Part shown: positions 1-64,000 of the stretch, piece by piece
How positions within the stretch are numbered: position 1 is the first letter of the stretch
How the letters are laid out: each line of letters opens with the position of its first letter
NCBI RefSeq assembly: GCF_008630635.1
Contig: NZ_CP043869.1
Span: 434,001-498,000 of the forward strand
DNA length: 64,000 nt
Direction: 5' to 3'
DNA from: Neptunomonas concharum
Lineage (GTDB): Bacteria; Pseudomonadota; Gammaproteobacteria; Pseudomonadales; Balneatricaceae
Translations under genes and position numbers: made by a program
Notes under the pieces: generated by a model
What the model saw: only the letters and a program-made list of their open reading frames with translations
What the model was told of the DNA's origin: nothing
The model's database searches: none

Positions 1-2
1 TG

Positions 3-1223
3 AATGAGCAGTATTTTGGCTATGTGAAACAAGCGATATTGGATAAACACCAACAGCATTTTACTTTAGATCCACAAAGCCAAACGCATGTTTCGTTTGG
101 TGTGGTCAGAGTTGCAAACATTCAACCCTGCGTTGAGTTAACTAAGTATTTACTCAGTTGCGACTGGCCAGCAGATATCGAAGTGCGCTGTATGGCTTAT
201 CACAGTCAGCAAGTGCTGCTACTGCGCCATGAGCAAGAAAAACATCTTGATCAGGTGCTTGAACGCAAGGAAAGTATTGGTGAGTTACCCGTAGCCTTTG
301 CTAACTCCATCATTCGTCAGCATTTAAATTCCAGCTGTAAGAAAAACCTGCTTTTCATTTTAGTAGCAACCCCTGTGGAAGAAGTTGGGCGAGATCACGA
401 TTTTGATTGGGCAGTGATTGAACCCTCCTCTTTTCGTTCGATTATCCAAATGTCTGGGCGGGTTCGAAGGCATCGTGATGGGGAGGTAACTTCGCCTAAC
501 ATTGGTTTACTGCAGTACAACTACAGAGGTTTTAAAGGTGAAGAAGAACGCGTTTTCAACCGGCCCGGGTATGAGGCGGATCAAACGACACAATTACAAT
601 CGCATGATTTAAAACAATTAGTGGATGAGCAAGCACTACTTCAGTCGGTAAACGCTGTTGCCCGTATTCAAAAGCACTCGATGTTAGAGCCACACAAAAA
701 CTTGGTGGATTTAGAACACTTCGCCACTGCCAAAACGCTCGGGACTGATCAAATTGGTCAATTAAAAAAGGGCACGGTTAGTCGACAGGATAGATACAGT
801 CGTAACCGTCGTGACAGCCAACCTAAATCTTACTGGTGCGATCATCTACACGGTCATATTCATGGTTACTGGTGGCTTACGGCACTGCCGCAATACTTCA
901 AACGCTTTCGCAAAAGCGAACCTTCAGTGCAGCTTTACCTAATAAAAAAGGCGCGAAGTATCGAGTTTTGTTTACGTGGTGATCAAGGTGGATTTTGCCC
1001 AGTTGAGCGCACTTTGAATATTGGACATCAGCCACTAGAACTAGAGCAACAGCAGAAACTATGGCTACAACGAGATTACAGCGAGCTAGTGGGTTTATAC
1101 AGCCCCAGTCTTGAGCAGGAATCGGTGACTTCAATGCGATATGGCGAAATCAGTTTTATACACCGCGATGGAAATACGCAATATAGCTACAACGACCAGT
1201 TGGGGTTGGTAAAGGTGAAATAA
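3..1223 (+). CDS. cas3: Cas3 (type I-F Cas2-3 fusion), C-terminal part, cut by window edge
   Basis: This is the 3' part of the type I-F nuclease-helicase that Cascade (Csy) recruits to degrade targeted DNA. The frame is open to the left edge, so the GTG at 24 is internal. About 407 residues remain of a family that is usually around 1,050-1,100 aa, so the Cas2 and HD nuclease portions lie outside the window. Helicase motifs V and VI are visible (ATPVEEVGRDHDFDW, then QMSGRVRRHR near residue 150), followed by the C-terminal domain. The stop codon lies 14 bases before the preferred csy1 start, so the genes form one operon. By the standard I-F order, cas1 should lie just to the left. The family call is firm, although only the C-terminus can be judged. 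Confidence 0.93.
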   Translation, partial: NEQYFGYVKQAILDKHQQHFTLDPQSQTHVSFGVVRVANIQPCVELTKYLLSCDWPADIEVRCMAYHSQQVLLLRHEQEKHLDQVLERKESIGELPVAFANSIIRQHLNSSCKKNLLFILVATPVEEVGRDHDFDWAVIEPSSFRSIIQMSGRVRRHRDGEVTSPNIGLLQYNYRGFKGEEERVFNRPGYEADQTTQLQSHDLKQLVDEQALLQSVNAVARIQKHSMLEPHKNLVDLEHFATAKTLGTDQIGQLKKGTVSRQDRYSRNRRDSQPKSYWCDHLHGHIHGYWWLTALPQYFKRFRKSEPSVQLYLIKKARSIEFCLRGDQGGFCPVERTLNIGHQPLELEQQQKLWLQRDYSELVGLYSPSLEQESVTSMRYGEISFIHRDGNTQYSYNDQLGLVKVK

Positions 1224-1237
1224 TGGAGGGGAATACA

Positions 1238-2518
1238 ATGTTAGACCCAGCAATAGAGGCCTTTTTTACAGAACGAAAAGAGGCGTGGCTTGAGAAGAAT
1301 CTCAAAGGAGAACTGGATGAGTCACAAGTTATCAAGAAGAAACAAGAGTGTGAACAGCGCTTTTCACTTAAAAACTGGATACCCAATGCGGCTCAACGAA
1401 TATGCAGTAGAGCGTTGTCTACACATCCAAGTAAATTCAGTCACCCAAGCACGGGTGTTGGCAAAACAAATAAGAAAGACGGTTCTTTTGTTTCGCCCAT
1501 ACTTTTCGAAGGAACTTATAGGATCGATGGTTATTTAAGGTCTGGTAACGTGCGCTTTGAATTAATAGATTCTGTCGGTAACGCTGGAGAGTTGGATGTA
1601 GAGGATTTTCTTCGAATTGTTATTTCAGATGGGATGACTGTAATTCAGCATATCGAAAATGAAACGAGTTTAGGTAAGGAAATACTGGAAGTCGATGGAT
1701 GTAGCTACAAGGAGCTAAGAGAAGGTCTTTTAGTTATTAAAAGTTCCAATGAACCTATCTCTACGAATTCAAAAATCAAACAGGTTTACTTTCCCATAGC
1801 AGACGAAAAATACCACCTTCTTTCTTTACTTACGCACTCAGGCCATTTATTTGAACAGAGAAAACGTATTGAAGATTTGCGCTTTTCTGAACAGGTTACA
1901 GTGGCTAGAGAGTGCCGGAAAAATGATAAATATCACGCACTAGGCTATAGCGAGATTTTTGGCATAACAACGATTGGTTATGGCGGTACTAAACCAGCAA
2001 ATATAAGTGTACTCAACAACCAAAATGCGGGAAAAGCGCATTTGCTAGCATCCGTTCCGCCAGAGCTAAGGCAAAGAGATATCCGGCTGCCGAGAACTGA
2101 TTTTTTCAAAGAGTGCTTTACCGCTTGGCAAGCTAAAGAAATATTAGAAGCGCTTCATCGGCTGTATATAACCGATCACAACAACATAGATATTCGTCAG
2201 GGGCGCGACTATCGCATACAACAATACGTTGATCTGGTGATTGAAAAAATGTGGCAAGTTCGTTTATTTCTTGCTGAGCACCAAGGGGAGTTGTCCAGCG
2301 AGTTGCCGCTGGAGCAAAAAATTTGGCTTTATCCTGATCGTGAACTGCAACGGGAGCAAGAGAATGAATGGCTCAATAAAATTACCCGTCATATTGCGCG
2401 CAGCTTAATTAACCATTACAGCCGTAACAAATTTATCTCTACACCCGTGATGCTGGCAGACCAAGAGCTATTAGCTATTGAGGATATAGTCAATGTTAAC
2501 AAGGAGAGTTTGCGATGA
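1238..2518 (+). CDS. csy1: Csy1 / Cas8f, large subunit of type I-F Cascade
   Basis: This is the large subunit of the I-F surveillance complex. It works with Csy2 at the 5' handle of the crRNA and helps recognise the PAM. The reading frame also contains an ATG at 1223 overlapping the cas3 stop. The ATG at 1238 (MLDPAIEAFFTERKEAW) has a strong GGAGGGG ribosome site about six bases upstream, so I prefer it, giving 426 aa. The assignment rests on the typical Csy1 N-terminus, the length, and the position between cas3 and csy2. The 3' end overlaps csy2 by ATGA, implying translational coupling. No truncation or frameshift is apparent. Confidence 0.93.
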   Translation: MLDPAIEAFFTERKEAWLEKNLKGELDESQVIKKKQECEQRFSLKNWIPNAAQRICSRALSTHPSKFSHPSTGVGKTNKKDGSFVSPILFEGTYRIDGYLRSGNVRFELIDSVGNAGELDVEDFLRIVISDGMTVIQHIENETSLGKEILEVDGCSYKELREGLLVIKSSNEPISTNSKIKQVYFPIADEKYHLLSLLTHSGHLFEQRKRIEDLRFSEQVTVARECRKNDKYHALGYSEIFGITTIGYGGTKPANISVLNNQNAGKAHLLASVPPELRQRDIRLPRTDFFKECFTAWQAKEILEALHRLYITDHNNIDIRQGRDYRIQQYVDLVIEKMWQVRLFLAEHQGELSSELPLEQKIWLYPDRELQREQENEWLNKITRHIARSLINHYSRNKFISTPVMLADQELLAIEDIVNVNKESLR

Positions 2519-3399
2519 ATCTGCTGATACTACCGCATATTAAGATTCATAACGCAAATGCGTTATCGAGTCCTTTCACAATAGGTTTTCCTGCGATGAC
2601 TGCATGGCTGGGCTTTACTCATGCGTTAGAGCGCAAACTAAACTCAAAGGGTTTTCCTGATTTGATGCTACACAGTGTAGCTGTGGTGAGCCATCACTGT
2701 GATGTGCAAACCTATAAAGGTGAAGGTGACTTTGTTCATTCAATTATTGGTACAGGTAATCCGCTGGACAAGGATGGTTCGCGCTCAGCATTTATCGAAG
2801 AGGCACGTTGTCACTTAGATGTTTCGCTAGTGATTGAGTGGAGTGGCAATGATGAGGAAGTCCAAAATGCTAGCTTTGTTGAGCAATTACAATCTGTGAT
2901 AGCTGGGATGAAGGTTGCTGGTGGCGATGTACTGAGTTTATACAAGCCTATCATTGACTCTGTGATTGATTCACAAGATAGATCGCGTCTGATACGTACA
3001 CTCATGCCAGGATATGTACTGATTGAAAGGCGAGACTTGATGATTGAAGCGATGCAGGAGGGCGCTGATGCTTTAGATGCCTTGCTAAGCTATCTCACAG
3101 TTAATCACAGTTGTGAGCAACTCCCCGACGAAAGTATTGTTTGGCGTAGTCAACGCAAAGCCAGAGGTTGGATTGTACCGATAGCAACGGGTTTTCAGGG
3201 TATATCCCCACTTGGTGAGGCTAAAAATCAACGCGACCCCACTGTGCCACACCGCTTCGCCGAAAGCGTCGTTACACTCGGTGAATTCATTATGGCGCAT
3301 AAAGTTAAGCATCTCGATGACATGCTTTGGCAGTATGCCCCAGAAGTAGAAAACGATCTTTACCTTTGTCAGCAAGTTAATGCGAATAACTCATATTAA
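2515..3399 (+). CDS. csy2: Csy2 / Cas5f, type I-F Cascade subunit
   Basis: This 294-aa protein is the Cas5-like subunit that pairs with Csy1 and caps the 5' end of the crRNA. The N-terminus (LLILPHIKIHNANALSSP) followed by GFPAMTAWLGFTHALERKL is characteristic of Csy2, a stretch I recognise as family-typical. Its ATG overlaps the csy1 stop (ATGA), and csy3 follows after 14 bases with an AAGGA-type ribosome site. The length is normal for the family. It presumably acts only within the cytoplasmic Csy complex. Confidence 0.93.
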   Translation: MNLLILPHIKIHNANALSSPFTIGFPAMTAWLGFTHALERKLNSKGFPDLMLHSVAVVSHHCDVQTYKGEGDFVHSIIGTGNPLDKDGSRSAFIEEARCHLDVSLVIEWSGNDEEVQNASFVEQLQSVIAGMKVAGGDVLSLYKPIIDSVIDSQDRSRLIRTLMPGYVLIERRDLMIEAMQEGADALDALLSYLTVNHSCEQLPDESIVWRSQRKARGWIVPIATGFQGISPLGEAKNQRDPTVPHRFAESVVTLGEFIMAHKVKHLDDMLWQYAPEVENDLYLCQQVNANNSY

Positions 3400-3413
3400 T
3401 AAGGAAATATATC

Positions 3414-4442
3414 ATGGCTAAAAATAACGATACCGCTTCAGTATTAGCGTTTGAAAAGAAACTGGTTCCGTCGGATGGCTATTTGTTTGGCACAAACTGG
3501 GATACTAAAGAGCAAGTAACTCCGCTAGCGCTGCAAGAAAAGTCCGTGCGCGGTACAGTTTCTCATCGGCTAAAGAAAAGTGGTGAAAAGGATATAATGA
3601 AACTAGATATGGATATCGCATCCCCAAACCCACAGCGTGTAGATGCCTGTGCTCTTGGGCAAGATCAAGACACTCTTAAACTCCACTTTACTTTAAAAGT
3701 GTTAGGAGACCTATCTAAGCCATCGGCTTGCAATAACGCGCTATTTAAACAGAGTTATAGTGCTGCAGTAGAACAGTACATCGCTAAGTATGGTTGTTTA
3801 GAACTTGCTAAACGTTATGCGACTAATCTTGCCAATGCTCGCTTTTTATGGCGTAACCGCGTGGGAGCAGAAGAGATTGAAGTACAGGTCAAAGCACTTA
3901 ACAAAGGGGCTGAGCAAGCTTGGATATTCGATGCGAAAAAGTTTAGTACGCGTGATTTTGATCATAATGATTCGCAGGTAAACATCTTAGCGGAGCGCAT
4001 TGCCAATGTATTAGCCAGTAAATCTGAACATCTAATGCTACAAATTGACTGCTATGCCAAAGTGGGTAAAGCGCAAGAAGTTTACCCAAGTGAAGAGTTA
4101 GTAATGGATAAAGGCAACAGCAAGTCCAAGAAAAGCAAGATTCTCTATGCTGTTAATGACCATGCGGCAATGCATTCTCAAAAGATTGGTAACGCGCTGC
4201 GTTCTATTGATACTTGGTATCCAGAATATGCATTGGAGGAGCAAAGTGCAGGTGCGATTGCTGTTGAAGTTTATGGGGCGGTTACCAATTTAGGTAAAGC
4301 ATTTCGTACCCCAAAAAAGAACGACTTTTACACATACTTCGATAAGTGGGCGCGCGGTGAGGCCTTGCCTCGCGAAGAAGACGAGCATTATGTGGTTGCC
4401 GTATTAGTGCGCGGCGGAGTGTTTGGCGAAAGTGATAAATAG
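3414..4442 (+). CDS. csy3: Csy3 / Cas7f, backbone subunit of type I-F Cascade
   Basis: This is the backbone protein of the I-F complex. In characterised systems six copies coat the crRNA spacer. The 342-aa product has the usual Csy3 length and landmarks: an N-terminal SVLAFEKKLVPSDGYLFGTNW segment, SNARF-like text in the middle (ATNLANARFLWRNRVGAEEIEV), and a C-terminal region ending in AVLVRGGVFGES. It starts with ATG after AAGGAAATATATC and is followed by cas6f with almost no gap. The five visible cas genes have the canonical I-F order and all appear intact apart from the edge-cut cas3. Confidence 0.95.
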   Translation: MAKNNDTASVLAFEKKLVPSDGYLFGTNWDTKEQVTPLALQEKSVRGTVSHRLKKSGEKDIMKLDMDIASPNPQRVDACALGQDQDTLKLHFTLKVLGDLSKPSACNNALFKQSYSAAVEQYIAKYGCLELAKRYATNLANARFLWRNRVGAEEIEVQVKALNKGAEQAWIFDAKKFSTRDFDHNDSQVNILAERIANVLASKSEHLMLQIDCYAKVGKAQEVYPSEELVMDKGNSKSKKSKILYAVNDHAAMHSQKIGNALRSIDTWYPEYALEEQSAGAIAVEVYGAVTNLGKAFRTPKKNDFYTYFDKWARGEALPREEDEHYVVAVLVRGGVFGESDK

Positions 4443-4451
4443 GTGGCGGTT

Positions 4452-5090
4452 ATGAACTACTACCAAGAAATTACTTTACTACCAGACGCTGAAATATCAT
4501 TAGGTTTTCTTTGGCAAAGCGTGTTCCAACAAGTGCATATTGCACTTGTTGAGCACAAAGTGGGGGCGAATCAATCAGCCGTTGCAGTCGGCTTTCCAGA
4601 TTACCGCCAAGCGAAGTTTCCATTAGGCAGTAAATTGCGATTGTTCGCTCAAGAGCAAATGACACTAGAAAAGTTAGACATCGGCCAGTGGCTCACTCGA
4701 TTGGAGGACTATGTGCATATCAAAGGGATCAAAGCCGTACCCAGCGATGTGTCTTACGTAAGCTTTTTCCGTAAACAGGTGAAATCGCCCGAGCGGGTCG
4801 AGCGTGATATGCAGAACAAAGCCGTCTTGTGGGCTGAGAAGTCGGGCAAACCACTAGATGAATGCTTAATTGAGCTTGAAAAAAGCAAGCCAGAAACTCT
4901 ATGTCGTTTGCCATTTGTCTACTTACACAGCCAGCAAACTAAGCAGCGCTCGCCAGATAAAAGTAGCAAGTTCCCACTGTTTATTGAAATGCAGCCTCAA
5001 AGTGAAGAGCACGCTGGGCAGTTCGACTGCTACGGTTTGAGTACCAAAACAAATGGCAGGCAAGTAGTCGCCACAGTACCGTACTTTTAA
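4452..5090 (+). CDS. cas6f: Cas6f / Csy4, CRISPR RNA endoribonuclease
   Basis: This enzyme cuts the pre-crRNA at the base of the repeat hairpin and stays bound to the 3' handle. A GTG at 4443 directly abuts the csy3 stop. The ATG at 4452 (MNYYQEITLLPDAEISLGFL) has AGGTGG just upstream, and with this start a His falls at position 29 (FQQVHIALVEH), the position of the catalytic His of Pseudomonas Csy4. The product is 212 aa, slightly longer than the usual ~190. The C-terminus contains a Gly-rich FDCYGLSTKTNGRQVVATVPYF tail as in the family. The array it should process starts about 155 bases downstream on the same strand. Confidence 0.93.
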   Translation: MNYYQEITLLPDAEISLGFLWQSVFQQVHIALVEHKVGANQSAVAVGFPDYRQAKFPLGSKLRLFAQEQMTLEKLDIGQWLTRLEDYVHIKGIKAVPSDVSYVSFFRKQVKSPERVERDMQNKAVLWAEKSGKPLDECLIELEKSKPETLCRLPFVYLHSQQTKQRSPDKSSKFPLFIEMQPQSEEHAGQFDCYGLSTKTNGRQVVATVPYF

Positions 5091-5246
5091 AGGTATTGAG
5101 AAAAAGGGTAAGTTTTACCCTTTGTTTATGCTCTTTAAAAATATGTATTAAATTCATAAAGTTACAATGGGTGGTTTTTAACAAGGTAAAAATTCGTTTT
5201 TATCCTAACTGCCTGTTGTAACTTATTTTTATATTGCTAATCTATT
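5091..5246 (+). promoter_or_regulatory. CRISPR leader with internal hairpin
   Basis: This is the AT-rich stretch between cas6f and the first repeat, the expected place for the leader that promotes array transcription and spacer acquisition. Right after cas6f (5103-5123) is a hairpin, AAAGGGTAA/TTACCCTTT, followed by a short T-rich run, which may end the cas transcript. I could not pick a convincing -35/-10 pair. The leader role is inferred from position and from the opposite, degenerate end of the array. Confidence 0.75.
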
Positions 5247-6594
5247 GTTCACTGCCGCACAGGCAGCTTAGAAAACTGACACCTATAACAATGCCGTCCC
5301 CATATGGTTCACTGCCGCACAGGCAGCTTAGAAAGTATGGCTGTCATATAAAACCGAGGAGATTAAGTTCACTGCCGCACAGGCAGCTTAGAAAGGTACA
5401 AGCACGACAACTGGGGGCGGTGGCTCGTTCACTGCCGCACAGGCAGCTTAGAAAGCCAGAGCAGGCCGGAAACCGGATAACAAAAAGTTCACTGCCGCAC
5501 AGGCAGCTTAGAAAACCAATCAGAATGACCACTGATGCCACCGGGGGTTCACTGCCGCACAGGCAGCTTAGAAAAATATCAGCAACTACATCCACATCCT
5601 GAAATAGTTCACTGCCGCACAGGCAGCTTAGAAAGGGCTAATCGGCACGGGTGTAGATCGAGCTATGTTCACTGCCGCACAGGCAGCTTAGAAATTACAT
5701 TGTTTTGACATCCAGAAATGTTCACAGTTCACTGCCGCACAGGCAGCTTAGAAAATGCAGATGGCTACGTTCTTCGGGCCTGATGAGTTCACTGCCGCAC
5801 AGGCAGCTTAGAAAGATCCCTCAATCAGTGCCTGCGACTTTTTATAGTTCACTGCCGCACAGGCAGCTTAGAAATGAATAGTGTACAGCACATCAACATC
5901 AGACGGGTTCACTGCCGCACAGGCAGCTTAGAAATGACTGGCTAGTTGGCTTGCAACGCCAGCCAAGTTCACTGCCGCACAGGCAGCTTAGAAAACTTTA
6001 TCAGCATCAAGCTTTGTTTTCTCAATGTTCACTGCCGCACAGGCAGCTTAGAAAGAACAAATTCGCGACTATTGCGGCATTGAAAGGTTCACTGCCGCAC
6101 AGGCAGCTTAGAAAGAATAGTAATGAGTCGCCCTAGCGATTGGACAGTTCACTGCCGCACAGGCAGCTTAGAAAATATTCTGATTCTTCCCGTTTCTGTC
6201 AAATCTGTTCACTGCCGCACAGGCAGCTTAGAAAGATGGAGAGTTTTCAAACTCAATCGTCACAGGGTTCACTGCCGCACAGGCAGCTTAGAAATACACG
6301 ACGCGCAGGGCAATGTCGTAGGATCTGTTCACTGCCGCACAGGCAGCTTAGAAACACATGACCGTTAGGTACCGCAATAGCGATACGTTCACTGCCGCAC
6401 AGGCAGCTTAGAAAATCTCAAAAACATCATTGTTAACAATGCCGCTGTTCACTGCCGCACAGGCAGCTTAGAAATCTTGTCCGTGATCTTGACGCTTTCT
6501 AGCCCGGTTCACTGCCGCACAGGCAGCTTAGAAAATCATCCGGGCTGATATGTCGGCGTAGAGTTCGTTCACTGCCGCACAGGCAGCTTAGATA
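5247..6594 (+). CRISPR. Type I-F CRISPR array, 23 repeats and 22 spacers
   Basis: A 28-nt repeat begins GTTCACTGCC and ends GCTTAGAAA. It recurs every 60 nt exactly, from 5247 to 6567, giving 22 spacers of 32 nt each. The repeat has the I-F stem CTGCC/GGCAG with loop GCACA, matching the Cas6f-type substrate. All copies are identical except the last (6567-6594), whose end reads GATA instead of GAAA. This is the usual sign of the leader-distal end, so the leader is on the cas side and transcription runs on the plus strand. The spacers look unrelated to each other. Translations through the array give repeated SLPHRQLRK peptides, which are not genes. Confidence 0.99.
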
Positions 6595-6708
6595 GAAAGT
6601 TCGTTAGGACGATTTCAATCCTATAAGTCGATGACATTATATCTCGCCTCATCTTAGTGCGTTTAAATGTCCTTTATCGGTGCAACGCCTTTTATAAAGT
6701 TTCTTTGA

Positions 6709-6723
6709 GCACCGCAATAGTGC
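6709..6723. promoter_or_regulatory. NtrC-like binding site upstream of ureA
   Basis: The sequence GCACCGCAATAGTGC fits the GCAC-N7-GTGC dyad of NtrC (NRI) sites. It is centred about 57 bp before the start site predicted from the neighbouring sigma-54 element, comparable to promoter-proximal NtrC sites at glnA-type promoters. It is a single site found by eye; a paired second site further upstream is not clear. Confidence 0.55.
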
Positions 6724-6745
6724 CGTTTAATCCCCTATTTATGTT

Positions 6746-6762
6746 CTGGTATGTAACTTGCT
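6746..6762 (+). promoter_or_regulatory. Sigma-54 (RpoN) promoter of the ure operon
   Basis: CTGGTATGTAACTTGCT closely fits the -24/-12 consensus YTGGCACGRNNNTTGCW. It has the invariant GG (6748-6749) and GC (6760-6761) separated by exactly ten bases. Transcription would begin near 6773, leaving a short leader before ureA at 6807. Together with the dyad at 6709 this predicts nitrogen control of urease. Confidence 0.7.
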
Positions 6763-6806
6763 TTTACTCCTTATCTTAAACGGTTGATGGGGAGGCGTTG
6801 GTTGCG

Positions 6807-7109
6807 ATGGAGCTCACACCGCGAGAAAAAGATAAGTTGTTGCTGTTTACTGCAGCGTTGTTGGCGGAACGGCGGATGGCGCGTGGTTTAAAGTTGAACT
6901 ACCCCGAGTCGGTTGCGTTGATTAGTGCGGCGATTTTGGAAGGGGCGCGTGATGGCAGAACGGTCTCAGAGTTGATGGATTATGGCCGTACCTTGTTGAG
7001 TGCAGATGATGTGATGCCCGGTGTAGCGGAGATGATCCATGATGTGCAAGTTGAGGCGACCTTTCCGGATGGCACTAAACTGGTCACCGTTCATGACCCT
7101 ATTGTGTAG
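6807..7109 (+). CDS. ureA: Urease subunit gamma
   Basis: This is the small structural subunit of urease, the nickel enzyme that hydrolyses urea to ammonia and carbamate in the cytoplasm. The ATG at 6807 gives [14 protein letters not shown] and 100 aa, exactly the family length; a TTG at 6798 in frame is less likely. The whole chain is typical of UreA ([36 protein letters not shown]). It is the first gene of the ure operon and lies behind the sigma-54-like promoter. In many relatives ureD precedes ureA, but here a CRISPR array does. Confidence 0.97.
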
Positions 7110-7118
7110 GAGGCTGTA

Positions 7119-7430
7119 ATGATTCCCGGTGAAATGATTACACAGCAGGGCGATATCGAGATCAATCAGGGGCGTGTGACGTGTTCGTTGTCGGTTGCTA
7201 ATACGGGTGATCGGCCTATTCAGGTGGGATCTCACTATCACTTTTATGAGGCGAATAATGCGTTGGTTTTTGATCGTGAAAAGGCCTTGGGGTTTCGGCT
7301 GAATATTCCGGCGGGTACAGCGGTGCGGTTTGAGCCGGGCCAGAGTCGCACGGTGGAGCTGGTAGCGTATGCCGGCGATCGGGTGGTGTTTGGTTTTCAG
7401 GGGAAGATCATGGGGGCGCTAGGAGACTAA
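7119..7430 (+). CDS. ureB: Urease subunit beta
   Basis: This structural subunit of the UreABC trimer shields and supports the UreC active site. The 103-aa product starts [16 protein letters not shown] and contains [21 protein letters not shown] and [25 protein letters not shown], all strongly conserved in UreB. A GGAGG ribosome site precedes the ATG. It lies nine bases after ureA and one base before ureC, in a tight operon. Confidence 0.97.
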
Positions 7431-7431
7431 T

Positions 7432-9135
7432 ATGGCAACGATTTCACGACGCGCTTATGCAGAGATGTTTGGCCCAACAATGGGTGACCGCGTACGGTTG
7501 GCAGATACCTCTTTGTTTTTAAAGGTTGAAAAGGATCTAACGGTTTACGGCGATGAGGTGAAGTTTGGCGGCGGCAAGGTGATCCGTGATGGGCAAGGCC
7601 AAAGCCAGCGACCCAGTGCCGAAACGGCAGATTTGGTGATTACCAATGCGTTGATTATTGATCACTGGGGCATCATCAAAGCTGATATTGGTATCAAGGC
7701 AGGCCGCATAGCAGCGATTGGTAAAGCTGGTAATCCGGATGTGCAGCCGGGTATAGATATTGTGATTGGCCCAGGTACTGAGGTACTGGCGGGTGAGGGC
7801 TCTATCGTGACGGCAGGTGGAATAGATGCGCATATCCACTTTATCTGCCCGCAGCAGATTGATGATGCGTTGATGTCAGGGGTGACGACTATGATCGGTG
7901 GTGGCACAGGGCCGGCTACCGGTACAAACGCGACTACCTGCACACCCGGGCCTTGGAATATCCACCGCATGTTGCAAGCGGTGGATAACTTGCCTATGAA
8001 TATTGGCTTTCTGGGTAAGGGTAACGCCAGCCAGCCCGACGCATTGAGAGAGCAGGTTGCCGCTGGGGTAATGGGGCTTAAACTGCATGAAGATTGGGGC
8101 ACTACGCCCGCTTCGATTGATTGTTGCCTAAGCGTAGCGGAGGAGATGGATGTTCAGGTGGCTATCCATACCGATACCTTGAACGAGTCCGGCTTTGTTG
8201 AGGATACCTTGGCTGCTATCGGCGACCGTGTGATTCACACCTACCATACAGAAGGTGCCGGTGGTGGCCATGCCCCCGATATTATTAAAGCGGCAGGGTA
8301 CAGTAATGTGTTGCCCTCCTCGACCAATCCAACACGGCCTTATACCGTCAATACCGTGGATGAGCATTTGGATATGTTGATGGTGTGCCACCACCTTGAT
8401 CCCTCTATCGCGGAGGATGTGGCTTTTGCAGAGTCCAGAATCCGACGGGAAACCATCGCTGCTGAGGATATCCTGCATGACCTAGGGGCGTTCTCGATGA
8501 TCGCTTCTGATTCGCAAGCGATGGGGCGAGTGGGTGAAGTGGTGATTCGTACTTGGCAAACAGCCGATAAAATGAAGCAACAGCGCGGCCCGTTACCTGA
8601 AGATAGCGCCGAACATGATAATTTCCGTATTAAACGTTATATAGCGAAGTACACGATTAATCCGGCATTGGCTCATGGTATCGCCCATGAAGTGGGATCC
8701 ATCGAGGTGGGTAAACTTGCTGATCTGGTGTTGTGGAAACCCGCCTTTTTTGGCGTTAAGCCCAGCGCCATCCTGAAAGGGGGGATGATTGCAGCAGCCC
8801 CAATGGGTGATCCTAATGCTTCTATTCCTACGCCTCAGCCAGTGCACTATCGGCCTATGTTTGGGGCGATGGGAGCGGCGTGTCACAACACATCGATGTT
8901 GTTCTTATCCCAAGCAGCCATAGTTAATGGTGTGCCAGAGAGGTTGGGTTTACAAAGCCTGATTGGCGAAGTGAAAGGTTGTCGGACAGTGAAAAAGTCC
9001 GACATGGTTCACAACGACTATCAGCCCGATATCTCGGTAGATTCACAAACCTATGAGGTGAAGGCGGATGGGCAGTTGTTAACCTGTGAGCCGGCAACGT
9101 GCTTACCGATGGCGCAACGCTATTTTCTATTCTGA
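7432..9135 (+). CDS. ureC: Urease subunit alpha (catalytic)
   Basis: This is the catalytic subunit carrying the di-nickel centre. Its length of 567 aa equals that of the Klebsiella enzyme, so numbering transfers. His134 and His136 are in [11 protein letters not shown], the lysine to be carbamylated is in GLKLHEDWG (Lys217), and the flap is in [20 protein letters not shown] with Cys319/His320. The metal-site Asp is in [12 protein letters not shown]. The gene ends in [11 protein letters not shown], the normal UreC terminus. It is intact, with every active-site motif present, and requires UreD-UreF-UreG-UreE for nickel loading; all but ureD are in this operon. Confidence 0.98.
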
Positions 9136-9139
9136 GGTG

Positions 9140-9610
9140 ATGATGATTCAGTTAACACATGTCAGAGACGTGGTGACGTACTATCAAGCAACCTTAAGTT
9201 TACCGGTGGATAAACGTATCAAGAGCCGCCTTAAAGTGGTGCTGGATAATGGCCAGGAGGCCGGTTTATTTTTACCTCGCGGCATTATGCTAAGAGACGG
9301 CGATCAGCTACAAAGCGATACGGGTTATGTGGTGCAGATTTGCGCGGCGCCAGAGCAGGTATCTTCGGTGACTTGTCAAAGTCGTCATCTATTAATGCGT
9401 ATCGCTTATCACTTAGGTAATCGGCATGTGCCGTTACAGATCGAAGCGGATTTTATTCGTTATCAACATGATCACGTGCTAGACGATATGGTACGTGGTT
9501 TAGGTGGAGAAGTTACCAGCGAGCTAGCACCGTTTGAACCTGAGGCGGGAGCTTATGGTGGCGGTAGCGCTGACGGGCACTCTCATAGCCACCATCATCA
9601 TGAACATTAA
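9140..9610 (+). CDS. ureE: Urease accessory protein UreE (nickel chaperone)
   Basis: UreE delivers nickel to the UreG-UreF-UreD assembly complex. The frame opens earlier inside ureC, but the ATG pair at 9140/9143 follows a TGAGGTG ribosome site and gives [12 protein letters not shown] and about 156 aa. The N-terminal domain contains the typical [20 protein letters not shown] stretch. The C-terminal metal domain contains [14 protein letters not shown] with the conserved nickel His. The protein ends in a His-rich tail ([10 protein letters not shown]), a nickel-binding tail found in many UreE proteins. Confidence 0.96.
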
Positions 9611-9627
9611 ACATTTGGAGTAACAGA

Positions 9628-9828
9628 ATGAAGAGAGTAACCGCTATATCGTTTGGTGCCTTATCGAGTGCGCCTGTTCTAGCCCATGATAATGAAACAA
9701 CCAGCAGCATGATGGCTACATTGGTGCATCAATTAACGGCTCCTGATCATTTGCTGATGACGGCTGTTGTGGTGGCAGGCATTGCGTTTATGCCCTCTGT
9801 GATCCGTCGTATCCGTAATAAAAAGTAG
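9628..9828 (+). CDS. Small UreJ/HupE-like membrane protein
   Basis: This 66-aa ORF has its own ribosome site (TTGGAG) and sits between ureE and ureF. It starts with a signal-like segment ending in VLAHDNE. It then has LVHQLTAPDHLLMTAVVV, which resembles the HP-x-TG-x-DHLL motif at the front of HupE/UreJ nickel-transport family proteins, then one hydrophobic helix and a basic end (RRIRNKK). Full UreJ/HupE proteins are about 190-200 aa with six helices, so this is either a reduced family member or a remnant. A role in nickel handling is inferred only from motif and position. Confidence 0.6.
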   Translation: MKRVTAISFGALSSAPVLAHDNETTSSMMATLVHQLTAPDHLLMTAVVVAGIAFMPSVIRRIRNKK

Positions 9829-9834
9829 ATAACT

Positions 9835-10500
9835 ATGCTGGCTAACGTGCGTTTGTATCAGCTGATTAGCCCTTCGCTGCCGATTGGCGGCTTTACCTAT
9901 TCGCAGGGGCTGGAGTGGGCAATTGAGGCGGGCTGGGTGACTACGGCAGAAGATTTAGAAGCGTGGTTGGCCTCGGTGATGGCACATAGCATAGCAACCT
10001 TAGAGCTGCCCGTTTTACGGCGCCTTTATTTAGCGCTACAGCAACAAGATAGCGAGTCTTTTCTTTACTGGAATCAGTGGCTAAGCGCCAGTCGTGAGAC
10101 TGCTGAACTACGTAAAGAGGAGAGACAGCGTGGGCAGGCATTGGCAACCTTGTTGCCCAATCTGGGTGTCCCAGTGATGCCCCCGTATGACGAGGCGGTG
10201 CGTTCGACACAAGTGGCCGGTTTTGCGTTGGCCGCTTCGTACTTTGATATCCCACTGCGTGAGGCCTGTGGTGGCTACTTATGGGGCTGGTTAGAGAATA
10301 TGGTGATGGCAGGGGTAAAGCTTGTACCGCTTGGGCAAACCGCTGGCCAACAGCTGATGTTGCGCCTTGGGGAGCAGATCCCAGCGATGGTTGATGCCGC
10401 TTTGATGGTGGCAGATGAGGATGTGGGCAGTAGTACCCCTGCACTGGCAATCGCTAGTAGCCAGCATGAAACACAATATACGCGGTTGTTTCGGTCTTAA
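9835..10500 (+). CDS. ureF: Urease accessory protein UreF
   Basis: UreF bridges UreD and UreG in the urease activation complex and gates the GTPase UreG. The 221-aa product begins MLANVRLYQLISPSLPIGGFTYSQ-type sequence, with the hallmark SPSLPIGGFTYSQGLEWAIEAG. It contains ETAELRKEERQRG and ends in the helical C-terminus expected for the family. It starts six bases after the small UreJ-like gene and is followed by ureG after 23 bases. Its dedicated partner UreD is not in the window. Confidence 0.96.
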   Translation: MLANVRLYQLISPSLPIGGFTYSQGLEWAIEAGWVTTAEDLEAWLASVMAHSIATLELPVLRRLYLALQQQDSESFLYWNQWLSASRETAELRKEERQRGQALATLLPNLGVPVMPPYDEAVRSTQVAGFALAASYFDIPLREACGGYLWGWLENMVMAGVKLVPLGQTAGQQLMLRLGEQIPAMVDAALMVADEDVGSSTPALAIASSQHETQYTRLFRS

Positions 10501-10523
10501 TCGCACGGTTTTGAGGATAGAGT

Positions 10524-11168
10524 ATGAGTGATAGCTATAAATCTCCGTTACGCATCGGCGTCGGTGGTCCGGTGGGTTCAGGCAAAACAGCGCTGTTAGA
10601 AGCTCTGTGTAAAGCTATGCGTGATGACTACAATCTGGCGGTGGTCACTAACGATATTTACACCCAAGAGGATGCCAAAATTCTTACCCAAGCACAGGCT
10701 TTAGATGCAGATCGCATTATCGGTGTGGAAACCGGTGGTTGCCCGCATACGGCTATTCGTGAAGATGCGTCAATGAATCTTGCGGCCGTTGAAGAGTTAG
10801 CACGTCGTCATAAAACGCTCGATTTAGTGTTTGTCGAAAGTGGCGGTGATAATTTGAGCGCGACCTTTAGCCCTGAACTGGCTGATCTGACCATCTACGT
10901 AATTGATGTGGCCGAAGGTGAAAAAATCCCGCGTAAAGGGGGGCCAGGGATTACACGCTCTGATCTGTTGATTATTAACAAAATTGATTTGGCTCCTTAT
11001 GTTGGTGCAGATCTTAACGTCATGGATCAAGATACAAAGCGGATGAGGCCAACATCCCCTTATGTCTTTACCAATTTGAAAGAGGGTAAGGGGTTGCCAG
11101 ACATCATTCGCTTTATCAAAGAACAAGGAATGCTGGATGTGGTTAAAGCGTCAGAAGCACCCAGCTAG
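10524..11168 (+). CDS. ureG: Urease accessory GTPase UreG
   Basis: UreG is a SIMIBI-class GTPase that hydrolyses GTP to drive nickel insertion into urease. The P-loop [18 protein letters not shown] is at residues about 12-28. The nickel-site CPH motif is in [19 protein letters not shown], and the guanine-specificity NKID is in [17 protein letters not shown]. The length of 214 aa is normal. Its last 26 bases overlap the 3' end of a convergent gene on the opposite strand (11143-11724). It is the last recognisable ure gene. Confidence 0.97.
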
Positions 11169-11724
11169 TGATTGTTATCAACCAGATAACCATATGTAAA
11201 TAACGTATTGGAGTGGCGAGCAGTTGATATTCCCGAGTTGGGCAGTGATGGTTAAGCGCTACTTGAGCCACTAAACTGCCCGGCCAACCGCACAGTAACT
11301 CGGCAACCAGTAGTTGCCAATCAGGTACAGAGAAACGACCGGTTTTTTTATTGTGATCCTGATAGATCGTCATCATGGACGCTGCGGAAAAAACGAGATA
11401 AGCAAGCAGTGGAATCAGGGAAAAAATCGCAGCTAAAAGACTAAAAATAAATGGAAGGCCGGCAAGTAACCAGTCAAGTGTCTGCAAACGATTAAAGCGA
11501 AAATCGCCCATGACCAACCCAGTAGGTTGTACACGGAACGCCTGTAATCGGCCACCCAGTGTGGGTCTGAGGGAGCAAATTAACATCTCACCCAGATGCG
11601 GCTGGTGATTGGCAATAAAGTCTTTTAATTCAAACAGAATATCGTCTTTGCTATCGGCAACCGTGATAATGCCGATGCCTTGCTCTTCATTCCAGTCCTT
11701 TAAGCGCCCTTTTATGGTAGCCAT
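11143..11724 (-). CDS. Cold-shock-like domain plus DUF1294 membrane protein
   Basis: The first ~70 residues ([20 protein letters not shown], then FELKDF) resemble a cold-shock/OB-fold domain, KGxLxxWNxxxGxGFI. The C-terminal half has hydrophobic helices ([25 protein letters not shown], then [15 protein letters not shown]). These flank an [30 protein letters not shown] motif that marks DUF1294. This two-domain architecture is common in gammaproteobacteria, but the role is unknown. Its 3' end overlaps ureG by 26 bases on the opposite strand. Confidence 0.85.
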
Positions 11725-11924
11725 CGCGTAAGCCCTCCTTGGTTAGCGGTGCGACATTCTAAAGTGAAGCATTTAAACCTTAACTGAACGGAAACTGAGT
11801 GCAGGTGCATAAAGGGGGATTTAAAATTCAGCTGCGATAAACTACAGATCTGTTGTTATATAAGTGTTTTAATAAGGTTATTGAACTGCAAACTGACAAA
11901 CTAAACGGGTAAGGTGGCTGAATC

Positions 11925-13409
11925 ATGGAAACAGGTATTCTGATTGGTGGTTGTGAAACGGGTAAGGTATTTTTGGATCCGCGTTATGCCAATCGCCACG
12001 GATTGATTGCAGGGGCGACCGGAACAGGCAAAACGGTAACTCTGCAGTGTCTGGCAGAGGGCTTCTCTGATATGGGCGTACCCGTGTTTATGGCGGATGT
12101 TAAAGGCGACCTGTCAGGCCTGAGTCAAACAGGCAATCCGCACCCAAAAGTGGATGAGCGCGTCGAAAAGATTGGTATTGAGGGCTTTGAGCAACGTGGC
12201 TTTCCCGTTGCTTTTTGGGATGTGTTTGGTGAACAAGGAACGCCGGTTCGTTCTACCATTTCTGAAATGGGGCCGCAGTTATTGTCACGGCTATTGGATC
12301 TGAATGAAACCCAAGAAAGCATCCTGACTCTGGTTTTCGAATTTGCTGACGATGAAGGCTTGCTCCTGGTTGATCTTAATGACCTGAGAACGTCGCTGGA
12401 ATTTATTGCCGATCAGGGTAAAGAGATCAGTTCTAGCCTTAATGTCTCCAAGGCATCGGTTAACGCCATTTTACGCCGTTTGCTGATGTTGGAGCGAGAA
12501 GGTGGGGATCTGTTTTTTGGGGAACCCGCCTTGCAGTTAGAAGACCTTATGCAAGTTAATCGTGATGGCCGAGGTGTGATTAATATCCTCGCCTCGGACA
12601 AGTTGATTCTAAGCCCACGTGTCTATTCAACATTTTTGCTCTGGTTATTATCTGAACTCTTTGAAAATCTACCGGAAGTGGGTGACCCTGAAAAACCGGA
12701 AATGGTTTTCTTCTTTGATGAGGCGCACCTGTTATTTAATAATGCCTCGAAAGCGCTGATCGAAAAAGTAGAGCAGGTCGTGCGTTTGATCCGCTCGAAA
12801 GGGGTAGGGGTTTACTTTATTACCCAAAGTCCGAGTGACCTTCCGGATAATGTGCTGGGCCAGTTGGGTAATCGTGTGCAGCATGCTTTACGTGCTTTTA
12901 CACCTCGGGATCAAAAAGCGGTCAAGGTGGCTGCTCAGACTTTCCGGCCTAACCCCAATCTGGATACGTTTGATGCTATTACGAATATGGGGGTGGGTGA
13001 GGCGCTTGTCTCTGTTTTGCAAAAAGGCGGGGTACCTACTGTTGTAGAGCGCACGTTGGTTCGTCCACCTTCTTCACGGATGGGGCCTGCGACTGATGCA
13101 GAACGTAAAGCGGTAATTGATGGTAGCCGTATGCACCGCTTGTATGCCGATGCCGTTGATCCCCATTCTGCTCATGAGGTGCTGCTAGAGCGAACAGCGG
13201 CTAGGCTGAAAGCTGCAGAAGAAGCTGCAGAACATGAGGCGCAAGAGAAGGAACAACGCAAAGCCAGCCGTTCCAGTGGCCGTAGTAGTAATCGTCAATC
13301 GGTTACCGAGGCCTTAATGAAAAGCGTTGTCAGAAGTGTCGGCAGCAGCTTAGGCCGCAGTGTGGGAAAAAGCCTCTTACGCGGGATATTAGGGTCGTTA
13401 TTAAAGTAA
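11925..13409 (+). CDS. HerA-like ATPase of the DUF853 (YjgR) family
   Basis: This is a FtsK/HerA-type P-loop ATPase, 494 aa, of the YjgR family, whose cellular role is not settled. Visible features are Walker A GATGTGKTVTLQ near residue 31, MADVKGDLSGLSQTG, the Walker B-like MVFFFDEAHLLF near residue 263, and the arginine-finger-containing RLIRSKGVGVYFITQSPSDLP. The C-terminal 80 residues are Glu/Lys- then Ser/Arg-rich and probably disordered. It stands alone with its own upstream gap and a hairpin after it. Confidence 0.9.
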   Translation: METGILIGGCETGKVFLDPRYANRHGLIAGATGTGKTVTLQCLAEGFSDMGVPVFMADVKGDLSGLSQTGNPHPKVDERVEKIGIEGFEQRGFPVAFWDVFGEQGTPVRSTISEMGPQLLSRLLDLNETQESILTLVFEFADDEGLLLVDLNDLRTSLEFIADQGKEISSSLNVSKASVNAILRRLLMLEREGGDLFFGEPALQLEDLMQVNRDGRGVINILASDKLILSPRVYSTFLLWLLSELFENLPEVGDPEKPEMVFFFDEAHLLFNNASKALIEKVEQVVRLIRSKGVGVYFITQSPSDLPDNVLGQLGNRVQHALRAFTPRDQKAVKVAAQTFRPNPNLDTFDAITNMGVGEALVSVLQKGGVPTVVERTLVRPPSSRMGPATDAERKAVIDGSRMHRLYADAVDPHSAHEVLLERTAARLKAAEEAAEHEAQEKEQRKASRSSGRSSNRQSVTEALMKSVVRSVGSSLGRSVGKSLLRGILGSLLK

Positions 13410-13419
13410 CCCGTCAATG

Positions 13420-13440
13420 AGGGGCACAATCTGTGCCCCT
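13420..13440. terminator. Hairpin between convergent genes
   Basis: A nine-base-pair perfect stem, AGGGGCACA/TGTGCCCCT, with a three-base loop lies between the DUF853 gene and the convergent metallo-beta-lactamase-fold gene. There is no clear T-run, so termination strength is uncertain. Confidence 0.55.
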
Positions 13441-13455
13441 ACCATTGAATTGATA

Positions 13456-14412
13456 TTATTCAAATTCCATCGCTTCAAACACGCGGCCCGCATTTTTGGC
13501 AGCGAGTTCGTCAAAAGTTTCTAGGTGAGTATAGGGGCTTTGATCAATGGAGTAAGCATCCTCTAATGTGCCGCCTTCCTCTAAAAGTTCAGCCACTTTA
13601 CCTCGTAAATACTCAAGATAGCCGCGGGTCCATTGGTCGACAGTCGCAAAGTCTGTAGGGCCACCATGTCCCGGGATAATGATTTTATCCTGAGCGAAAT
13701 CGCTAAAATGGTTGTGCCATGTATCGAGCCACTCAGCGGTATTTGTGTCAGGGAAAATGGGCAGTAGGCGTATGTGGAATGCGATATCTCCGGCTATGAG
13801 GACATTTCGTTCGGGGATATAGACCGAAATATCGCCAGGTGAGTGGGCTGGGCCAAAGTGGATTAATTCTGCGGTAAGGCCACCTAGGTCGAGTGTCATT
13901 TTATCATCGAAGGTTTGATCGATGGGGACAAGTGCACTGCCTTCAGCGCGCTCTTTTAGGATACCTTGTAAGTTTTTTAGTCCGGTGGCACCGTGGCTTT
14001 CAACCTCTTCTGCAGCTTCGCTATGAGCGATAAGGGTAGCGCCTTGTTCTTTCCAGTAATTGTTACCTACCACGGCATGGGATTGACCGTTCTCATCCAC
14101 GACATAACGGACAGGTTTGTTTGTGAGTTTTTTGATCTCATCATGGAGTGCTTTTGCGAGCAGATAAGATGAGCTGCCATTGACGACAAGGACGGCTTCA
14201 TCGCCGATGACAAAGGATAGATTGTTGTTGTGTCCGGCGTTTTCGTAGGAATAGTACTGGGTTTGTCCTATAGCTGACCACACGTTATCCGCCACCTGAA
14301 TGGGTTTGTCATAGAGTAACGACTCTGGATAACGGTCGGGGATAATGTCGGCACAAGTAATAGTGGCATAGGAGAGCAGCAGTGCTGCGCCCAGTGAACG
14401 AGCAAAAACCAT
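13456..14412 (-). CDS. Exported metallo-beta-lactamase-fold protein with degenerate metal site
   Basis: This 318-aa protein has an N-terminal signal peptide (SLGAALLLSYATITCADI). It keeps the later MBL motifs: FGPAHSPGDISVYIPERNVLIAGDIAF (His and bridging Asp) and IIPGHGGPT (His). The usual HxHxDH signature is replaced by ENGQSH near residue 110, so only the last His survives. A subfamily with an xGQxH version of this motif exists, to my recollection. It may bind one metal or none. The neighbours do not suggest a substrate, and the function is unknown beyond the fold. Confidence 0.82.
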   Translation of the reverse strand: MVFARSLGAALLLSYATITCADIIPDRYPESLLYDKPIQVADNVWSAIGQTQYYSYENAGHNNNLSFVIGDEAVLVVNGSSSYLLAKALHDEIKKLTNKPVRYVVDENGQSHAVVGNNYWKEQGATLIAHSEAAEEVESHGATGLKNLQGILKERAEGSALVPIDQTFDDKMTLDLGGLTAELIHFGPAHSPGDISVYIPERNVLIAGDIAFHIRLLPIFPDTNTAEWLDTWHNHFSDFAQDKIIIPGHGGPTDFATVDQWTRGYLEYLRGKVAELLEEGGTLEDAYSIDQSPYTHLETFDELAAKNAGRVFEAMEFE

Positions 14413-14485
14413 GGTGGCGATCCTTCTTTTGTTTTTATATTAGAACCCACTAATGGTTAATCGAATGGATCTAAAAGGCAAGCAG

Positions 14486-15583
14486 TTATTTTTTATGCTT
14501 TAGGTAAACGGCTTCGATTAGTGCCTGGTATTTTGATGTCATATGTTGCCAACTCAGTGAGTTAACATCTGGCGCAGCAGGTAGAGTGTTTTCCTGTTTG
14601 AGTGCGGCGAGCTGTGTCAGTTGGCTTACCAAAAGCGCGGTCTCCTGTTCCCCTGAAGGGTAGCGAAAACGCTGATCGAACAGTTCTTGGTAGGCCAGCC
14701 TATCTGGAACAACGGGTATTGCTCCGGCTGCAACACCTTCGAGTACGGCAATGCCCTGAAAATCGTGATGTGCTGTTGATAACACGACATCCGCTTGCCG
14801 TAGCAGTTTTCGGTAGGCTTGTGCGCTTGGGATGTATCCCCACTCACCCAGCATGTTTGGGTACTTTTCATGGATTGTTGCAAAGGCGCTGGGTTGTTGC
14901 CTGAATTGTTGCCCTACGATATGGAACTTCACCGAAGCGCCTGATTGAGAGAGCGCCTCAATGGCCGCGAGTAGTTGGTCGGGGCCTTTGTCATATTCCC
15001 AGCGATGGTTCCATACGATGTGTAACGGGCCTGCAACGGCTTGATGTGTTTGGAAACAATGCTGCGGTAACGGTACGGCAAGTACGTGGCTTTTCTCTTC
15101 TAGGGTTTGCGGTATGCCTGAAGGGATATGATCCGGTAGCTTTTTTAATAGTGTGCTGGCACCGTTTAAGAATGTTTGGCGGTTAAAATCCGTATTAAAC
15201 ACGATCTGATCGGCGGCCAGTGCGGAGTAGAGGTTGAGGATTTTGGGCTCTACGCTAGCATAGGCTTGCTTTGATGTCGGATAAGCAAACTGATTCTCAT
15301 GGAAATACAGCAGCGTGGGTATATTAGCGAGTTCTGGCACGAAGCCTTTTAACGTTGCCAGGTCCGTCATTGAGGTGGCAATAATAAGATCATAAGGCTG
15401 ACGCAGCGTTTCTGCGGTTTCGCCGAATGCCCAGCTTAAGGCGTTGCCACGCACACGCCATGAAAAATAACGGGCAGGCAGGGTTAAAACCGTCCAATCG
15501 TAATGCGTTAAATTGTCCAGAAGCCCTTGCCGCCAGTAGGCATGACTATCAGCGTCGTAGGCCGATAACAGGAGTATTTTCAC
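14486..15583 (-). CDS. GT-B glycosyltransferase, DUF3524 (tRNA-queuosine mannosyltransferase-like)
   Basis: This is a 365-aa GT-B-type protein. The N-terminal MKILLLSAYDADSHAYWRQG and the following PARYFSWRVRGNALSWAF are hallmarks of DUF3524, the family that includes the animal and bacterial tRNA-queuosine alpha-mannosyltransferase. The C-terminal half has the nucleotide-sugar part (HIVWNHRWEYDKGPDQLL and DVVLSTAHHDFQGIAVLEGVAAGAIPVVP). It probably modifies queuosine at the wobble position of a tRNA, though the substrate is inferred from the family. It is a monocistronic gene, divergent from potF. Confidence 0.85.
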   Translation of the reverse strand: MKILLLSAYDADSHAYWRQGLLDNLTHYDWTVLTLPARYFSWRVRGNALSWAFGETAETLRQPYDLIIATSMTDLATLKGFVPELANIPTLLYFHENQFAYPTSKQAYASVEPKILNLYSALAADQIVFNTDFNRQTFLNGASTLLKKLPDHIPSGIPQTLEEKSHVLAVPLPQHCFQTHQAVAGPLHIVWNHRWEYDKGPDQLLAAIEALSQSGASVKFHIVGQQFRQQPSAFATIHEKYPNMLGEWGYIPSAQAYRKLLRQADVVLSTAHHDFQGIAVLEGVAAGAIPVVPDRLAYQELFDQRFRYPSGEQETALLVSQLTQLAALKQENTLPAAPDVNSLSWQHMTSKYQALIEAVYLKHKK

Positions 15584-15795
15584 GGTATTAGGGTGACTCT
15601 TTTTCGATGCAGTGGGAGGTATTGTGCCTTGTGTTAGCGGAAAATTAAAAAAATCTCTTCTTTGGTTAGAAAATCATAGCTTTTTCATGGTGAAATGTTC
15701 ATATTCTGCCCTTTGAACCGAGGCGGTTATAAACGCCTTACTCAATCCAAAACCTCCTCACTGGAGCATAATTTTCTTTAAGGAGTTGATCCTCA

Positions 15796-16899
15796 ATGAA
15801 CAACTGGAAGGCGAGTGTTAACGCACTAGTTGCGACCTCTTTAGTGACTCTATCCGTATCTGCTTTTGCGAAGGAATCGCTCCATGTTTATAACTGGTCC
15901 GACTATATAGCCGAAGACACCATTGAGCGCTTTCAGAAAGCTACAGGGATCAATGTTGTTTATGATGTTTATGACTCCAATGAAGTGCTGGAGGCTAAAT
16001 TATTAGCCGGAAAAAGCGGCTATGATTTGATCTTTCCTACTGCTCGCCCTTTTGCAGATCGCCATATTAAGGCCAATCTGTATCAACCATTAGATAAAAC
16101 CGCTTTGCCACTATTAGGTAATGTGGATGCCACTATCGTATCTTCTTTGGACGATATTGACCCGGGTAATCAGTATCTTGTGCCTTATATGTGGGGCACA
16201 ACCGGTATTGGTATTAATGTCACTAAAGTGAGAGAAGTGCTCGGTGCTGATGCAAAATTAGATACGTGGGGAATGGTCTTTGATCCTGCTAACGCCGAAA
16301 AACTGAGCCGTTGTGGTATCAGCTTGATGGATGATCCTTCAGAGGTATTAAAAGCAGCTCAGGCTTACGCTGGCTTAGATGTTAAAGACAACAGTAAAGA
16401 TGGGCTAAACAAAGCGGCTGACGTGGTTAACGGGGTACGCCAGCATATTCGCTATTTCCATAGCTCTCAGTACATTAACGATCTGGCCAACGGTGACCTG
16501 TGTGTGGCTCATGGTTACAGTGGCGATGTTTTACAGGCGCGTGATCGAGCCGCAGAAGCTAACAATGGTGTAGAAATTGCCTACCTTGTTCCTCAAGAAG
16601 GTGCGGTCGTATGGACAGACGTGATGGCGATTCCTGCCGATGCGCCTAACCCAAAGGCAGCCCATGCATTTATCAACTTTCTGCTTCAGCCAGAGGTGAT
16701 TGCGCCTATTTCTAATTATGTGGCATACGCTAATGCTAATGCTGCGGCAACACAGCTGGTGGATGAAGAGATTCGTAATGACCCGGGTATCTACCCATCA
16801 GAAGAGACGCGAAAAGGATTTGTCACCATTAACACGCCATCCGCTAAAGAGACTCGTATGATGTCGCGCATATGGACCCGCGTGAAGACAGGTCAATAA
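15796..16899 (+). CDS. potF: Putrescine/polyamine ABC transporter substrate-binding protein
   Basis: This is a periplasmic polyamine-binding protein of 367 aa with a signal peptide (MNNWKASVNALVATSLVTLS, cleaved near AFAKE). YNWSDYIAEDTIERFQKATG and KLLAGKSGYDLIFPTARPFA are typical of PotF/SpuD/SpuE. So is MWGTTGIGINVTKV. A strong AAGGAG ribosome site precedes the ATG. It heads a four-gene operon, potFGHI, in canonical order. Which polyamine it prefers (putrescine, spermidine or agmatine) cannot be told from the sequence by eye. Confidence 0.94.
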   Translation: MNNWKASVNALVATSLVTLSVSAFAKESLHVYNWSDYIAEDTIERFQKATGINVVYDVYDSNEVLEAKLLAGKSGYDLIFPTARPFADRHIKANLYQPLDKTALPLLGNVDATIVSSLDDIDPGNQYLVPYMWGTTGIGINVTKVREVLGADAKLDTWGMVFDPANAEKLSRCGISLMDDPSEVLKAAQAYAGLDVKDNSKDGLNKAADVVNGVRQHIRYFHSSQYINDLANGDLCVAHGYSGDVLQARDRAAEANNGVEIAYLVPQEGAVVWTDVMAIPADAPNPKAAHAFINFLLQPEVIAPISNYVAYANANAAATQLVDEEIRNDPGIYPSEETRKGFVTINTPSAKETRMMSRIWTRVKTGQ

Positions 16900-16902
16900 C
16901 GG

Positions 16903-18039
16903 ATGGCACAGCTTCGTTCATCCACCCCTTTAGAGTCTTGGCAGGCTCCAGAGGGGGAGCCTGTTATTCGTGTTGAGAGCGTGACTAAAAAATTTGGTGA
17001 TGTTTACGCTGTCGATGATATCAGCCTGAGTATTCACCAAGGGGAGTTCTTCTCGTTATTAGGCTCTTCAGGGTGCGGTAAAACAACCTTGCTTCGTATG
17101 TTGGCAGGCTTTGAAACACCTTCTGCTGGACGTATCTTTATTGATGGTGTGGATATGACTCACACCCCGCCTTATGAACGTCCAATCAATATGATGTTTC
17201 AGTCCTATGCGCTCTTCCCGCATATGACGGTCGAAGACAACATCGCCTTTGGTTTAAAGCAAGAAGGCATGCCATCGTCTGAGCGTAAGCAACGTATTCA
17301 GGAGATGATGGCCTTAGTGCAAATCGATGCACTAGCTAAGCGTAAACCTCACCAATTATCGGGAGGGCAGCGTCAGCGTGTTGCGTTGGCACGAGCGCTG
17401 GCTAAGCAGCCAAAAATCTTACTGTTGGATGAGCCATTAGGCGCGCTTGATAAAAAGCTACGGGAAAAAACCCAGTTTGAGCTGGTCAATATTCAGGAGC
17501 GTTTGGGGATGACGTTCGTGATCGTCACTCACGATCAAGAAGAAGCGATGACCATGTCGTCTCGTATAGCGCTAATGCATGATGGCCGAATCGAACAGAT
17601 CGATCCGCCACGGCGCATGTATGAATACCCCTCCACCCGTTATGCTGCTTCTTTTATTGGGACGGTGAACCTGTTTAGCGGCTATGTGGTTAGTCAGGAA
17701 GATGATCATGTTTTAATCCAAAGTGAAGAGGCCGGTGGTCTACTGCAAGTGAAACATAGCCAGCCCTTGGTCGCCGGTATGGAAGTCACCGTTGCTGTTC
17801 GCCCTGAGAAGTGTCGTTTGATGGCAGAGCTGACCGGTGCTCCGAATCAGATTAAAGGGGTTATCAAAGAGATTGCCTATTTAGGTGATGTCTCTATCTA
17901 CCATGTAGATCTACCCTCAGGTAAGCGTGTGCAATTCACTCAATCGAATATTCAGGCGTTGGCCGAGCAACCCCTAACGTGGGAGCAAGAGGTGTGTCTG
18001 GCGTGGCAATCGAACAGCTGTGGGGTGCTGGAAGAATGA
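16903..18039 (+). CDS. potG: Polyamine ABC transporter ATP-binding protein
   Basis: This is the ATPase of the polyamine importer, 378 aa. Walker A is LLGSSGCGKTTLLRML, the signature is HQLSGGQRQRVALARAL, Walker B is ILLLDEPLGALDKKL, and the H-loop is VIVTHDQEEAM. A C-terminal TOBE domain (about residues 290-370) follows. It starts three bases after the potF stop and overlaps potH by ATGA. The length and motifs match PotG. Confidence 0.95.
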   Translation: MAQLRSSTPLESWQAPEGEPVIRVESVTKKFGDVYAVDDISLSIHQGEFFSLLGSSGCGKTTLLRMLAGFETPSAGRIFIDGVDMTHTPPYERPINMMFQSYALFPHMTVEDNIAFGLKQEGMPSSERKQRIQEMMALVQIDALAKRKPHQLSGGQRQRVALARALAKQPKILLLDEPLGALDKKLREKTQFELVNIQERLGMTFVIVTHDQEEAMTMSSRIALMHDGRIEQIDPPRRMYEYPSTRYAASFIGTVNLFSGYVVSQEDDHVLIQSEEAGGLLQVKHSQPLVAGMEVTVAVRPEKCRLMAELTGAPNQIKGVIKEIAYLGDVSIYHVDLPSGKRVQFTQSNIQALAEQPLTWEQEVCLAWQSNSCGVLEE

Positions 18040-18938
18040 CGCCGAGTACGCCTAAGTGGTTACGAGGGCGCACATTGATTATTGGTGTGCCTTGGTTGTG
18101 GCTTGGATTATTTTTTTTGCTACCGTTTCTGTTTATCCTGAAGATCAGTTTATCAGAGGCGGCATTGGCGCAGCCTCCTTACCTTGATCTGATCCGCGAA
18201 GTGAGTGATGGCTTGATGACTATCAAGCTGAACTTTGGTAACTATCTGTTTTTGCTGGAAGATCCGCTCTATCTGCAAGCGTTGTGGGGCTCGGTCAAGG
18301 TAGCTACGATCTCAACTTTGCTGTGTTTGTTATTAGGCTATCCGATGGCTTACGCTATAGCTAAGTCCCCCAATCATTGGCGGCTCCCGTTGTTGATGCT
18401 GGTTATCCTTCCGTTTTGGACCTCTTTTCTGATTCGTGTCTATGCATGGATTGGGATTCTAAAGAACAACGGCTTGCTGAATCAGTGGTTGATGAGCATA
18501 GGGCTTATTGATACGCCTTTGGAGATTATGCATACACCGATCGCGGTTTATATCGGTGTGGTATATAGCTATCTACCCTTTATGGTTTTACCGCTGTATG
18601 CCACCTTGATCCGTTTAGATGACACACTGCTGGAGGCTGCTTCTGATCTGGGTTGTAAACCGTGGAAGCAGTTCATGAAGATTACATGGCCACTCTCTAT
18701 GCCGGGTGTGTTAGCTGGCGCGATGCTCGTGTTTATCCCGGTAATGGGTGAGTTTGTCATCCCTGATCTGCTGGGCGGGCCTGAAACTTTGATGATCGGT
18801 AAACTGATGTGGACCGAGTTTTTCAGTAATAAGGATTGGCCGTTGGCCTCTGCGTTGGCGGCGGTTCTGCTGTGTGTATTGATTATTCCTTTTGTGTTAC
18901 TAAGGCATTATGAGCGACGCACTGAGGAGGTGCTCTGA
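18036..18938 (+). CDS. potH: Polyamine ABC transporter permease (PotH)
   Basis: This is one of the two membrane subunits of the polyamine importer. The frame opens at 17979 inside potG, but the ATG at 18036, which overlaps the potG stop as ATGA, gives MTPSTPKWLRGRTLIIGVPW and 300 aa. About six hydrophobic helices are visible. The EAA coupling motif (EAASDLGCKPWKQFMKITWPLSMPG) contacts the ATPase. The stop overlaps the potI start (TGATG). Confidence 0.94.
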   Translation: MTPSTPKWLRGRTLIIGVPWLWLGLFFLLPFLFILKISLSEAALAQPPYLDLIREVSDGLMTIKLNFGNYLFLLEDPLYLQALWGSVKVATISTLLCLLLGYPMAYAIAKSPNHWRLPLLMLVILPFWTSFLIRVYAWIGILKNNGLLNQWLMSIGLIDTPLEIMHTPIAVYIGVVYSYLPFMVLPLYATLIRLDDTLLEAASDLGCKPWKQFMKITWPLSMPGVLAGAMLVFIPVMGEFVIPDLLGGPETLMIGKLMWTEFFSNKDWPLASALAAVLLCVLIIPFVLLRHYERRTEEVL

Positions 18939-19744
18939 TGTGGCGTAAGATGCCGCTGCTGATGACAGCGCTCATGTTTGGCTACGCTTTTCTTTATGGG
19001 CCAATTGCCAGTTTGATTGTCTATTCTTTTAATGAAAACCGTTTGGTAACCGTGTGGTCGGGTTTTAGCACGAAGTGGTACGCTGAGTTGCTGCAAAACG
19101 ATCAAATATTGGGTGCGGCCTGGTTGAGTGTCAAAATTGCCTCGGTGAATGCCTCCTTAGCTGTAATCCTTGGGACACTCGCCGCATTAGCTTTGGTGCG
19201 TTATAAGCGTTTTAAAGGGCGGCAAGTCATGGAAACCATGGTGACAGCTCCCTTGGTCATGCCTGAGGTTATTATTGGTTTGTCGTTGTTGTTGCTGTTT
19301 GTTGCAATGGAGCGGGTGTTAGGGTGGCCTGAGGGTCGAGGTCAGTTGACCATTACGATTGCTCATGTGACCTTCTCGATGGCCTATGTGGCTGTTGTGG
19401 TACAAAGCCGTTTAGCGCATATGGATCAATCATTAGAAGAGGCTGCATTAGATCTGGGCGCTAAGCCACGAAAAGTATTTTTTGCGATTACATTGCCTTT
19501 AATTACGCCAGCGTTAGTGGCTGGGTGGTTACTTGCTTTTACCTTATCTATGGATGATTTAGTGGTTGCAAGCTTTGTTTCGGGGCCAGGTGCCACAACA
19601 CTGCCTATGGTTGTTTATTCCAGCGTGAGGTTGGGGGTTAGTCCGCAGATTAATGCATTGGCGACTATTATTGTAGTGACGGTTAGTATTGCGGTTGCTG
19701 TGGCAGGTGTTCTGATGTATCGCAAAGAGAAACGTGGGCTTTAA
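18938..19744 (+). CDS. potI: Polyamine ABC transporter permease (PotI)
   Basis: This is the second membrane subunit, 268 aa with about six helices, and it partners PotH. The EAA loop is EAALDLGAKPRKVFFAITLPLITPA. FTLSMDDLVVASFVSGPGATTLP is typical of PotI/PotC permeases. It is the last gene of potFGHI. Its stop overlaps the stop of the convergent modC by four bases, so the two transport operons meet end to end with no terminator space between them. Confidence 0.94.
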   Translation: MWRKMPLLMTALMFGYAFLYGPIASLIVYSFNENRLVTVWSGFSTKWYAELLQNDQILGAAWLSVKIASVNASLAVILGTLAALALVRYKRFKGRQVMETMVTAPLVMPEVIIGLSLLLLFVAMERVLGWPEGRGQLTITIAHVTFSMAYVAVVVQSRLAHMDQSLEEAALDLGAKPRKVFFAITLPLITPALVAGWLLAFTLSMDDLVVASFVSGPGATTLPMVVYSSVRLGVSPQINALATIIVVTVSIAVAVAGVLMYRKEKRGL

Positions 19745-20820
19745 TACTTTACGAGCGAAACCCCTTTGATCTGGGCATACAGCTGATCACCTACGTTCAG
19801 TGACATCTGGTCGGTAGACCAGCGTGTCACACGAGCGAGTAAGCGAGTGTGTTCTCCGAGTGTTAGAATCAGATTGCATTGGGCTTTATCGGTTATATCT
19901 ATCTTCTCGATGGTGACCGGCAGCGTGTTTATGATGGTAGAGTCATTGTTTGCTGAGCGGGTTAAGCTGATGTGGTTGGCGCCTATACGAATTCTTTTAC
20001 GTTCCCCTATTGCTCCTTGTTTGCCCGGTACTTTGAGCACACCACCATCCACAGATAAATAGGTTAAGTCATAGTCGCTATCGTATTGAGTTACAGTGGC
20101 GTCGATCAGCGAACCTGCTTTGCTGAAGAGGACAAGAGGTGATGCCAAGTCCAACATAATCTCCTGAATATTGCCTTGTGCAGTCACCTGCCCCCTGTCC
20201 ATTAATACAATATGATCAGCAAGACTTTCTACTTCAGATAAGGCGTGGGTGACATAAATCACAGGGATAGACAACCGGGTATGCAGCTGTTCAAAGTAAG
20301 GCAGGATTTCCGCCTTACTTTTAAAGTCCAGTGCCGAGAGTGGTTCATCCATGAGTAAAATATCAGGGGCTGATAATAAAGCGCGGCCAATGGCAACTCG
20401 CTGTTTTTCACCACCGGAGAGGGTGTCTGGCATTCTATCGATAAGGTGTTGGATGCCTAGCAGGTGAGTAACTTCTTCAAATGTTAAAGCGTCGTTGCCG
20501 CTGGTATTTGAGTCGTGAGCAAATAGCAAATTGCTCTTAACGCTCAGATGTTCAAACAAACTTGCTTCCTGAAAAACATAACCGACTTTGCGCTGGTGAG
20601 GCGGGACGAAATGGGCGCTATTCTGCCAGCTATGTCCGTTGATCTCGATATGAGCCTGTGTGGCTTTATGAAGCCCTGCGATGCAGCGTAAAAGGCTGGT
20701 TTTCCCGCATCCTGATGGGCCAAATAAAGCAGTAATGCCACGCCCTGGAATCTTAATGTCAACCGACAAGGGAAAGTGCTCAAGCGGCGTATTGATTCGG
20801 ATGTTAAGCATAGGGCTCAT
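19741..20820 (-). CDS. modC: Molybdate ABC transporter ATP-binding protein
   Basis: This is the ATPase of the molybdate importer, 359 aa. Walker A is [20 protein letters not shown], the signature is [17 protein letters not shown], and Walker B is [16 protein letters not shown]. The C-terminal ~70 residues ([20 protein letters not shown] onward) form a Mop/TOBE oxyanion-binding domain as in ModC. Its ATG overlaps the modB stop (ATGA); an ATG nine bases later is an alternative start. The 3' end overlaps potI. Confidence 0.94.
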
Positions 20821-21485
20821 CGTTGTAGCCCCCGGCGGCTTTTACGCTCTAATAAGGTCAGCAACAGAATAATTATGAATGAGAAAGCGACCATCCCCGC
20901 AGCAATGAGGTGGGCTTTATCCCACTCAAGAGATTCCACATAATCATATATCGCAATGGAGAGCACTTTGGTCTCCCCTGGGATATTACCGCCAATCATC
21001 AAAACAACGCCAAATTCGCCTAACGTATGTACAAACGACATGACAATACCGGTTAACAGGCCGCCGCGCGACATGGGTAACACGACGCGAATGAATGTAT
21101 TGAGAGGGGATGAGCGCAGTGTTGCTGCAACTTCTAGCGGCCGTACCCCAATAGATTCGAACGTATTTCTTAAGGGTTGAACCATAAAGGGTAATGAAAA
21201 TACAACCGAGCCGATGACCAAACCTGTAAAGGTGAAGGTAAGAGGCGATCCAAGCAGGGTCGTTGATAGTTGGCCTAAAGGGCTGTCTGGCCCGAGGGAT
21301 ATTAACAGGTAAAAGCCTAAGACAGTGGGGGGTAAAACTAAAGGCATTGATACCAGTGCGGAGATCATATCTTTAAAGAGGCTTTTAGAGCGAGCAAGCC
21401 ACCAGGCGAGCGGTATACCAATCACTAATAGGACACAGGTTGTCAGTGTTGCGAGTTTTAAAGAGAGAAGAATGGCATCCGTCAT
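20817..21485 (-). CDS. modB: Molybdate ABC transporter permease
   Basis: This is the membrane subunit of the molybdate importer, 222 aa with about five helices. The N-terminus ([30 protein letters not shown]) matches ModB. The motif [16 protein letters not shown] and the coupling loop [20 protein letters not shown] match too. [20 protein letters not shown] is also family-typical. It lies between modA and modC in the usual modABC order. Confidence 0.95.
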
Positions 21486-21492
21486 GGTTGTC

Positions 21493-22260
21493 TCAAAAGG
21501 TTAAATAGCCACTTTGGCGAATAATCTGTTGGGCGGTATGGCTACTCAGAAAATCATAAAATGCGTTAGCGGTTAAGTTATCCTGTGCAGCTTTGAGTAT
21601 GACGGCACCTTGATGCAAGGGTGTATGAATCTCATGAGGTACTTGCCAGTAATAACCTTGAGGTAGTTTCTTGATCTGAGATAGCGCCACAAAAGCGGCA
21701 TCGACATTTCCACTGGCTGCAAACTGGTAGGTTTGGGCAATATTATCTCCCTGAACAATGACACCATCATAGGCGGGTTCTCGTGAAGCGAGTACTTCAA
21801 TAGCTGCAGCGCCGTAAGGTGCGGTTTTGGGGTTGGCAATAGCCAAACGTGTTACGTGATTTTTGTCGAGTGCTTCCAAGCCTTGTTCAATTCCGGGGTA
21901 ATGTTTACTCCAGAGCGCCAGTTGGCCTGTGGCATAAATTTTCAAATCATCTAGGGCTATCCCTTCTTCTATCAAACGTTTAGGGCGATCTGTATCTGCA
22001 CTTAAAAAAAGATGAAAAGGCGCACCATGTTTTATTTGAATAAACAGTTTGCCACTAGAACCTGAACTAATAAGAATATTGTGGCTGTTGGATTGACTGA
22101 ATGCTTGAACCAGTTGTTGTGCGGTTGATAAAAAGTTAGCTGCGACGGCAATATTGACGGTTTCTCCACGTATAGGAGCTGAGAGGCTCAGCAAAAGCGA
22201 CAAGAGAAGGCTTACCCTGAACCGGCCAAAGGTGTACGGTTTTCTATTCATAGCAAACAT
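21493..22260 (-). CDS. modA: Molybdate-binding periplasmic protein
   Basis: This is the periplasmic molybdate-binding protein, 255 aa, with a signal peptide ([21 protein letters not shown]). [30 protein letters not shown] is the conserved ModA segment contributing oxyanion ligands. [17 protein letters not shown] follows further on. An ATG nine bases into the frame (MNRKPYTF) is an alternative start. It is the first gene of modABC. I could not find a full ModE operator upstream. Confidence 0.93.
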
Positions 22261-22372
22261 CTTAAGTAGGTATGCCTCTTCACACTATTGTACAGACAGA
22301 GTATATCGAAAGAGGTATTGTGGAAAGTGGTCATTATTTCGTCATAAAGGTGTGGGATAGTTTTATTTCAAC

Positions 22373-22393
22373 TTTTTGTGCACTGCACAAAAA
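22373..22393. promoter_or_regulatory. Palindromic operator 1 upstream of phasin gene
   Basis: TTTTTGTGCA-C-TGCACAAAAA is a perfect 21-base palindrome ending seven bases before the -35 box of the phasin promoter. A second, imperfect copy lies just after the -10 box. TGC-rich sites like this are known for PhaR, the PHB-responsive regulator of phasin genes. Its identity here is inferred. Confidence 0.6.
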
Positions 22394-22399
22394 AAGAAG

Positions 22400-22427
22400 T
22401 TGACAATCGTTGGGATAAAGATAGAAT
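22400..22427 (+). promoter_or_regulatory. Sigma-70 promoter of the phasin gene
   Basis: A perfect -35 TTGACA (22400-22405), a 16-base spacer and TAGAAT (22422-22427) form a strong housekeeping promoter. It lies between two TGCA-type palindromes, an arrangement suited to tight repression. Confidence 0.75.
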
Positions 22428-22435
22428 ACATCGTA

Positions 22436-22450
22436 TTGTGCAGTGCAACA
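22436..22450. promoter_or_regulatory. Operator 2 of the phasin gene
   Basis: TTGTGCA-G-TGCAACA sits just downstream of the -10 box, where the transcript would start. It is an imperfect copy of the palindrome at 22373 (13 of 15 positions match that site's core read on the other strand). Confidence 0.55.
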
Positions 22451-22470
22451 TAAATTATTGGGGAAGCATC

Positions 22471-22776
22471 ATGACAAACAATATCGATCTACAGAAACCG
22501 CTAGAAGCTGTTAAAACACTTATGACTCTTCAGGCTGCTACAGTAAGCAAGTCTGTAGAATTACAGAAACAGTCTGGTGAAGAGCTGGCTTCTTTCTTCA
22601 AGTCTGAAGTAGAAAAAGCGAAAGAACTGAAAACACCTGAAGATGTAGTTAAGTTCAATGTTGAAGCGAACAAAAACTTGTTCGAAATTCTGAAGGCACA
22701 GGGCGAAGCTTTTACAGCATTAGCTACTGAAGCTAGCCAGAATGCAATGAACGAAATTCAGAAAATGGCTAAATAA
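22471..22776 (+). CDS. Phasin family protein (PHB granule-associated)
   Basis: This 101-aa helical protein starts MTNNIDLQKPLEAVKTLMTLQ; the frame opens earlier, but this ATG follows GGGGAAGC and the promoter. The sequence is amphipathic, rich in Lys, Glu, Ala and Gln, with no Trp or Cys (KSVELQKQSGEELASFFKSE, then VKFNVEANKNLFEILKAQGE). This fits the phasin family that coats polyhydroxyalkanoate granules. It stands alone with its own promoter and terminator. PHB synthesis genes are not in the window. Confidence 0.85.
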   Translation: MTNNIDLQKPLEAVKTLMTLQAATVSKSVELQKQSGEELASFFKSEVEKAKELKTPEDVVKFNVEANKNLFEILKAQGEAFTALATEASQNAMNEIQKMAK

Positions 22777-22791
22777 GCATTTTTGGATATT

Positions 22792-22819
22792 AAAAAAACC
22801 CGGCTTGCCGGGTTTTTTT
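22792..22819. terminator. Rho-independent terminator after phasin gene (bidirectional)
   Basis: The stem CCCGGC-TT-GCCGGG is flanked by seven A and seven T residues, giving a 13-bp A/T-extended stem. It can serve the phasin gene and the convergent diguanylate cyclase gene. Confidence 0.95.
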
Positions 22820-22841
22820 GTGGCTACTTCTTCACATCAGT

Positions 22842-25061
22842 TCACTTTGGTATGGATATTGGCGGAGGGTCAGAACAAACCACTGTGTTCCTGCCCTGAT
22901 TTTTAGCAATGTAAAGTGCGTCGTCTACGCGTTTGAGCAAGTCGTGATAGTCTTCGCCTTGGCTGTACTCTGCAACGCCTGCGCTTAGGGTGACTTTTGC
23001 ATCGGCTTGCCAATACTGTTTGTGAATATTAAGCCTGATTTTATTTGCCAGTTTCAATGCACCATTAATTTCCGTTCTTGGGCACAGCAGTAGGAACTCC
23101 TCGCCGCCCCACCGTCCTAATATATCTATCTCTCGGCAGAGGCTATTCATAATCAGACTGACTTCCTGAAGTACTTCGTCGCCTTTTTGGTGCCCAAATT
23201 GGTCATTGATCTGTTTAAAAAGATCGATATCAAAGAGAACGATTGAAAAGGGGTCTTGATAACGCTTAGCAGCTGCGATCTCTTTTCGCATCTCTTGGAC
23301 CAATAAGTAACGGTTCGGTAAATTGGTTAACTGATCAGTTGTGGCTTGTTGCGCTAGTTGCTCATTGAGTATTCGAAGCTTGTTGTTATAGCTGGAAATA
23401 ACTCGGTAACGATAGATCAACAAAAAACCTAGTGCAGCAATAACTGCCATGACACTCACGAAAGGGCGGTAATCGAATGCACTCTCATATTGAATACCTA
23501 CCCAGCGGTTATAGATTTGCTGACGCTCAGTCTCATCTATTGAGTGAATCGCCTTGTTAAGAATCGACACCCACTCAGGCCAATCTTTGCGTACTCCTAT
23601 TGCTAAGGAGTAGCTATCAGGGAGTGTGCTGGAAACTTTTATATTGAGGTATTTATCGACGTTGACTTGATGTGCAATCACTTCTAAAGAGCCGATAAAA
23701 CCAAAAACTTTCTCTTCGCTCAGTAGTTTTAGCCCTTCCTGATCAGATGTCACTTCTAAAAGATTAATGTCTGGATATCGGCTTCTTAAAAAGGGGATAG
23801 CAGCGGTATCCTTTACTACCGCATGTAAATTCTGAGCCACGCTGTTGATGTCGGATAGAAAAAATTGATCAAGTCGTGTTGCTAGCACAAGAGGCGACGA
23901 AAAGAGTGGTTGGGTAAAGTTAAGATATTGCGATCTTTCTTTAGTTGGAGTAATTGTTGTGACTAAGTCGCATTTTTGCTGCCGGTAGAGCTGAGTTGTT
24001 TCGCTCCAGCTATCTGTTTTTACTAAAGTAAAGGTGATTCCCAAGCGCTGGCTAATGAGTTTCATTAGGTCTGCAGATACACCAATATGGTTGCCAGAAG
24101 AGGAGAATCCATCAAAGGGCAGCCAATTCGGGTCGATACAGAGTCTGAGGTTAGGCGTTTTATTTGTGATGCGCTTCTCTTCTTCGGATAGATAAAGCAA
24201 CCCGCCACTCTCTAAATTACTCGTTGGCCTGACCTGTGGGCTAAACCATTTAGTTTGGATACGAACTTTCTCATGATCAGGGATGGCGGCTAGTCCTTTA
24301 TTCAGGATTGAAACGGCTTCTGGCCAATCGTTTCGTGTAGCGAATACTAGGTCGAGTTGATCATCTAAGTGAAATGCTATTTGTAGGTAGGGCATACCTA
24401 GTTTATTAGCTAGGTAGAGTGTTGCGCCATTACCAAAAGCGATGTCCGCCCGTTGAGCCGACAGTGCACTGAAAACGTCTTCAACTGTATCGACTAATAA
24501 GATTTTAGACTTTGGGAATTGATTCGCTAACTCTATATCGGCTAGATTGCCTTTTTGGATGACGATAGTTTTATCATCTATATCCTGAATAGCATGTATT
24601 TCTTTGGGGTTTCCTGTTGCAACGAATACTGCTTTTTTTAGTGTGAGGTAGATATCTGAAAAATTGAGATAGCTTCTGCGCTTTTCAATAGGGGCCCCGG
24701 TACTAAGCCCGTCAATCTTCCGCTCTTGGGCAAGACGCTGCATTTCTGGCCAGCTACCGGTAACCAGAGAAAAGTTTGCCCCTGTGACTTGGTTTATGGC
24801 GTCTAAAATTTCAGCGTCGTACCCAGAAACGCTGCCATCTTGACCGACAATAACATAGGGCTCCCAAGATAAGTCTGTGCCCAGTTTGATCTCGGGGTGT
24901 TGCTGAATAAACGTCTGTTCTTCTGGTGTAAGGTCAACGCCTGCATAGAGTGGGGAGGTGACAAAAAACAATAGTGAGGAAAAGCTCAGGATGAGTTGGC
25001 TAATTAAAGTGTATTGTTTGGTTCCAGCCACCTTTCCTCCAATATCATCCTTGCTAGTCAC
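22842..25061 (-). CDS. Membrane diguanylate cyclase with two periplasmic solute-binding domains
   Basis: This 739-aa protein has a signal/anchor segment at residues ~18-40. Two successive family-3 solute-binding-protein domains follow (about 45-275 and 295-530; FFLYLTKKA-type ligands and LRLCIDPNWLPFDGFSSSGN mark the repeats). A membrane helix lies near 540-560 (FVSVMAVIAALGFLLIYRYRV), then a GGDEF domain. The active site reads RWGGEEFLLLCP and is preceded by REID five residues upstream, the inhibitory I-site. It should make cyclic-di-GMP in response to a small periplasmic ligand, probably an amino acid-like one. The ligand is unknown. The protein appears intact. Confidence 0.93.
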   Translation of the reverse strand: MTSKDDIGGKVAGTKQYTLISQLILSFSSLLFFVTSPLYAGVDLTPEEQTFIQQHPEIKLGTDLSWEPYVIVGQDGSVSGYDAEILDAINQVTGANFSLVTGSWPEMQRLAQERKIDGLSTGAPIEKRRSYLNFSDIYLTLKKAVFVATGNPKEIHAIQDIDDKTIVIQKGNLADIELANQFPKSKILLVDTVEDVFSALSAQRADIAFGNGATLYLANKLGMPYLQIAFHLDDQLDLVFATRNDWPEAVSILNKGLAAIPDHEKVRIQTKWFSPQVRPTSNLESGGLLYLSEEEKRITNKTPNLRLCIDPNWLPFDGFSSSGNHIGVSADLMKLISQRLGITFTLVKTDSWSETTQLYRQQKCDLVTTITPTKERSQYLNFTQPLFSSPLVLATRLDQFFLSDINSVAQNLHAVVKDTAAIPFLRSRYPDINLLEVTSDQEGLKLLSEEKVFGFIGSLEVIAHQVNVDKYLNIKVSSTLPDSYSLAIGVRKDWPEWVSILNKAIHSIDETERQQIYNRWVGIQYESAFDYRPFVSVMAVIAALGFLLIYRYRVISSYNNKLRILNEQLAQQATTDQLTNLPNRYLLVQEMRKEIAAAKRYQDPFSIVLFDIDLFKQINDQFGHQKGDEVLQEVSLIMNSLCREIDILGRWGGEEFLLLCPRTEINGALKLANKIRLNIHKQYWQADAKVTLSAGVAEYSQGEDYHDLLKRVDDALYIAKNQGRNTVVCSDPPPISIPK

Positions 25062-25472
25062 AATAAAAATCCGCTTGTTAGGGTTTAAGTTATTTAAGAA
25101 TGTTTGTTCATAAAATTGATTTGTATCTAATTAAAGACGCTAATCCTATGTTTCGCTACTCGATTTTTGCTTTTTTGTCTATTCGTATTCTATTTTTACA
25201 GTGACACCCGCATAGGAGGGCTAAATGTGGGGCTTTTGACACATTTACCTAAAAATAGTGGCGAACTTCCCCCAGTGTATGTGGCCAGCTGAGTTATGGA
25301 GTTACGATGGTTCTGAACCAGATAGGCTGTTTTACCTACATTTAATGACTAAGTTAGGGCTTTTCTTGGATGTGTTTTTATTGGCTCGCTTTTTGCTCTT
25401 ATGCTTGATGGTTGGAATCGAACTGATACCGCATGTTTTAAGTCATCTCATTGAAACGAGGATAGATCAGCT
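25062..25472. other. 411-bp intergenic region without a supported gene
   Basis: This gap lies between the divergent diguanylate cyclase and SLC13 genes. An ORF of 87 codons (25258-25521) has no ribosome site and overlaps the SLC13 start, so I do not call it. An AGGAGGG followed by ATG TGG GGC TTT TGA (near 25216-25238) could make only a four-residue peptide. No clear promoter or operator was found. Confidence 0.5.
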
Positions 25473-27020
25473 GTGGCAACGAATAAGCAAGACATTCACG
25501 CACATAATGAGGATTATCTAGCGCCGGGTGATCGTCGTAATCCTGAATATAAAGGCCGGCCTGAGCCATCTCCAGTGCCAGTAAGCAATGGACGTTTAGC
25601 GGGCCTGCTTGGTGGTCCTATAGTTGCTTTATTACTGATATTAATGCCGGCGCCGGGGGATATGCCCCTTGAAGCTTGGCGTTTAGTAGCAATGGCTAGC
25701 TGGATGGTGATCTGGTGGTTAACCGAAGCTGTGCCGATTCCCGCTACCGCGCTGTTACCTATTGTTTTGATGCCACTTTTGGAAATAGATAAAATTAAGC
25801 CGGTTGCTGCGAATTACGCTCACCCGCTGATCTTTTTATTTCTGGGTGGTTTTTTGTTGGCAGCTGCCATGCAACGAGTAGGCTTGCATCGTCGGATTGC
25901 GCTTCAAATCGTTAGCCGAATAGGTACGTCTCCGTCTCGTATTATCCTAGGATTTATGTTGGCAACGGCCTTTTTATCCATGTGGATATCTAATACCGCT
26001 ACAACCATCATGATGTTTGCTGTTGGCCTTTCGGTGATTGATTTTATTTCACGTCAGACGGATGATGATCGTGTAGTGCGTAATTTTGGGGTAGCGCTTA
26101 TGCTATCTATTGCTTATAGCGCATCGATTGGGGGTGTGGGCACTTTGATTGGTACTCCACCTAACGCGTTACTAGCGAGCTTCCTACAAAGCAACTATAA
26201 CATTGAGATCAGTTTTTTTGATTGGATGTTGCTAGGTATTCCAGTCGTGGTTGTAATGTTGCCTATTACGTGGCTGATTCTGACACGTATCCTGTTTCCT
26301 TCTCACCAAATAGCTATTAATGATCCTTCTGCTGTGGTCAAGCGTGAGTTAAGTGCGTTAGGTGTTATGTCACGGGGAGAAAAGCTGGTAGCTATCGTGT
26401 TCTTTACTGCCGCTGCTAGCTGGATTTTCCGTAAGTTGTTGGTTGATCTGACGGGTTTACCTCTAAATGATACGATAATAGCCTTATTGGCTGCACTGGT
26501 GTTGTTTGCTGTACCTATTTCCCGTCAGAAGGGTGAATTTGCCTTGGACTGGGAAGCGGCTCGTCATGTTCCATGGGGCGTGTTGTTACTGTTTGGAGGT
26601 GGCCTTGCGTTAGCGGGTGGTTTTAAGGGCACAGGCTTGGCGGAGTGGATAGGTAATGGTGTTTCGGGTATCGACATTAGCACGCTTGCCTTGGTGCTGG
26701 TGGTAACGATTGCCATTGTTTACTTGACAGAAATCACCTCTAATACCGCGTCGACGGCTACTTTCTTACCAATTCTTGCGGCAGTAGCGGTGGGGCTTGG
26801 ACTCAACCCGATCATTCTTTGTGTGCCAGTTGCATTAGCGGCTTCAATGGCATTTATGATGCCGGTGGCAACCCCGCCGAATGCTATCGTTTTCTCCTAC
26901 GAGAGAATGGAGCTACGGGATATGGTGCGTGCAGGCTTTTTGCTGAATTTAGTTGCAATTGTGGTCTCATTTGGCCTGTTTACTTTGCTGGCAAGCTGGG
27001 TATTTGGGGTGGAGTTTTAA
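25473..27020 (+). CDS. SLC13 (DASS) family sodium:dicarboxylate-type permease
   Basis: This is a 515-aa inner-membrane transporter starting at GTG; no better start exists upstream of the first helix. About 12 hydrophobic helices follow a polar 40-residue N-terminus. The two SNT signatures of the family are present: WISNTATTIMMF and ITSNTASTATFLPI. These form the substrate and Na+ sites in DASS carriers. The likely substrate is a C4-dicarboxylate, citrate or sulfate-like anion; the sequence does not decide. The gene is monocistronic, followed by a strong terminator. Confidence 0.9.
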   Translation: MATNKQDIHAHNEDYLAPGDRRNPEYKGRPEPSPVPVSNGRLAGLLGGPIVALLLILMPAPGDMPLEAWRLVAMASWMVIWWLTEAVPIPATALLPIVLMPLLEIDKIKPVAANYAHPLIFLFLGGFLLAAAMQRVGLHRRIALQIVSRIGTSPSRIILGFMLATAFLSMWISNTATTIMMFAVGLSVIDFISRQTDDDRVVRNFGVALMLSIAYSASIGGVGTLIGTPPNALLASFLQSNYNIEISFFDWMLLGIPVVVVMLPITWLILTRILFPSHQIAINDPSAVVKRELSALGVMSRGEKLVAIVFFTAAASWIFRKLLVDLTGLPLNDTIIALLAALVLFAVPISRQKGEFALDWEAARHVPWGVLLLFGGGLALAGGFKGTGLAEWIGNGVSGIDISTLALVLVVTIAIVYLTEITSNTASTATFLPILAAVAVGLGLNPIILCVPVALAASMAFMMPVATPPNAIVFSYERMELRDMVRAGFLLNLVAIVVSFGLFTLLASWVFGVEF

Positions 27021-27031
27021 TCGACGGCTAT

Positions 27032-27066
27032 CAGCAAGCCCTCTCCGCGAGTGGGCTTGCTGTTTT
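27032..27066. terminator. Terminator after SLC13 permease gene
   Basis: A ten-bp stem, CAGCAAGCCC/GGGCTTGCTG, with an 11-base loop is followed by TTTT. It lies between convergent genes and stops just before the 3' end of the GST gene. Confidence 0.85.
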
Positions 27067-27071
27067 GTACT

Positions 27072-27656
27072 CTATGCGTCAACTAAGCGAGGATCACTGT
27101 CACTTACACCGGGGCTTGTCAGATGTTGTTGGTGGAAGGTGTTTAAAGCTGTATATCGACTTAAATCTTCTAGCTCCCGGAAACTGATCCAGTCCAGTAA
27201 ACAGAACAGGCACATTGCAGGGTAATTCCAGTCGGCCAATTCGCCGCTAGCGACGGACTTTTCGAGTAATTGAAGGGTGCGCTCAATACGCTCTTTTTGC
27301 AAGTTGGCGATTAGCATGTCGGCATCGGTATCGATACCTGAACGCTTAGACAGCAGAAGAATGACATAGGAGTCGTTGGCGGCATCAATCAGCGATAGTA
27401 AGTTCTCTTGGTGCCAACTCATGGGTGTTTCAGGGAAGTGCGTACTAACTAAGTAGCGGTGGATAGCTCTTGAATCATAAATCGTCTGCTCGCCATCCAT
27501 CAGGACTGGAATCTTCATGGCTGGGGTATAACGCGCTAGTGCTTCTCTTCCCTCTGGGGAGTAGATATTCAAATTTATGAATTCGAATGACTTTCCCTCA
27601 AGAAAAAGGCGCAGGCGGCGGACATAAGGGGACATGGATGAACCTACAAGCTTCAT
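27072..27656 (-). CDS. Glutathione S-transferase family protein
   Basis: This 194-aa cytoplasmic protein has a thioredoxin-fold N-terminus (MKLVGSSMSPYVRRLRLFLEGK). It carries the cis-Pro and glutathione-site text MKIPVLMDGEQTIYDSRAIHRYL, followed by an all-helical C-terminal domain. A Ser in SMSPYVR occupies the usual catalytic position, as in beta/theta-type GSTs. Its exact substrate is unknown. The length is slightly under the usual 200-220 aa. It lies alone between the SLC13 terminator and the DUF1223 gene. Confidence 0.85.
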   Translation of the reverse strand: MKLVGSSMSPYVRRLRLFLEGKSFEFINLNIYSPEGREALARYTPAMKIPVLMDGEQTIYDSRAIHRYLVSTHFPETPMSWHQENLLSLIDAANDSYVILLLSKRSGIDTDADMLIANLQKERIERTLQLLEKSVASGELADWNYPAMCLFCLLDWISFRELEDLSRYTALNTFHQQHLTSPGVSDSDPRLVDA

Positions 27657-27761
27657 TTAAACCTCCAATCATGAATATTCATTCAAAAAGTACAGTCACC
27701 TTATAGCGAAGCGTATTGAAACGGAATAGTTTTTCTAGGGATAAGAGTGTTCCCGTAATGG

Positions 27762-28481
27762 TTACTCTATCCATCCTGCAACGGCCTGTACGGGCTCTGC
27801 AGAATTTGGATAAGTTAGCCAAATCGCGATCGCCTCTCGTTCAGTCTTTCGTTCAGGTAATGAGAATGCCCAGTTATTACTAGATAGAGCTTGATTAAAA
27901 TACGTGACAACAAACTGATTTTGCAGGATTTTATCTTGGTTCTCTCCTGCAGTAATCTCTGACGTTAGATCAAAACTTAATATCGCAACGTGTGCCGCCA
28001 GTTGCTCCTCTTGGGGAAAGTGAATGCTGACATGGCGATCTTCAGAGAGGTTAGCTGTTAAAGTATTTGCCTCTTTTGCAGCGACTTTAGGTAATGCTTT
28101 TCCGATGAAAAAGCCTCGCCACTCTTTTCCATCAACCACCCAGCCAGGTGTATAGACATTGCTAATGGCACCCGTCTTCTTGAGATGGTATTGGCGCTGG
28201 CTATTTAAAGCAGTGGCAAATGGATCTTTCCAGCCCAGATAGTCCCAGTAATCGACATGAAAAGCGACAGGAATCCGCTGTTTCCATAGCCCGGGGTCCT
28301 CAAGTAATTGGTTGAGCTTTTTGTCAGCTGGTGGGCAGCTGGAGCAGCCCTGAGAAGTATAAAGCTCCACTAATTGCGGAACATTGCCAGACTGAGTAAA
28401 TATTTGCTCGGCTGCAGCATGGGTTACGCTTAACGGTAATAGCAGTAGGCAGGCAAGTTGAGTAAAGCGTTGGTGCAACAT
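27762..28481 (-). CDS. DUF1223 thioredoxin-like exported protein
   Basis: This 239-aa protein has a signal peptide (LACLLLLPLSVTHAAAEQ). The segment LVELYTSQGCSSCPPADKKLNQLL marks DUF1223, which has a thioredoxin-like fold with CxxC. PVAFHVDYWDYLGWKDPFA and TPGWVVDGKEWRG are further family landmarks. It is predicted to be periplasmic, with a possible redox role, but no function is established that I can state. A ~75-bp gap separates it from the dienelactone hydrolase-like gene on the same strand. Confidence 0.87.
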   Translation of the reverse strand: MLHQRFTQLACLLLLPLSVTHAAAEQIFTQSGNVPQLVELYTSQGCSSCPPADKKLNQLLEDPGLWKQRIPVAFHVDYWDYLGWKDPFATALNSQRQYHLKKTGAISNVYTPGWVVDGKEWRGFFIGKALPKVAAKEANTLTANLSEDRHVSIHFPQEEQLAAHVAILSFDLTSEITAGENQDKILQNQFVVTYFNQALSSNNWAFSLPERKTEREAIAIWLTYPNSAEPVQAVAGWIE

Positions 28482-28558
28482 GATCTGATCTCTTTGTTAT
28501 CTAGAGGCTCAGACCTTGATTGCACCGCAGAGTTCAGCTTTAGTGCCTACGTAGAGGG

Positions 28559-29290
28559 TTAGCGTGTTATATCATTTAGAAACATACTCAAACGCTGCCA
28601 AGATTTTTTATCAGCGTCTTCTCTATAACGTTCGCTGCCAAACACGGTAAAAGCGTGAGGTGCACCACTGTACGTAATCATCTCATGGGGCATACCCGCT
28701 GACTCCAGCTCACTTGCTAAATCGGCAAATTGATCCATAGTGATCGCTGTATCAGCGGTGCCATGTAACACCAATAGTTTGCCTTTAGCTTGGCTGTAAT
28801 CCTGCCCTTGAGGTGTTTTTAAGCCGCCATGGAAAGTTACAAAACCTTTAAGGTCGGCTCCCGAACGTGCCATTTCTAATACGCCAGCACCACCAAAACA
28901 GTAACCCATTGCAACGGCATTGTTTCGATTTCCGCCAAGCGCCACGGCTTTATTAAGTGCACCATCCATAAGAGAGCGTAATTTAATACGATCGTTATAG
29001 AGTTCACCGGTATGTTGCTTTTTGTCTTCCATCTTGGTGGGGCGAATACCTGCACCAAACAGGTCTGCAGCGAAAACACTGTAGCCCATATCCGCCAGCA
29101 TATGAGCACGTTTAATCTCATAATCAGTGAGGCCATCCCAGTCATGGAGCAACAAAACCAAAGGTGTATTATCGCCTGCGCTAACGTAGTAGCCTTCATA
29201 GGCTTGACCATTAATTTGGTAGGTCACATTAGCGGCCATTAGCGAGGCGGGGAGTAACGAGAGTAAGAAAAGCAAAGCAGTTTTCATCAC
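28559..29290 (-). CDS. Exported dienelactone hydrolase family protein
   Basis: This is a 243-aa alpha/beta hydrolase with a signal peptide (TALLFLLSLLPASLMAANV). The Cys nucleophile is in MGYCFGGAGVLEMAR, the Asp in LVLHGTADTAITMDQ, and the His in GAPHAFTVFG, giving the Cys-Asp-His triad of the DLH family. Its periplasmic location distinguishes it from classical catabolic DLH. The substrate is unknown. It may be cotranscribed with the DUF1223 gene on the same strand. Confidence 0.88.
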   Translation of the reverse strand: MMKTALLFLLSLLPASLMAANVTYQINGQAYEGYYVSAGDNTPLVLLLHDWDGLTDYEIKRAHMLADMGYSVFAADLFGAGIRPTKMEDKKQHTGELYNDRIKLRSLMDGALNKAVALGGNRNNAVAMGYCFGGAGVLEMARSGADLKGFVTFHGGLKTPQGQDYSQAKGKLLVLHGTADTAITMDQFADLASELESAGMPHEMITYSGAPHAFTVFGSERYREDADKKSWQRLSMFLNDITR

Positions 29291-29410
29291 CAGGCTCCTA
29301 TTATTATTTGATCTGGTTTATGTTGATGAAGCGTACCATAAAGATGCACAGCCAAAACTCATCTTAATGAGTCTGAATCGTAATCTTATACGTCTTGGGA
29401 GAGCAACTAG

Positions 29411-30574
29411 ATGAAGAAAATATCCCCATGTCTGGTCCTACTAGTATGTTTATGGACAGTGGGTAGCGCGGCTGCCCCTGTGGTAGAGCAAACGATCATG
29501 ATTGCTGAAACACCCTATACGGTAAACGTAAAAAAAGGCTATCGTTTGACGTTGCTAACTGACCAAATTCCACAGCCGAGATTACTGACCTTTCATGAAA
29601 GTGGGGAGCTTTTTGCTGGTTCTCGTTCGGGTCGGATCTATCGGCTCAAGCCTCCCTATAAACAGGTGGAAGCAATCGGACCTGACTTTGCATATCCACA
29701 CAGCGTTGCTTTTCGAGGAAGTACGTTGTTCGTCGCCAGTACGGAAGCAGTTTATTATGGCCGTTATCAATCCGGAGGCGATATTGAGAGCCTCAATCTA
29801 CTGGCTAAACTTCCTGAAGGTCGAGGTCATAATAGTCGAACGGTTAAAGTAGGGCCGGACGAGCGGATCTATGCCAGCTTAGGTATATCAGGTAACTGCA
29901 GTAATGAATATTTACATGACACCTACCCTTTTGAGAAACGCAGAGGAGGCGTGTTTGTCTTAGATGAGAGCATAAACCCACCGCAATGGCGCACCTATTC
30001 ATCGGGTTTGAGAAATCCGGTTGGATTTGATTGGTCCCCCTCAGATCAAACCTTGTATGCGTCAAACAATGGTCCTGATCATCTTGGTTTTCAGCAACCT
30101 CCCGAGCAGTTTACGCAATTATCGCAAGGAAGCTTTCATGGAATGCCGTGGTATCAGTATGACGGTGAGCGTGTACATCGCGACCGTTGCCAGAGTAGCC
30201 CAGCGCCTTACCCAATAGAAAGTGTTGTAAAACCGACGGCAACCTTTCCTGCACGTAATGCGCCTATGGCCGTGACCTTTGTGCCTAATCATGCTGCCTT
30301 TGGTGAGTTGGCTGGACATGCGTTAGTCGCCTTAAGGGGCTCATGGGCAGTCGATGAGAGTGGCAATAAAGCGAGTCGCCGTGAGCCAAAAATTGTTGCT
30401 ATAACGGTCGAGGGAAGTGACAAAGGCAAAGTCGAAACGCTAGTGAGTGGATTTCAATTACCCAACGGCGACCGATGGGCGAGGCCTGTGGGGATCGCTA
30501 TCGGGCCTGATAATAGGGTATATATTTCAAGTGACTCCCCATCAGGACTATATCGGTTGGAGAAAGAGCTGTAA
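29411..30574 (+). CDS. PQQ-dependent sugar/sorbosone dehydrogenase-like beta-propeller protein
   Basis: This 387-aa exported protein has a signal peptide (ISPCLVLLVCLWTVGSAAAP). Beta-propeller text follows, typical of soluble aldose sugar/sorbosone dehydrogenases: VKVGPDERIYASLGISGNC, RNPVGFDWSPSDQTLYASNNGPDHLG, and RPVGIAIGPDNRVYISSD. It probably binds PQQ in the periplasm and oxidises a sugar or related alcohol, but the substrate is not known. The gene has its own short promoter region and a strong hairpin after it. Confidence 0.82.
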   Translation: MKKISPCLVLLVCLWTVGSAAAPVVEQTIMIAETPYTVNVKKGYRLTLLTDQIPQPRLLTFHESGELFAGSRSGRIYRLKPPYKQVEAIGPDFAYPHSVAFRGSTLFVASTEAVYYGRYQSGGDIESLNLLAKLPEGRGHNSRTVKVGPDERIYASLGISGNCSNEYLHDTYPFEKRRGGVFVLDESINPPQWRTYSSGLRNPVGFDWSPSDQTLYASNNGPDHLGFQQPPEQFTQLSQGSFHGMPWYQYDGERVHRDRCQSSPAPYPIESVVKPTATFPARNAPMAVTFVPNHAAFGELAGHALVALRGSWAVDESGNKASRREPKIVAITVEGSDKGKVETLVSGFQLPNGDRWARPVGIAIGPDNRVYISSDSPSGLYRLEKEL

Positions 30575-30593
30575 CCTCATCGCTTGTCGTGCG

Positions 30594-30634
30594 ATATAGT
30601 CAAAGCCGAGTTCAAGTCTCGACTTTGACTATAT
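30594..30634. terminator. Long hairpin between convergent sugar dehydrogenase and GDPD genes
   Basis: Arms of 17 bases (30594-30610 and 30618-30634) pair with one mismatch around a seven-base loop. The outer part is A/T-rich (ATATAGTCAAAG / CTTTGACTATAT), suiting a bidirectional terminator. Confidence 0.8.
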
Positions 30635-30640
30635 AAATAG

Positions 30641-31942
30641 CTATAGCTTCATGCAATTAGCGTAGTAGGTTGTGGTCGCTGGCCAATCAGAAAATAACCC
30701 GATTATACCCACGTCTTTGGCTAGCACATCGACAACCGTAAACATATCACCATCCGTGCTAATCACGTTGGCCATCTCTTTATCAGCATCTGGGTTTTGG
30801 CCATTTAATGTCTGGTAATACCAACCACCGCCGGTCTTTAGATGCCCAGAGCGTTCTAACGTCCATGTGATAATTTTTAAGCCTGCTGTCTTAGCTGCTT
30901 TAGCATAAGTAGAAGGGGTAACTTTACCGTTTTCTGCATCTAGCAACATCCACATAGGTGGGGCAATAATATTTACGCCATCCTCTACGAGCTGCTCCAT
31001 GGAAGGCTTCCATGTTTTAGGAGAGCGATGATCAAAAGATTCATCATCATAACGGCCATCCAGATAAACGGCTTGTTGAGCAAATAAAGGTTCCGACTTG
31101 ATCCAGTAGCGCACATCTTCAATATTAAATGATTGAGGCCATACATGTGTGGCTGGCACGCCAGCCTCTTTATACTCATTAATCATTTTTTGCGCATAGT
31201 CTGTTTGCGAAAAGCCATTAAAAGGCATCTCGACGCTGGGCGCTTTAAGCTCGGGTGTCATTTTTGTCCCCAGAGCCTTAAATAACTCAATGCTCTCTTT
31301 ATGGGACATCACCGTGCCTAGGCTAGCGTAAAGATCGGTTCTCCAGCTCGCGGTGCCGTTTAAAAACTCAGCGACGGTTGTGGCTTTTTTATTAGAGGCG
31401 TCCATCTTGCCTGTGAGTGTTTTGAACTCAGCCAGGGTAATGTCACTCGTGCAGCATTTAGCAGTTGCGGGCGTTACCAGTTCACCGGACTCATTAAACT
31501 GCGCTGGCTGAAAAGGAACCGAGCATTTAGCGGCTAAGGGAGTGGCCAAAATATTAGTGGTTGTTGCTAAGTCACACTGTGAATGACGGCAAACCAACTC
31601 AGTGTCTTTAGTAAAAGTTACATCACACTCAAGAATGCCGGCCCCCATTCTTGCAGCGGCAATATAAGACTCTCGTGTGTGCTCAGGAAATTGCATGGCA
31701 GCGCCACGATGGCCGATGGAAAAATCAGAGCGAGTAAAAGGGCCGTTTTCACAACTTTTCAATTTTTCTTTTAGCTTTCCTTCCTTCATATCATCGATCA
31801 AAAAGAAAGGACGCGGGCCTAGTTGAACATGTGCAGTGTTCTGGTCCATAACAGCAGGTGTTGCCGTAGTGCTGGCGGCATAACTAGCCGATGCAGACAG
31901 CATAGTAGTGACTACAGTTAAAGCGAATGTGAAGCGACGCAT
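30641..31942 (-). CDS. Exported glycerophosphodiester phosphodiesterase
   Basis: This 433-aa protein has a signal peptide ([18 protein letters not shown]). Catalytic GDPD text is [26 protein letters not shown], then [19 protein letters not shown], in place of the more usual HDP end. Towards the C-terminus, [15 protein letters not shown] closes the TIM barrel. It would cleave glycerophosphodiesters to glycerol-3-phosphate outside the cytoplasm. It is longer than typical GDPDs (250-350 aa), with an insertion containing Cys pairs. It is monocistronic, with a LacI-type operator motif ~150 bp upstream. Confidence 0.88.
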
Positions 31943-32094
31943 ATCCGTCTCCTAGTTTTTCCTAGAGGTGGGAGCCTATCTAATGCTGGCATTACTTGGA
32001 TTGGAAGCAATCAGCAACGTGGACCACACTCTAGCGAGCAAATATTGCGAATTTGTTCTGGTTTATTGATAGTTTGATGACGGAAAGCGTTATT

Positions 32095-32108
32095 TGGAAA
32101 CGTTTTCA
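32095..32108. promoter_or_regulatory. LacI-family-type operator motif
   Basis: TGGAAACGTTTTCA fits the generic LacI/GalR-family operator TGnAAnCGnTTnCA at every fixed position, within a near-perfect 16-base palindrome. It lies about 155 bp upstream of the GDPD gene (minus strand) and 58 bp upstream of the XRE remnant (plus strand). No LacI-family gene is in the window. Confidence 0.45.
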
Positions 32109-32165
32109 AATTCTATGGCAACGAATAAGTTGCCTTTGGAGTGTTGAGCAACATATGTGTTTACC

Positions 32166-32336
32166 ATGATAAAGTCGATGCTCTACCAGATTAAACAGCG
32201 GCGTGTGGAACTTTGTCTCAAACAGAATGACATGATGCTGCGTGTGGGCGTATCTCGTCAGCAATATCAGCACTTGGAATCCAAAGGAAACCCAGGCCAG
32301 ACACCTTGGAGTAAAAAGGGTTCTCTAGATTCGTAG
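32166..32336 (+). pseudogene. Decayed XRE/HipB-like helix-turn-helix regulator
   Basis: The ATG at 32166 opens a 56-codon frame with RRVELCLKQNDMMLRVGVSR and then QQYQHLESKGNP, a helix-turn-helix of the XRE type. After GNP the frame goes wrong. Reading one base over gives RPDTLE, then in nearby frames KGFSRFVV, as in the family's expected continuation (R-x-DTLE-LIAKGL-S-x-V). I infer at least two small deletions near 32285-32310. No hipA-like partner follows. Confidence 0.55.
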
Positions 32337-32526
32337 TATAGGGTGCAGATTGCTGCTATTTTTGCGCGATGCATAGCCATCGCTGGTGTTCAGGTACACA
32401 GAGTATTTTAGATAATTTCTAGGCCTGTCGACTTAGTTTTTTTGATAATTATAATCTAGTTGTAAAGTGAGCTTTTTATTTTGGTAGTGATTATAAGGTT
32501 CTTTGAGATTATTAACTAAATAATAT

Positions 32527-33114
32527 TTATCTGTCCCTGTTTTTATCTTCGTCTTCGTCTTCGTCTTCGTCTTCGTCTTCGTCTTCGTCGTTCTTGGTTT
32601 CTTTGAGTAAAGATGTATTATCTGTTTTTGAACCTGGTGTGGTAAAACCCTTAGAAGATGTTCCATTCTCAGTTTGAGATAAAGCGATTTTCTCAATCGT
32701 AAGAAGTGTTTTCTCATAAATCTCTATAGTTTTTTCGGGGGGCAGCCTTAGATTACTACTTAATTCGCATGCTCGATAGAGTAGATCCCGGGTTAATAAT
32801 ACGGATGGAGATCTTCCACCCAGTGAAGATATTAGTTCGCCAGTGCTCTCTTCAGCACTATTTCCTAAACCTACTCGAGAGTTAACGCCAAAGCTGACCC
32901 CCTCACTAATACCTACTGCATAGTCTGGAGAGGGTGTTCTACATATGCGTTCTCTAGAGTTTTCACTATAGAAATATGTTTCTTCTGATCCGCTAGGTAG
33001 TACAACTGTGCTGATTCCGTCTCGCTCATAGAGTTCACCAGAAAAGGTTTTACCTAGGTTTGAACAGCCTGAAATGAAAAAACAAATAGTGATGAAAAAT
33101 ATTTTTACTTTCAT
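32527..33114 (-). CDS. Unknown lipoprotein with acidic Asp-Glu repeat tail
   Basis: I do not recognise this family. The ATG at 33114 gives MKVKIFFITICFFISGCSNL, a clean lipoprotein signal with lipobox ISGC; an upstream ATG at 33177 would bury it. The 195-aa product has an ordered-looking middle (SFGVNSRVGLGNSAEESTGE, DLLYRACELSSNLRLPPEKTIEIYEKTL) and ends in about seven Asp-Glu pairs, then KNRDR. The tail is encoded by a hexanucleotide repeat. It follows the exported gene at 33122-33736 by seven bases, so the two are probably one operon. The DNA is AT-rich compared with the flanks, which suggests acquisition. Confidence 0.75.
   Translation of the reverse strand: MKVKIFFITICFFISGCSNLGKTFSGELYERDGISTVVLPSGSEETYFYSENSRERICRTPSPDYAVGISEGVSFGVNSRVGLGNSAEESTGELISSLGGRSPSVLLTRDLLYRACELSSNLRLPPEKTIEIYEKTLLTIEKIALSQTENGTSSKGFTTPGSKTDNTSLLKETKNDEDEDEDEDEDEDEDKNRDR
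32546..32589. repeat. Hexanucleotide tandem repeat (GTCTTC)n
   Basis: About 7.3 copies of GTCTTC (plus strand) encode alternating Asp and Glu at the C-terminus of the lipoprotein. Because the unit is six bases, slippage would lengthen or shorten the acidic tail by two residues without breaking the frame. Confidence 0.95.
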
Positions 33115-33121
33115 AGGTATC

Positions 33122-33736
33122 TTAATTTTTTGGTTTATAATCAACTCTTTGAATGCTTTTAATTTTGAATCCATCAAAAGTCACAGAAAGAATGTTATTG
33201 TTCTGTTCAGGCCCGCTGGAATACTGAGGATGATCACCAATTTTAATAAGTAAATCTTCACGGTGACGACTATATCCCCATATTTTCACATGAATTATTT
33301 TGCTTTCCTTTGTATCTGTATTGATAAGCTTTAAAGTGCCTATAAGATTTGGGTGTTTTTCATGAATGCTCCAAGTAAGAGAGAAGCCATAGGCGTTACC
33401 TCCCTTTGTATTAAGGATATCATTAGGTATATGCTTACCAGACATACAGTTGTGGGTGATGTGTCTGAAACTATGTGTGAACTCTGCTTTTATGTTTTCA
33501 TTAGTTAAAAAGAAAATGCTTCTTTTTTGATATGGATGATGATTACACTTATCAAATGTTGTTCCGGTCCAGTCAGCAGAAAACTTCTCTATTTTGTGTA
33601 AATCCTTTGAATCTAACGTAATGGGACTATCCCCACTACCAAGTGTAACCTCAGCAGAGTTGGCGATATTTCCATAAATAAATATTACTAAGGAGGAAAA
33701 AAGGGCAGGCATGAATTTATTTACACGAGAGTTCAT
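33122..33736 (-). CDS. Unknown exported protein
   Basis: I do not recognise this 204-aa protein. It has a signal peptide (MPALFSSLVIFIYGNIANSAEV), so it is probably periplasmic or secreted. Six His residues and two Cys lie in FDKCNHHPYQKRSIFFLTNE and FTHSFRHITHNCMSGKHIP, a possible metal or disulfide site. The rest looks beta-rich (LIGTLKLINTDTKESKIIHVKI). A good sigma-70 promoter lies upstream, and the unknown lipoprotein follows after seven bases. The pair is confined to the AT-rich island and may act together at the envelope; this is inferred from adjacency only. Confidence 0.75.
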   Translation of the reverse strand: MNSRVNKFMPALFSSLVIFIYGNIANSAEVTLGSGDSPITLDSKDLHKIEKFSADWTGTTFDKCNHHPYQKRSIFFLTNENIKAEFTHSFRHITHNCMSGKHIPNDILNTKGGNAYGFSLTWSIHEKHPNLIGTLKLINTDTKESKIIHVKIWGYSRHREDLLIKIGDHPQYSSGPEQNNNILSVTFDGFKIKSIQRVDYKPKN

Positions 33737-33771
33737 ATTAGAGAGCCTGTTTTATTATTAGCTAGCATATA

Positions 33772-33799
33772 AAGATAGTGCATATAAAATAGTTGTCAA
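33772..33799 (-). promoter_or_regulatory. Sigma-70 promoter of the unknown exported-protein operon
   Basis: On the minus strand a perfect TTGACA (33794-33799) is followed after 16 bases by TATCTT (33772-33777). The start site would fall some 30 bases before the ATG at 33736. Confidence 0.65.
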
Positions 33800-33865
33800 T
33801 TTTTTAACATAGAAATGACCTTTCCTTATATTTAGAACCACTTTTTTGATGAGATTTTCCTCAAT

Positions 33866-35125
33866 TTGAGGGGCTCCCTTGGACAAGGCAGCTTTGAACC
33901 ACATGACAAAGGAATGTACTTCGTAAATGAGAAAGCAGGCTTTTTCTCTGATCTGCTTGATACAAAGCTCTTGGCATCAACGATAGATACCGTTAGGCAA
34001 CTCTACAGACTTACTCCTGATCAACCCTTCTTAGCACAGGTGCATGAATGCTATGAAAAAGCTATGCATGAATCCCAATGCCTAGAGTTACATGGTGTTT
34101 GGTTTGCTGTTGGAAGTGGTGGACAGTCTGGCTATAAGTACCGTCTTCAGAACAATGAGGAAGGCATCATCATCTTTCTTAAGAATCGACGCCAGTCAAG
34201 TGATTGTCGTGGATCTCATCTGAAAATAGAGTTCAGTCCTCATTACCTGTTAAACCGTAAACCTGAGGAAGTACAAGATTTCGCGGATGCGGTTTCTCAA
34301 TGGGTTTCTGTCGATGCTCCAGAGCATGGGGGAGTGGCATTACATCTGGCCTTGGATGTACAGGGATGGGAACCATCAGAAAATTTCCTTGAACGTCTTA
34401 CAACGCGCTCTAAAAGGCTTTTCTGTCATGATGCGATAGAGAAAGTAGATTTTAGTTTATCTGAGGTGGCGGTGACGTATGGGAACAGACAGACAATAAC
34501 CGCAGGCTCTGTTAAATCAGTACAGATGTGCTGCTATGACAAAACAGCTGAAGCTAAAAAGTCAGATAAAATCCACTATATGGAATCAGTGTGGCAAGGT
34601 CAGGATAAAAACGGACTGATAGAGAACGTAGATTATGACTCTGAAAAGAATGTAAGACGCATAGAGATGCGTTTACACCATTCCGTCATGAAGCAATTCC
34701 AAAGGGGTTCTGATATCGAATTGAGAAGCTACCTTCAAGCCTATGAGCATTTGGGGGCTTTGTGGCGTTACGGAATGAATTGCTTTCGTTTGGACTATAT
34801 AAAGGATGTGATAGACCCATACTGGCAACTATTTATAGAAGATGCAGACTTTCACTGGTGTCATCAAGGCAAAGCGTACAAAAGAGCCTATAAAAAGCCC
34901 GGTGTAGGTAATGAGAAAAACGTCACGCTAGCTTTGGGAAACTGGATATCCATTATTGCTAGATCAAAAATGAACAGTCATACAGCGTGGAAATGTCTAA
35001 AAAAGTCAGGAATGTTTGGTGACATCGTAGAGTATTACGGAAACCGTGGAATTGATCCTTCACAGCTTTTCGAGATGATCACACAATCCCTGATAGATAG
35101 GCGAATGGTTGGTAAGGCGGCGTGA
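33866..35125 (+). CDS. Rolling-circle-type replication initiation protein (plasmid/filamentous-phage Rep-like)
   Basis: This ~419-aa protein resembles the Rep_trans/RstA-like initiators of rolling-circle plasmids and inoviruses. A middle segment reads VTYGNRQTITAGSVKSVQMC, then CYDKTAEAKKS and KNVRRIEMRLHHSVMKQF, matching the family pattern of YxGsrxS...lxxYDK...RxExRL. The listed start is TTG. An ATG at 33914 (MYFVNEKAGFF) is possible, and the frame is open upstream to 33836 (HFFDEIFLNL), so the 5' end may be truncated. No coat, assembly or integrase gene accompanies it. It marks the island as derived from a mobile replicon. Confidence 0.62.
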   Translation: MRGSLGQGSFEPHDKGMYFVNEKAGFFSDLLDTKLLASTIDTVRQLYRLTPDQPFLAQVHECYEKAMHESQCLELHGVWFAVGSGGQSGYKYRLQNNEEGIIIFLKNRRQSSDCRGSHLKIEFSPHYLLNRKPEEVQDFADAVSQWVSVDAPEHGGVALHLALDVQGWEPSENFLERLTTRSKRLFCHDAIEKVDFSLSEVAVTYGNRQTITAGSVKSVQMCCYDKTAEAKKSDKIHYMESVWQGQDKNGLIENVDYDSEKNVRRIEMRLHHSVMKQFQRGSDIELRSYLQAYEHLGALWRYGMNCFRLDYIKDVIDPYWQLFIEDADFHWCHQGKAYKRAYKKPGVGNEKNVTLALGNWISIIARSKMNSHTAWKCLKKSGMFGDIVEYYGNRGIDPSQLFEMITQSLIDRRMVGKAA

Positions 35126-35206
35126 TGAATTGGTTAAATAATGGTCAATAAATTGCTCTAATAGAGTTTTCTGATATACTTTGGTTGATATTAACGGAGT
35201 TATTTT

Positions 35207-35374
35207 ATGCCTCAAACCGTCGTACATATGCCTAACACTCGGGTTCGCAGAGCTAATGCTGCTGATGTGAAACGCGCTGCTGTCTGTGGTGATGCGATTT
35301 TTGCCTATTTTTTAGAGCATGGAAAGCTTCCAGAGTCTAAAGAGCAGCTACAGATAGCCAAGTCTAAAAAGTAA
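35207..35374 (+). CDS. Putative antitoxin (55 aa) of a YafO-type toxin-antitoxin pair
   Basis: This small gene has a good ribosome site (AACGGAG, seven bases before the ATG). The product starts MPQTVVHMPNTRVRRANAAD and includes AAVCGDAIFAYFLEHGKLPES, with a basic N-terminal third and a charged C-terminal tail. I recognise no family. It stops three bases before the GTG of the YafO-like toxin gene, the usual antitoxin-first order, so the antitoxin role is inferred from position and size. Confidence 0.6.
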   Translation: MPQTVVHMPNTRVRRANAADVKRAAVCGDAIFAYFLEHGKLPESKEQLQIAKSKK

Positions 35375-35377
35375 TTA

Positions 35378-35788
35378 GTGGCTGCAAGAGTCCTTACTGC
35401 TCCTATATTCAGAATGTTGGATAATTGGGAGAATCATAAGCGAACCTTCGAAGACTATAAAATTCTAGGGATTCAGCCTGAGTTTTATGGTCGTGATGCT
35501 GATCTTTCTTATCCTGACGTTCATCATATACATTTAGCTACAGATGAAGACACCGTTCTTCGGTGGTCTAAGATTTAGTATTCCTTCTATAGAACTCATG
35601 ATGCAAAGCGTCCTGAGTCTGATTTCTGGCTGATATATGCCTATGATGATTTGGAGGATACTTACCTACTGTTAACCATTATTGGTCCGGATGCGCATAA
35701 CAGTAACCACTTTAGAGCGTACTTAGGTCAACTCTATACAAGCTGTGTTCAGCCTTGGATAAATGGACGTTTAGAAGGTTTGGAATAA
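35378..35788 (+). pseudogene. YafO-like mRNA interferase toxin interrupted by an in-frame amber codon
   Basis: The frame runs from GTG 35378 to TAA 35786-35788 (136 residue positions) with one TAG at 35576-35578, codon 67. The first part contains FEDYKILGIQPEFYGRDA, then VHHIHLATDE. The part after the TAG contains YSFYRTHDAKRP, then FWLIYAYDDLEDTYLLLTI and IGPDAH. Aligned from memory, these follow Escherichia coli YafO in order (SYKRDGVLPDIFGRDA, HIHLANE, FSRTND, LVY, WLLIAILKPEPH). A CAG-to-TAG change is the simplest cause. Conservation of the remainder suggests a recent event. Confidence 0.75.
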
Positions 35789-35812
35789 GAAAGTGGACAA
35801 AATGTGGACAGT

Positions 35813-35846
35813 AAAAACCAAAAAGCTGTCTAACTAGTTGGTTTTT
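35813..35846 (-). terminator. Terminator of ssrA (hairpin with U-run on the minus strand)
   Basis: AAAAACCAA and TTGGTTTTT form a nine-bp stem around a 16-base loop. Read on the minus strand, it lies just past the tmRNA 3' end and finishes in TTTTT. It could equally serve the toxin transcript from the other side. Confidence 0.6.
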
Positions 35847-35857
35847 AAGGAAAAATT

Positions 35858-36216
35858 TGGTGGAGGTGGCGGGTTTCGAACCCGCGTCCGCCAATCCGCT
35901 GCCATAAGATCTACATGTTTAGACTTCTCTATTGAGTTAACCCAGCACGACCCGAGAGTCAGGGTGTTTAGGGCGAGCCTTTTTAGTTTTAACCGTTCAG
36001 CTTAAGGCGAAGCTTCCGGGCGATTCTGTCTCGAATGACACCGCGAACCTCTGAGTTACAGACACCTCTGAGTGCGGCGCTAGCGGCCCTTAGGCTGCTA
36101 GAGCGTAGTTATCGTCGTTAGCAACTATAACTGTGTAGTAATGGATTTACGTGATTCACTACACTCACGACATGCACTTAAGGTTTTGTAACCGGCGTCG
36201 AAGCCATGTCACCCCC
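35858..36216 (-). ncRNA. ssrA: tmRNA (ssrA)
   Basis: Transfer-messenger RNA rescues stalled ribosomes by adding a degradation tag. The 5' end (GGGGGUGACAUGGCUUCGACG, at 36216 downwards) pairs with the 3' acceptor strand (CACCUCC-ACCA, at 35858 upwards) in a seven-bp stem. The T-arm GGGTTCGAAACCC (35869-35883 region) is complete and CCA is encoded. The tag frame (36122 down to 36090) reads ANDDNYALAA then UAA, a typical gammaproteobacterial tag. It is a one-piece form of ~359 nt, with smpB directly upstream on the same strand. Confidence 0.96.
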
Positions 36217-36228
36217 AAGTAGTCGGCC

Positions 36229-36258
36229 ATTATAGTGGTATGACCCTGCTTATGGAAA
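36229..36258 (-). promoter_or_regulatory. Sigma-70 promoter of ssrA
   Basis: On the minus strand a perfect TATAAT (36229-36234) stands 18 bases after TTTCCA (36253-36258). It lies 13 bases before the mature tmRNA 5' end, leaving a short leader to be trimmed by RNase P. Confidence 0.7.
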
Positions 36259-36271
36259 GAGGTTTCGTGAT

Positions 36272-36748
36272 TTAGTGTGCGGCCATGATGCGTTGTTTTT
36301 GGCGATCCCAGTCGCGGTTTTTCTCTGTCTCACGTTTGTCGTGCAGTTTTTTACCTTTTACCAGCGCGATTTCGCATTTTACGCGGCCTTGTTTCCAGTA
36401 AAGGCTCAGGGCAACGCAGGTGTAGCCTTTTGCTTCGATCGCACTTACAAGCCTGTCGATCTGCTTGCGGTGCAGTAGCAGCTTTCTATCCCGACGTGGT
36501 TCAGTCACAAAGTGAGTGCAGGCTTGGGTGAGTGGCGTCATATTGGCGCCGACCAGCCAGGCTTCTCCGTTTTTTATCACGACGTAAGAGTCAATGAGTT
36601 GGCAGCGACCTTCTCGCAGGCTCTTTACTTCCCAACCGGCGAGCGCAAGGCCAGCTTCAAGTTTTTCCTCGATGCTGTACTCGTATCGGGCGCGCTTGTT
36701 CTGGCAGATGGTGCTGCTGGTGTTTTGAGATTTTTTCTTTTTAGTCAT
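36272..36748 (-). CDS. smpB: SsrA-binding protein SmpB
   Basis: SmpB binds tmRNA and is needed for trans-translation. The 158-aa product has the conserved [29 protein letters not shown] opening. It also has [16 protein letters not shown] and the C-terminal tail [23 protein letters not shown], which enters the mRNA channel. It lies immediately upstream of ssrA on the same strand, a widespread pairing. The length and motifs are normal. Confidence 0.97.
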
Positions 36749-36931
36749 AGGGCGCGATTATAGCGAGGTGTAAGGTTGTGAGGAAGCGGTCGTTTGCTTT
36801 TTGTTGGGGATGAATTGTACGTTTTTTTTACAGTTTTCTTCGACTAAAGTTGTCATCATGGGTAATTATGTGAACAATGCGCGCTTTCATTCATAAAACT
36901 TAGAAGAAAAGACGTTTAGTCTGAGACTTGT

Positions 36932-38299
36932 ATGCAAGAAAAATTATCTATCCATGGTGCATGGACGAGCCGTTGGATCTTTATCCTAGCGGCAACTGGC
37001 TCTGCAGTCGGACTAGGGAATATCTGGAAGTTTCCCTACATCACCGGTGAAAACGGTGGTGGTGCTTTTGTGTTGGTGTATCTCGTGTGTATTTTACTCG
37101 TGGGTATCCCAATCATGGTTTCTGAGGTTTTGATTGGGCGTCGTGGCCGTCAAAGCCCTATTAACTCGATGAAAGATGTGGCGGTAGAGTCCGGTCACAC
37201 AAGCCGCTGGTCGCTTGTTGGTTGGGTCGGTGCGCTAGCAGGTGTGATGATCTTTTCCTTTTATTCGGTTGTGGCTGGTTGGGTGCTTTACTATGTCGCG
37301 GGTATGGGGAATGGCGATTTTATCGATATCGGTAGCGAAATGGCCGGTAAACGTTTTGAAAGCTTACTGGGTGATCCTGAGACGTTGCTGATATGGCACT
37401 CGGCGTTTGTTGTGATGGTGATGGCAGTCGTTGCAGGAGGAGTTAATAAAGGCCTTGAGCGTGCAACGCGCATCATGATGCCCGCGCTGTTTGTTCTGTT
37501 ATTTATTTTGTTAGGTTATTCCATGACAACGGGGGCTTTTGGGCAAGGGTTTGATTTCTTGTTCCATTTTGATCCTTCTCAGCTCTCATGGAATGCTGTG
37601 TTGGTTGCTTTAGGTCACTCCTTCTTTACATTGTCACTAGGCATGGGTTCTATCATGGCATATGGCTCGTATATGCCTAAAAAAGCGAGTATCGGCGGCA
37701 CGGTATTGATGATCGCGCTGTTGGATACGTTAGTGGCTTTGGTTGCGGGATTAGCAATATTCCCAATCGTCTTTGCTAATCAGTTAGATCCTGGTGCAGG
37801 CCCTGGTTTGATGTTTATCACTCTACCTGTTGCCTTTGGTCAAATGCCAGGTGGCCATATTTTTGGCTTCTTGTTCTTTGTCTTAATTGCAGTGGCTGCT
37901 TGGACATCGGCGATCTCTTTGATGGAGCCTGCGGTAGCGTGGATGGTCGAGAAATTTGGCATTAAGCGTGTGCCGGCGTGTTCGATTTTGGGCTTGATTG
38001 TGTGGACGCTGGGTATTGCTTGCTTAGGTTCGTTCAACTTTATGGCAGATTTCAAGATTGCCGGGATGAACTTCTTTGACCTGATGGATTTTGCAACAGC
38101 CAATATCATGCTGCCGCTGGGTGGGTTGTTTATTGCGCTCTTTGCGGGTTGGAAAGTGAAGCAGACAATCCTCAAGAATGAGCTGTCTTTGCAGAATGAG
38201 CTTTGGTTCTATGCATGGTATGTAGCTATTCGCTATATTGCGCCGGTCGCGGTTGCAGCTATTTTCGCTCTAAATTTGTACAATAAGCTCGCAAGTTAG
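36932..38299 (+). CDS. Sodium-dependent transporter, NSS (SNF) family
   Basis: This 455-aa inner-membrane symporter has 11-12 helices. The N-terminus WTSRWIFILAATGSAVGLGNIWKFPYITGENGGGAF is the neurotransmitter:sodium symporter signature, with Na+- and substrate-binding unwound helix 1. GHSFFTLSLGMGSIMAYGSY is the helix-6 region. The substrate is probably an amino acid, although it cannot be named. It is unrelated to its neighbours ssrA-smpB (divergent) and ratA (16 bases downstream, same strand). Confidence 0.93.
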   Translation: MQEKLSIHGAWTSRWIFILAATGSAVGLGNIWKFPYITGENGGGAFVLVYLVCILLVGIPIMVSEVLIGRRGRQSPINSMKDVAVESGHTSRWSLVGWVGALAGVMIFSFYSVVAGWVLYYVAGMGNGDFIDIGSEMAGKRFESLLGDPETLLIWHSAFVVMVMAVVAGGVNKGLERATRIMMPALFVLLFILLGYSMTTGAFGQGFDFLFHFDPSQLSWNAVLVALGHSFFTLSLGMGSIMAYGSYMPKKASIGGTVLMIALLDTLVALVAGLAIFPIVFANQLDPGAGPGLMFITLPVAFGQMPGGHIFGFLFFVLIAVAAWTSAISLMEPAVAWMVEKFGIKRVPACSILGLIVWTLGIACLGSFNFMADFKIAGMNFFDLMDFATANIMLPLGGLFIALFAGWKVKQTILKNELSLQNELWFYAWYVAIRYIAPVAVAAIFALNLYNKLAS

Positions 38300-38314
38300 A
38301 GCGGAACGAAAATA

Positions 38315-38746
38315 ATGACCCAAGTAAATCGCAGTGCGCTGGTGCTACACAGCGCACAGCAGATGTTTGATATTGTCAACGATGTGAAAGCGTACCCGGA
38401 TTTTTTACCGTGGTGCGCTAGCACTGAGTTGTTGTGTGAAGATGATCAGAGCATGGAAGCCACGCTTCATCTTGCAAAAGCAGGATTGAAGTATAGCTTT
38501 ACGACCCTCAATCGATTATCGAGGCCTGATCGCATAGAGATTGAGCTGGTTGAAGGCCCGTTTTCTCGTTTAACCGGAGTCTGGACGTTTGAGGCTCTCA
38601 ATAGTGAGGCCTGCAAAGTGAGTTTAGATCTAGTGTTTGAATTTTCAGGCAAGTTGACCGGTATGGCGATGAGCAAAGTGTTTAATCAGGTAGCTACTAC
38701 ATTGGTGGATGCCTTTGTGCAGCGGGCGGAGCGTGTATATGGATAA
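38315..38746 (+). CDS. ratA: RatA, START/coenzyme-Q-binding family protein (COQ10-like)
   Basis: This 143-aa protein of the SRPBCC/polyketide-cyclase fold is called RatA in Escherichia coli, where it has been described as interfering with 70S assembly. Its relatives are COQ10-like ubiquinone binders. YPDFLPWCASTELL and FTTLNRLSRPDRIEIELVEGPFSRLTGVWTFE are family-typical. It overlaps rnfH by eight bases. The smpB-ratA-rnfH-bamE neighbourhood is conserved in gammaproteobacteria, except that an NSS transporter gene is inserted here. Confidence 0.94.
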   Translation: MTQVNRSALVLHSAQQMFDIVNDVKAYPDFLPWCASTELLCEDDQSMEATLHLAKAGLKYSFTTLNRLSRPDRIEIELVEGPFSRLTGVWTFEALNSEACKVSLDLVFEFSGKLTGMAMSKVFNQVATTLVDAFVQRAERVYG

Positions 38747-39047
38747 CCCTATTAATGTCGAGGTGGCTTTCGCCTTGCCTAAGCAGCAGCGGATTGTCGC
38801 ATTGCAGGTTGAAGAGGGCACAACGGCTTATCAGGCGGTTATTGCATCGGGTATTTGCCAGCAGTTTCCGCAAATTGATGCAGAGGCTGATCCTATGGGT
38901 ATTTTTGGTAAGGCGATCAAAGACCCAAAAGATACGGTACTGCGTGAAGGGCAGCGGGTAGAGATCTACCGCCCATTAATTGCTGATCCTAAAGAGGCGA
39001 GAGCAAAGCGGGCGGCGAAAATGAAGGCGCAAAAAGAAGCTCAGTAG
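38739..39047 (+). CDS. rnfH: RnfH family protein (RatB)
   Basis: This is a 102-aa ubiquitin-fold protein of unknown precise role. The frame opens at 38709, but the ATG at 38739 (MDNPINVEVAFALPKQQRI) matches the family start and overlaps the end of ratA. GIFGKAIKDPKDTVLREGQRVEIYRPLIADPKEARAKRAAK is the conserved C-terminus. Its stop abuts the stop of bamE on the other strand, with a hairpin straddling both. Confidence 0.93.
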   Translation: MDNPINVEVAFALPKQQRIVALQVEEGTTAYQAVIASGICQQFPQIDAEADPMGIFGKAIKDPKDTVLREGQRVEIYRPLIADPKEARAKRAAKMKAQKEAQ

Positions 39048-39061
39048 TTATTGAGCTTCTT
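39034..39061. terminator. Shared hairpin straddling the 3' ends of rnfH and bamE
   Basis: A perfect ten-bp stem, AAGAAGCTCA/TGAGCTTCTT, spans the adjoining stop codons. Its arms encode the last residues of rnfH on one strand and bamE on the other. It may terminate both convergent transcripts. Confidence 0.6.
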
Positions 39062-39386
39062 GTAAGCCTGCTGGTTTATAATCACCTGAGTAGTGGCTTA
39101 GCAAACCATCTTTGAAGAAAAGGGATAAATTGCCCTGAACGCGTGCATCCCAGCCTTTCTTGAATGTGTAAATATAGTCCCAGCGTTGCCCATTAAAGGT
39201 ATCCACCACCAGAGGCGTACCCATGAGGTACCGCACCTGGGAAGGTGTCATGCCGGGCTGAAGCTGGTCGATGGCTTCTTGGGAGATAATGTTACCCTGA
39301 GGGATGTCAATTTTGTAAACACCCGGAAAATCGGAGCAACCTGAGAGCATTGCGATAGTCGCAATGCAAATTAGAAACTTTCGCAT
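39048..39386 (-). CDS. bamE: Outer membrane assembly lipoprotein BamE
   Basis: BamE is a small lipoprotein of the BAM complex that inserts beta-barrel proteins into the outer membrane. It has 112 aa with lipoprotein signal and lipobox (CIATIAMLSGCSDF). The SmpA/OmlA-fold text is QLQPGMTPSQVRYLMGTPLVVDTFNGQRWDYIYTFKKG. It is transcribed divergently from fur across an 82-bp gap, and the order bamE/fur/recN is conserved in relatives. Confidence 0.95.
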   Translation of the reverse strand: MRKFLICIATIAMLSGCSDFPGVYKIDIPQGNIISQEAIDQLQPGMTPSQVRYLMGTPLVVDTFNGQRWDYIYTFKKGWDARVQGNLSLFFKDGLLSHYSGDYKPAGLQEAQ

Positions 39387-39468
39387 CTGTAAATGACTTC
39401 CACTTTCACGTGTAAATAAAGATAATACAGTCTAACATTCAGACGTCAGAATCAATAGAGTAAAGATT

Positions 39469-39894
39469 ATGTCCCTCGAAAATCAAGAGTTAAGAAAAGC
39501 GGGCCTTAAGGTGACGCTACCGCGCGTTAAAATTTACCAGATTCTGGAGAAGGCCGGAGAGGGTGATCATTTCAGTGCTGAAGATATCTACAAGCTGTTA
39601 ATGGAGCTGGGTGAAGATGTCGGTTTAGCCACGGTTTATCGTGTGTTAACTCAGTTTGAAGCGGCGGGCTTGGTTTCGCGACACCATTTCGAAGGTGGTC
39701 ACTCCGTGTTTGAGCTGGCTCGAGATGAAGATCATGACCATATCGTTTGTGTAAAGTGTGGCAAGGTGCGTGAGTTTGTCGATAACCAATTAATTCAGCG
39801 CCAAAATGAGATCGCCAAAGAGTTAGGCTTTACTATCACGGATCGCACCCTCTATCTTTACGGTCTGTGTACAGAAGGATGTGAAAAGAAATAG
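39469..39894 (+). CDS. fur: Ferric uptake regulator Fur
   Basis: Fur is the Fe2+-dependent repressor of iron-uptake genes, 141 aa. The winged helix contains LKVTLPRVKIYQILEKAG and LATVYRVLTQFEAAGLVSRHHFEGG, and the metal/dimer domain contains DHDHIVCVKCGKV, then CTEGCEKK. The family regulatory His and Cys residues are present. The gap to bamE is short and contains one GATAAT element, but I do not call a Fur box on that alone. The stop is three bases from the end of recN on the other strand. Confidence 0.97.
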   Translation: MSLENQELRKAGLKVTLPRVKIYQILEKAGEGDHFSAEDIYKLLMELGEDVGLATVYRVLTQFEAAGLVSRHHFEGGHSVFELARDEDHDHIVCVKCGKVREFVDNQLIQRQNEIAKELGFTITDRTLYLYGLCTEGCEKK

Positions 39895-39897
39895 GTT

Positions 39898-41568
39898 CTA
39901 CGTTTGTAGCCCTAACATCTCTTTCGCATGATCGATGGACCGTTGCGTAATATCAATACCGCCCAGCATGCGTGCGATCTCGTGTATACGATCGGCGCTT
40001 TTTAGCTGATTGATCTGGGTGTGAGTGTTTTCAGTTCCTGCTTGCTTGCTGACAAACAGATGCTGATCCCCCTGAGATGCAACTTGTGGTTGGTGGGTCA
40101 CACACATTATTTGTGAGCGCTGCCCAAGTTGTTTCAACATGCGTCCAACCACTTCAGCAATCGCGCCCCCAATTCCTACATCTACTTCATCGAAGATTAA
40201 GGTCGGTGTTGTTGAGGTTTGAGCGGTAATGACCTGAATAGCCAAACTGATACGAGATAGTTCCCCGCCTGAGGCAATACGGGCTAAAGGCCGAGCGGGC
40301 TGTCCTTTATTGGTTGAAATAAGGAACTCCACTTCTTCTAAACCGTTGGCCGTTGGTTTGTTGTATGGCGTTAGGTTGGCTATAAAACAAGCGGAGGTCA
40401 TGCCTAGCTGGTGGAGTTGTTCATCTATTAATGTGTTTAATTTCATCGCAGCCTGCTGGCGGGCATCGCTTAACGTGGTAGCTAGGCTGCGATACTCCGT
40501 TTCTAGTTGAGCGACTCTTGTGTGAAGTGTGTCTAAGGCCTCATCGGAATGATTAAGGTTGTCCAGCTCCTCTTGCAGTGTTTGGTGGAGTGCAGAGAGC
40601 GCTTCGGGGCGAATACGATGCTTGCGCGCAAGATCGTAAATAGTAGATAGCCGCTCCTCCACGTCTGATAAACGGTCTGGGTTGATTTCTATACGGTCTA
40701 AATAATGGCGTAGTTCATGATTGGCTTCTTCAATTTGGATTTGTGCACTATTGAGCAGTTCGCTAGCCTGAGTGAGTGAAGGTGACTGGCTTTTCAGTTC
40801 GCCTAGCAAATGCAATGCGTGATTCAGAAGTTGAGTACAGTTGTCACCGTCCCCTTCTGAGGTCAGTGCTAGCACTTGGTGGCCGTTGTGTAGAATATCG
40901 CCAGCCTCGCATAACTGCTTCTGTTCTGCTTCTAATTGTTCCAACTCGCCTTCAGTTAGCCCGAGCTGGTTTAGCTCTTCGACTTGATAGCTAAGTAGCT
41001 GGACTTTGGCTTGGTGTTCATCACTAAGATTGAGCAGGTTTTCCAGTCGCTCTTTTTCCTTTTGCCATAAGTGAAAATGCTGTCGTACCTGCTGCGCGAT
41101 GGGTGATAAAGCCGCAAATTGATCCAGAAGGGTGCGATGGTGGTCTTTTTTAAGTAGCTGTTGATGTTCGTGTTGGCCGTGAATAGCTATCAGATGTTCG
41201 CCGAGTGCCTTGAGCGAATTTAATGGGCAGGCTTGATTATTGATGTAGCTGCGAGACCGCCCTTCTTTGGTAATAACGCGGCGAATAATGCATTCGTTTT
41301 CCTCGTCAAGATCCATGTCTTGTTGTTTAAGCCACGCCTTGGCGTCCGGTAGCGCACTGATGTCAAAGCTGGCAATGATCTCGGCGCGTTCTGCACCATG
41401 TCGCACTGTCGCGCTGTCTGCTCGGTCACCTAGCGTGAGGCCAAGGGCATCAAGCATAATCGATTTGCCTGCGCCTGTTTCACCGCTAATAACGGTCATG
41501 CCTTGTTCCAGTTCTAGGTCGAGCGACTCAACAATAGCGTAGTTGCGAATGATCAATTGGGTCAGCAT
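39898..41568 (-). CDS. recN: DNA repair protein RecN
   Basis: RecN is an SMC-like ATPase in double-strand break repair. The 556-aa product has Walker A at the N-terminus (VISGETGAGKSIMLDALGLTLG) and a long coiled-coil middle. The C-terminal half holds the signature (LARIASGGELSRISLAIQ) and Walker B (TLIFDEVDVGIGGAIAEVVGRML). The length is normal. The gene is divergent from grpE with a 185-bp gap. No LexA box was identified with confidence. Confidence 0.97.
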   Translation of the reverse strand: MLTQLIIRNYAIVESLDLELEQGMTVISGETGAGKSIMLDALGLTLGDRADSATVRHGAERAEIIASFDISALPDAKAWLKQQDMDLDEENECIIRRVITKEGRSRSYINNQACPLNSLKALGEHLIAIHGQHEHQQLLKKDHHRTLLDQFAALSPIAQQVRQHFHLWQKEKERLENLLNLSDEHQAKVQLLSYQVEELNQLGLTEGELEQLEAEQKQLCEAGDILHNGHQVLALTSEGDGDNCTQLLNHALHLLGELKSQSPSLTQASELLNSAQIQIEEANHELRHYLDRIEINPDRLSDVEERLSTIYDLARKHRIRPEALSALHQTLQEELDNLNHSDEALDTLHTRVAQLETEYRSLATTLSDARQQAAMKLNTLIDEQLHQLGMTSACFIANLTPYNKPTANGLEEVEFLISTNKGQPARPLARIASGGELSRISLAIQVITAQTSTTPTLIFDEVDVGIGGAIAEVVGRMLKQLGQRSQIMCVTHQPQVASQGDQHLFVSKQAGTENTHTQINQLKSADRIHEIARMLGGIDITQRSIDHAKEMLGLQT

Positions 41569-41676
41569 GAGGATATTCCATACATGTGTATTTATACAGT
41601 GATTTATATATAGGTGATTTTAATCACGGGCGCAATCGTTATGGATCAGGGATTTGAAAAAAAATTTTAGGATGGG

Positions 41677-41701
41677 TTGATTTTTAAGGGTCCGGCCCCA
41701 T
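41677..41701 (+). promoter_or_regulatory. Candidate sigma-32 heat-shock promoter of grpE
   Basis: TTGATT (41677-41682) is followed after 13 bases by CCCCAT (41696-41701), fitting the sigma-32 pattern CTTGAA-N13-15-CCCCAT. It lies ~52 bases before the grpE ATG. Confidence 0.55.
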
Positions 41702-41753
41702 CAATACGGCAATCTTTAAAGTTAACTATGCCCGCTTGAATTGGAGACTCCCA

Positions 41754-42365
41754 ATGGCAAATGAGCAGACTAAGCCAAGTGATCAGCCTGAAATGGCGGA
41801 TCTTGATATCAATGCGACAGACGCTACGACTAACGAAGCGGATGTTGTGAATAATGAACCCTCAACTGAAAGCGAGGTTTCAGAGGAAGCCGCTTTGATA
41901 GCCGATCTGGAAAAGCAGCTGGTGGCAGCGCAAGAAGAAGCAGCGAGTTTGAAAGATCAAATGTTACGTGCCGCTGCGGATGTTCAAAATGCACGTCGTC
42001 GTGCGGAGCAGGATGTCGAAAAAGCACATAAATTTGGTACAGAAAAATTTGCCGCAGAAATGCTACCAATCATCGATAGTTTGGAACGTGCGCTAGAGGC
42101 GTGCAAACCCGATGATGAAGCGACTAAGGCGCTACGCGATGGTGTAGAAATGACCTATGGCATGTTTGTTTCTGGGCTCGCCAAGTTCAATGTCGAGCAA
42201 GTGAACCCGGAAGGGGAGTCGTTTAATCCGGAATTACACCAAGCGATGTCAATGATTGATGTACCGGACGCGCAACCAAATACAGTTGTAGGTGTTATGC
42301 AAAAGGGTTACAGCCTGAATGGACGCTTGATTCGCCCAGCGATGGTTATGGTGGCAAAAGGTTAA
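41754..42365 (+). CDS. grpE: Nucleotide exchange factor GrpE
   Basis: GrpE releases ADP from DnaK. The frame opens with TTG at 41736, but the ATG at 41754, with GGAG eight bases upstream, gives MANEQTKPSDQPEMADLDIN and 203 aa. An acidic, disordered N-terminus is followed by the dimerising helix (ADVQNARRRAEQDVEKAHKFG) and the beta-wing domain ending GYSLNGRLIRPAMVMVAKG. It is followed by dnaK, which has its own heat-shock promoter. Confidence 0.97.
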   Translation: MANEQTKPSDQPEMADLDINATDATTNEADVVNNEPSTESEVSEEAALIADLEKQLVAAQEEAASLKDQMLRAAADVQNARRRAEQDVEKAHKFGTEKFAAEMLPIIDSLERALEACKPDDEATKALRDGVEMTYGMFVSGLAKFNVEQVNPEGESFNPELHQAMSMIDVPDAQPNTVVGVMQKGYSLNGRLIRPAMVMVAKG

Positions 42366-42382
42366 AAAACCGTATTAAAAGC

Positions 42383-42410
42383 CTTGAAATTGTACGAAAC
42401 GTATCCATAT
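42383..42410 (+). promoter_or_regulatory. Sigma-32 heat-shock promoter of dnaK
   Basis: CTTGAAA (42383-42389), a 14-base spacer and TCCATAT (42404-42410) match the heat-shock consensus CTTGAAA-N11-16-CCCATNT at all but one fixed base. It lies 70 bp before dnaK. Confidence 0.8.
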
Positions 42411-42480
42411 ACAAGGCAAGCGGTTTTAAAACAGATTTTTAGCCCGTCCAATCGGGTAACGAATATCGGAGTGAGTAGAC

Positions 42481-44397
42481 ATGGGTAAAATTATTGGTAT
42501 CGATTTAGGAACCACCAACTCTTGTGTTGCGGTTCTTGATGGTGACAAAACGCGCGTTATCGAAAACGCAGAGGGTGATCGTACAACCCCTTCCATCATC
42601 GCTTATACAGATGACGAAACGTTAGTTGGTCAGTCAGCTAAGCGTCAGGCTGTTACAAACCCTCATAATACGCTGTTTGCTATTAAGCGCTTGATCGGCC
42701 GTCGTTTTAAAGATGACGTGGTCCAGAAAGATATTAGCATGGTGCCTTATAAAATTATCGAAGCAGACAATGGTGACGCTTGGGTAGAAGTCAAAGGCAA
42801 TAAAATGGCACCGCCTCAGATCTCTGCTGAGATTCTGAAAAAAATGAAGAAAACAGCAGAAGACTATTTAGGTGAAGAAGTGACGGGCGCGGTAATCACA
42901 GTACCTGCTTACTTCAACGATTCTCAGCGTCAGGCAACGAAAGATGCTGGTAAAATTGCGGGCCTAGACGTTAAACGTATTATCAACGAGCCAACAGCTG
43001 CGGCACTGGCTTACGGTATGGATCAATCCAAAGGCGATAAAACAATCGCTGTATACGATTTAGGTGGTGGTACATTCGATATCTCTATCATCGAAATCGC
43101 TGATGTTGATGGCGAGCACCAGTTTGAAGTATTGGCTACCAACGGTGACACATTCCTTGGTGGTGAAGATTTCGATATGCGCTTGATCGAATACTTGGCA
43201 GCTGAGTTTAAGAAAGAGTCTGGCATTGATCTGCACAACGATCCTCTGGCACTACAGCGTCTGAAAGAAGCGGCAGAGAAAGCAAAAGTTGAGCTATCTA
43301 CTGCGCAATCTACAGACGTAAACCTGCCATACATTACGGCTGATGCAACAGGTCCTAAGCACCTTAATGTGAAAATTACGCGTGCAAAACTAGAGTCGTT
43401 GGTTGAAGAGCTGGTTACTAATTCAATCAATCCATGCCGTACAGCATTGAAAGATGCCGGTTTGAGTGCTTCAGACATTGATGAAGTAATTCTGGTGGGT
43501 GGTCAGACGCGTATGCCATTGGTTCAGCAAGTTGTTGCTGACTTCTTTGGCAAAGAAGCACGTAAAGATGTTAACCCGGATGAAGCGGTTGCTGTCGGTG
43601 CGGCGATTCAGGGCGCGGTACTGTCTGGTGATGTGAAAGATGTCTTGTTGCTTGACGTTACGCCACTGACCTTGGGTATCGAAACCATGGGTGGTGTTGC
43701 AACAGCACTGATTGAGAAGAACACAACGATTCCTACTAAGAAATCTCAGATCTTCTCAACAGCGGATGACAACCAGAACGCAGTAACGATTCACGTTGTT
43801 CAAGGTGAGCGTAAGCAGGCTTCTCAGAATAAATCGTTGGGTCGCTTTGACTTGGCTGATATTCCTCCAGCGCCACGTGGTGTTCCACAGATCGAAGTAA
43901 CCTTCGACTTGGATGCCAACGGTATCCTTAATGTATCAGCTAAGGATAAAGCAACGGGTAAAGAACAGTCGATCATCATTAAAGCTTCTTCTGGTTTGAG
44001 TGATGAAGAGATCGAGCAAATGGTTCGTGACGCAGAAGCCAATGCGGATGCTGATAAACAGTTTGAAGAACTGACCCAAGCGCGCAACCAAGGTGATGCG
44101 ATGGTTCACTCTGCGAAGAAAACCCTTAAAGAAGCCGGCGATAAAGCGACGGCTGAAGAAACAACGGCTATTGAAGGCGCGATTGCAGCACTGGAAGAAG
44201 CCTTGAAGGGTGATGATAAAGCAGAGATCGACAGCAAAACTGAGGCATTAACAGAAGCGGTTTCTGGCTTGGCTCAGAAGATGTATGCCGAAGCGGCACA
44301 GCAGGCTGAAGCGGGTGATGCTGCAGAAGCATCAGGCAGCGCTGCGGATGATGCTGTTGATGCTGAGTTCGAAGAAGTGAAGGATGACAAGAAGTAA
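42481..44397 (+). CDS. dnaK: Molecular chaperone DnaK (Hsp70)
   Basis: This is the main Hsp70, 638 aa, working with DnaJ and GrpE. The ATPase domain starts [21 protein letters not shown]. It includes [21 protein letters not shown] and [16 protein letters not shown], and the linker [12 protein letters not shown] follows. The substrate-binding domain and the lid come next, and the protein ends in the conserved [10 protein letters not shown]-type tail. The length is normal. Two GC-rich hairpins separate it from dnaJ. Confidence 0.99.
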
Positions 44398-44433
44398 GCT
44401 AAGCGCTTGCCCTTGTAAACACTAAAGTGTGGC

Positions 44434-44480
44434 AGCGCGGGCGTCAGCCCGCGTTGTCGTGTCCGGCTCCCGGAGGGAGC
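44434..44480 (+). terminator. Tandem GC-rich hairpins between dnaK and dnaJ
   Basis: CGCGGGC-GTCA-GCCCGCG (44436-44453) is followed by GCTCCC-GGA-GGGAGC (44466-44480), with no good U-run after either. They may partially terminate or protect the dnaK message, lowering dnaJ relative to dnaK. Confidence 0.5.
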
Positions 44481-44510
44481 TAACCGCTCAAACTGACAAG
44501 ATCCGGATAT

Positions 44511-45632
44511 ATGTCTAAAAGAGATTATTACGAAGTATTAGGCGTCGATCGCAATACCAGCGATAAAGATATTAAAAAGGCGTTTCGTCGACAAGCGATG
44601 AAGTATCATCCTGATCGAAACCCTGATGATAAAGAAGCCGAAGAGAAATTCAAAGAGGTCAACGAAGCCTACGAAGTACTGTCAGATGCGCAGAAAAAGA
44701 GCGCCTACGATCAGTATGGCCATGCCGGGGTTGATCCTAATATGCGTGGCGGTGCTGGTGGATTTGATGGTGGCTTCTCCGACGTGTTTGGTGATGTGTT
44801 CGGTGATATCTTTGGCGGTGGTGGCGGCCGTCGGCGCAGTTCGGTTCAACGGGGCGCTGATCTTCGTTATACCATGGATCTCAGCCTCGAAGAGGCGGTG
44901 CGTGGTGTAGAGAAAACGATTAAGGTTCCCACACTCGTAGCCTGTGAGCCTTGTGATGGTACAGGAGCAAAACCGGGCACCAGCGCTAAAACCTGTAGTA
45001 CCTGTGGTGGTATGGGCCAAGTGCGTATGCAGCAAGGCTTCTTCTCCGTACAACAGACCTGCCCAACGTGTCACGGTGAAGGTAAGATCATTACGGATCC
45101 TTGCCAGCACTGCCATGGTCATGGTCGGGTTGAGAAAACTAAGACGCTGTCGGTTAAAATCCCGGCGGGTGTTGATACGGGCGATCGAGTTCGTCTCTCT
45201 GGTGAGGGCGAAGCAGGTTCCCATGGCGGTCCTGCTGGTGATCTGTATGTTCAGGTACAGGTCCGCGAGCACGCGATCTTTGAGCGCGATGGTCGCCATT
45301 TGTATTGTGAAGTGCCTATCAGCTTTATCGATGCGGCGTTAGGTGGCGAATTAGAGGTGCCTACGCTGGACGGTCGCGTTAAACTGAAGATTCCGGCTGA
45401 AACGCAAACGGGTAAACTGTTCCGACTACGTGGAAAAGGTGTCGCGCCTGTACGTGGTGGTGGAGCAGGGGACTTGATGGTGCGTGTTGTAGTAGAAACG
45501 CCAGTGAATCTGACCAGCCGTCAGAAAGAGCTGTTAAGGGAGTTCCAAGAAACGACCGACGATAGCCATAAAAAACACAGTCCAAAGAAACACTCTTTCT
45601 TTGATTCTGTGAAAAAGTTTTTTGAAGATTGA
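44511..45632 (+). CDS. dnaJ: Chaperone DnaJ (Hsp40)
   Basis: DnaJ is the co-chaperone that delivers substrates to DnaK and stimulates its ATPase. The 373-aa product has the J-domain with HPD (MKYHPDRNP). A Gly/Phe-rich stretch ([20 protein letters not shown]) comes next, then four CxxCxGxG zinc repeats ([32 protein letters not shown]) and the C-terminal client-binding domains. Intact and full length. A strong terminator follows. Confidence 0.98.
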
Positions 45633-45639
45633 TCAGCAA

Positions 45640-45658
45640 CGGGCCGCTTAGCGGCCCG
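45640..45658 (+). terminator. Terminator after dnaJ
   Basis: The eight-bp stem CGGGCCGC-TTA-GCGGCCCG is followed by ATTTGTCT. It closes the dnaKJ unit. Confidence 0.8.
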
Positions 45659-45685
45659 ATTTGTCTGATAGGGGAGAGTGGTTAA

Positions 45686-47318
<1,633 letters not shown>

Positions 47319-47343
47319 GTAGACTCCTAACTGTTTGTTTTAT

Positions 47344-47367
47344 AAGCTGCTTTCGAGCAGCTTTTTT
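47344..47367 (+). terminator. Terminator after dapB
   Basis: AAGCTGCT-TTCG-AGCAGCTT, an eight-bp stem with a UUCG tetraloop, is followed by TTTT. This is a textbook intrinsic terminator. Confidence 0.95.
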
Positions 47368-47485
47368 ATTGGTCAAAAAAAGTTAATCTCTATGTCAGAT
47401 TTTTGTTTCCTTTGATGAAATTTTTTCCTAAGGTGCTCTATACTTTCGTATAAATAAGAAGCGACCCGTAGGGAGTTAAAAGGAC

Positions 47486-47875
47486 ATGTCTGCAGAGAAG
47501 TTTCCAACATTGATAGAAATGGGTATCGATGAGCCTCATGATATTGAGCGCTATACCTCGCGTATCGAAGGCGATGTAGATATCTTGAAAATCTATTTCC
47601 ATCGTCATCAAGGCGACTGGATGGCAAAAAGCAAAAAGTTTAAATTTAAGCGTATGCATAAGAACATGCGTGTTAATGAAGGGCGTGTGCCTTATATCGC
47701 AACGACTGAGTCTTCCCCTTATTTTCTCCGAGCGGTGGCTGAATTAGACCAGCTGGTTGCTGAAGACAAATCCGCACAAACTAAAAAGCAGCGATTGCTT
47801 GATGATATTGAGCATCTGGAAAAAGTAGTTTCCCGCAAAATCGAAGATATGCGTCGCCAAATAGAAGAGCTTTAA
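47486..47875 (+). CDS. DUF3461 family protein
   Basis: This 129-aa cytoplasmic protein of unknown function starts MSAEKFPTLIEMGIDEPHDIERYT. It contains VDILKIYFHRHQGDWMAKSKKFKFKR and SPYFLRAVAELDQLVAE, which I recognise as the DUF3461 pattern. The C-terminal third is a charged coiled coil (KKQRLLDDIEHLEKVVSRKIEDMRRQIEEL). GTAGGGAG precedes the ATG. It is convergent with the next gene. Confidence 0.85.
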   Translation: MSAEKFPTLIEMGIDEPHDIERYTSRIEGDVDILKIYFHRHQGDWMAKSKKFKFKRMHKNMRVNEGRVPYIATTESSPYFLRAVAELDQLVAEDKSAQTKKQRLLDDIEHLEKVVSRKIEDMRRQIEEL

Positions 47876-47882
47876 TACTTCT

Positions 47883-48518
47883 CTATTGAAAGGGGTCAGG
47901 TAGGCGCTCTATATGTGTGGTATAGAGTATTTCGCAGGCCCCTCCACCTGTATCCTCTCGGGTTAAGGAGGTGTTCCAGTAGAAGCCATCGTCGCTTTTG
48001 ATATTCACCAGTTGCCCTGAAAGCCGAATCATTTCCCCCTCTTTTATGTCTGATATCTGGTCTTTAATATGATCATTGGCAGGTATGATATGTACATTGG
48101 CTGCACTTATCTCAATCTCTTTGCGGGGGATTGGCAGTTGATCTGTTTTCCAGCGAAACCAGCGACCGCTTTGCGAGATGGTTAGCTGGTTAGTGACAGT
48201 GGGATTTGCCATTTGTCCCCACCCTAGGGCGAGATCGACCGGTGATAAGTCAGACTCCCGATCAAATCGATAATACTCTTTACTAAGCAAGCGTGCCGAA
48301 AAATGAATGTCTGCTTTGGGGTACAGCGTGTACTTTTCTAACTGGTGAGGTGATGATTGGGTAATAGGAATTTGGATAGGCGCTTGTAAAGCACTCCCTT
48401 GAGCGCTTGTAGTCGGCGGTAGGGTGATAGCAGGCGCATCGTTGGAAGGCGTTGGCTCTGGCGACAGCCAAATGAACATCAAAACGATAGCGGCAAGCGC
48501 TCCTAGTAATCTAATCAT
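47883..48518 (-). CDS. Unknown membrane-anchored or exported protein
   Basis: This 211-aa protein begins with a hydrophobic segment (MIRLLGALAAIVLMFIWLSP), a signal anchor or signal peptide. A Pro/Thr/Ser-rich linker comes next, then a mixed domain containing YYRFDRESDLSPVDLALGWG and GRWFRWKTDQLPIPRKEIEISAANVHIIPAN. KEGEMIRLSGQLVNIKSDDGFYWNTSLTREDTGGGACEI is near the C-terminus. I recall similar short-anchor proteins annotated as hypothetical in Vibrio-like bacteria, but name no family. No operon partner is seen. Confidence 0.7.
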   Translation of the reverse strand: MIRLLGALAAIVLMFIWLSPEPTPSNDAPAITLPPTTSAQGSALQAPIQIPITQSSPHQLEKYTLYPKADIHFSARLLSKEYYRFDRESDLSPVDLALGWGQMANPTVTNQLTISQSGRWFRWKTDQLPIPRKEIEISAANVHIIPANDHIKDQISDIKEGEMIRLSGQLVNIKSDDGFYWNTSLTREDTGGGACEILYTTHIERLPDPFQ

Positions 48519-48653
48519 TATCCCTCCCGATCCTGTGGCCTCATTATATCCTAAGATGTCTGTTTTGCAGGATAAAGGCTAAGAAGTAGACAGATATTTA
48601 TTCTCCGCTCGCGATGTTCTATGCTGAATAAGAAACGGTATAGGGGATCATCC

Positions 48654-49769
48654 ATGGCTGAGGATTCAACCTACTTTATCGAGCGCTCTGGTTTGTGGCC
48701 TTTATTGCAAACCTTGGTTGCTGAGGGTTTTGATGTGGTAGGGCCTGCGGTGGCCGATCAAACTATTCAGTACAAACCCATTTACCAAGAAAGCGATCTT
48801 CCTAAAGGTTGGCATGATCAACAATCTTCAGGGCACTATCAGCTGTACCATGATATGTCGGAGCGTTTGTTTGCGTGGGCTAACGGCCCTCAGGCGATTC
48901 GTCCGTTTCTGTTTCCATCTGACGAGCTGCTATGGTCTTCAAAGCGTATGGAAGATGGCAGTTTGGTTTTTTTACCTCCGGATCCTCAACCTACAAAGAT
49001 TGCCATTCTGGGCGTTCGTGGTTGTGATATGGCAGCCGTGAATTTACAAGATCAGCACTTCTTACAGGCAAGTCATCAAGATTTAGGATACCAAAAGCGC
49101 CGATTATCGTTATTCTTGATCGCTGTTGATTGCTCTCACCCTGCCGATACTTGTTTCTGTGCTTCTACGGGCGATGGCCCCCATGCAGGTGGGGAGGCGG
49201 ATTGGAATCTAGCCGAGCTGGATAACGGCTATTTGATACGCGCAGGTACGGATGAGGGCAGGCGCTTGCTCGAAAAGCGTGCCTCTTTGCTGCAGATGCC
49301 GACGCAATCTCAAAGAGATGAGGCCATATACCAGCACCAACAAGCGATTGAGGCGCAATCAAAAGCTCTGCCCTCAGGTGACTTATCTTCAGTATTATTT
49401 GCTCATTTAGATAGTCCACAGTGGCAACGCGTAGCAGAACAATGCTTAGCGTGTGGCAACTGCACTTCCGTTTGTCCGACCTGCTTTTGTCATAAAGAAA
49501 CAGAACAGGTTTCTCTGGATGTGAGCGTTAGTGATCATTATCGATCGTGGGATAGTTGTTTCTCGCAAGGGCATGGTTATATGGCTGGCCATCAGGTCAG
49601 GCCGGATATTGCGAGTCGTTATCGACAGTGGATGACTCATAAGCTGGGGAGTTGGCACCAACAATATGGCCGTAGTGGATGTGTCGGCTGTGGCCGCTGC
49701 ACGACGTGGTGCCCTGCCGGTATCGACTTCGTCGCCGTTGCTAATGCAGTTTGTGCGGAGGACTCCTGA
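48654..49769 (+). CDS. hydB: Group 3b-type hydrogenase, iron-sulfur subunit (HydB-like)
   Basis: This is the electron-transfer subunit of a cytoplasmic sulfhydrogenase-type [NiFe] hydrogenase. The frame opens at 48621, but the ATG at 48654 has AGGGGA just upstream and gives 371 aa. Two 4Fe-4S motifs lie in the C-terminal half: CLACGNCTSVCPTCFCH from about residue 264 and CVGCGRCTTWCPAGIDF from about 343. The N-terminal two-thirds (ILGVRGCDMAAVNLQDQHFL, DCSHPADTCFCAST) match the HydB/AsrA-like family. Its stop overlaps the next start (TGATG). Confidence 0.9.
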   Translation: MAEDSTYFIERSGLWPLLQTLVAEGFDVVGPAVADQTIQYKPIYQESDLPKGWHDQQSSGHYQLYHDMSERLFAWANGPQAIRPFLFPSDELLWSSKRMEDGSLVFLPPDPQPTKIAILGVRGCDMAAVNLQDQHFLQASHQDLGYQKRRLSLFLIAVDCSHPADTCFCASTGDGPHAGGEADWNLAELDNGYLIRAGTDEGRRLLEKRASLLQMPTQSQRDEAIYQHQQAIEAQSKALPSGDLSSVLFAHLDSPQWQRVAEQCLACGNCTSVCPTCFCHKETEQVSLDVSVSDHYRSWDSCFSQGHGYMAGHQVRPDIASRYRQWMTHKLGSWHQQYGRSGCVGCGRCTTWCPAGIDFVAVANAVCAEDS

Positions 49770-50602
49770 TGGATATGAAGCGCGTGCCCGCAGAGGTCCA
49801 AGTTTTACAGTGCATTGAAGAAACGCCGAGCATTTTTACATTGAAACTGCGTATTTGTGGCCAAGCGATGCGTGAGGCTTATCAGTTTCTTCCAGGGCAA
49901 TTTAATATGCTGACATTGCCAGGTGTGGGGGAGGTTGCCATCTCGGTCGCATCGGACCCGCGGGATGGGATGTCAATTGATCATACGATCCGACAGGTTG
50001 GCCGGGTTACCGCAGGGTTATCGAAACTAAAAACCGGCGATAAATTAGGTTTGCGTGGTCCTTTTGGCCGTGGCTGGCCGCTCGAATTATTGAATGGGAA
50101 AGATATTGTGGTGGTGACGGGCGGCTTGGGCTGCGCGCCCGTCGTTTCACTGATTAACTACGTAGTGCAGCGGCGGGAACAGTTTGGTCGCCTTGCGATT
50201 GTGCAGGGTGTTAAGCATAGTGATGATCTTATTTGGGCAGAGCAATACCAGATTTGGCGACAGGTTAAAGGCACTCAGGTCTTGCTCTCAGCTGATCAAG
50301 CGGGCATGGCTTGGCCGTTCCATACGGGGAAAGTGACAGAACTACTTGGCCAGCTAGAAACTGATCCTGAGCATAGCTACGTAATGATGTGTGGCCCTGA
50401 AGGTATGATGCGTGCCTCTGCTGTAGCTCTAATCAATTCTGGCTATGCCCCAGAAAATCTTTTTCTGAGCATGGAGCGTAATATGCAATGTGCACTTGGG
50501 TTGTGTGGGCATTGTCAATTTGGAGCTGCCTTTATCTGTCGAGATGGGCCTGTCTTTAGTTACCCTGAAATCGCAGAGTTGCTAGGTAAGCGGGGGTTTT
50601 GA
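49769..50602 (+). CDS. hydG: Hydrogenase FAD/NAD(P)-binding subunit (HydG-like)
   Basis: This is the diaphorase subunit that exchanges electrons with NAD(P)H. The ATG at 49769 overlaps the hydB stop and follows GGAGGA, giving 277 aa. A ferredoxin-reductase-like FAD domain (YQFLPGQFNMLTLPGVGEV) comes first, then the nucleotide domain (VVVTGGLGCAPVVSLINYV, MMCGPEGMM). The C-terminal [2Fe-2S] motif is CALGLCGHCQFGAAFICRDGP. These are features of the HydG/GltA-like subunit of group 3b enzymes. It overlaps the small-subunit gene. Confidence 0.92.
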   Translation: MDMKRVPAEVQVLQCIEETPSIFTLKLRICGQAMREAYQFLPGQFNMLTLPGVGEVAISVASDPRDGMSIDHTIRQVGRVTAGLSKLKTGDKLGLRGPFGRGWPLELLNGKDIVVVTGGLGCAPVVSLINYVVQRREQFGRLAIVQGVKHSDDLIWAEQYQIWRQVKGTQVLLSADQAGMAWPFHTGKVTELLGQLETDPEHSYVMMCGPEGMMRASAVALINSGYAPENLFLSMERNMQCALGLCGHCQFGAAFICRDGPVFSYPEIAELLGKRGF

Positions 50603-51357
50603 TGGAACGTCTACGCATTGCTGTGCATAAATTTAGTTCCTGTGATGGTTGTCAGTTAGCCTTTCTCAATATGGGCGAAGCGTTGATTGAATTATCCGAA
50701 GCAGTAGAGATTGTGCACTTTCCTGAAGCCGGTTATGTCGATGAGTTGGCCCATGTCGATATCGCTTTTATTGAAGGTAGTATCGTGACGGCTCATGATG
50801 AAAATCGTATAGCTTCAATTCGTGCGGTGAGTAATAGACTCGTTACCATCGGTGCTTGCGCGACATCGGGAGGGATTCAGGCCTTAAAAAATGCTGCGCA
50901 AAGCCCCGATGATTGGACAGGGACGATCTATGCAACGCCTTCCTATATCGACACGCTTCGTACCTCGTCGGCGATTGCTGATTACGTCCCCGTTGATTTT
51001 GAACTTTGGGGGTGTCCCATTACGAGCCAGCAGATCGTGACGTTAGTCGGCGCCTTATTGCGCGGAGTATGGCCTGTTGATGATACTGAAAAAGTGTGTA
51101 TGTCTTGTAAACGGGCCCAATATGTATGCACGCTCGTTACTAAGGGGGAGCCCTGCCTAGGGCCTGTTACTCGGGCAGGATGTGGCGCGTTGTGTCCTGC
51201 ATTTGGCCGTGATTGTTTTGGCTGTTTTGGGCCATCAGATACCTGTAATGCGCAGGGGTTGGCTAACCGTTTTGTCGGTTTAGGGTATCAACCAGAGCGT
51301 ATAGCAAGGCGCTTTCGGTTGATTCATTCTACGCGCACGGACTGGTCAGTGACCTAG
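50602..51357 (+). CDS. hydD: [NiFe] hydrogenase small subunit (HydD-like)
   Basis: This small subunit carries the proximal 4Fe-4S cluster that feeds the active site. The ATG at 50602 overlaps the hydG stop, giving 251 aa. The N-terminal CDGCQLAFLNMGEAL and the middle GACATSGGIQALKN match the NADH:ubiquinone oxidoreductase 20 kDa/HydD family. So does the C-terminal cluster region CMSCKRAQYVCTLVTKGEPC. There is no Tat signal, consistent with a cytoplasmic enzyme. Confidence 0.93.
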   Translation: MERLRIAVHKFSSCDGCQLAFLNMGEALIELSEAVEIVHFPEAGYVDELAHVDIAFIEGSIVTAHDENRIASIRAVSNRLVTIGACATSGGIQALKNAAQSPDDWTGTIYATPSYIDTLRTSSAIADYVPVDFELWGCPITSQQIVTLVGALLRGVWPVDDTEKVCMSCKRAQYVCTLVTKGEPCLGPVTRAGCGALCPAFGRDCFGCFGPSDTCNAQGLANRFVGLGYQPERIARRFRLIHSTRTDWSVT

Positions 51358-51367
51358 GAGGTGCCAG

Positions 51368-52663
51368 ATGAGTAAGCGCCGAGTGGATCTATCGGTACCT
51401 ATCTTAGCCAGAGTAGAGGGCGAGGGTGCGTTAGATTTAATTATCCAAGACGGCAACATTGAGACCTTACGTCTGAGAATATATGAGCCACCTCGCTTTT
51501 TTGAGAAGTTCCTTGAAGGGCGTCACGTTAGCGAAGTACCCGATATGGTGGCGCGTATCTGTGGTATCTGTCCAGTTGCTTACCAAGTCAGCGCTGTTAA
51601 TGCTTTCGAGTCTCTGTTTTCGGTGGAGCCCGACCCTTGGGTTCAGCAGATGCGCAGACTGTTATATTGTGGTGAGTGGATAGAGAGTCATGCCTTACAT
51701 GTCCATATGCTGGCGCTGCCCGATTTCCTAGGGTATGCAAGTGGTATTGCCATGGCAAAGGATTACCCTGATCAAGTCAGGCGAGGTCTGAAGCTGCAAA
51801 GCTTGGGAAATGAAATAATGCGTTTGCTTGGCGGACGCTCTGTTCACCCGATTGGCGTCAAAATAGGTGGTTTTCACCGTGCGCCGGATAGATTATCGAT
51901 CAGCAAGCTGCTGGCTAAGTTGGAGGCAGCACTCCCTGAAGCTGAAGCAATGTTGGCCTGGCTTAATCAACTCCCAGTAACAGGGCCTGCCCAAACGTTT
52001 ACTTCTGTTGCCTTGGTGTATCCAGAAGGCGCTATTGAACAAGGTGTTCTGCACTCAACGCAAGGCCACCGTTTATTGGCCGAGCAATTCACGGAGCATG
52101 TTGAAGAGTTTCAGTCACCCTACTCAACCGCATTGTGGAGCCATCTTGATCAGCAGCCGTACTTGGTTGGCCCGTTAGCGAGGCTCAATCTAATTAAACA
52201 ACATGGAGAGGGCTCTGACTATTTGTTAGATATGTTATCCCGTAACCCTCGTTTTCCTAGCCAAACACTGTTCGATAGTATGTTGGCAAGAGGTATTGAA
52301 ATTTGCTTTGCGCTGCATGAGTCTATTCAGATATTAAAGCGTTATTGTCAGCCATGCTCGCCATCGGTTGCTTGGAAGGTGGTGCCAGGAACAGGTTATG
52401 GTTGGAGCGAAGCACCCAGAGGGTTGCTATGGCACCAGTATGAGGTGGATGAGCAAGGCCATATTACGTTTGCGCGTATTGTGCCGCCTACCAGCCAAAA
52501 TCAGGCGAGAATCGAACAAGACCTACATGAATCCTTGTTAGCTTTCGGCTTAGATCAGACGGATGAAGCGCTGCAGAAACATTGTGAGCAGGTTATTCGC
52601 AATTATGATCCCTGTATATCTTGTGCAACTCACTTTCTAACGCTGAACATAAAGCGGCGATAA
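51368..52663 (+). CDS. hydA: [NiFe] hydrogenase large subunit (HydA-like, group 3b)
   Basis: This is the catalytic subunit with the NiFe(CN)2CO centre. The four Cys ligands are visible as RICGICPVAY near residue 60 and NYDPCISCATH near the end. The product is 431 aa. The Tyr following CPVA, where many groups have His, is common in group 3b to my recollection. FLTLNIKRR after the final His would be cut off by the maturation protease. SEAPRGLLWHQYEVDEQGHI is the conserved proton-path region. It is intact and is followed by its protease gene. Confidence 0.95.
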   Translation: MSKRRVDLSVPILARVEGEGALDLIIQDGNIETLRLRIYEPPRFFEKFLEGRHVSEVPDMVARICGICPVAYQVSAVNAFESLFSVEPDPWVQQMRRLLYCGEWIESHALHVHMLALPDFLGYASGIAMAKDYPDQVRRGLKLQSLGNEIMRLLGGRSVHPIGVKIGGFHRAPDRLSISKLLAKLEAALPEAEAMLAWLNQLPVTGPAQTFTSVALVYPEGAIEQGVLHSTQGHRLLAEQFTEHVEEFQSPYSTALWSHLDQQPYLVGPLARLNLIKQHGEGSDYLLDMLSRNPRFPSQTLFDSMLARGIEICFALHESIQILKRYCQPCSPSVAWKVVPGTGYGWSEAPRGLLWHQYEVDEQGHITFARIVPPTSQNQARIEQDLHESLLAFGLDQTDEALQKHCEQVIRNYDPCISCATHFLTLNIKRR

Positions 52664-52673
52664 CGTTAACGGT

Positions 52674-53132
52674 ATGGATACGATATCAAAAGTCATAGCG
52701 ATAGGTTCGCCTCACGGTGATGACCAAGTTGCTTGGGCAATAGCTGACCACCTTCATGTTAATAACTTACTTCCCCGTGTCACTGAGTGGCTCTGTTTAG
52801 ATCGGCCTGGGTTGTCATTATTACCTCATCTGCAGTCGGGAGGTGCCGTCTTGGTTATCGATGCGGCAGATTTCGGTCAACAGATAGGTGATGTATGCTT
52901 TCTGGCTCCCCATGAGTTGATGCTGAATCAGCGGGTCAAAATGACCAGTGGCCACTCTTGGGGTGTACAAGACACGTTTGAGCTGGCCGCGGCGTTATCC
53001 ATAGAGCTTCCAGTGAGCGTGGTCTGTGCTGTGCAATTGGAACAATGTTGCCCACTGGCTGATCTGTCGTTATCCCTAAAAGATCAGATTCCCGCTATCG
53101 CACAAGCTATTGTTGAGAGACTGCAACATTAA
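52674..53132 (+). CDS. Hydrogenase maturation protease
   Basis: This is a 152-aa endopeptidase of the HybD/HycI fold that trims the large-subunit C-terminus after nickel insertion. The N-terminal motif VIAIGSPHGDDQVAWAIADHL carries the Ni-sensing acidic residue and glycine-rich loop, and DAADFGQQIG and GHSWG follow. It is the last gene of the hyd cluster. The hypABCDEF maturation genes are not in the window. Confidence 0.88.
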   Translation: MDTISKVIAIGSPHGDDQVAWAIADHLHVNNLLPRVTEWLCLDRPGLSLLPHLQSGGAVLVIDAADFGQQIGDVCFLAPHELMLNQRVKMTSGHSWGVQDTFELAAALSIELPVSVVCAVQLEQCCPLADLSLSLKDQIPAIAQAIVERLQH

Positions 53133-53214
53133 ATTGTCATAACGCACTTGCACAATCTATCTGGCATGTCCTATGTTGTAGATCAATATGCGAAAAACGA
53201 CATCAGGGTAGAGT

Positions 53215-53526
53215 ATGTACAAGTTAGCTTTCTTTGTGCCTGAAGCGCAGCTGGAAGAGGTAAAAAGTGCCTTGTTTGATGCTGGTGCAGGAAAAATAGG
53301 CAATTATGAGGCTTGTTGTTGGCAAACGTTAGGTCAAGGTCAGTTTAGGCCAACCGAAGCGAGCCAGCCTTTTATTGGTACATTCAATCAGTTAGAGAAA
53401 CTTCCTGAGTGGAAGGTGGAGATGGTGTGTGAAGATCATCTTATTAAACAAGTGGTTGAGGTGTTAAAGCAGGCCCACCCCTACGAGGAAGTGGCCTATG
53501 ATGTTTGGAAATTAGCAGAGTTTTAA
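53215..53526 (+). CDS. Stand-alone NIF3-insert/YqfO-like domain protein
   Basis: This 103-aa protein starts MYKLAFFVPEAQLEEVKSALFDAGAG. GNYEACCWQTLGQGQFRPTE and the end HPYEEVAYDVWKL match the small domain (CutA/PII-like) found inside NIF3-family proteins such as YqfO. It is common as a free-standing gene in gammaproteobacteria. The molecular role is unknown. It lies between the hydrogenase and the V-type ATPase operons with its own AGGGTAGAG ribosome site. Confidence 0.85.
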   Translation: MYKLAFFVPEAQLEEVKSALFDAGAGKIGNYEACCWQTLGQGQFRPTEASQPFIGTFNQLEKLPEWKVEMVCEDHLIKQVVEVLKQAHPYEEVAYDVWKLAEF

Positions 53527-53570
53527 TCTACTGATCTATTAGTAAATCACGGCTGCATAGGGAGATTTCA

Positions 53571-54944
53571 GTGACACAGTTACTCATGCGCTATTCCCGG
53601 ATTTTGGAAATTGTTGGGGATATAGTTAAAGTTCATGTCCCTGCCACAGAAAATAAACAAACGGCTATCTGTTTTGGTGACTTAGCGCTGATTGAGAGTA
53701 TTGCCGATAGCGCTCGCCCCCCACACCTTTCGCAGGTCATTCTTTTAGAAGGTGAGGAGGTTTCTCTTCAGGTATTCTCGGGCACAAAAGGGTTGTCGAC
53801 TCACTCGGTTGTTCGCTTCTTAGGTCGATCTATGGAAGTGACTTTTTCGCCTAACATTCTCGGGCGTGCTTTTTCGGGCACTGGGCGCGCAATTGATGGC
53901 GGCCCCCAACTGAATGACGAACCGAGTATTGAAATTGATGGCCCGACGGTGAATCCGGCGCGGCGAGTGTTAGCGTCCCATATGATCCGCACCGATGTTC
54001 CTATGATCGATGTGTTCAACTGCTTGGTTGAAAGTCAGAAAATTCCTATCTTTTCGGTGGCAGGTGAGCCTTATAATCAGCTTCTTGCGCAAATTGGTAC
54101 CCATGCTGATGCCGATATTGTTGTATTTGGCGGTATGGGATTAATTTTCGATGACTATTACTTTTTTCGTAAAGCCTTCGAAGATGCGGGTGTTCTGGCA
54201 CGCACGGTTATGTTTGTGCATCAAGGTTCAGACCCGGTGGTAGAAGGGTTGTTAGTGCCGGATATGGCGCTCGCGGTCGCTGAACGTTTTGCGGTTGAAG
54301 AGGGAAAGCGTGTTTTGGTGCTGCTAACCGATATGACCGCATATGCAGATGCGCTGAAAGAGGTAGGTATTTCCATGGAACACGTGCCTTCTAATCGTGG
54401 TTACATTGGAGACCTCTACTCTCAGTTGGCGCGACGCTATGAGAAAGCCTGCGATTACCGAGGCGCAGGGTCGGTAACGATTTTATCCGTAACAACGATG
54501 CCCGGTGATGATGTAACCCATCCTGTCCCTGATAACACGGGTTACATTACTGAGGGTCAATTCTACCTTCATGATGGCGTTATAGATCCTTTTGGTTCTC
54601 TGTCTCGATTAAAACAGCATGTTATTGGTAAGGTTACTCGTGAAGATCATAGCCAGATTATGAATACCATGGTGCGCTTCTATGCCGCTGCTCAGGATGC
54701 GCAGCAAAAGCAAGCGATGTCATTTGAGTTGAGTGAATATGATCATCGGTTGTTGAAGTTTGGAGAGTTATTCCAGCGGGATTTCATGGATATCAACGTT
54801 ACGATGCCGCTAGAAGATGCTCTGGATCGTTGTTGGCAGGTATTAGCCGAGTGTTTTTCGCGGGATGAGCTGTTAATGAAAGACTCCTTGGTGGAAAAAT
54901 ATTTCCCAACGCCTGCTGATACGTTATCGCAAGTAGATCCTTAA
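53571..54944 (+). CDS. ntpB: V-type ATP synthase subunit B
   Basis: This is the non-catalytic nucleotide-binding subunit of the V1 head, 457 aa. The GTG at 53571 has AGGGAG six bases upstream; an ATG at 53586 is the alternative. It lacks a P-loop, having FSVAGEPYNQLLAQIG in its place as expected for B, and retains LTDMTAYADALKEVGISMEHVPSNRGYIGDLYSQLARRYE. It heads the seven-gene operon B-D-I-K-E-X-A. Subunit A is encoded last. Confidence 0.95.
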   Translation: MTQLLMRYSRILEIVGDIVKVHVPATENKQTAICFGDLALIESIADSARPPHLSQVILLEGEEVSLQVFSGTKGLSTHSVVRFLGRSMEVTFSPNILGRAFSGTGRAIDGGPQLNDEPSIEIDGPTVNPARRVLASHMIRTDVPMIDVFNCLVESQKIPIFSVAGEPYNQLLAQIGTHADADIVVFGGMGLIFDDYYFFRKAFEDAGVLARTVMFVHQGSDPVVEGLLVPDMALAVAERFAVEEGKRVLVLLTDMTAYADALKEVGISMEHVPSNRGYIGDLYSQLARRYEKACDYRGAGSVTILSVTTMPGDDVTHPVPDNTGYITEGQFYLHDGVIDPFGSLSRLKQHVIGKVTREDHSQIMNTMVRFYAAAQDAQQKQAMSFELSEYDHRLLKFGELFQRDFMDINVTMPLEDALDRCWQVLAECFSRDELLMKDSLVEKYFPTPADTLSQVDP

Positions 54945-54945
54945 T

Positions 54946-55551
54946 ATGGCGAAGTTGGCACTTAATAAAAGCACTCTCAATAAAGAGAGCCGCCGCTTAA
55001 AGTCGTACCGGCAGGTGGTGCCGGCGTTGGATCTTAAGCGAAAGCAGTTGATGGCGGCCCGCGTGGAAACACAAAAGTTGTTGCTAGCGCATCAAGCAGA
55101 GTTAGCGCAACTACGCGAAAAGGTGGAAGGTGAGCTGACCCTATTAGCCTCTCACGAAATTGATCTTTCAACCCTGCTAAAAGTGACAAAACTTACCCTA
55201 GTTTCACAAAACTTAGTGGGACTTAAGCTACCGCTGCTGGATGAATTAGTCGTTGAGCGTCAGGCGTATTCGCGGTTAGTGACCCCTTTTTGGGTTGACC
55301 TCTTAGTGTCTTGCCTTGAAGAGGCGTTGCAATTAGAAGTGCGTATTTCGATCGAGAATAAGCGTTTAGATTTATTAGGAAAGGGCTTGCAAAAAACGAC
55401 GCAGCGGCTGAATTTGTTCGAGAAAGTTTTGATCCCGCAAAGTGAAAAGAACCTGAGAAAAATACGCATTGCGCTCTCTGATGCGGAGCGTGCGGGCGTA
55501 GTTAGAGCCAAGATCGCGAAGAATAAACGTCGGAGTTTGGTAACTTTATGA
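54946..55551 (+). CDS. ntpD: V-type ATP synthase subunit D
   Basis: This is the central-stalk rotor subunit, 201 aa, all helical. It starts MAKLALNKSTLNKESRRLKS and ends RVKIALSDAERAGVVRAKIAK-like text (LRKIRIALSDAERAGVVRAKIAKNK), as in the D family. It begins two bases after ntpB, and its last codons overlap ntpI by four bases. A separate central-stalk subunit F is not seen in the operon. Confidence 0.9.
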   Translation: MAKLALNKSTLNKESRRLKSYRQVVPALDLKRKQLMAARVETQKLLLAHQAELAQLREKVEGELTLLASHEIDLSTLLKVTKLTLVSQNLVGLKLPLLDELVVERQAYSRLVTPFWVDLLVSCLEEALQLEVRISIENKRLDLLGKGLQKTTQRLNLFEKVLIPQSEKNLRKIRIALSDAERAGVVRAKIAKNKRRSLVTL

Positions 55552-57332
55552 GTATTTTGAAACTCCAAAAAGCGACTCTGATTGGACTGACGGAGCACAA
55601 AGCGCAGTTGCTGGATCAGCTGCAGACGTTAGGCGTGCTACACATCATCCCACTCTCCTCTAAGAAAATGCGTGAGTCTCATACGCCTCAAGAAGCGGAT
55701 GTTAGCCCCGAGTATTTATCCACATTGCTGGCATATCTGCTTTCCTGCTCCCACAAGCGCCGTCAGGTGCTCAGTGAGCGGCATTTCAAACTAGATACTA
55801 TTTTGGCGGAGGTCTCTGAAAATCGGAATCGGCGTTTGGCTTTACTTGAGCGTAGAGATTTCCTTAAAAAACGCATCAAAGATCTGCGCCCATGGGGGAG
55901 TTTTATTCTCCCAGAGCATGGTGAACTGTATGAGCATAAGCTTTGGTTTTACTTGGTGCCAAATTATAAGATGCGCGAGCTAAGTGATGTGCCACTCCCT
56001 TGGTCTGCCGTCTATCGAGATAATCGGCATACCTATGTCGCGGTTGTTTCTCCTAAAGAGCCTCCTGCGAATCTAATGCCTGTGCAGCGCACGCATACCG
56101 GTTCAGTGCCCATGGATGTTCTAGAGCGAGATCTGGAAGATGTGGAGATCTTGCTCGAAACGCTGGAGGCGGAGCGAGAAGCCCTAACTCGGTGGATCTA
56201 TCTTTTACAGCGCTCGGTCGCTGGCATCGCTGACCAAGACAGTTTAAAAAGTGTTGCGGATCAGACGATGGATCGGCAAGAGATTTTTGCAGTTCAAGGT
56301 TGGGTTGCAGAGCGAGATGCTAAGTTGCTAGAAGGGTTTGCAATGGAGCAGGGTATGGTGCTTCAGCTTCTGCAGCCGGAAACGAATGAGTTACCGCCAA
56401 CCTACCTTGATAATCCGAATTCCGTTGCCGGCGGAGAAGAAGTTGTGCATTTTTTTCAGATGCCAGGCTATCGCGGCTGGGATCCGTCTCGTGTTGTGTT
56501 CTTCTCTTTCGTAACATTTTTTGCCTTGATCATGTCTGATGCTGGCTACTCACTCTTATTGGGGGGGATTTTGGCATTTTACTGGAAGCGCATGGGTACA
56601 ACGCAGAGCCTGCGACGACTTCGTGTAATGGGTGTCGCGCTAACCTTGGCGGGTGTGGTTTGGGGGGTACTGGTGGGTAGCTATTTTGGTGCGCCTCCGC
56701 CCTCATGGCTAGCGCCAGCTAAGGTCATGGATCTGAATGACTTCGACAGTATGATGATGCTCTCTATCAGCATCGGGGCAGGTCATCTGATATTAGGCAA
56801 TTTAATGATGGCGTGGGTTCGACGTAAAGAACGAACACGCTGGGGGCCGCTAGGCTGGGCGATTGCTATCGCTTCTATTTTATGGGGCTGGTTGTCAGGT
56901 TTCACAGTCATCCATTGGCTGGGCGCCGGATTGGGGTTGGTAATGGTGTTTTTATTTACCACTGAAACCTCTGGCTGGGGTTTAAAGCGTCTCTTAAGCG
57001 GTTTGCTGGCACTCACAAATGTCACGAAGCTGTTTGGTGATGTGTTGAGCTACTTGCGCTTGTTTGCTCTGGGGTTAGCCAGTGCTTCACTTGCCGTTAC
57101 TTTCAATCAGCTTGCGGTTGATGTGGCCGTTGCGCTTCCGGGTATCGGCTTGCTATTGAAAGTACTGATTCTGCTCACAGGGCACTTACTAAACTTTGTG
57201 TTGACGGTTATCAGTGGGGTCATTCATGGCTTGCGCTTAAACTTAATCGAATTTTATAACTGGAGTCTGGCGGATGAAGGCTATGCCTTCCAGCCGTTCG
57301 CAAAACGGGAGGTTTTACCTTGGATAACCTGA
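55548..57332 (+). CDS. ntpI: V-type ATP synthase subunit I (membrane stator)
   Basis: This 594-aa protein forms the stator half-channel. The cytoplasmic N-terminal half (about 1-300) has coiled coils; the C-terminal half has 7-8 helices. The essential arginine region is GDVLSYLRLFALGLASASLAV, and HLLNFVLTVISGVIHGLRLNLIEFYNWSL ends the channel, both typical of subunit a/I. It overlaps ntpD (ATGA) and ntpK. It is somewhat shorter than many I subunits (~650 aa). Confidence 0.94.
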   Translation: MSILKLQKATLIGLTEHKAQLLDQLQTLGVLHIIPLSSKKMRESHTPQEADVSPEYLSTLLAYLLSCSHKRRQVLSERHFKLDTILAEVSENRNRRLALLERRDFLKKRIKDLRPWGSFILPEHGELYEHKLWFYLVPNYKMRELSDVPLPWSAVYRDNRHTYVAVVSPKEPPANLMPVQRTHTGSVPMDVLERDLEDVEILLETLEAEREALTRWIYLLQRSVAGIADQDSLKSVADQTMDRQEIFAVQGWVAERDAKLLEGFAMEQGMVLQLLQPETNELPPTYLDNPNSVAGGEEVVHFFQMPGYRGWDPSRVVFFSFVTFFALIMSDAGYSLLLGGILAFYWKRMGTTQSLRRLRVMGVALTLAGVVWGVLVGSYFGAPPPSWLAPAKVMDLNDFDSMMMLSISIGAGHLILGNLMMAWVRRKERTRWGPLGWAIAIASILWGWLSGFTVIHWLGAGLGLVMVFLFTTETSGWGLKRLLSGLLALTNVTKLFGDVLSYLRLFALGLASASLAVTFNQLAVDVAVALPGIGLLLKVLILLTGHLLNFVLTVISGVIHGLRLNLIEFYNWSLADEGYAFQPFAKREVLPWIT

Positions 57333-57766
57333 TTATGGCATTAGGATGGGCAGGTTTGTACGCGCCCATGGCACTGGGTGCAATCGGCAGTATGATTGGC
57401 TGTTCTTTAGCGGGGCAGGCGGCGTGTGGTGCATTACTGGAAACGGAGTCAGGACATGGTCGATACATAGGCATTTCGGCTATGCCTTCCTCACAATCTA
57501 TCTATGGCATCGTCGTGATGTTTGCCTTGAATCGCACAGTTACACCGGAAAACGCTGCGGGGTTGGCAGGTATTGGCATTCTTTGTGGTTTGGCGCTGCT
57601 ATTCAGTGCGGCGTATCAGGGACGCTGTTGCGCGTCAGCGATTAATGTCTCGAAAATTCGCCCTGAGATATTTGGTATGTCATTGGCGCCTGCTGCGATT
57701 GTTGAGGGGTTTGCTGTGTTTGCTTTTATTTTTGCGCTGGTTATCAGTGCGGGTGTTCCCGCCTAG
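57320..57766 (+). CDS. ntpK: V-type ATP synthase subunit K (rotor ring)
   Basis: This is the proteolipid ring subunit, 148 aa with four helices in two hairpins. TTG at 57320 has GGGAGG eight bases upstream; an ATG at 57335 is the alternative. With the TTG start, Gln59 (MPSSQSIYG), Gln100 (YQGRCCASAI) and Glu129 (AIVEGFAVFAF) correspond to the Na+ ligands Gln65, Gln110 and Glu139 of Enterococcus hirae NtpK. So the rotor probably carries Na+ rather than H+. Confidence 0.92.
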   Translation: MDNLIMALGWAGLYAPMALGAIGSMIGCSLAGQAACGALLETESGHGRYIGISAMPSSQSIYGIVVMFALNRTVTPENAAGLAGIGILCGLALLFSAAYQGRCCASAINVSKIRPEIFGMSLAPAAIVEGFAVFAFIFALVISAGVPA

Positions 57767-57774
57767 GAGGCCGA

Positions 57775-58455
57775 ATGAATGACAACGGAGTACATGCCTC
57801 TTCAGGTGTTGAAGCACTCATAGAGCAGTTGAGAGAACAAGGCGTACGCACAGGGCAGCAAGAGGCATCACGCTTAATTGAAGAGGCTGAACATCGTGCT
57901 GACTGGCTGTTGTCTCAAGCGCGCCAAGAGGCTGAGCAATTGGTTGCTAATGCGCGTCGTGAGGCCGAGCACTTACGTAAGGCTGGCGAAGATGCACTGC
58001 GTATAGCAGCAAGGGATATGAATCTCGAAGTTAAAGAGAGTTTGGGCAAAAGCTTCACGGACCAAGTAGAGCGCCTTGTATCGCAACAGATGGATAATCC
58101 TGAGTTCTTGCAACGCTTAATCATTGAGCTGGTAGGTAAGAGCCGTGTCGATATGGGGTTAGATGCTACAGAAAAAGTGGAAGTACTGTTGCCCCAAACC
58201 TTTATTGGGTTAGAGGAGTTGCGACGAAACCCCAGTGAGTATCGTGACGGTCAGCTGAGTAAATTTGTTCAATCGCTGACTGCTGAGCAGTTGCGTGAAG
58301 GGCTAAGTATTGGACTTCATGAAGGGAAGGGTATCAAGGTTTCTCTTGTCGGTCAGGAGATCGAGGTTGATCTGAGCAGTGCGGCGATATCACAACTGTT
58401 GCTGAAACATCTACAGCCTAGGTTTCGCGCTATCCTTGAAGGGGTTATTCGCTAG
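57775..58455 (+). CDS. ntpE: V-type ATP synthase subunit E (peripheral stalk)
   Basis: This 226-aa protein is a helical stalk subunit. The N-terminal half is a long charged coiled coil (EEAEHRADWLLSQARQEAEQLVANARREAEHL). The C-terminal half is a globular cap with VSLVGQEIEVDLSSAAISQLLLKHLQPRFRAIL. It follows ntpK with an AGGAGG ribosome site and overlaps the next gene by one base. The position and architecture match subunit E. Confidence 0.88.
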   Translation: MNDNGVHASSGVEALIEQLREQGVRTGQQEASRLIEEAEHRADWLLSQARQEAEQLVANARREAEHLRKAGEDALRIAARDMNLEVKESLGKSFTDQVERLVSQQMDNPEFLQRLIIELVGKSRVDMGLDATEKVEVLLPQTFIGLEELRRNPSEYRDGQLSKFVQSLTAEQLREGLSIGLHEGKGIKVSLVGQEIEVDLSSAAISQLLLKHLQPRFRAILEGVIR

Positions 58456-59150
58456 TGAGTGAATACTACACGTTGCTGACGTCGCTTCCCCATCTGCCCA
58501 AACTGGACAGTGGTAAAGTGCTACCGATTACGCGTCTCGCATTAGATCGGCGTTTAAGTATGCTCAGTGAGCAAGACAGCCAGCAATTACAGTGCTTGGA
58601 GTCACTTTACTTTCCTGAGGAGGATACCCTTTCTCAGTTATCGGACCGAGATGTTGTCCGATATTGGACTAAAGCATTGGGCAACCTGCAGTCTGATGTA
58701 TTAAAGCAGCGAGTCTATTATCAGTTAGAAATGAGAAGTGTCATTGCGGCTATCCGCTACCGGGAAGCCGATATGAATCATCCTGAGCATTTTTCAGGCA
58801 TAGGGCGTTGGAATGGTTTTATCCGCAGGCACTGGTATGAGCCCATGTTTTCTATGGATGAGTTTCATCCACAGATGGCATTCACTGTCCGTTTGCTCAA
58901 GAAAGGGTTTCCCGGACAAGCTGAGAGTGCGTTTCTAGCACACTTATGGCAAGACCTCTTTTACTGCGAGAAGCAGCAGGATTTTAATTTTGAAGCCGTC
59001 GCATGCTACGTACTTCGTTGGGGAGTGCTAGCAAAAGCGCTCAAAGCGGATGCGCAAAAAACCCGCCAAATATTTGATACGATGACAAATGCGTTGATTG
59101 GCAGCACATCATTGCATGATGATCTGGAGAAGGAGAAAACTGAATCATGA
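58455..59150 (+). CDS. V-type ATPase-associated DUF2764 protein (C-like subunit)
   Basis: This 231-aa protein starts MSEYYTLLTSLPHLPKLDSGKVLPITRLALD and contains YWTKALGNLQSDVLKQRVYYQLEMRSVIAAIRYRE, then FYCEKQQDFNFEAVACYVLRWGVLAKAL. This is the DUF2764 family found only in V-type operons of the spirochete/chlamydia kind, where it occupies the place of subunit C (rotor-axle cap). It starts with GTG overlapping ntpE and ends in ATGA overlap with ntpA. Confidence 0.85.
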   Translation: MSEYYTLLTSLPHLPKLDSGKVLPITRLALDRRLSMLSEQDSQQLQCLESLYFPEEDTLSQLSDRDVVRYWTKALGNLQSDVLKQRVYYQLEMRSVIAAIRYREADMNHPEHFSGIGRWNGFIRRHWYEPMFSMDEFHPQMAFTVRLLKKGFPGQAESAFLAHLWQDLFYCEKQQDFNFEAVACYVLRWGVLAKALKADAQKTRQIFDTMTNALIGSTSLHDDLEKEKTES

Positions 59151-60946
59151 ACAGCAGGCAAGTGACTGCTAAAGTCAAAGGTGTTCGCGATGATATCGTG
59201 ACTATCCAGATGTTATCCAATGCTGAGGGTGCTCCTTACCCGGTTATCAAAAATGAAGTGGTGCATATCTGTCCAACCCGTTTGGGAGTAGAGGGCCGGC
59301 AAGAGTTTTTAAAGGCTGAGGTGTTAAGGGTTCGGTTTGGTGAAGCTGATGTCCAAGTGTTTGAAAGCACACGTGGTGTGGCCATAGGGGACCCGGTTGA
59401 GCAAACGGGGCATATGCTATCTGTCTCTCTTGGGCCTGGACTATTGGGGCAAGTTTATGATGGATTGCAGAACCCTTTGGAGTTGATAGCCTCACAACAT
59501 GGGTTCTTTCTTCCAAGAGGATTGGAGGTATCGGGTATTGATCCTCACCAGCATTGGGCTTTTGTTCCTGTCGTGAAAATTGGCGCTAAAGTGCGTGCAG
59601 GCGATGTTATAGGTGCTGTGCAGGAAGGTCGTTTTAAGCACAAAATAATGGCACCTTTCGGTTTGCAAGGAGAGGCTGAAGTCAGTTGGGTGCAAGAGGG
59701 ATCCTTCAATGTGACGACACCGGTTGCTCGGTTAAAAACGGATCGCAATGAAATTGAAGTAACGATGCAACAGCAGTGGCCTGTCAGGGTGCCGGTTTCG
59801 GAACCCTTACTGAGGGCTGGCAACTCAAAGCGGCTCTTCCCTAACGAGCCCTTGCTGACCACTATTCGGTTGATTGATACCTTCTTTCCCATTGCGCGGG
59901 GTGGTACTGCCTGTATACCTGGGCCTTTTGGTGCAGGTAAAACGGTTTTGCAAAGTTTAATATCACGCTTTTCTGATGTTGATATTGTGGTGATTGTGGC
60001 GTGTGGTGAGCGAGCAGGGGAGGTTGTAGAAACAATTACCGAATTCCCAAATATGGCGGACCCTAAGGGCGGATCCTTAATGGATCGTACCGTGATTATT
60101 TGTAATACCTCATCCATGCCGGTGGCCGCAAGGGAAGCCTCTATTTATACAGGTATTACGATTGCAGAGTACTACCGGCAAATGGGTAACAATGTACTGC
60201 TGATCGCTGACTCAACATCACGATGGGCGCAAGCGATGCGTGAAACATCTGGGCGATTAGAGGAAATTCCTGGCGAGGAGGCTTTCCCCGCTTACTTAGA
60301 TTCGTCTGTCAGAGCACTCTATGAACGGGCTGGCTTGATAGAAAATAATGAGGGGCAACGAGGGAGTTTAACCTTGATCGGGACGGTGTCACCAGCTGGG
60401 GGTAACTTCGAAGAGCCAGTGACGCAATCGACGCTTCGTACGGTTAAGTCCTTTCTCGGATTAAGTGCTGAGCGCGCTTATAAAAGGGCGTATCCAGCGG
60501 TGGACCCATTACTATCGTGGTCTCGCTATTTGGAGCAGTTATCTGATTGGTATAGTGCTCATATGGGAGAGGACTGGGTTGAGCAGGTTAAATCTATGCA
60601 AAAATTACTACAAGCCGGCGAAGAAATTCAGCAGATGATGCAGGTCACCGGTGAAGAAGGTGTCACCCTCGATGATTACATAACCTATCATAAAGCTATT
60701 TGCTTGGATCAGGTTTACTTGCAACAGGATGCATTTGATCCGGTTGATGCTTCAACATCCGTTGAACGACAGAAAACACTGTTCATTAATCTTTTGGGTT
60801 GTTTGACCATGCCTCGTGAGTTTAGTAGCAAAGAAAAAGTCCGCGCTCACTTCACCAAATTGACAGGCCTTTTTCGGAACTTGAATTACAGTCGCTTACA
60901 TAGCCCTGACTACCGCAAGTATGAAGACGAGATTAAAGCCATGTAG
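59147..60946 (+). CDS. ntpA: V-type ATP synthase subunit A (catalytic)
   Basis: This is the catalytic head subunit, 599 aa. The P-loop is IPGPFGAGKTVLQSLIS, and the catalytic/arginine-finger regions are VIVACGERAGEVVETITEFP and LIADSTSRWAQAMRETSGRLEEIPGEEAFPAYL. The ~90-residue non-homologous insert of A subunits is present before the P-loop (VPVVKIGAKVRAGDVIGAVQEG). It is the last gene of the operon, whereas most V-type operons put A before B. Confidence 0.96.
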   Translation: MNSRQVTAKVKGVRDDIVTIQMLSNAEGAPYPVIKNEVVHICPTRLGVEGRQEFLKAEVLRVRFGEADVQVFESTRGVAIGDPVEQTGHMLSVSLGPGLLGQVYDGLQNPLELIASQHGFFLPRGLEVSGIDPHQHWAFVPVVKIGAKVRAGDVIGAVQEGRFKHKIMAPFGLQGEAEVSWVQEGSFNVTTPVARLKTDRNEIEVTMQQQWPVRVPVSEPLLRAGNSKRLFPNEPLLTTIRLIDTFFPIARGGTACIPGPFGAGKTVLQSLISRFSDVDIVVIVACGERAGEVVETITEFPNMADPKGGSLMDRTVIICNTSSMPVAAREASIYTGITIAEYYRQMGNNVLLIADSTSRWAQAMRETSGRLEEIPGEEAFPAYLDSSVRALYERAGLIENNEGQRGSLTLIGTVSPAGGNFEEPVTQSTLRTVKSFLGLSAERAYKRAYPAVDPLLSWSRYLEQLSDWYSAHMGEDWVEQVKSMQKLLQAGEEIQQMMQVTGEEGVTLDDYITYHKAICLDQVYLQQDAFDPVDASTSVERQKTLFINLLGCLTMPREFSSKEKVRAHFTKLTGLFRNLNYSRLHSPDYRKYEDEIKAM

Positions 60947-60965
60947 TTTATTAAGCTTGTGTTAA

Positions 60966-61026
60966 CCTAACTGCTGTTTTGAAGTGTCTTGCTGGTATAC
61001 AATCTTGTTTAATTAGAGCAGTTAGG
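60966..61026. repeat. Inverted repeat flanking the promoter region of the GGDEF-EAL gene
   Basis: CCTAACTGCT (60966-60975) and its exact inverse AGCAGTTAGG (61017-61026) are separated by 41 bases, and AGCAGTT recurs at 61055-61061. The intervening DNA contains TGGTATACAAT, an extended -10-like sequence. This could be an operator loop or a weak terminator of ntpA. Confidence 0.45.
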
Positions 61027-61085
61027 ACTCGTCTGCTTTTCGCCTTTCAGGATGAGCAGTTGTTAATTTCGGAACCGCTGATTTT

Positions 61086-63962
61086 ATGTCGCTAAATATC
61101 AATCCACAAAACTTACCTCGCTATCAAACATGGGGCATGGTGGGTGTTGTGCTTCTGATATTGGTGACTATCTTTGGGTTTCTAATATCACGACAGTACT
61201 TCGATCAATCTAAAGTGGCTGATCTCCATGAAGAGGTTCTAAGTACTCAAAAAAGGCGGCTCAAGACGGAGCTCGCGTCTGTTCTAGACTATATTCGTTT
61301 CATGAGCCAACAGGCAGAAAGTGTTTTAGCCGAAGACGCTAAGAGTCATGTTAATCAAGCTCACTCAGTAGCTACATCCTTGTATACCTCCTTAAAGGAC
61401 AAGTTTCCTGATGCGGAAATTCAAGGGATTATTCGTGAATCCCTCAGGGAGGTGCGCTTTTTCAACGGAAGAGGGTATCTTTTTATTGATGACATGCAAG
61501 GCCAATGCATTCTTCTTCCAACAGCACCACAATTAGAAGGCACGTCCCTTTGGGATAATCAAGATGATACTGGGCATTTCATCATGCGTGGCTTGGTAGA
61601 TGCTGTGAAAAACCCAGAGCGTGCCGGTATTAGCCGTTATCGCTGGTATCCTCCCGATGATAATAAAGTCATGAAATCAAAGTTAGCCTATGTTCGTTAC
61701 TTTGAGCCTTTTGATTGGGTCATAGGAACTGGGGATTACTTGTATCAAACAGAGAATGATCTTAAGCAAGAAGCATTAAAACGTATATCGTCGTTGCGCT
61801 TTGGACGTAATGGTTACGTATCTGTTTTGGATCGAGATGGCTACGTGCTTTTCTCTCCGAATACGCAAGAGCGGCAATTGCCTAAACATGTTTCTTTATT
61901 AAGAAGCGAGCAAGAGCGTAAAGTCGTACAGCAAATTCTAGATGTGGCTAAGCAAGGGGGAGGCTTTACAGAGTACGAGTGGCTCTTTCCTGATGGTAGT
62001 GGTCATTCCTCTAAAAAGCTATCACTGGTAGAGGTGGTCCCCTATTGGAATTGGATTCTAGTTGCGGGTGTTTATCCTGAAGAAATTGATCAGATATTCA
62101 GACGGCAAGTGCAAGAGGAGCAGAAAGATCTAACAGAAGATTTATGGTTTCTGCTGTTGGTGTTGAGTGCTATTGGTTTAGTGATGCTATTGATTTCATG
62201 GGCATATGGGCAGTGGCTAAGGCGTTTGTTTCTTGACTATCAGGCTGATATTAAAGCGCAGAAATACCAGATAGATGAAGATGCTCGAGAGCTGCAAATA
62301 GCTTCGCGTGTTTTTGAAACTGCCCGTGAAGGCATTATGGTAACTGACCCTGAAAATAGAATAGTTGCAGTTAATCGTTCATTTACAGAGATAACAGGAT
62401 ACACCTCGGATGAGGTAAAGGGAGTTAATCCCAAAATACTCTCTTCAGGTAGGCATTCTCCCGATTTCTATCGGCGAATGTGGACATCTTTAATGGAAAC
62501 AGATCAATGGGCAGGGGAGATATGGAACACGACAAAAGGGGGGCAAACGTTTCCTGAGCACTTATCTCTTTCAGCGTTTCGCGATGAACAAGGCGAAGTT
62601 GTAAATTATGTTGCTACCTTTAGTGATGTTACCGAACAAAAATTGGCTGAAGAGCAGCTTCGCTACATGGCTGAGTATGACGATTTAACAGGCATGCCCA
62701 ATAGGCGCTTGTTGATGGATCGTGTTAACCAAACGATAGCCAGAGCAAAACGTCAGCAACTAAGATGCTTTACATTGATGTTTATTGACTTAGATCGTTT
62801 TAAAAATATCAATGATTCATTGGGCCACAGTGCGGGTGATCAAGTTTTACAGGAAGTGGCACAGCGTTTACAAGGGGCGGTTAGAGAGATAGATACGGTC
62901 AGCCGTATCGGGGGGGATGAGTTTGTTGTTTTAATCTCAGGTAAAGGTGACGACGCTATCGCATCGGCGGCAAACCTGTCGAGGCGTTTGCTTCGGATGG
63001 TCTCTGAGCCTATTGTTGAACAAGGTGTGGAGCTTATCGTAACCCCCAGTATTGGTATAGCAAGTTATCCAGCGGATGGTGAGGATTTTGAAACGTTACT
63101 GCGCAATGCTGATGCTGCGCTCTATCATGCGAAGTCCCTAGGAAGAAATAATTTCCAATTTTACAGTGCTGAGATGAATGAAAAGGCCTCGTCGCGCTTG
63201 ATTATGGAAAATGCACTAAGGCAGGCGCTCGAGAAAAAAGCATTCGAACTCTATTACCAGCCTCAATATGATATGCAGACTCGACGTTTATCCGGTTGCG
63301 AAGCACTGATTCGTTGGTGTCATGAGGGTGAACTAATAGCGCCGGACCAGTTTATTCCGTTGGCTGAAGAAACCGGGCTTATCCTATCTATTGGTGAATG
63401 GGTACTTAGAGAAGGGTGCCGGCAAGGTGCTGAGTGGCTGTCTCAAGGGTATGATGTGCCCTCGGTTGCGGTTAATGTATCGGCGGTTCAGTTTCGTTAT
63501 GAGTTTTACTCAACGGTTAAAGAGGTGCTCAAAGAGACCGGTTTCCCTGCAGAGCGCTTAGTGCTTGAAGTGACGGAAAGCACCCTGATGAAAGATGCGG
63601 TTAGGGCTCGGCAGCTGCTTATGAAATTAAAGCTATTAGGTGTTCAAATTGCACTAGATGATTTTGGTACTGGTTATTCAAGTTTGGCTTATCTGAAGAA
63701 GTTCTCATTGGATAAACTGAAAATTGATCGAGCTTTTATTGATGGTCTGCCAAATGATAAGGATGATAAAGCGATAGTGGGTTCTATATTGGATGTGGCA
63801 CGTCATTTGGGACTTGAGACAATAGCTGAAGGTGTTGAAACGGCCGAACAAGCAGAGTTTTTAACGATGTACCGATGTGAACAAGCGCAAGGCTTCCTCT
63901 TTTCTAAAGCCATTCCTGCGAAAGACTTTACTGATCTCATTAAAAAAAATTATGCTAGTTAA
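61086..63962 (+). CDS. Cache-PAS-GGDEF-EAL sensor, cyclic-di-GMP turnover
   Basis: This 958-aa membrane protein has a transmembrane helix at about residues 18-36. Two periplasmic Cache modules follow (FFNGRGYLFIDDMQGQCILL and FGRNGYVSVLDRDGYVLFS), then a second helix near 355-375 (FLLLVLSAIGLVMLLISWAYG). A PAS domain (NRIVAVNRSFTEITGYTSDE) precedes GGDEF with intact RIGGDEFVVLISG. EAL comes last (GCEALIRW, VTESTLMKDAVRA, DDFGTGYSSLAYLKKF). Both catalytic motifs look intact, so it may make and degrade c-di-GMP. It likely senses a small carboxylate-type ligand via Cache, inferred from the family only. Confidence 0.95.
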   Translation: MSLNINPQNLPRYQTWGMVGVVLLILVTIFGFLISRQYFDQSKVADLHEEVLSTQKRRLKTELASVLDYIRFMSQQAESVLAEDAKSHVNQAHSVATSLYTSLKDKFPDAEIQGIIRESLREVRFFNGRGYLFIDDMQGQCILLPTAPQLEGTSLWDNQDDTGHFIMRGLVDAVKNPERAGISRYRWYPPDDNKVMKSKLAYVRYFEPFDWVIGTGDYLYQTENDLKQEALKRISSLRFGRNGYVSVLDRDGYVLFSPNTQERQLPKHVSLLRSEQERKVVQQILDVAKQGGGFTEYEWLFPDGSGHSSKKLSLVEVVPYWNWILVAGVYPEEIDQIFRRQVQEEQKDLTEDLWFLLLVLSAIGLVMLLISWAYGQWLRRLFLDYQADIKAQKYQIDEDARELQIASRVFETAREGIMVTDPENRIVAVNRSFTEITGYTSDEVKGVNPKILSSGRHSPDFYRRMWTSLMETDQWAGEIWNTTKGGQTFPEHLSLSAFRDEQGEVVNYVATFSDVTEQKLAEEQLRYMAEYDDLTGMPNRRLLMDRVNQTIARAKRQQLRCFTLMFIDLDRFKNINDSLGHSAGDQVLQEVAQRLQGAVREIDTVSRIGGDEFVVLISGKGDDAIASAANLSRRLLRMVSEPIVEQGVELIVTPSIGIASYPADGEDFETLLRNADAALYHAKSLGRNNFQFYSAEMNEKASSRLIMENALRQALEKKAFELYYQPQYDMQTRRLSGCEALIRWCHEGELIAPDQFIPLAEETGLILSIGEWVLREGCRQGAEWLSQGYDVPSVAVNVSAVQFRYEFYSTVKEVLKETGFPAERLVLEVTESTLMKDAVRARQLLMKLKLLGVQIALDDFGTGYSSLAYLKKFSLDKLKIDRAFIDGLPNDKDDKAIVGSILDVARHLGLETIAEGVETAEQAEFLTMYRCEQAQGFLFSKAIPAKDFTDLIKKNYAS

Positions 63963-64000
63963 TAAATATTAATTTGGCTTATGGTGGCTTGAGAGTATCC

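What the first reader, a model, noticed from the sequence alone, without database searches (positions are those of the whole stretch)
32527..33736. Unrecognised two-gene exported operon: lipoprotein with acidic repeat tail plus His-rich exported partner
Neither protein resembles a family I know. One is a lipoprotein (lipobox ISGC) ending in seven Asp-Glu pairs; the other has a signal peptide and a cluster of His and Cys. They share a good promoter and are separated by seven bases, inside an island of mobile origin. Such pairs can act as surface exclusion, immunity or metal-binding systems, but nothing in the sequence decides this.
Basis: partly seen in the sequence, partly recalled or inferred. 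Interest (0 to 1): 0.5.

Follow-up and report, generated by a model that had tools for sequence, protein, structure and literature searches.

The report
Lipoprotein paired with variable exported proteins
A decayed filamentous-phage remnant in a bacterial genome carries a two-gene unit whose lipoprotein belongs to an unnamed family usually encoded beside an exported protein that differs from place to place and is sometimes toxin-like, which suggests a mobile effector pair of unproven function.

Summary
An exported His-rich protein (33122-33736) and a lipoprotein with an Asp-Glu tail (32527-33114) lie on the - strand, 7 bp apart, beside a divergent Pf1-type inovirus Rep in a low-GC island that ends at ssrA; I saw no Zot, coat or integrase gene there. 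The exported partner is an orphan in every collection searched, so the exact pair was found nowhere else. The lipoprotein is not an orphan: it belongs to an unnamed family with a conserved two-cysteine core, found in MAGs and genomes labelled Alpha-, Beta- and Gammaproteobacteria. By inspection, 20 of 21 assessable loci of the close subfamily have an exported protein within about 1.3 kb. These proteins form about 14 families; the three recognisable ones are aerolysin-type, phospholipase A2 and ricin-lectin. Five partner types recur with their lipoprotein in two genomes each, and one pair lies in a tailed phage. Best reading: mobile cargo, an exported antagonist or effector plus an outer-membrane lipoprotein that protects from, tethers or exports it, working like Bacteroides CDCL-BcdI. 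Anatomy and family are shown; the function is inferred.

The parts
33122..33736 (-). Exported partner gene, 204 aa: signal peptide, His/Cys-rich mature part; orphan
   Evidence: no relative
32527..33114 (-). Lipoprotein gene, 195 aa from ATG (lipobox FISGC, Ser at +2), conserved core with C58/C116 and GGRSP..R..LYRACE, (DE)x7 tail; unnamed family
32548..32589 (-). GACGAA x7 repeat encoding the acidic tail (position read off the sequence)
33772..33799 (-). Promoter-like site TTGACA-16-TATCTT upstream of the pair (10 of 12 matches; such sites are not enriched in the region)
33866..35125 (+). Pf1-type inovirus replication initiator (Rep), 419 aa, divergent from the pair
35858..36216 (-). ssrA (tmRNA); its 3' end borders the island, and it also borders Rep-bearing prophages in five other genomes read here
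   Evidence: Pf-tmRNA described in PMC7549136 (passages)
35207..35788 (+). Toxin-antitoxin-like remnant: 55-aa ORF followed by a YafO-like frame with an in-frame stop
   Evidence: YafO E = 0.17 for the first piece, below cut-off
32157..32336 (+). Short XRE-type HTH ORF (59 aa), probably truncated, near the left end of the island
   Evidence: HTH_3 E = 0.0021, below cut-off

Best explanation
The pair is cargo stranded in a decayed Pf1-type inovirus prophage at ssrA. The lipoprotein belongs to an unnamed, predicted outer-membrane lipoprotein family whose close members are normally encoded beside one or more exported proteins. Shown: the family, its conserved core, the recurring exported neighbour, the presence of unrelated neighbours beside related lipoproteins, and the conservation of some lipoprotein-partner pairs between genomes. 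Inferred: the exported protein is an antagonist or effector acting on membranes or surfaces of other cells, and the lipoprotein protects the producer from it at the outer membrane, as BcdI does for the Bacteroides CDCL pore-former. One conserved core beside many unrelated partners suggests that it acts through a common step (membrane, export route or surface) and not by a toxin-specific fit.
For: Family: 14-row alignment with 12 invariant columns, 22-44% identity to the window protein; members in records labelled Alpha-, Beta- and Gammaproteobacteria and in further genomes. Exported neighbour: 11 of 15 loci (strict rule) or 14 of 15 (relaxed) against 35% or 46% expected for two neighbours, and 3 of 10 or 4 of 10 in the distant subfamilies; three loci found afterwards all had one, 30-40 bp away on the same strand (export judged by eye). 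Toxin-type partners: aerolysin-type (L114 to Cry51Aa1, E 4e-4; L112 to L114, 7e-6), phospholipase A2 (L139, PF09056 2.2e-6, just under the curated cut-off; solved PLA2 0.0026), ricin-B lectin (L133, 5.6e-19). Exchange: in the tree the window lipoprotein groups with L106, L137 and L138 (support only 81/86), whose partners are unrelated to its own and to each other. Pairs kept together: L181/L182 partner 90% and lipoprotein 82% identical; L020/L183 partner 47% and lipoprotein 42%; L107/L108 and L109/L111; L114/L115. One pair lies in a tailed-phage contig with terminase and portal (L105). Precedent: BcdI, a surface lipoprotein that blocks the pore-former encoded beside it on a mobile element (PMC11169675, passages).
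Against: No functional data. The partner has no relative and no usable model (pLDDT 38), so calling it an antagonist rests on the partners of related lipoproteins, of which only 3 of about 14 families are recognisable. Immunity proteins usually diversify with their toxins (recalled); here the lipoprotein is the constant part. L113 has no exported partner; L022 could not be judged (contig edge). Export was called by a home-made rule or by eye. Two of the positives (L113, L115) rest on ordinary genes; without them the counts are 9 and 12 of 15 (0.045 and 0.008 on the same table). The first run with wrong gene limits gave 9 of 15 against 6 of 12 in the control group. The window's row has a long branch in the tree and its place is unsure. 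L138's aerolysin-like look was not confirmed.
Confidence: 0.4

Rival explanations
1. Tether or export factor: the lipoprotein is an outer-membrane handling protein that moves the exported partner across, or holds it on, the cell surface, as speculated for FrpD with FrpC in Neisseria. The partner need not be toxic.
For: A constant lipoprotein with variable cargo fits a generic handling role better than toxin-specific immunity. No row in which a lipobox was seen has Asp at +2, which by the recalled Lol rule predicts outer-membrane sorting. FrpD binds its operon partner with Kd about 0.2 nM (PMC5233953, passages).
Against: Partners differ completely in sequence and size (90 to about 940 aa), so no common recognition signal is visible. 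I saw no secretion genes beside the loci, without a systematic search.
Confidence: 0.25
2. Chance neighbours: two unrelated accessory genes left in a prophage graveyard, each with its own envelope function.
For: The partner has no second occurrence. The island is decayed (no Zot, coat or integrase ORF seen; no left att repeat; broken TA-like frame).
Against: 7-bp spacing in one orientation, and the recurrence of exported neighbours for this family.
Confidence: 0.17
3. Superinfection or surface exclusion: a phage moron whose lipoprotein blocks entry of related phages or plasmids.
For: The gene lies beside an inovirus Rep here; a distant (subfamily B) member is the last gene of an apparently complete Pf1-type prophage at the same site (L021); another member lies in a tailed-phage contig (L105).
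Against: Reading the neighbours, I saw phage genes beside only these three loci (integrase genes also lie near the long forms in Vibrio plasmids); this was not a systematic search. None of the seven Rep-bearing loci read in relatives carries the lipoprotein. 1 of 80 inovirus contigs has it, and that is the L021 prophage again. No match to a named exclusion family.
Confidence: 0.1
4. Metal handling: the His/Cys-rich exported protein binds Zn, Cu or Ni and the acidic-tailed lipoprotein assists.
For: Seven His and two Cys within residues 47-102; acidic tail.
Against: No metal-binding family match. Only 7 of the other 18 close family rows have an acidic, Lys/Arg-poor tail. I saw no metal regulator or transporter in the island's ORF list.
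Confidence: 0.06

Closest known systems
Bacteroides CDCL pore-former with BcdI surface lipoprotein (PMC11169675, passages read)
   Same: Exported protein(s) and a predicted surface lipoprotein encoded side by side on a mobile element.
   Different: Bacteroidota; the partner there is CDC/MACPF-like and no such match was found for this partner; the BcdI sequence was not compared here; immunity was shown there, not here.
Neisseria FrpD-FrpC (PMC5233953, passages read)
   Same: Outer-membrane lipoprotein and exported partner in one operon.
   Different: RTX partner secreted by type I; FrpD is described as lacking similarity to proteins of other organisms; sequences not compared here.
Pf (Pf1/Primolicivirus) prophages, Pf-tmRNA type (PMC7549136, passages read)
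   Same: Rep of the Pf1 type; tmRNA site; a toxin-antitoxin moron.
   Different: Here no Zot, coat or integrase gene and no left att repeat was found; no lipoprotein/exported pair appears in the passages read.
SitA lipoprotein toxins of myxobacteria (PMC8546572, abstract and outline read)
   Same: Lipoprotein in an antagonism module carried in variable repertoires.
   Different: There the lipoprotein is itself the toxin with a variable C-terminal nuclease; here the lipoprotein core is the constant part and matches no toxin family.

Membership tests
Pf1-type inovirus prophage | Pf1-type replication initiator | tested here: met
   (PHROG 1159, 1e-113, residues 8-419)
Pf1-type inovirus prophage | Zot/pI and coat genes upstream of Rep | tested here: not met
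   ORF lists, read by eye: the lipoprotein/partner operon lies there instead; Zot lies there in L021
Pf1-type inovirus prophage | Integrase, and att repeats at a tRNA/tmRNA gene | tested here: not met
   No integrase-sized ORF left in the island; no same-strand exact repeat of 12 bp or more of 35781-35960 within 28001-35780. The tmRNA itself is present
Unnamed lipoprotein family (close subfamily A) | Lipobox; Cys-x5-Asp; G-R-x-[PL]-[AS]-V-L-x2-R-[DE]-x2-Y-R-x-C-E-x3-N | tested here: met
Unnamed lipoprotein family (close subfamily A) | Exported protein encoded next to it | tested here: met
   window pair; family; not met by L113
Pore-former plus immunity lipoprotein (CDCL-BcdI kind) | Exported partner carries a pore-forming domain | tested here: inconclusive
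   No match in Pfam, NCBIfam, PHROGs or PDB sequences; model unusable
Pore-former plus immunity lipoprotein (CDCL-BcdI kind) | Lipoprotein blocks the partner's toxicity | not testable with these tools
   needs expression experiments
Surface or superinfection exclusion lipoprotein | Sequence match to a named exclusion family | tested here: not met
Periplasmic metal-binding protein | Match to a metal-binding family | tested here: not met
   (no family); only chance-level PDB hits; the His/Cys cluster itself is present

The most novel reading that the evidence does not exclude
An undescribed modular system of Proteobacteria: one conserved outer-membrane lipoprotein with a two-cysteine helical core serves as common partner (protector, exporter or surface dock) for many unrelated exported effectors, which are exchanged beside it like cassettes and are sometimes moved by phages; the window's orphan His-rich protein would be a new effector type recognisable only through its lipoprotein.
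Probability: 0.3. Interest if true: 0.72.

Novelty: new variant of a known kind. Interest (0 to 1): 0.45.

Why it matters
If the arrangement is real, the lipoprotein is a handle for finding exported effectors that have no recognisable sequence family. It also gives a testable system in which one lipoprotein core goes with pore-former-like, lipase-like and lectin-like partners, unlike toxin-immunity pairs where both sides diversify.

Tried and rejected
Rejected: the astrovirus capsid hit to the lipoprotein (E 3e-4, below cut-off) covers its C-terminal part with the acidic tail and is taken as low complexity. The 'ATP:cob(I)alamin adenosyltransferase' label of the Vibrio homologues rests on a below-cut-off match to residues 169-243, outside the conserved core. 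A weak phmmer match of the partner to an L105 ORF (E 0.025, under the inclusion threshold) is taken as chance. The idea that the lipoprotein is a regular inovirus gene was dropped: of 12 further loci read (seven with Rep; L171 only 1.1 kb; L174 begins at a contig end) none has it, and of 80 inovirus contigs kept out of 230 related only L069 has it, which is the L021 prophage again. Led nowhere: structure prediction of the partner (pLDDT 38); of the lipoprotein only a helical hairpin, about residues 103-151, is fairly confident (mean 53.5), so no fold search was run. hhalign of L138's partner against the aerolysin-type ones was negative; L112 against L114 was weakly positive (E 4e-4, probability 35%). 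Further viral scans and plasmid/phage searches with other family members gave nothing new. Five paper searches listed no paper that, by title and abstract start, describes this lipoprotein family; only passages, or abstract and outline, of four papers were read.

Rows dropped and choices: in the signal-peptide test, control loci L003 and L141 were left out, and gene limits of overlapping neighbours and lipoprotein starts were corrected, also for the test set. The window, L109, L111 and L022 were not in that test (GC-rich gene calls, contig edge). The 15 loci are also the set in which the pattern was first seen; only L181-L183 came later, and L181 and L182 are not independent of each other. Two counted positives (L113, L115) are ordinary genes, not partners.

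Full report
WHAT IS THERE. The partner (33122-33736, - strand, 204 aa) has a signal peptide and, with cleavage assumed after residue 28, a mature part with 12 His and 2 Cys; seven His and both Cys lie within residues 47-102. The lipoprotein starts most plausibly at the ATG at 33114, 7 bp after the partner's stop, has the lipobox FISGC and ends in seven Asp-Glu pairs encoded by seven GACGAA repeats. In 2000 first-order resamplings of the stretch the longest ATG ORF was 152 aa. The promoter-like site upstream (TTGACA-16-TATCTT) is plausible, but such sites are not enriched in the region (15 against 10.1 +/- 3.8).

WHERE IT SITS. The operon diverges from a 419-aa Rep. Rep matches PHROG 1159 over nearly its whole length (1e-113) and 27 phage records: 22 named Pseudomonas phage, 3 Primolicivirus (Pf1) and 2 Synechococcus phage. 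The island ends at the 3' end of ssrA. In the ORF lists I saw no Zot, coat or integrase gene, and no same-strand att repeat of 12 bp or more remains, so I take it as a remnant. Pf prophages that use tmRNA as attB, and toxin-antitoxin morons in Pf phages, are described for P. aeruginosa (PMC7549136, passages); here a YafO-like frame with an in-frame stop lies between Rep and ssrA. A Rep of this kind occurs in 12 of 96 relatives, the own genome included. In the loci read, G006, G002, G029 and G054 have it within about 2.5 kb of ssrA, and so does G348. G348 (L021) has an apparently complete prophage there: Zot and integrase by Pfam, coat genes by position and eye, Rep 37% identical to the window's. 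A distant (subfamily B) member of the lipoprotein family is its last gene before the tmRNA. None of the 12 loci fetched, seven of them with Rep, carries the lipoprotein, so it is occasional cargo and not a standard inovirus gene.

THE LIPOPROTEIN FAMILY. No library names it. Relatives were found in Vibrio megaplasmids (long forms, E 9e-5 to 5e-3) and weakly in Flagellatimonas (0.01) and Caballeronia (0.6) (the last two confirmed by a profile), in 4 of 96 relatives, 6 of 341 genomes of the order, 9 of 369 of the class, 7 of 398 of the phylum, 5 of 98 relatives of G979 and 2 of 71 relatives of G840. These tallies count the query genome or the centre and include long, distant and weak (E about 1e-4) members. 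Eleven loci, at least one of them (L113) a genome already seen, came from one scan of 84,980 genomes that used a single peptide pattern. Fourteen close members (subfamily A) share 12 invariant positions, including two Cys and R-x3-Y-R-x-C-E. In the tree subfamily A separates from a distant subfamily B (L021, L134, L140; 100/100). No row in which a lipobox was seen has Asp at +2; L020 and L110 were matched at the wrong Cys by the script and were read by eye, and L106 shows no lipobox in the called ORF. An acidic, Lys/Arg-poor C-terminus (at least 7 Asp+Glu and at most 2 Lys+Arg in the last 30) recurs in L020, L105, L112, L133, L138, L139 and L022, 7 of the other 18 close rows, so the Asp-Glu tail is an extreme case of a common but not universal trait.

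THE NEIGHBOUR RULE. By inspection, 20 of 21 close loci with assessable flanks have an exported protein within about 1.3 kb; L113 is the exception and L022 (contig edge) is not counted. Distances between called ORF limits on the same strand: 7 bp in the window, 30-40 in L181-L183, about 30 in L133, 59 in L137, 68 in L105, 69 in L112, 80-88 in L111 and L109, 348 in L106, 383 in L110; in L020 the ORFs overlap or lie 29 bp apart depending on the start. In L139 the partner is divergent, in L107 convergent, in L108 on both sides, in L114 about 1 kb and in L116 about 1.3 kb away; L115's copy is a fragment without its N-terminus. A home-made signal-peptide rule found a positive among the two nearest genes in 11 of 15 loci (expected 35%, binomial 0.003) or, without the no-later-TM condition, in 14 of 15 (expected 46%, 1.6e-4). 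In subfamily B and the long forms it was 3 of 10 and 4 of 10, near background. Two of the positives (L113, L115) rest on ordinary genes; without them the counts are 9 and 12, with 0.045 and 0.008 on the same table. A first version with wrong gene limits gave 9 of 15 against 6 of 12. The three loci found later all have an exported neighbour by eye, two of them closely related to each other.

THE PARTNERS. By my grouping they form about 14 families. In an all-against-all comparison (L181-L183 were compared with only some) hits between loci were few: L107/L108, L108/L110, L109/L111, L112/L114, and a small membrane protein in L108/L116 with a weak match in L139. Recognisable: L114 resembles a parasporal crystal protein and Cry51Aa1 (3e-4 and 4e-4) and the lectin LSLa (0.017), which are aerolysin-type as I recall; L112's two upstream ORFs resemble L114 (7e-6 and 0.001; ETX_MTX2 0.034, below cut-off); L139 has a prokaryotic phospholipase A2 (PF09056 2.2e-6, 0.7 bits under the curated cut-off; solved PLA2 0.0026); L133 has ricin-B lectin domains (5.6e-19). 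L138 looks aerolysin-like to the eye only; no search confirmed it. The rest, including the window's partner, have no convincing family match. Five partner types recur in two genomes each with their lipoprotein: L181/L182 (90% identical), L020/L183 (47%), L107/L108 (51%), L109/L111 (69%) and L114/L115 (86%). In the tree the window's lipoprotein groups with L106, L137 and L138, whose partners are unrelated; the support is modest (81/86) and the program flags the window's branch as long and its place as unsure. So lipoprotein and partner appear to stay together for a while and then to be exchanged. One pair lies in a tailed-phage contig with terminase (3.5e-123) and portal (3.8e-89) genes (L105), a second case of phage carriage.

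HOW IT PROBABLY WORKS. Shown: gene anatomy, family, neighbour rule, differing partners, phage association. Inferred: the exported protein acts on other cells or surfaces, and the lipoprotein works at the outer membrane to protect, tether or export. The closest worked example is the Bacteroides CDCL pore-former, whose operon on a mobile element encodes BcdI, a surface lipoprotein that blocks pore formation (PMC11169675, passages). FrpD-FrpC is the precedent for tethering (PMC5233953, passages). I place protection first because the recognisable partners are of types found in toxins, but the constancy of the lipoprotein across unrelated partners argues for a generic step, so tether/export is a close second. 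Membership in either named system was not tested by sequence and is not claimed.

LIMITS. The partner has no relative in any search made; reach only close relatives. Its AlphaFold2 model is unusable. Gene calls in fetched loci come from a simple ORF picker, and exported status from a crude rule or from inspection.

Noticed in passing
window 35207-35788: Toxin-antitoxin-like remnant between Rep and ssrA: a 55-aa ORF and a YafO-like frame with an in-frame stop (Pfam E 0.17 for the first piece, below cut-off).
   Followed up: partly
window 32157-32336: 59-aa XRE-type HTH ORF, probably the front part of a truncated regulator.
   Followed up: no
L166, L167, L174, L176, L021 (ssrA loci of other genomes): ssrA recurs as the neighbour of Pf1-type Rep/prophages in this genus, family and order, with different cargo between Rep or integrase and tmRNA (e.g. 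a 403-aa PHROG 5978 protein in L167).
   Followed up: partly
L113:3266-4789 and L183:3935-5434: A CSS-motif EAL phosphodiesterase (53% identical between the two) lies next to the lipoprotein in two loci, and a GGDEF/EAL gene lies next to the long form in Vibrio plasmids (L002, L003).
   Followed up: partly
L108:9793-10065, L116:2372-2572 and 3185-3403, L139:6847-7629: A small membrane protein recurs near the lipoprotein in L108 and L116 (40-44% identical); L139 has a 260-aa protein with only a weak match to it (E 0.019). Possible second component.
   Followed up: partly
L181:3555-5899 and L182:7338-9682: Upstream of the lipoprotein-partner pair, on the same strand, lie a conserved histidine-kinase-like and a response-regulator-like gene (by eye); about 4.4 kb is 80% identical between the two genomes.
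   Followed up: partly
L136:2354-3163: A patatin-like phospholipase ORF (by eye, not searched) diverges from a long-form family member.
   Followed up: no
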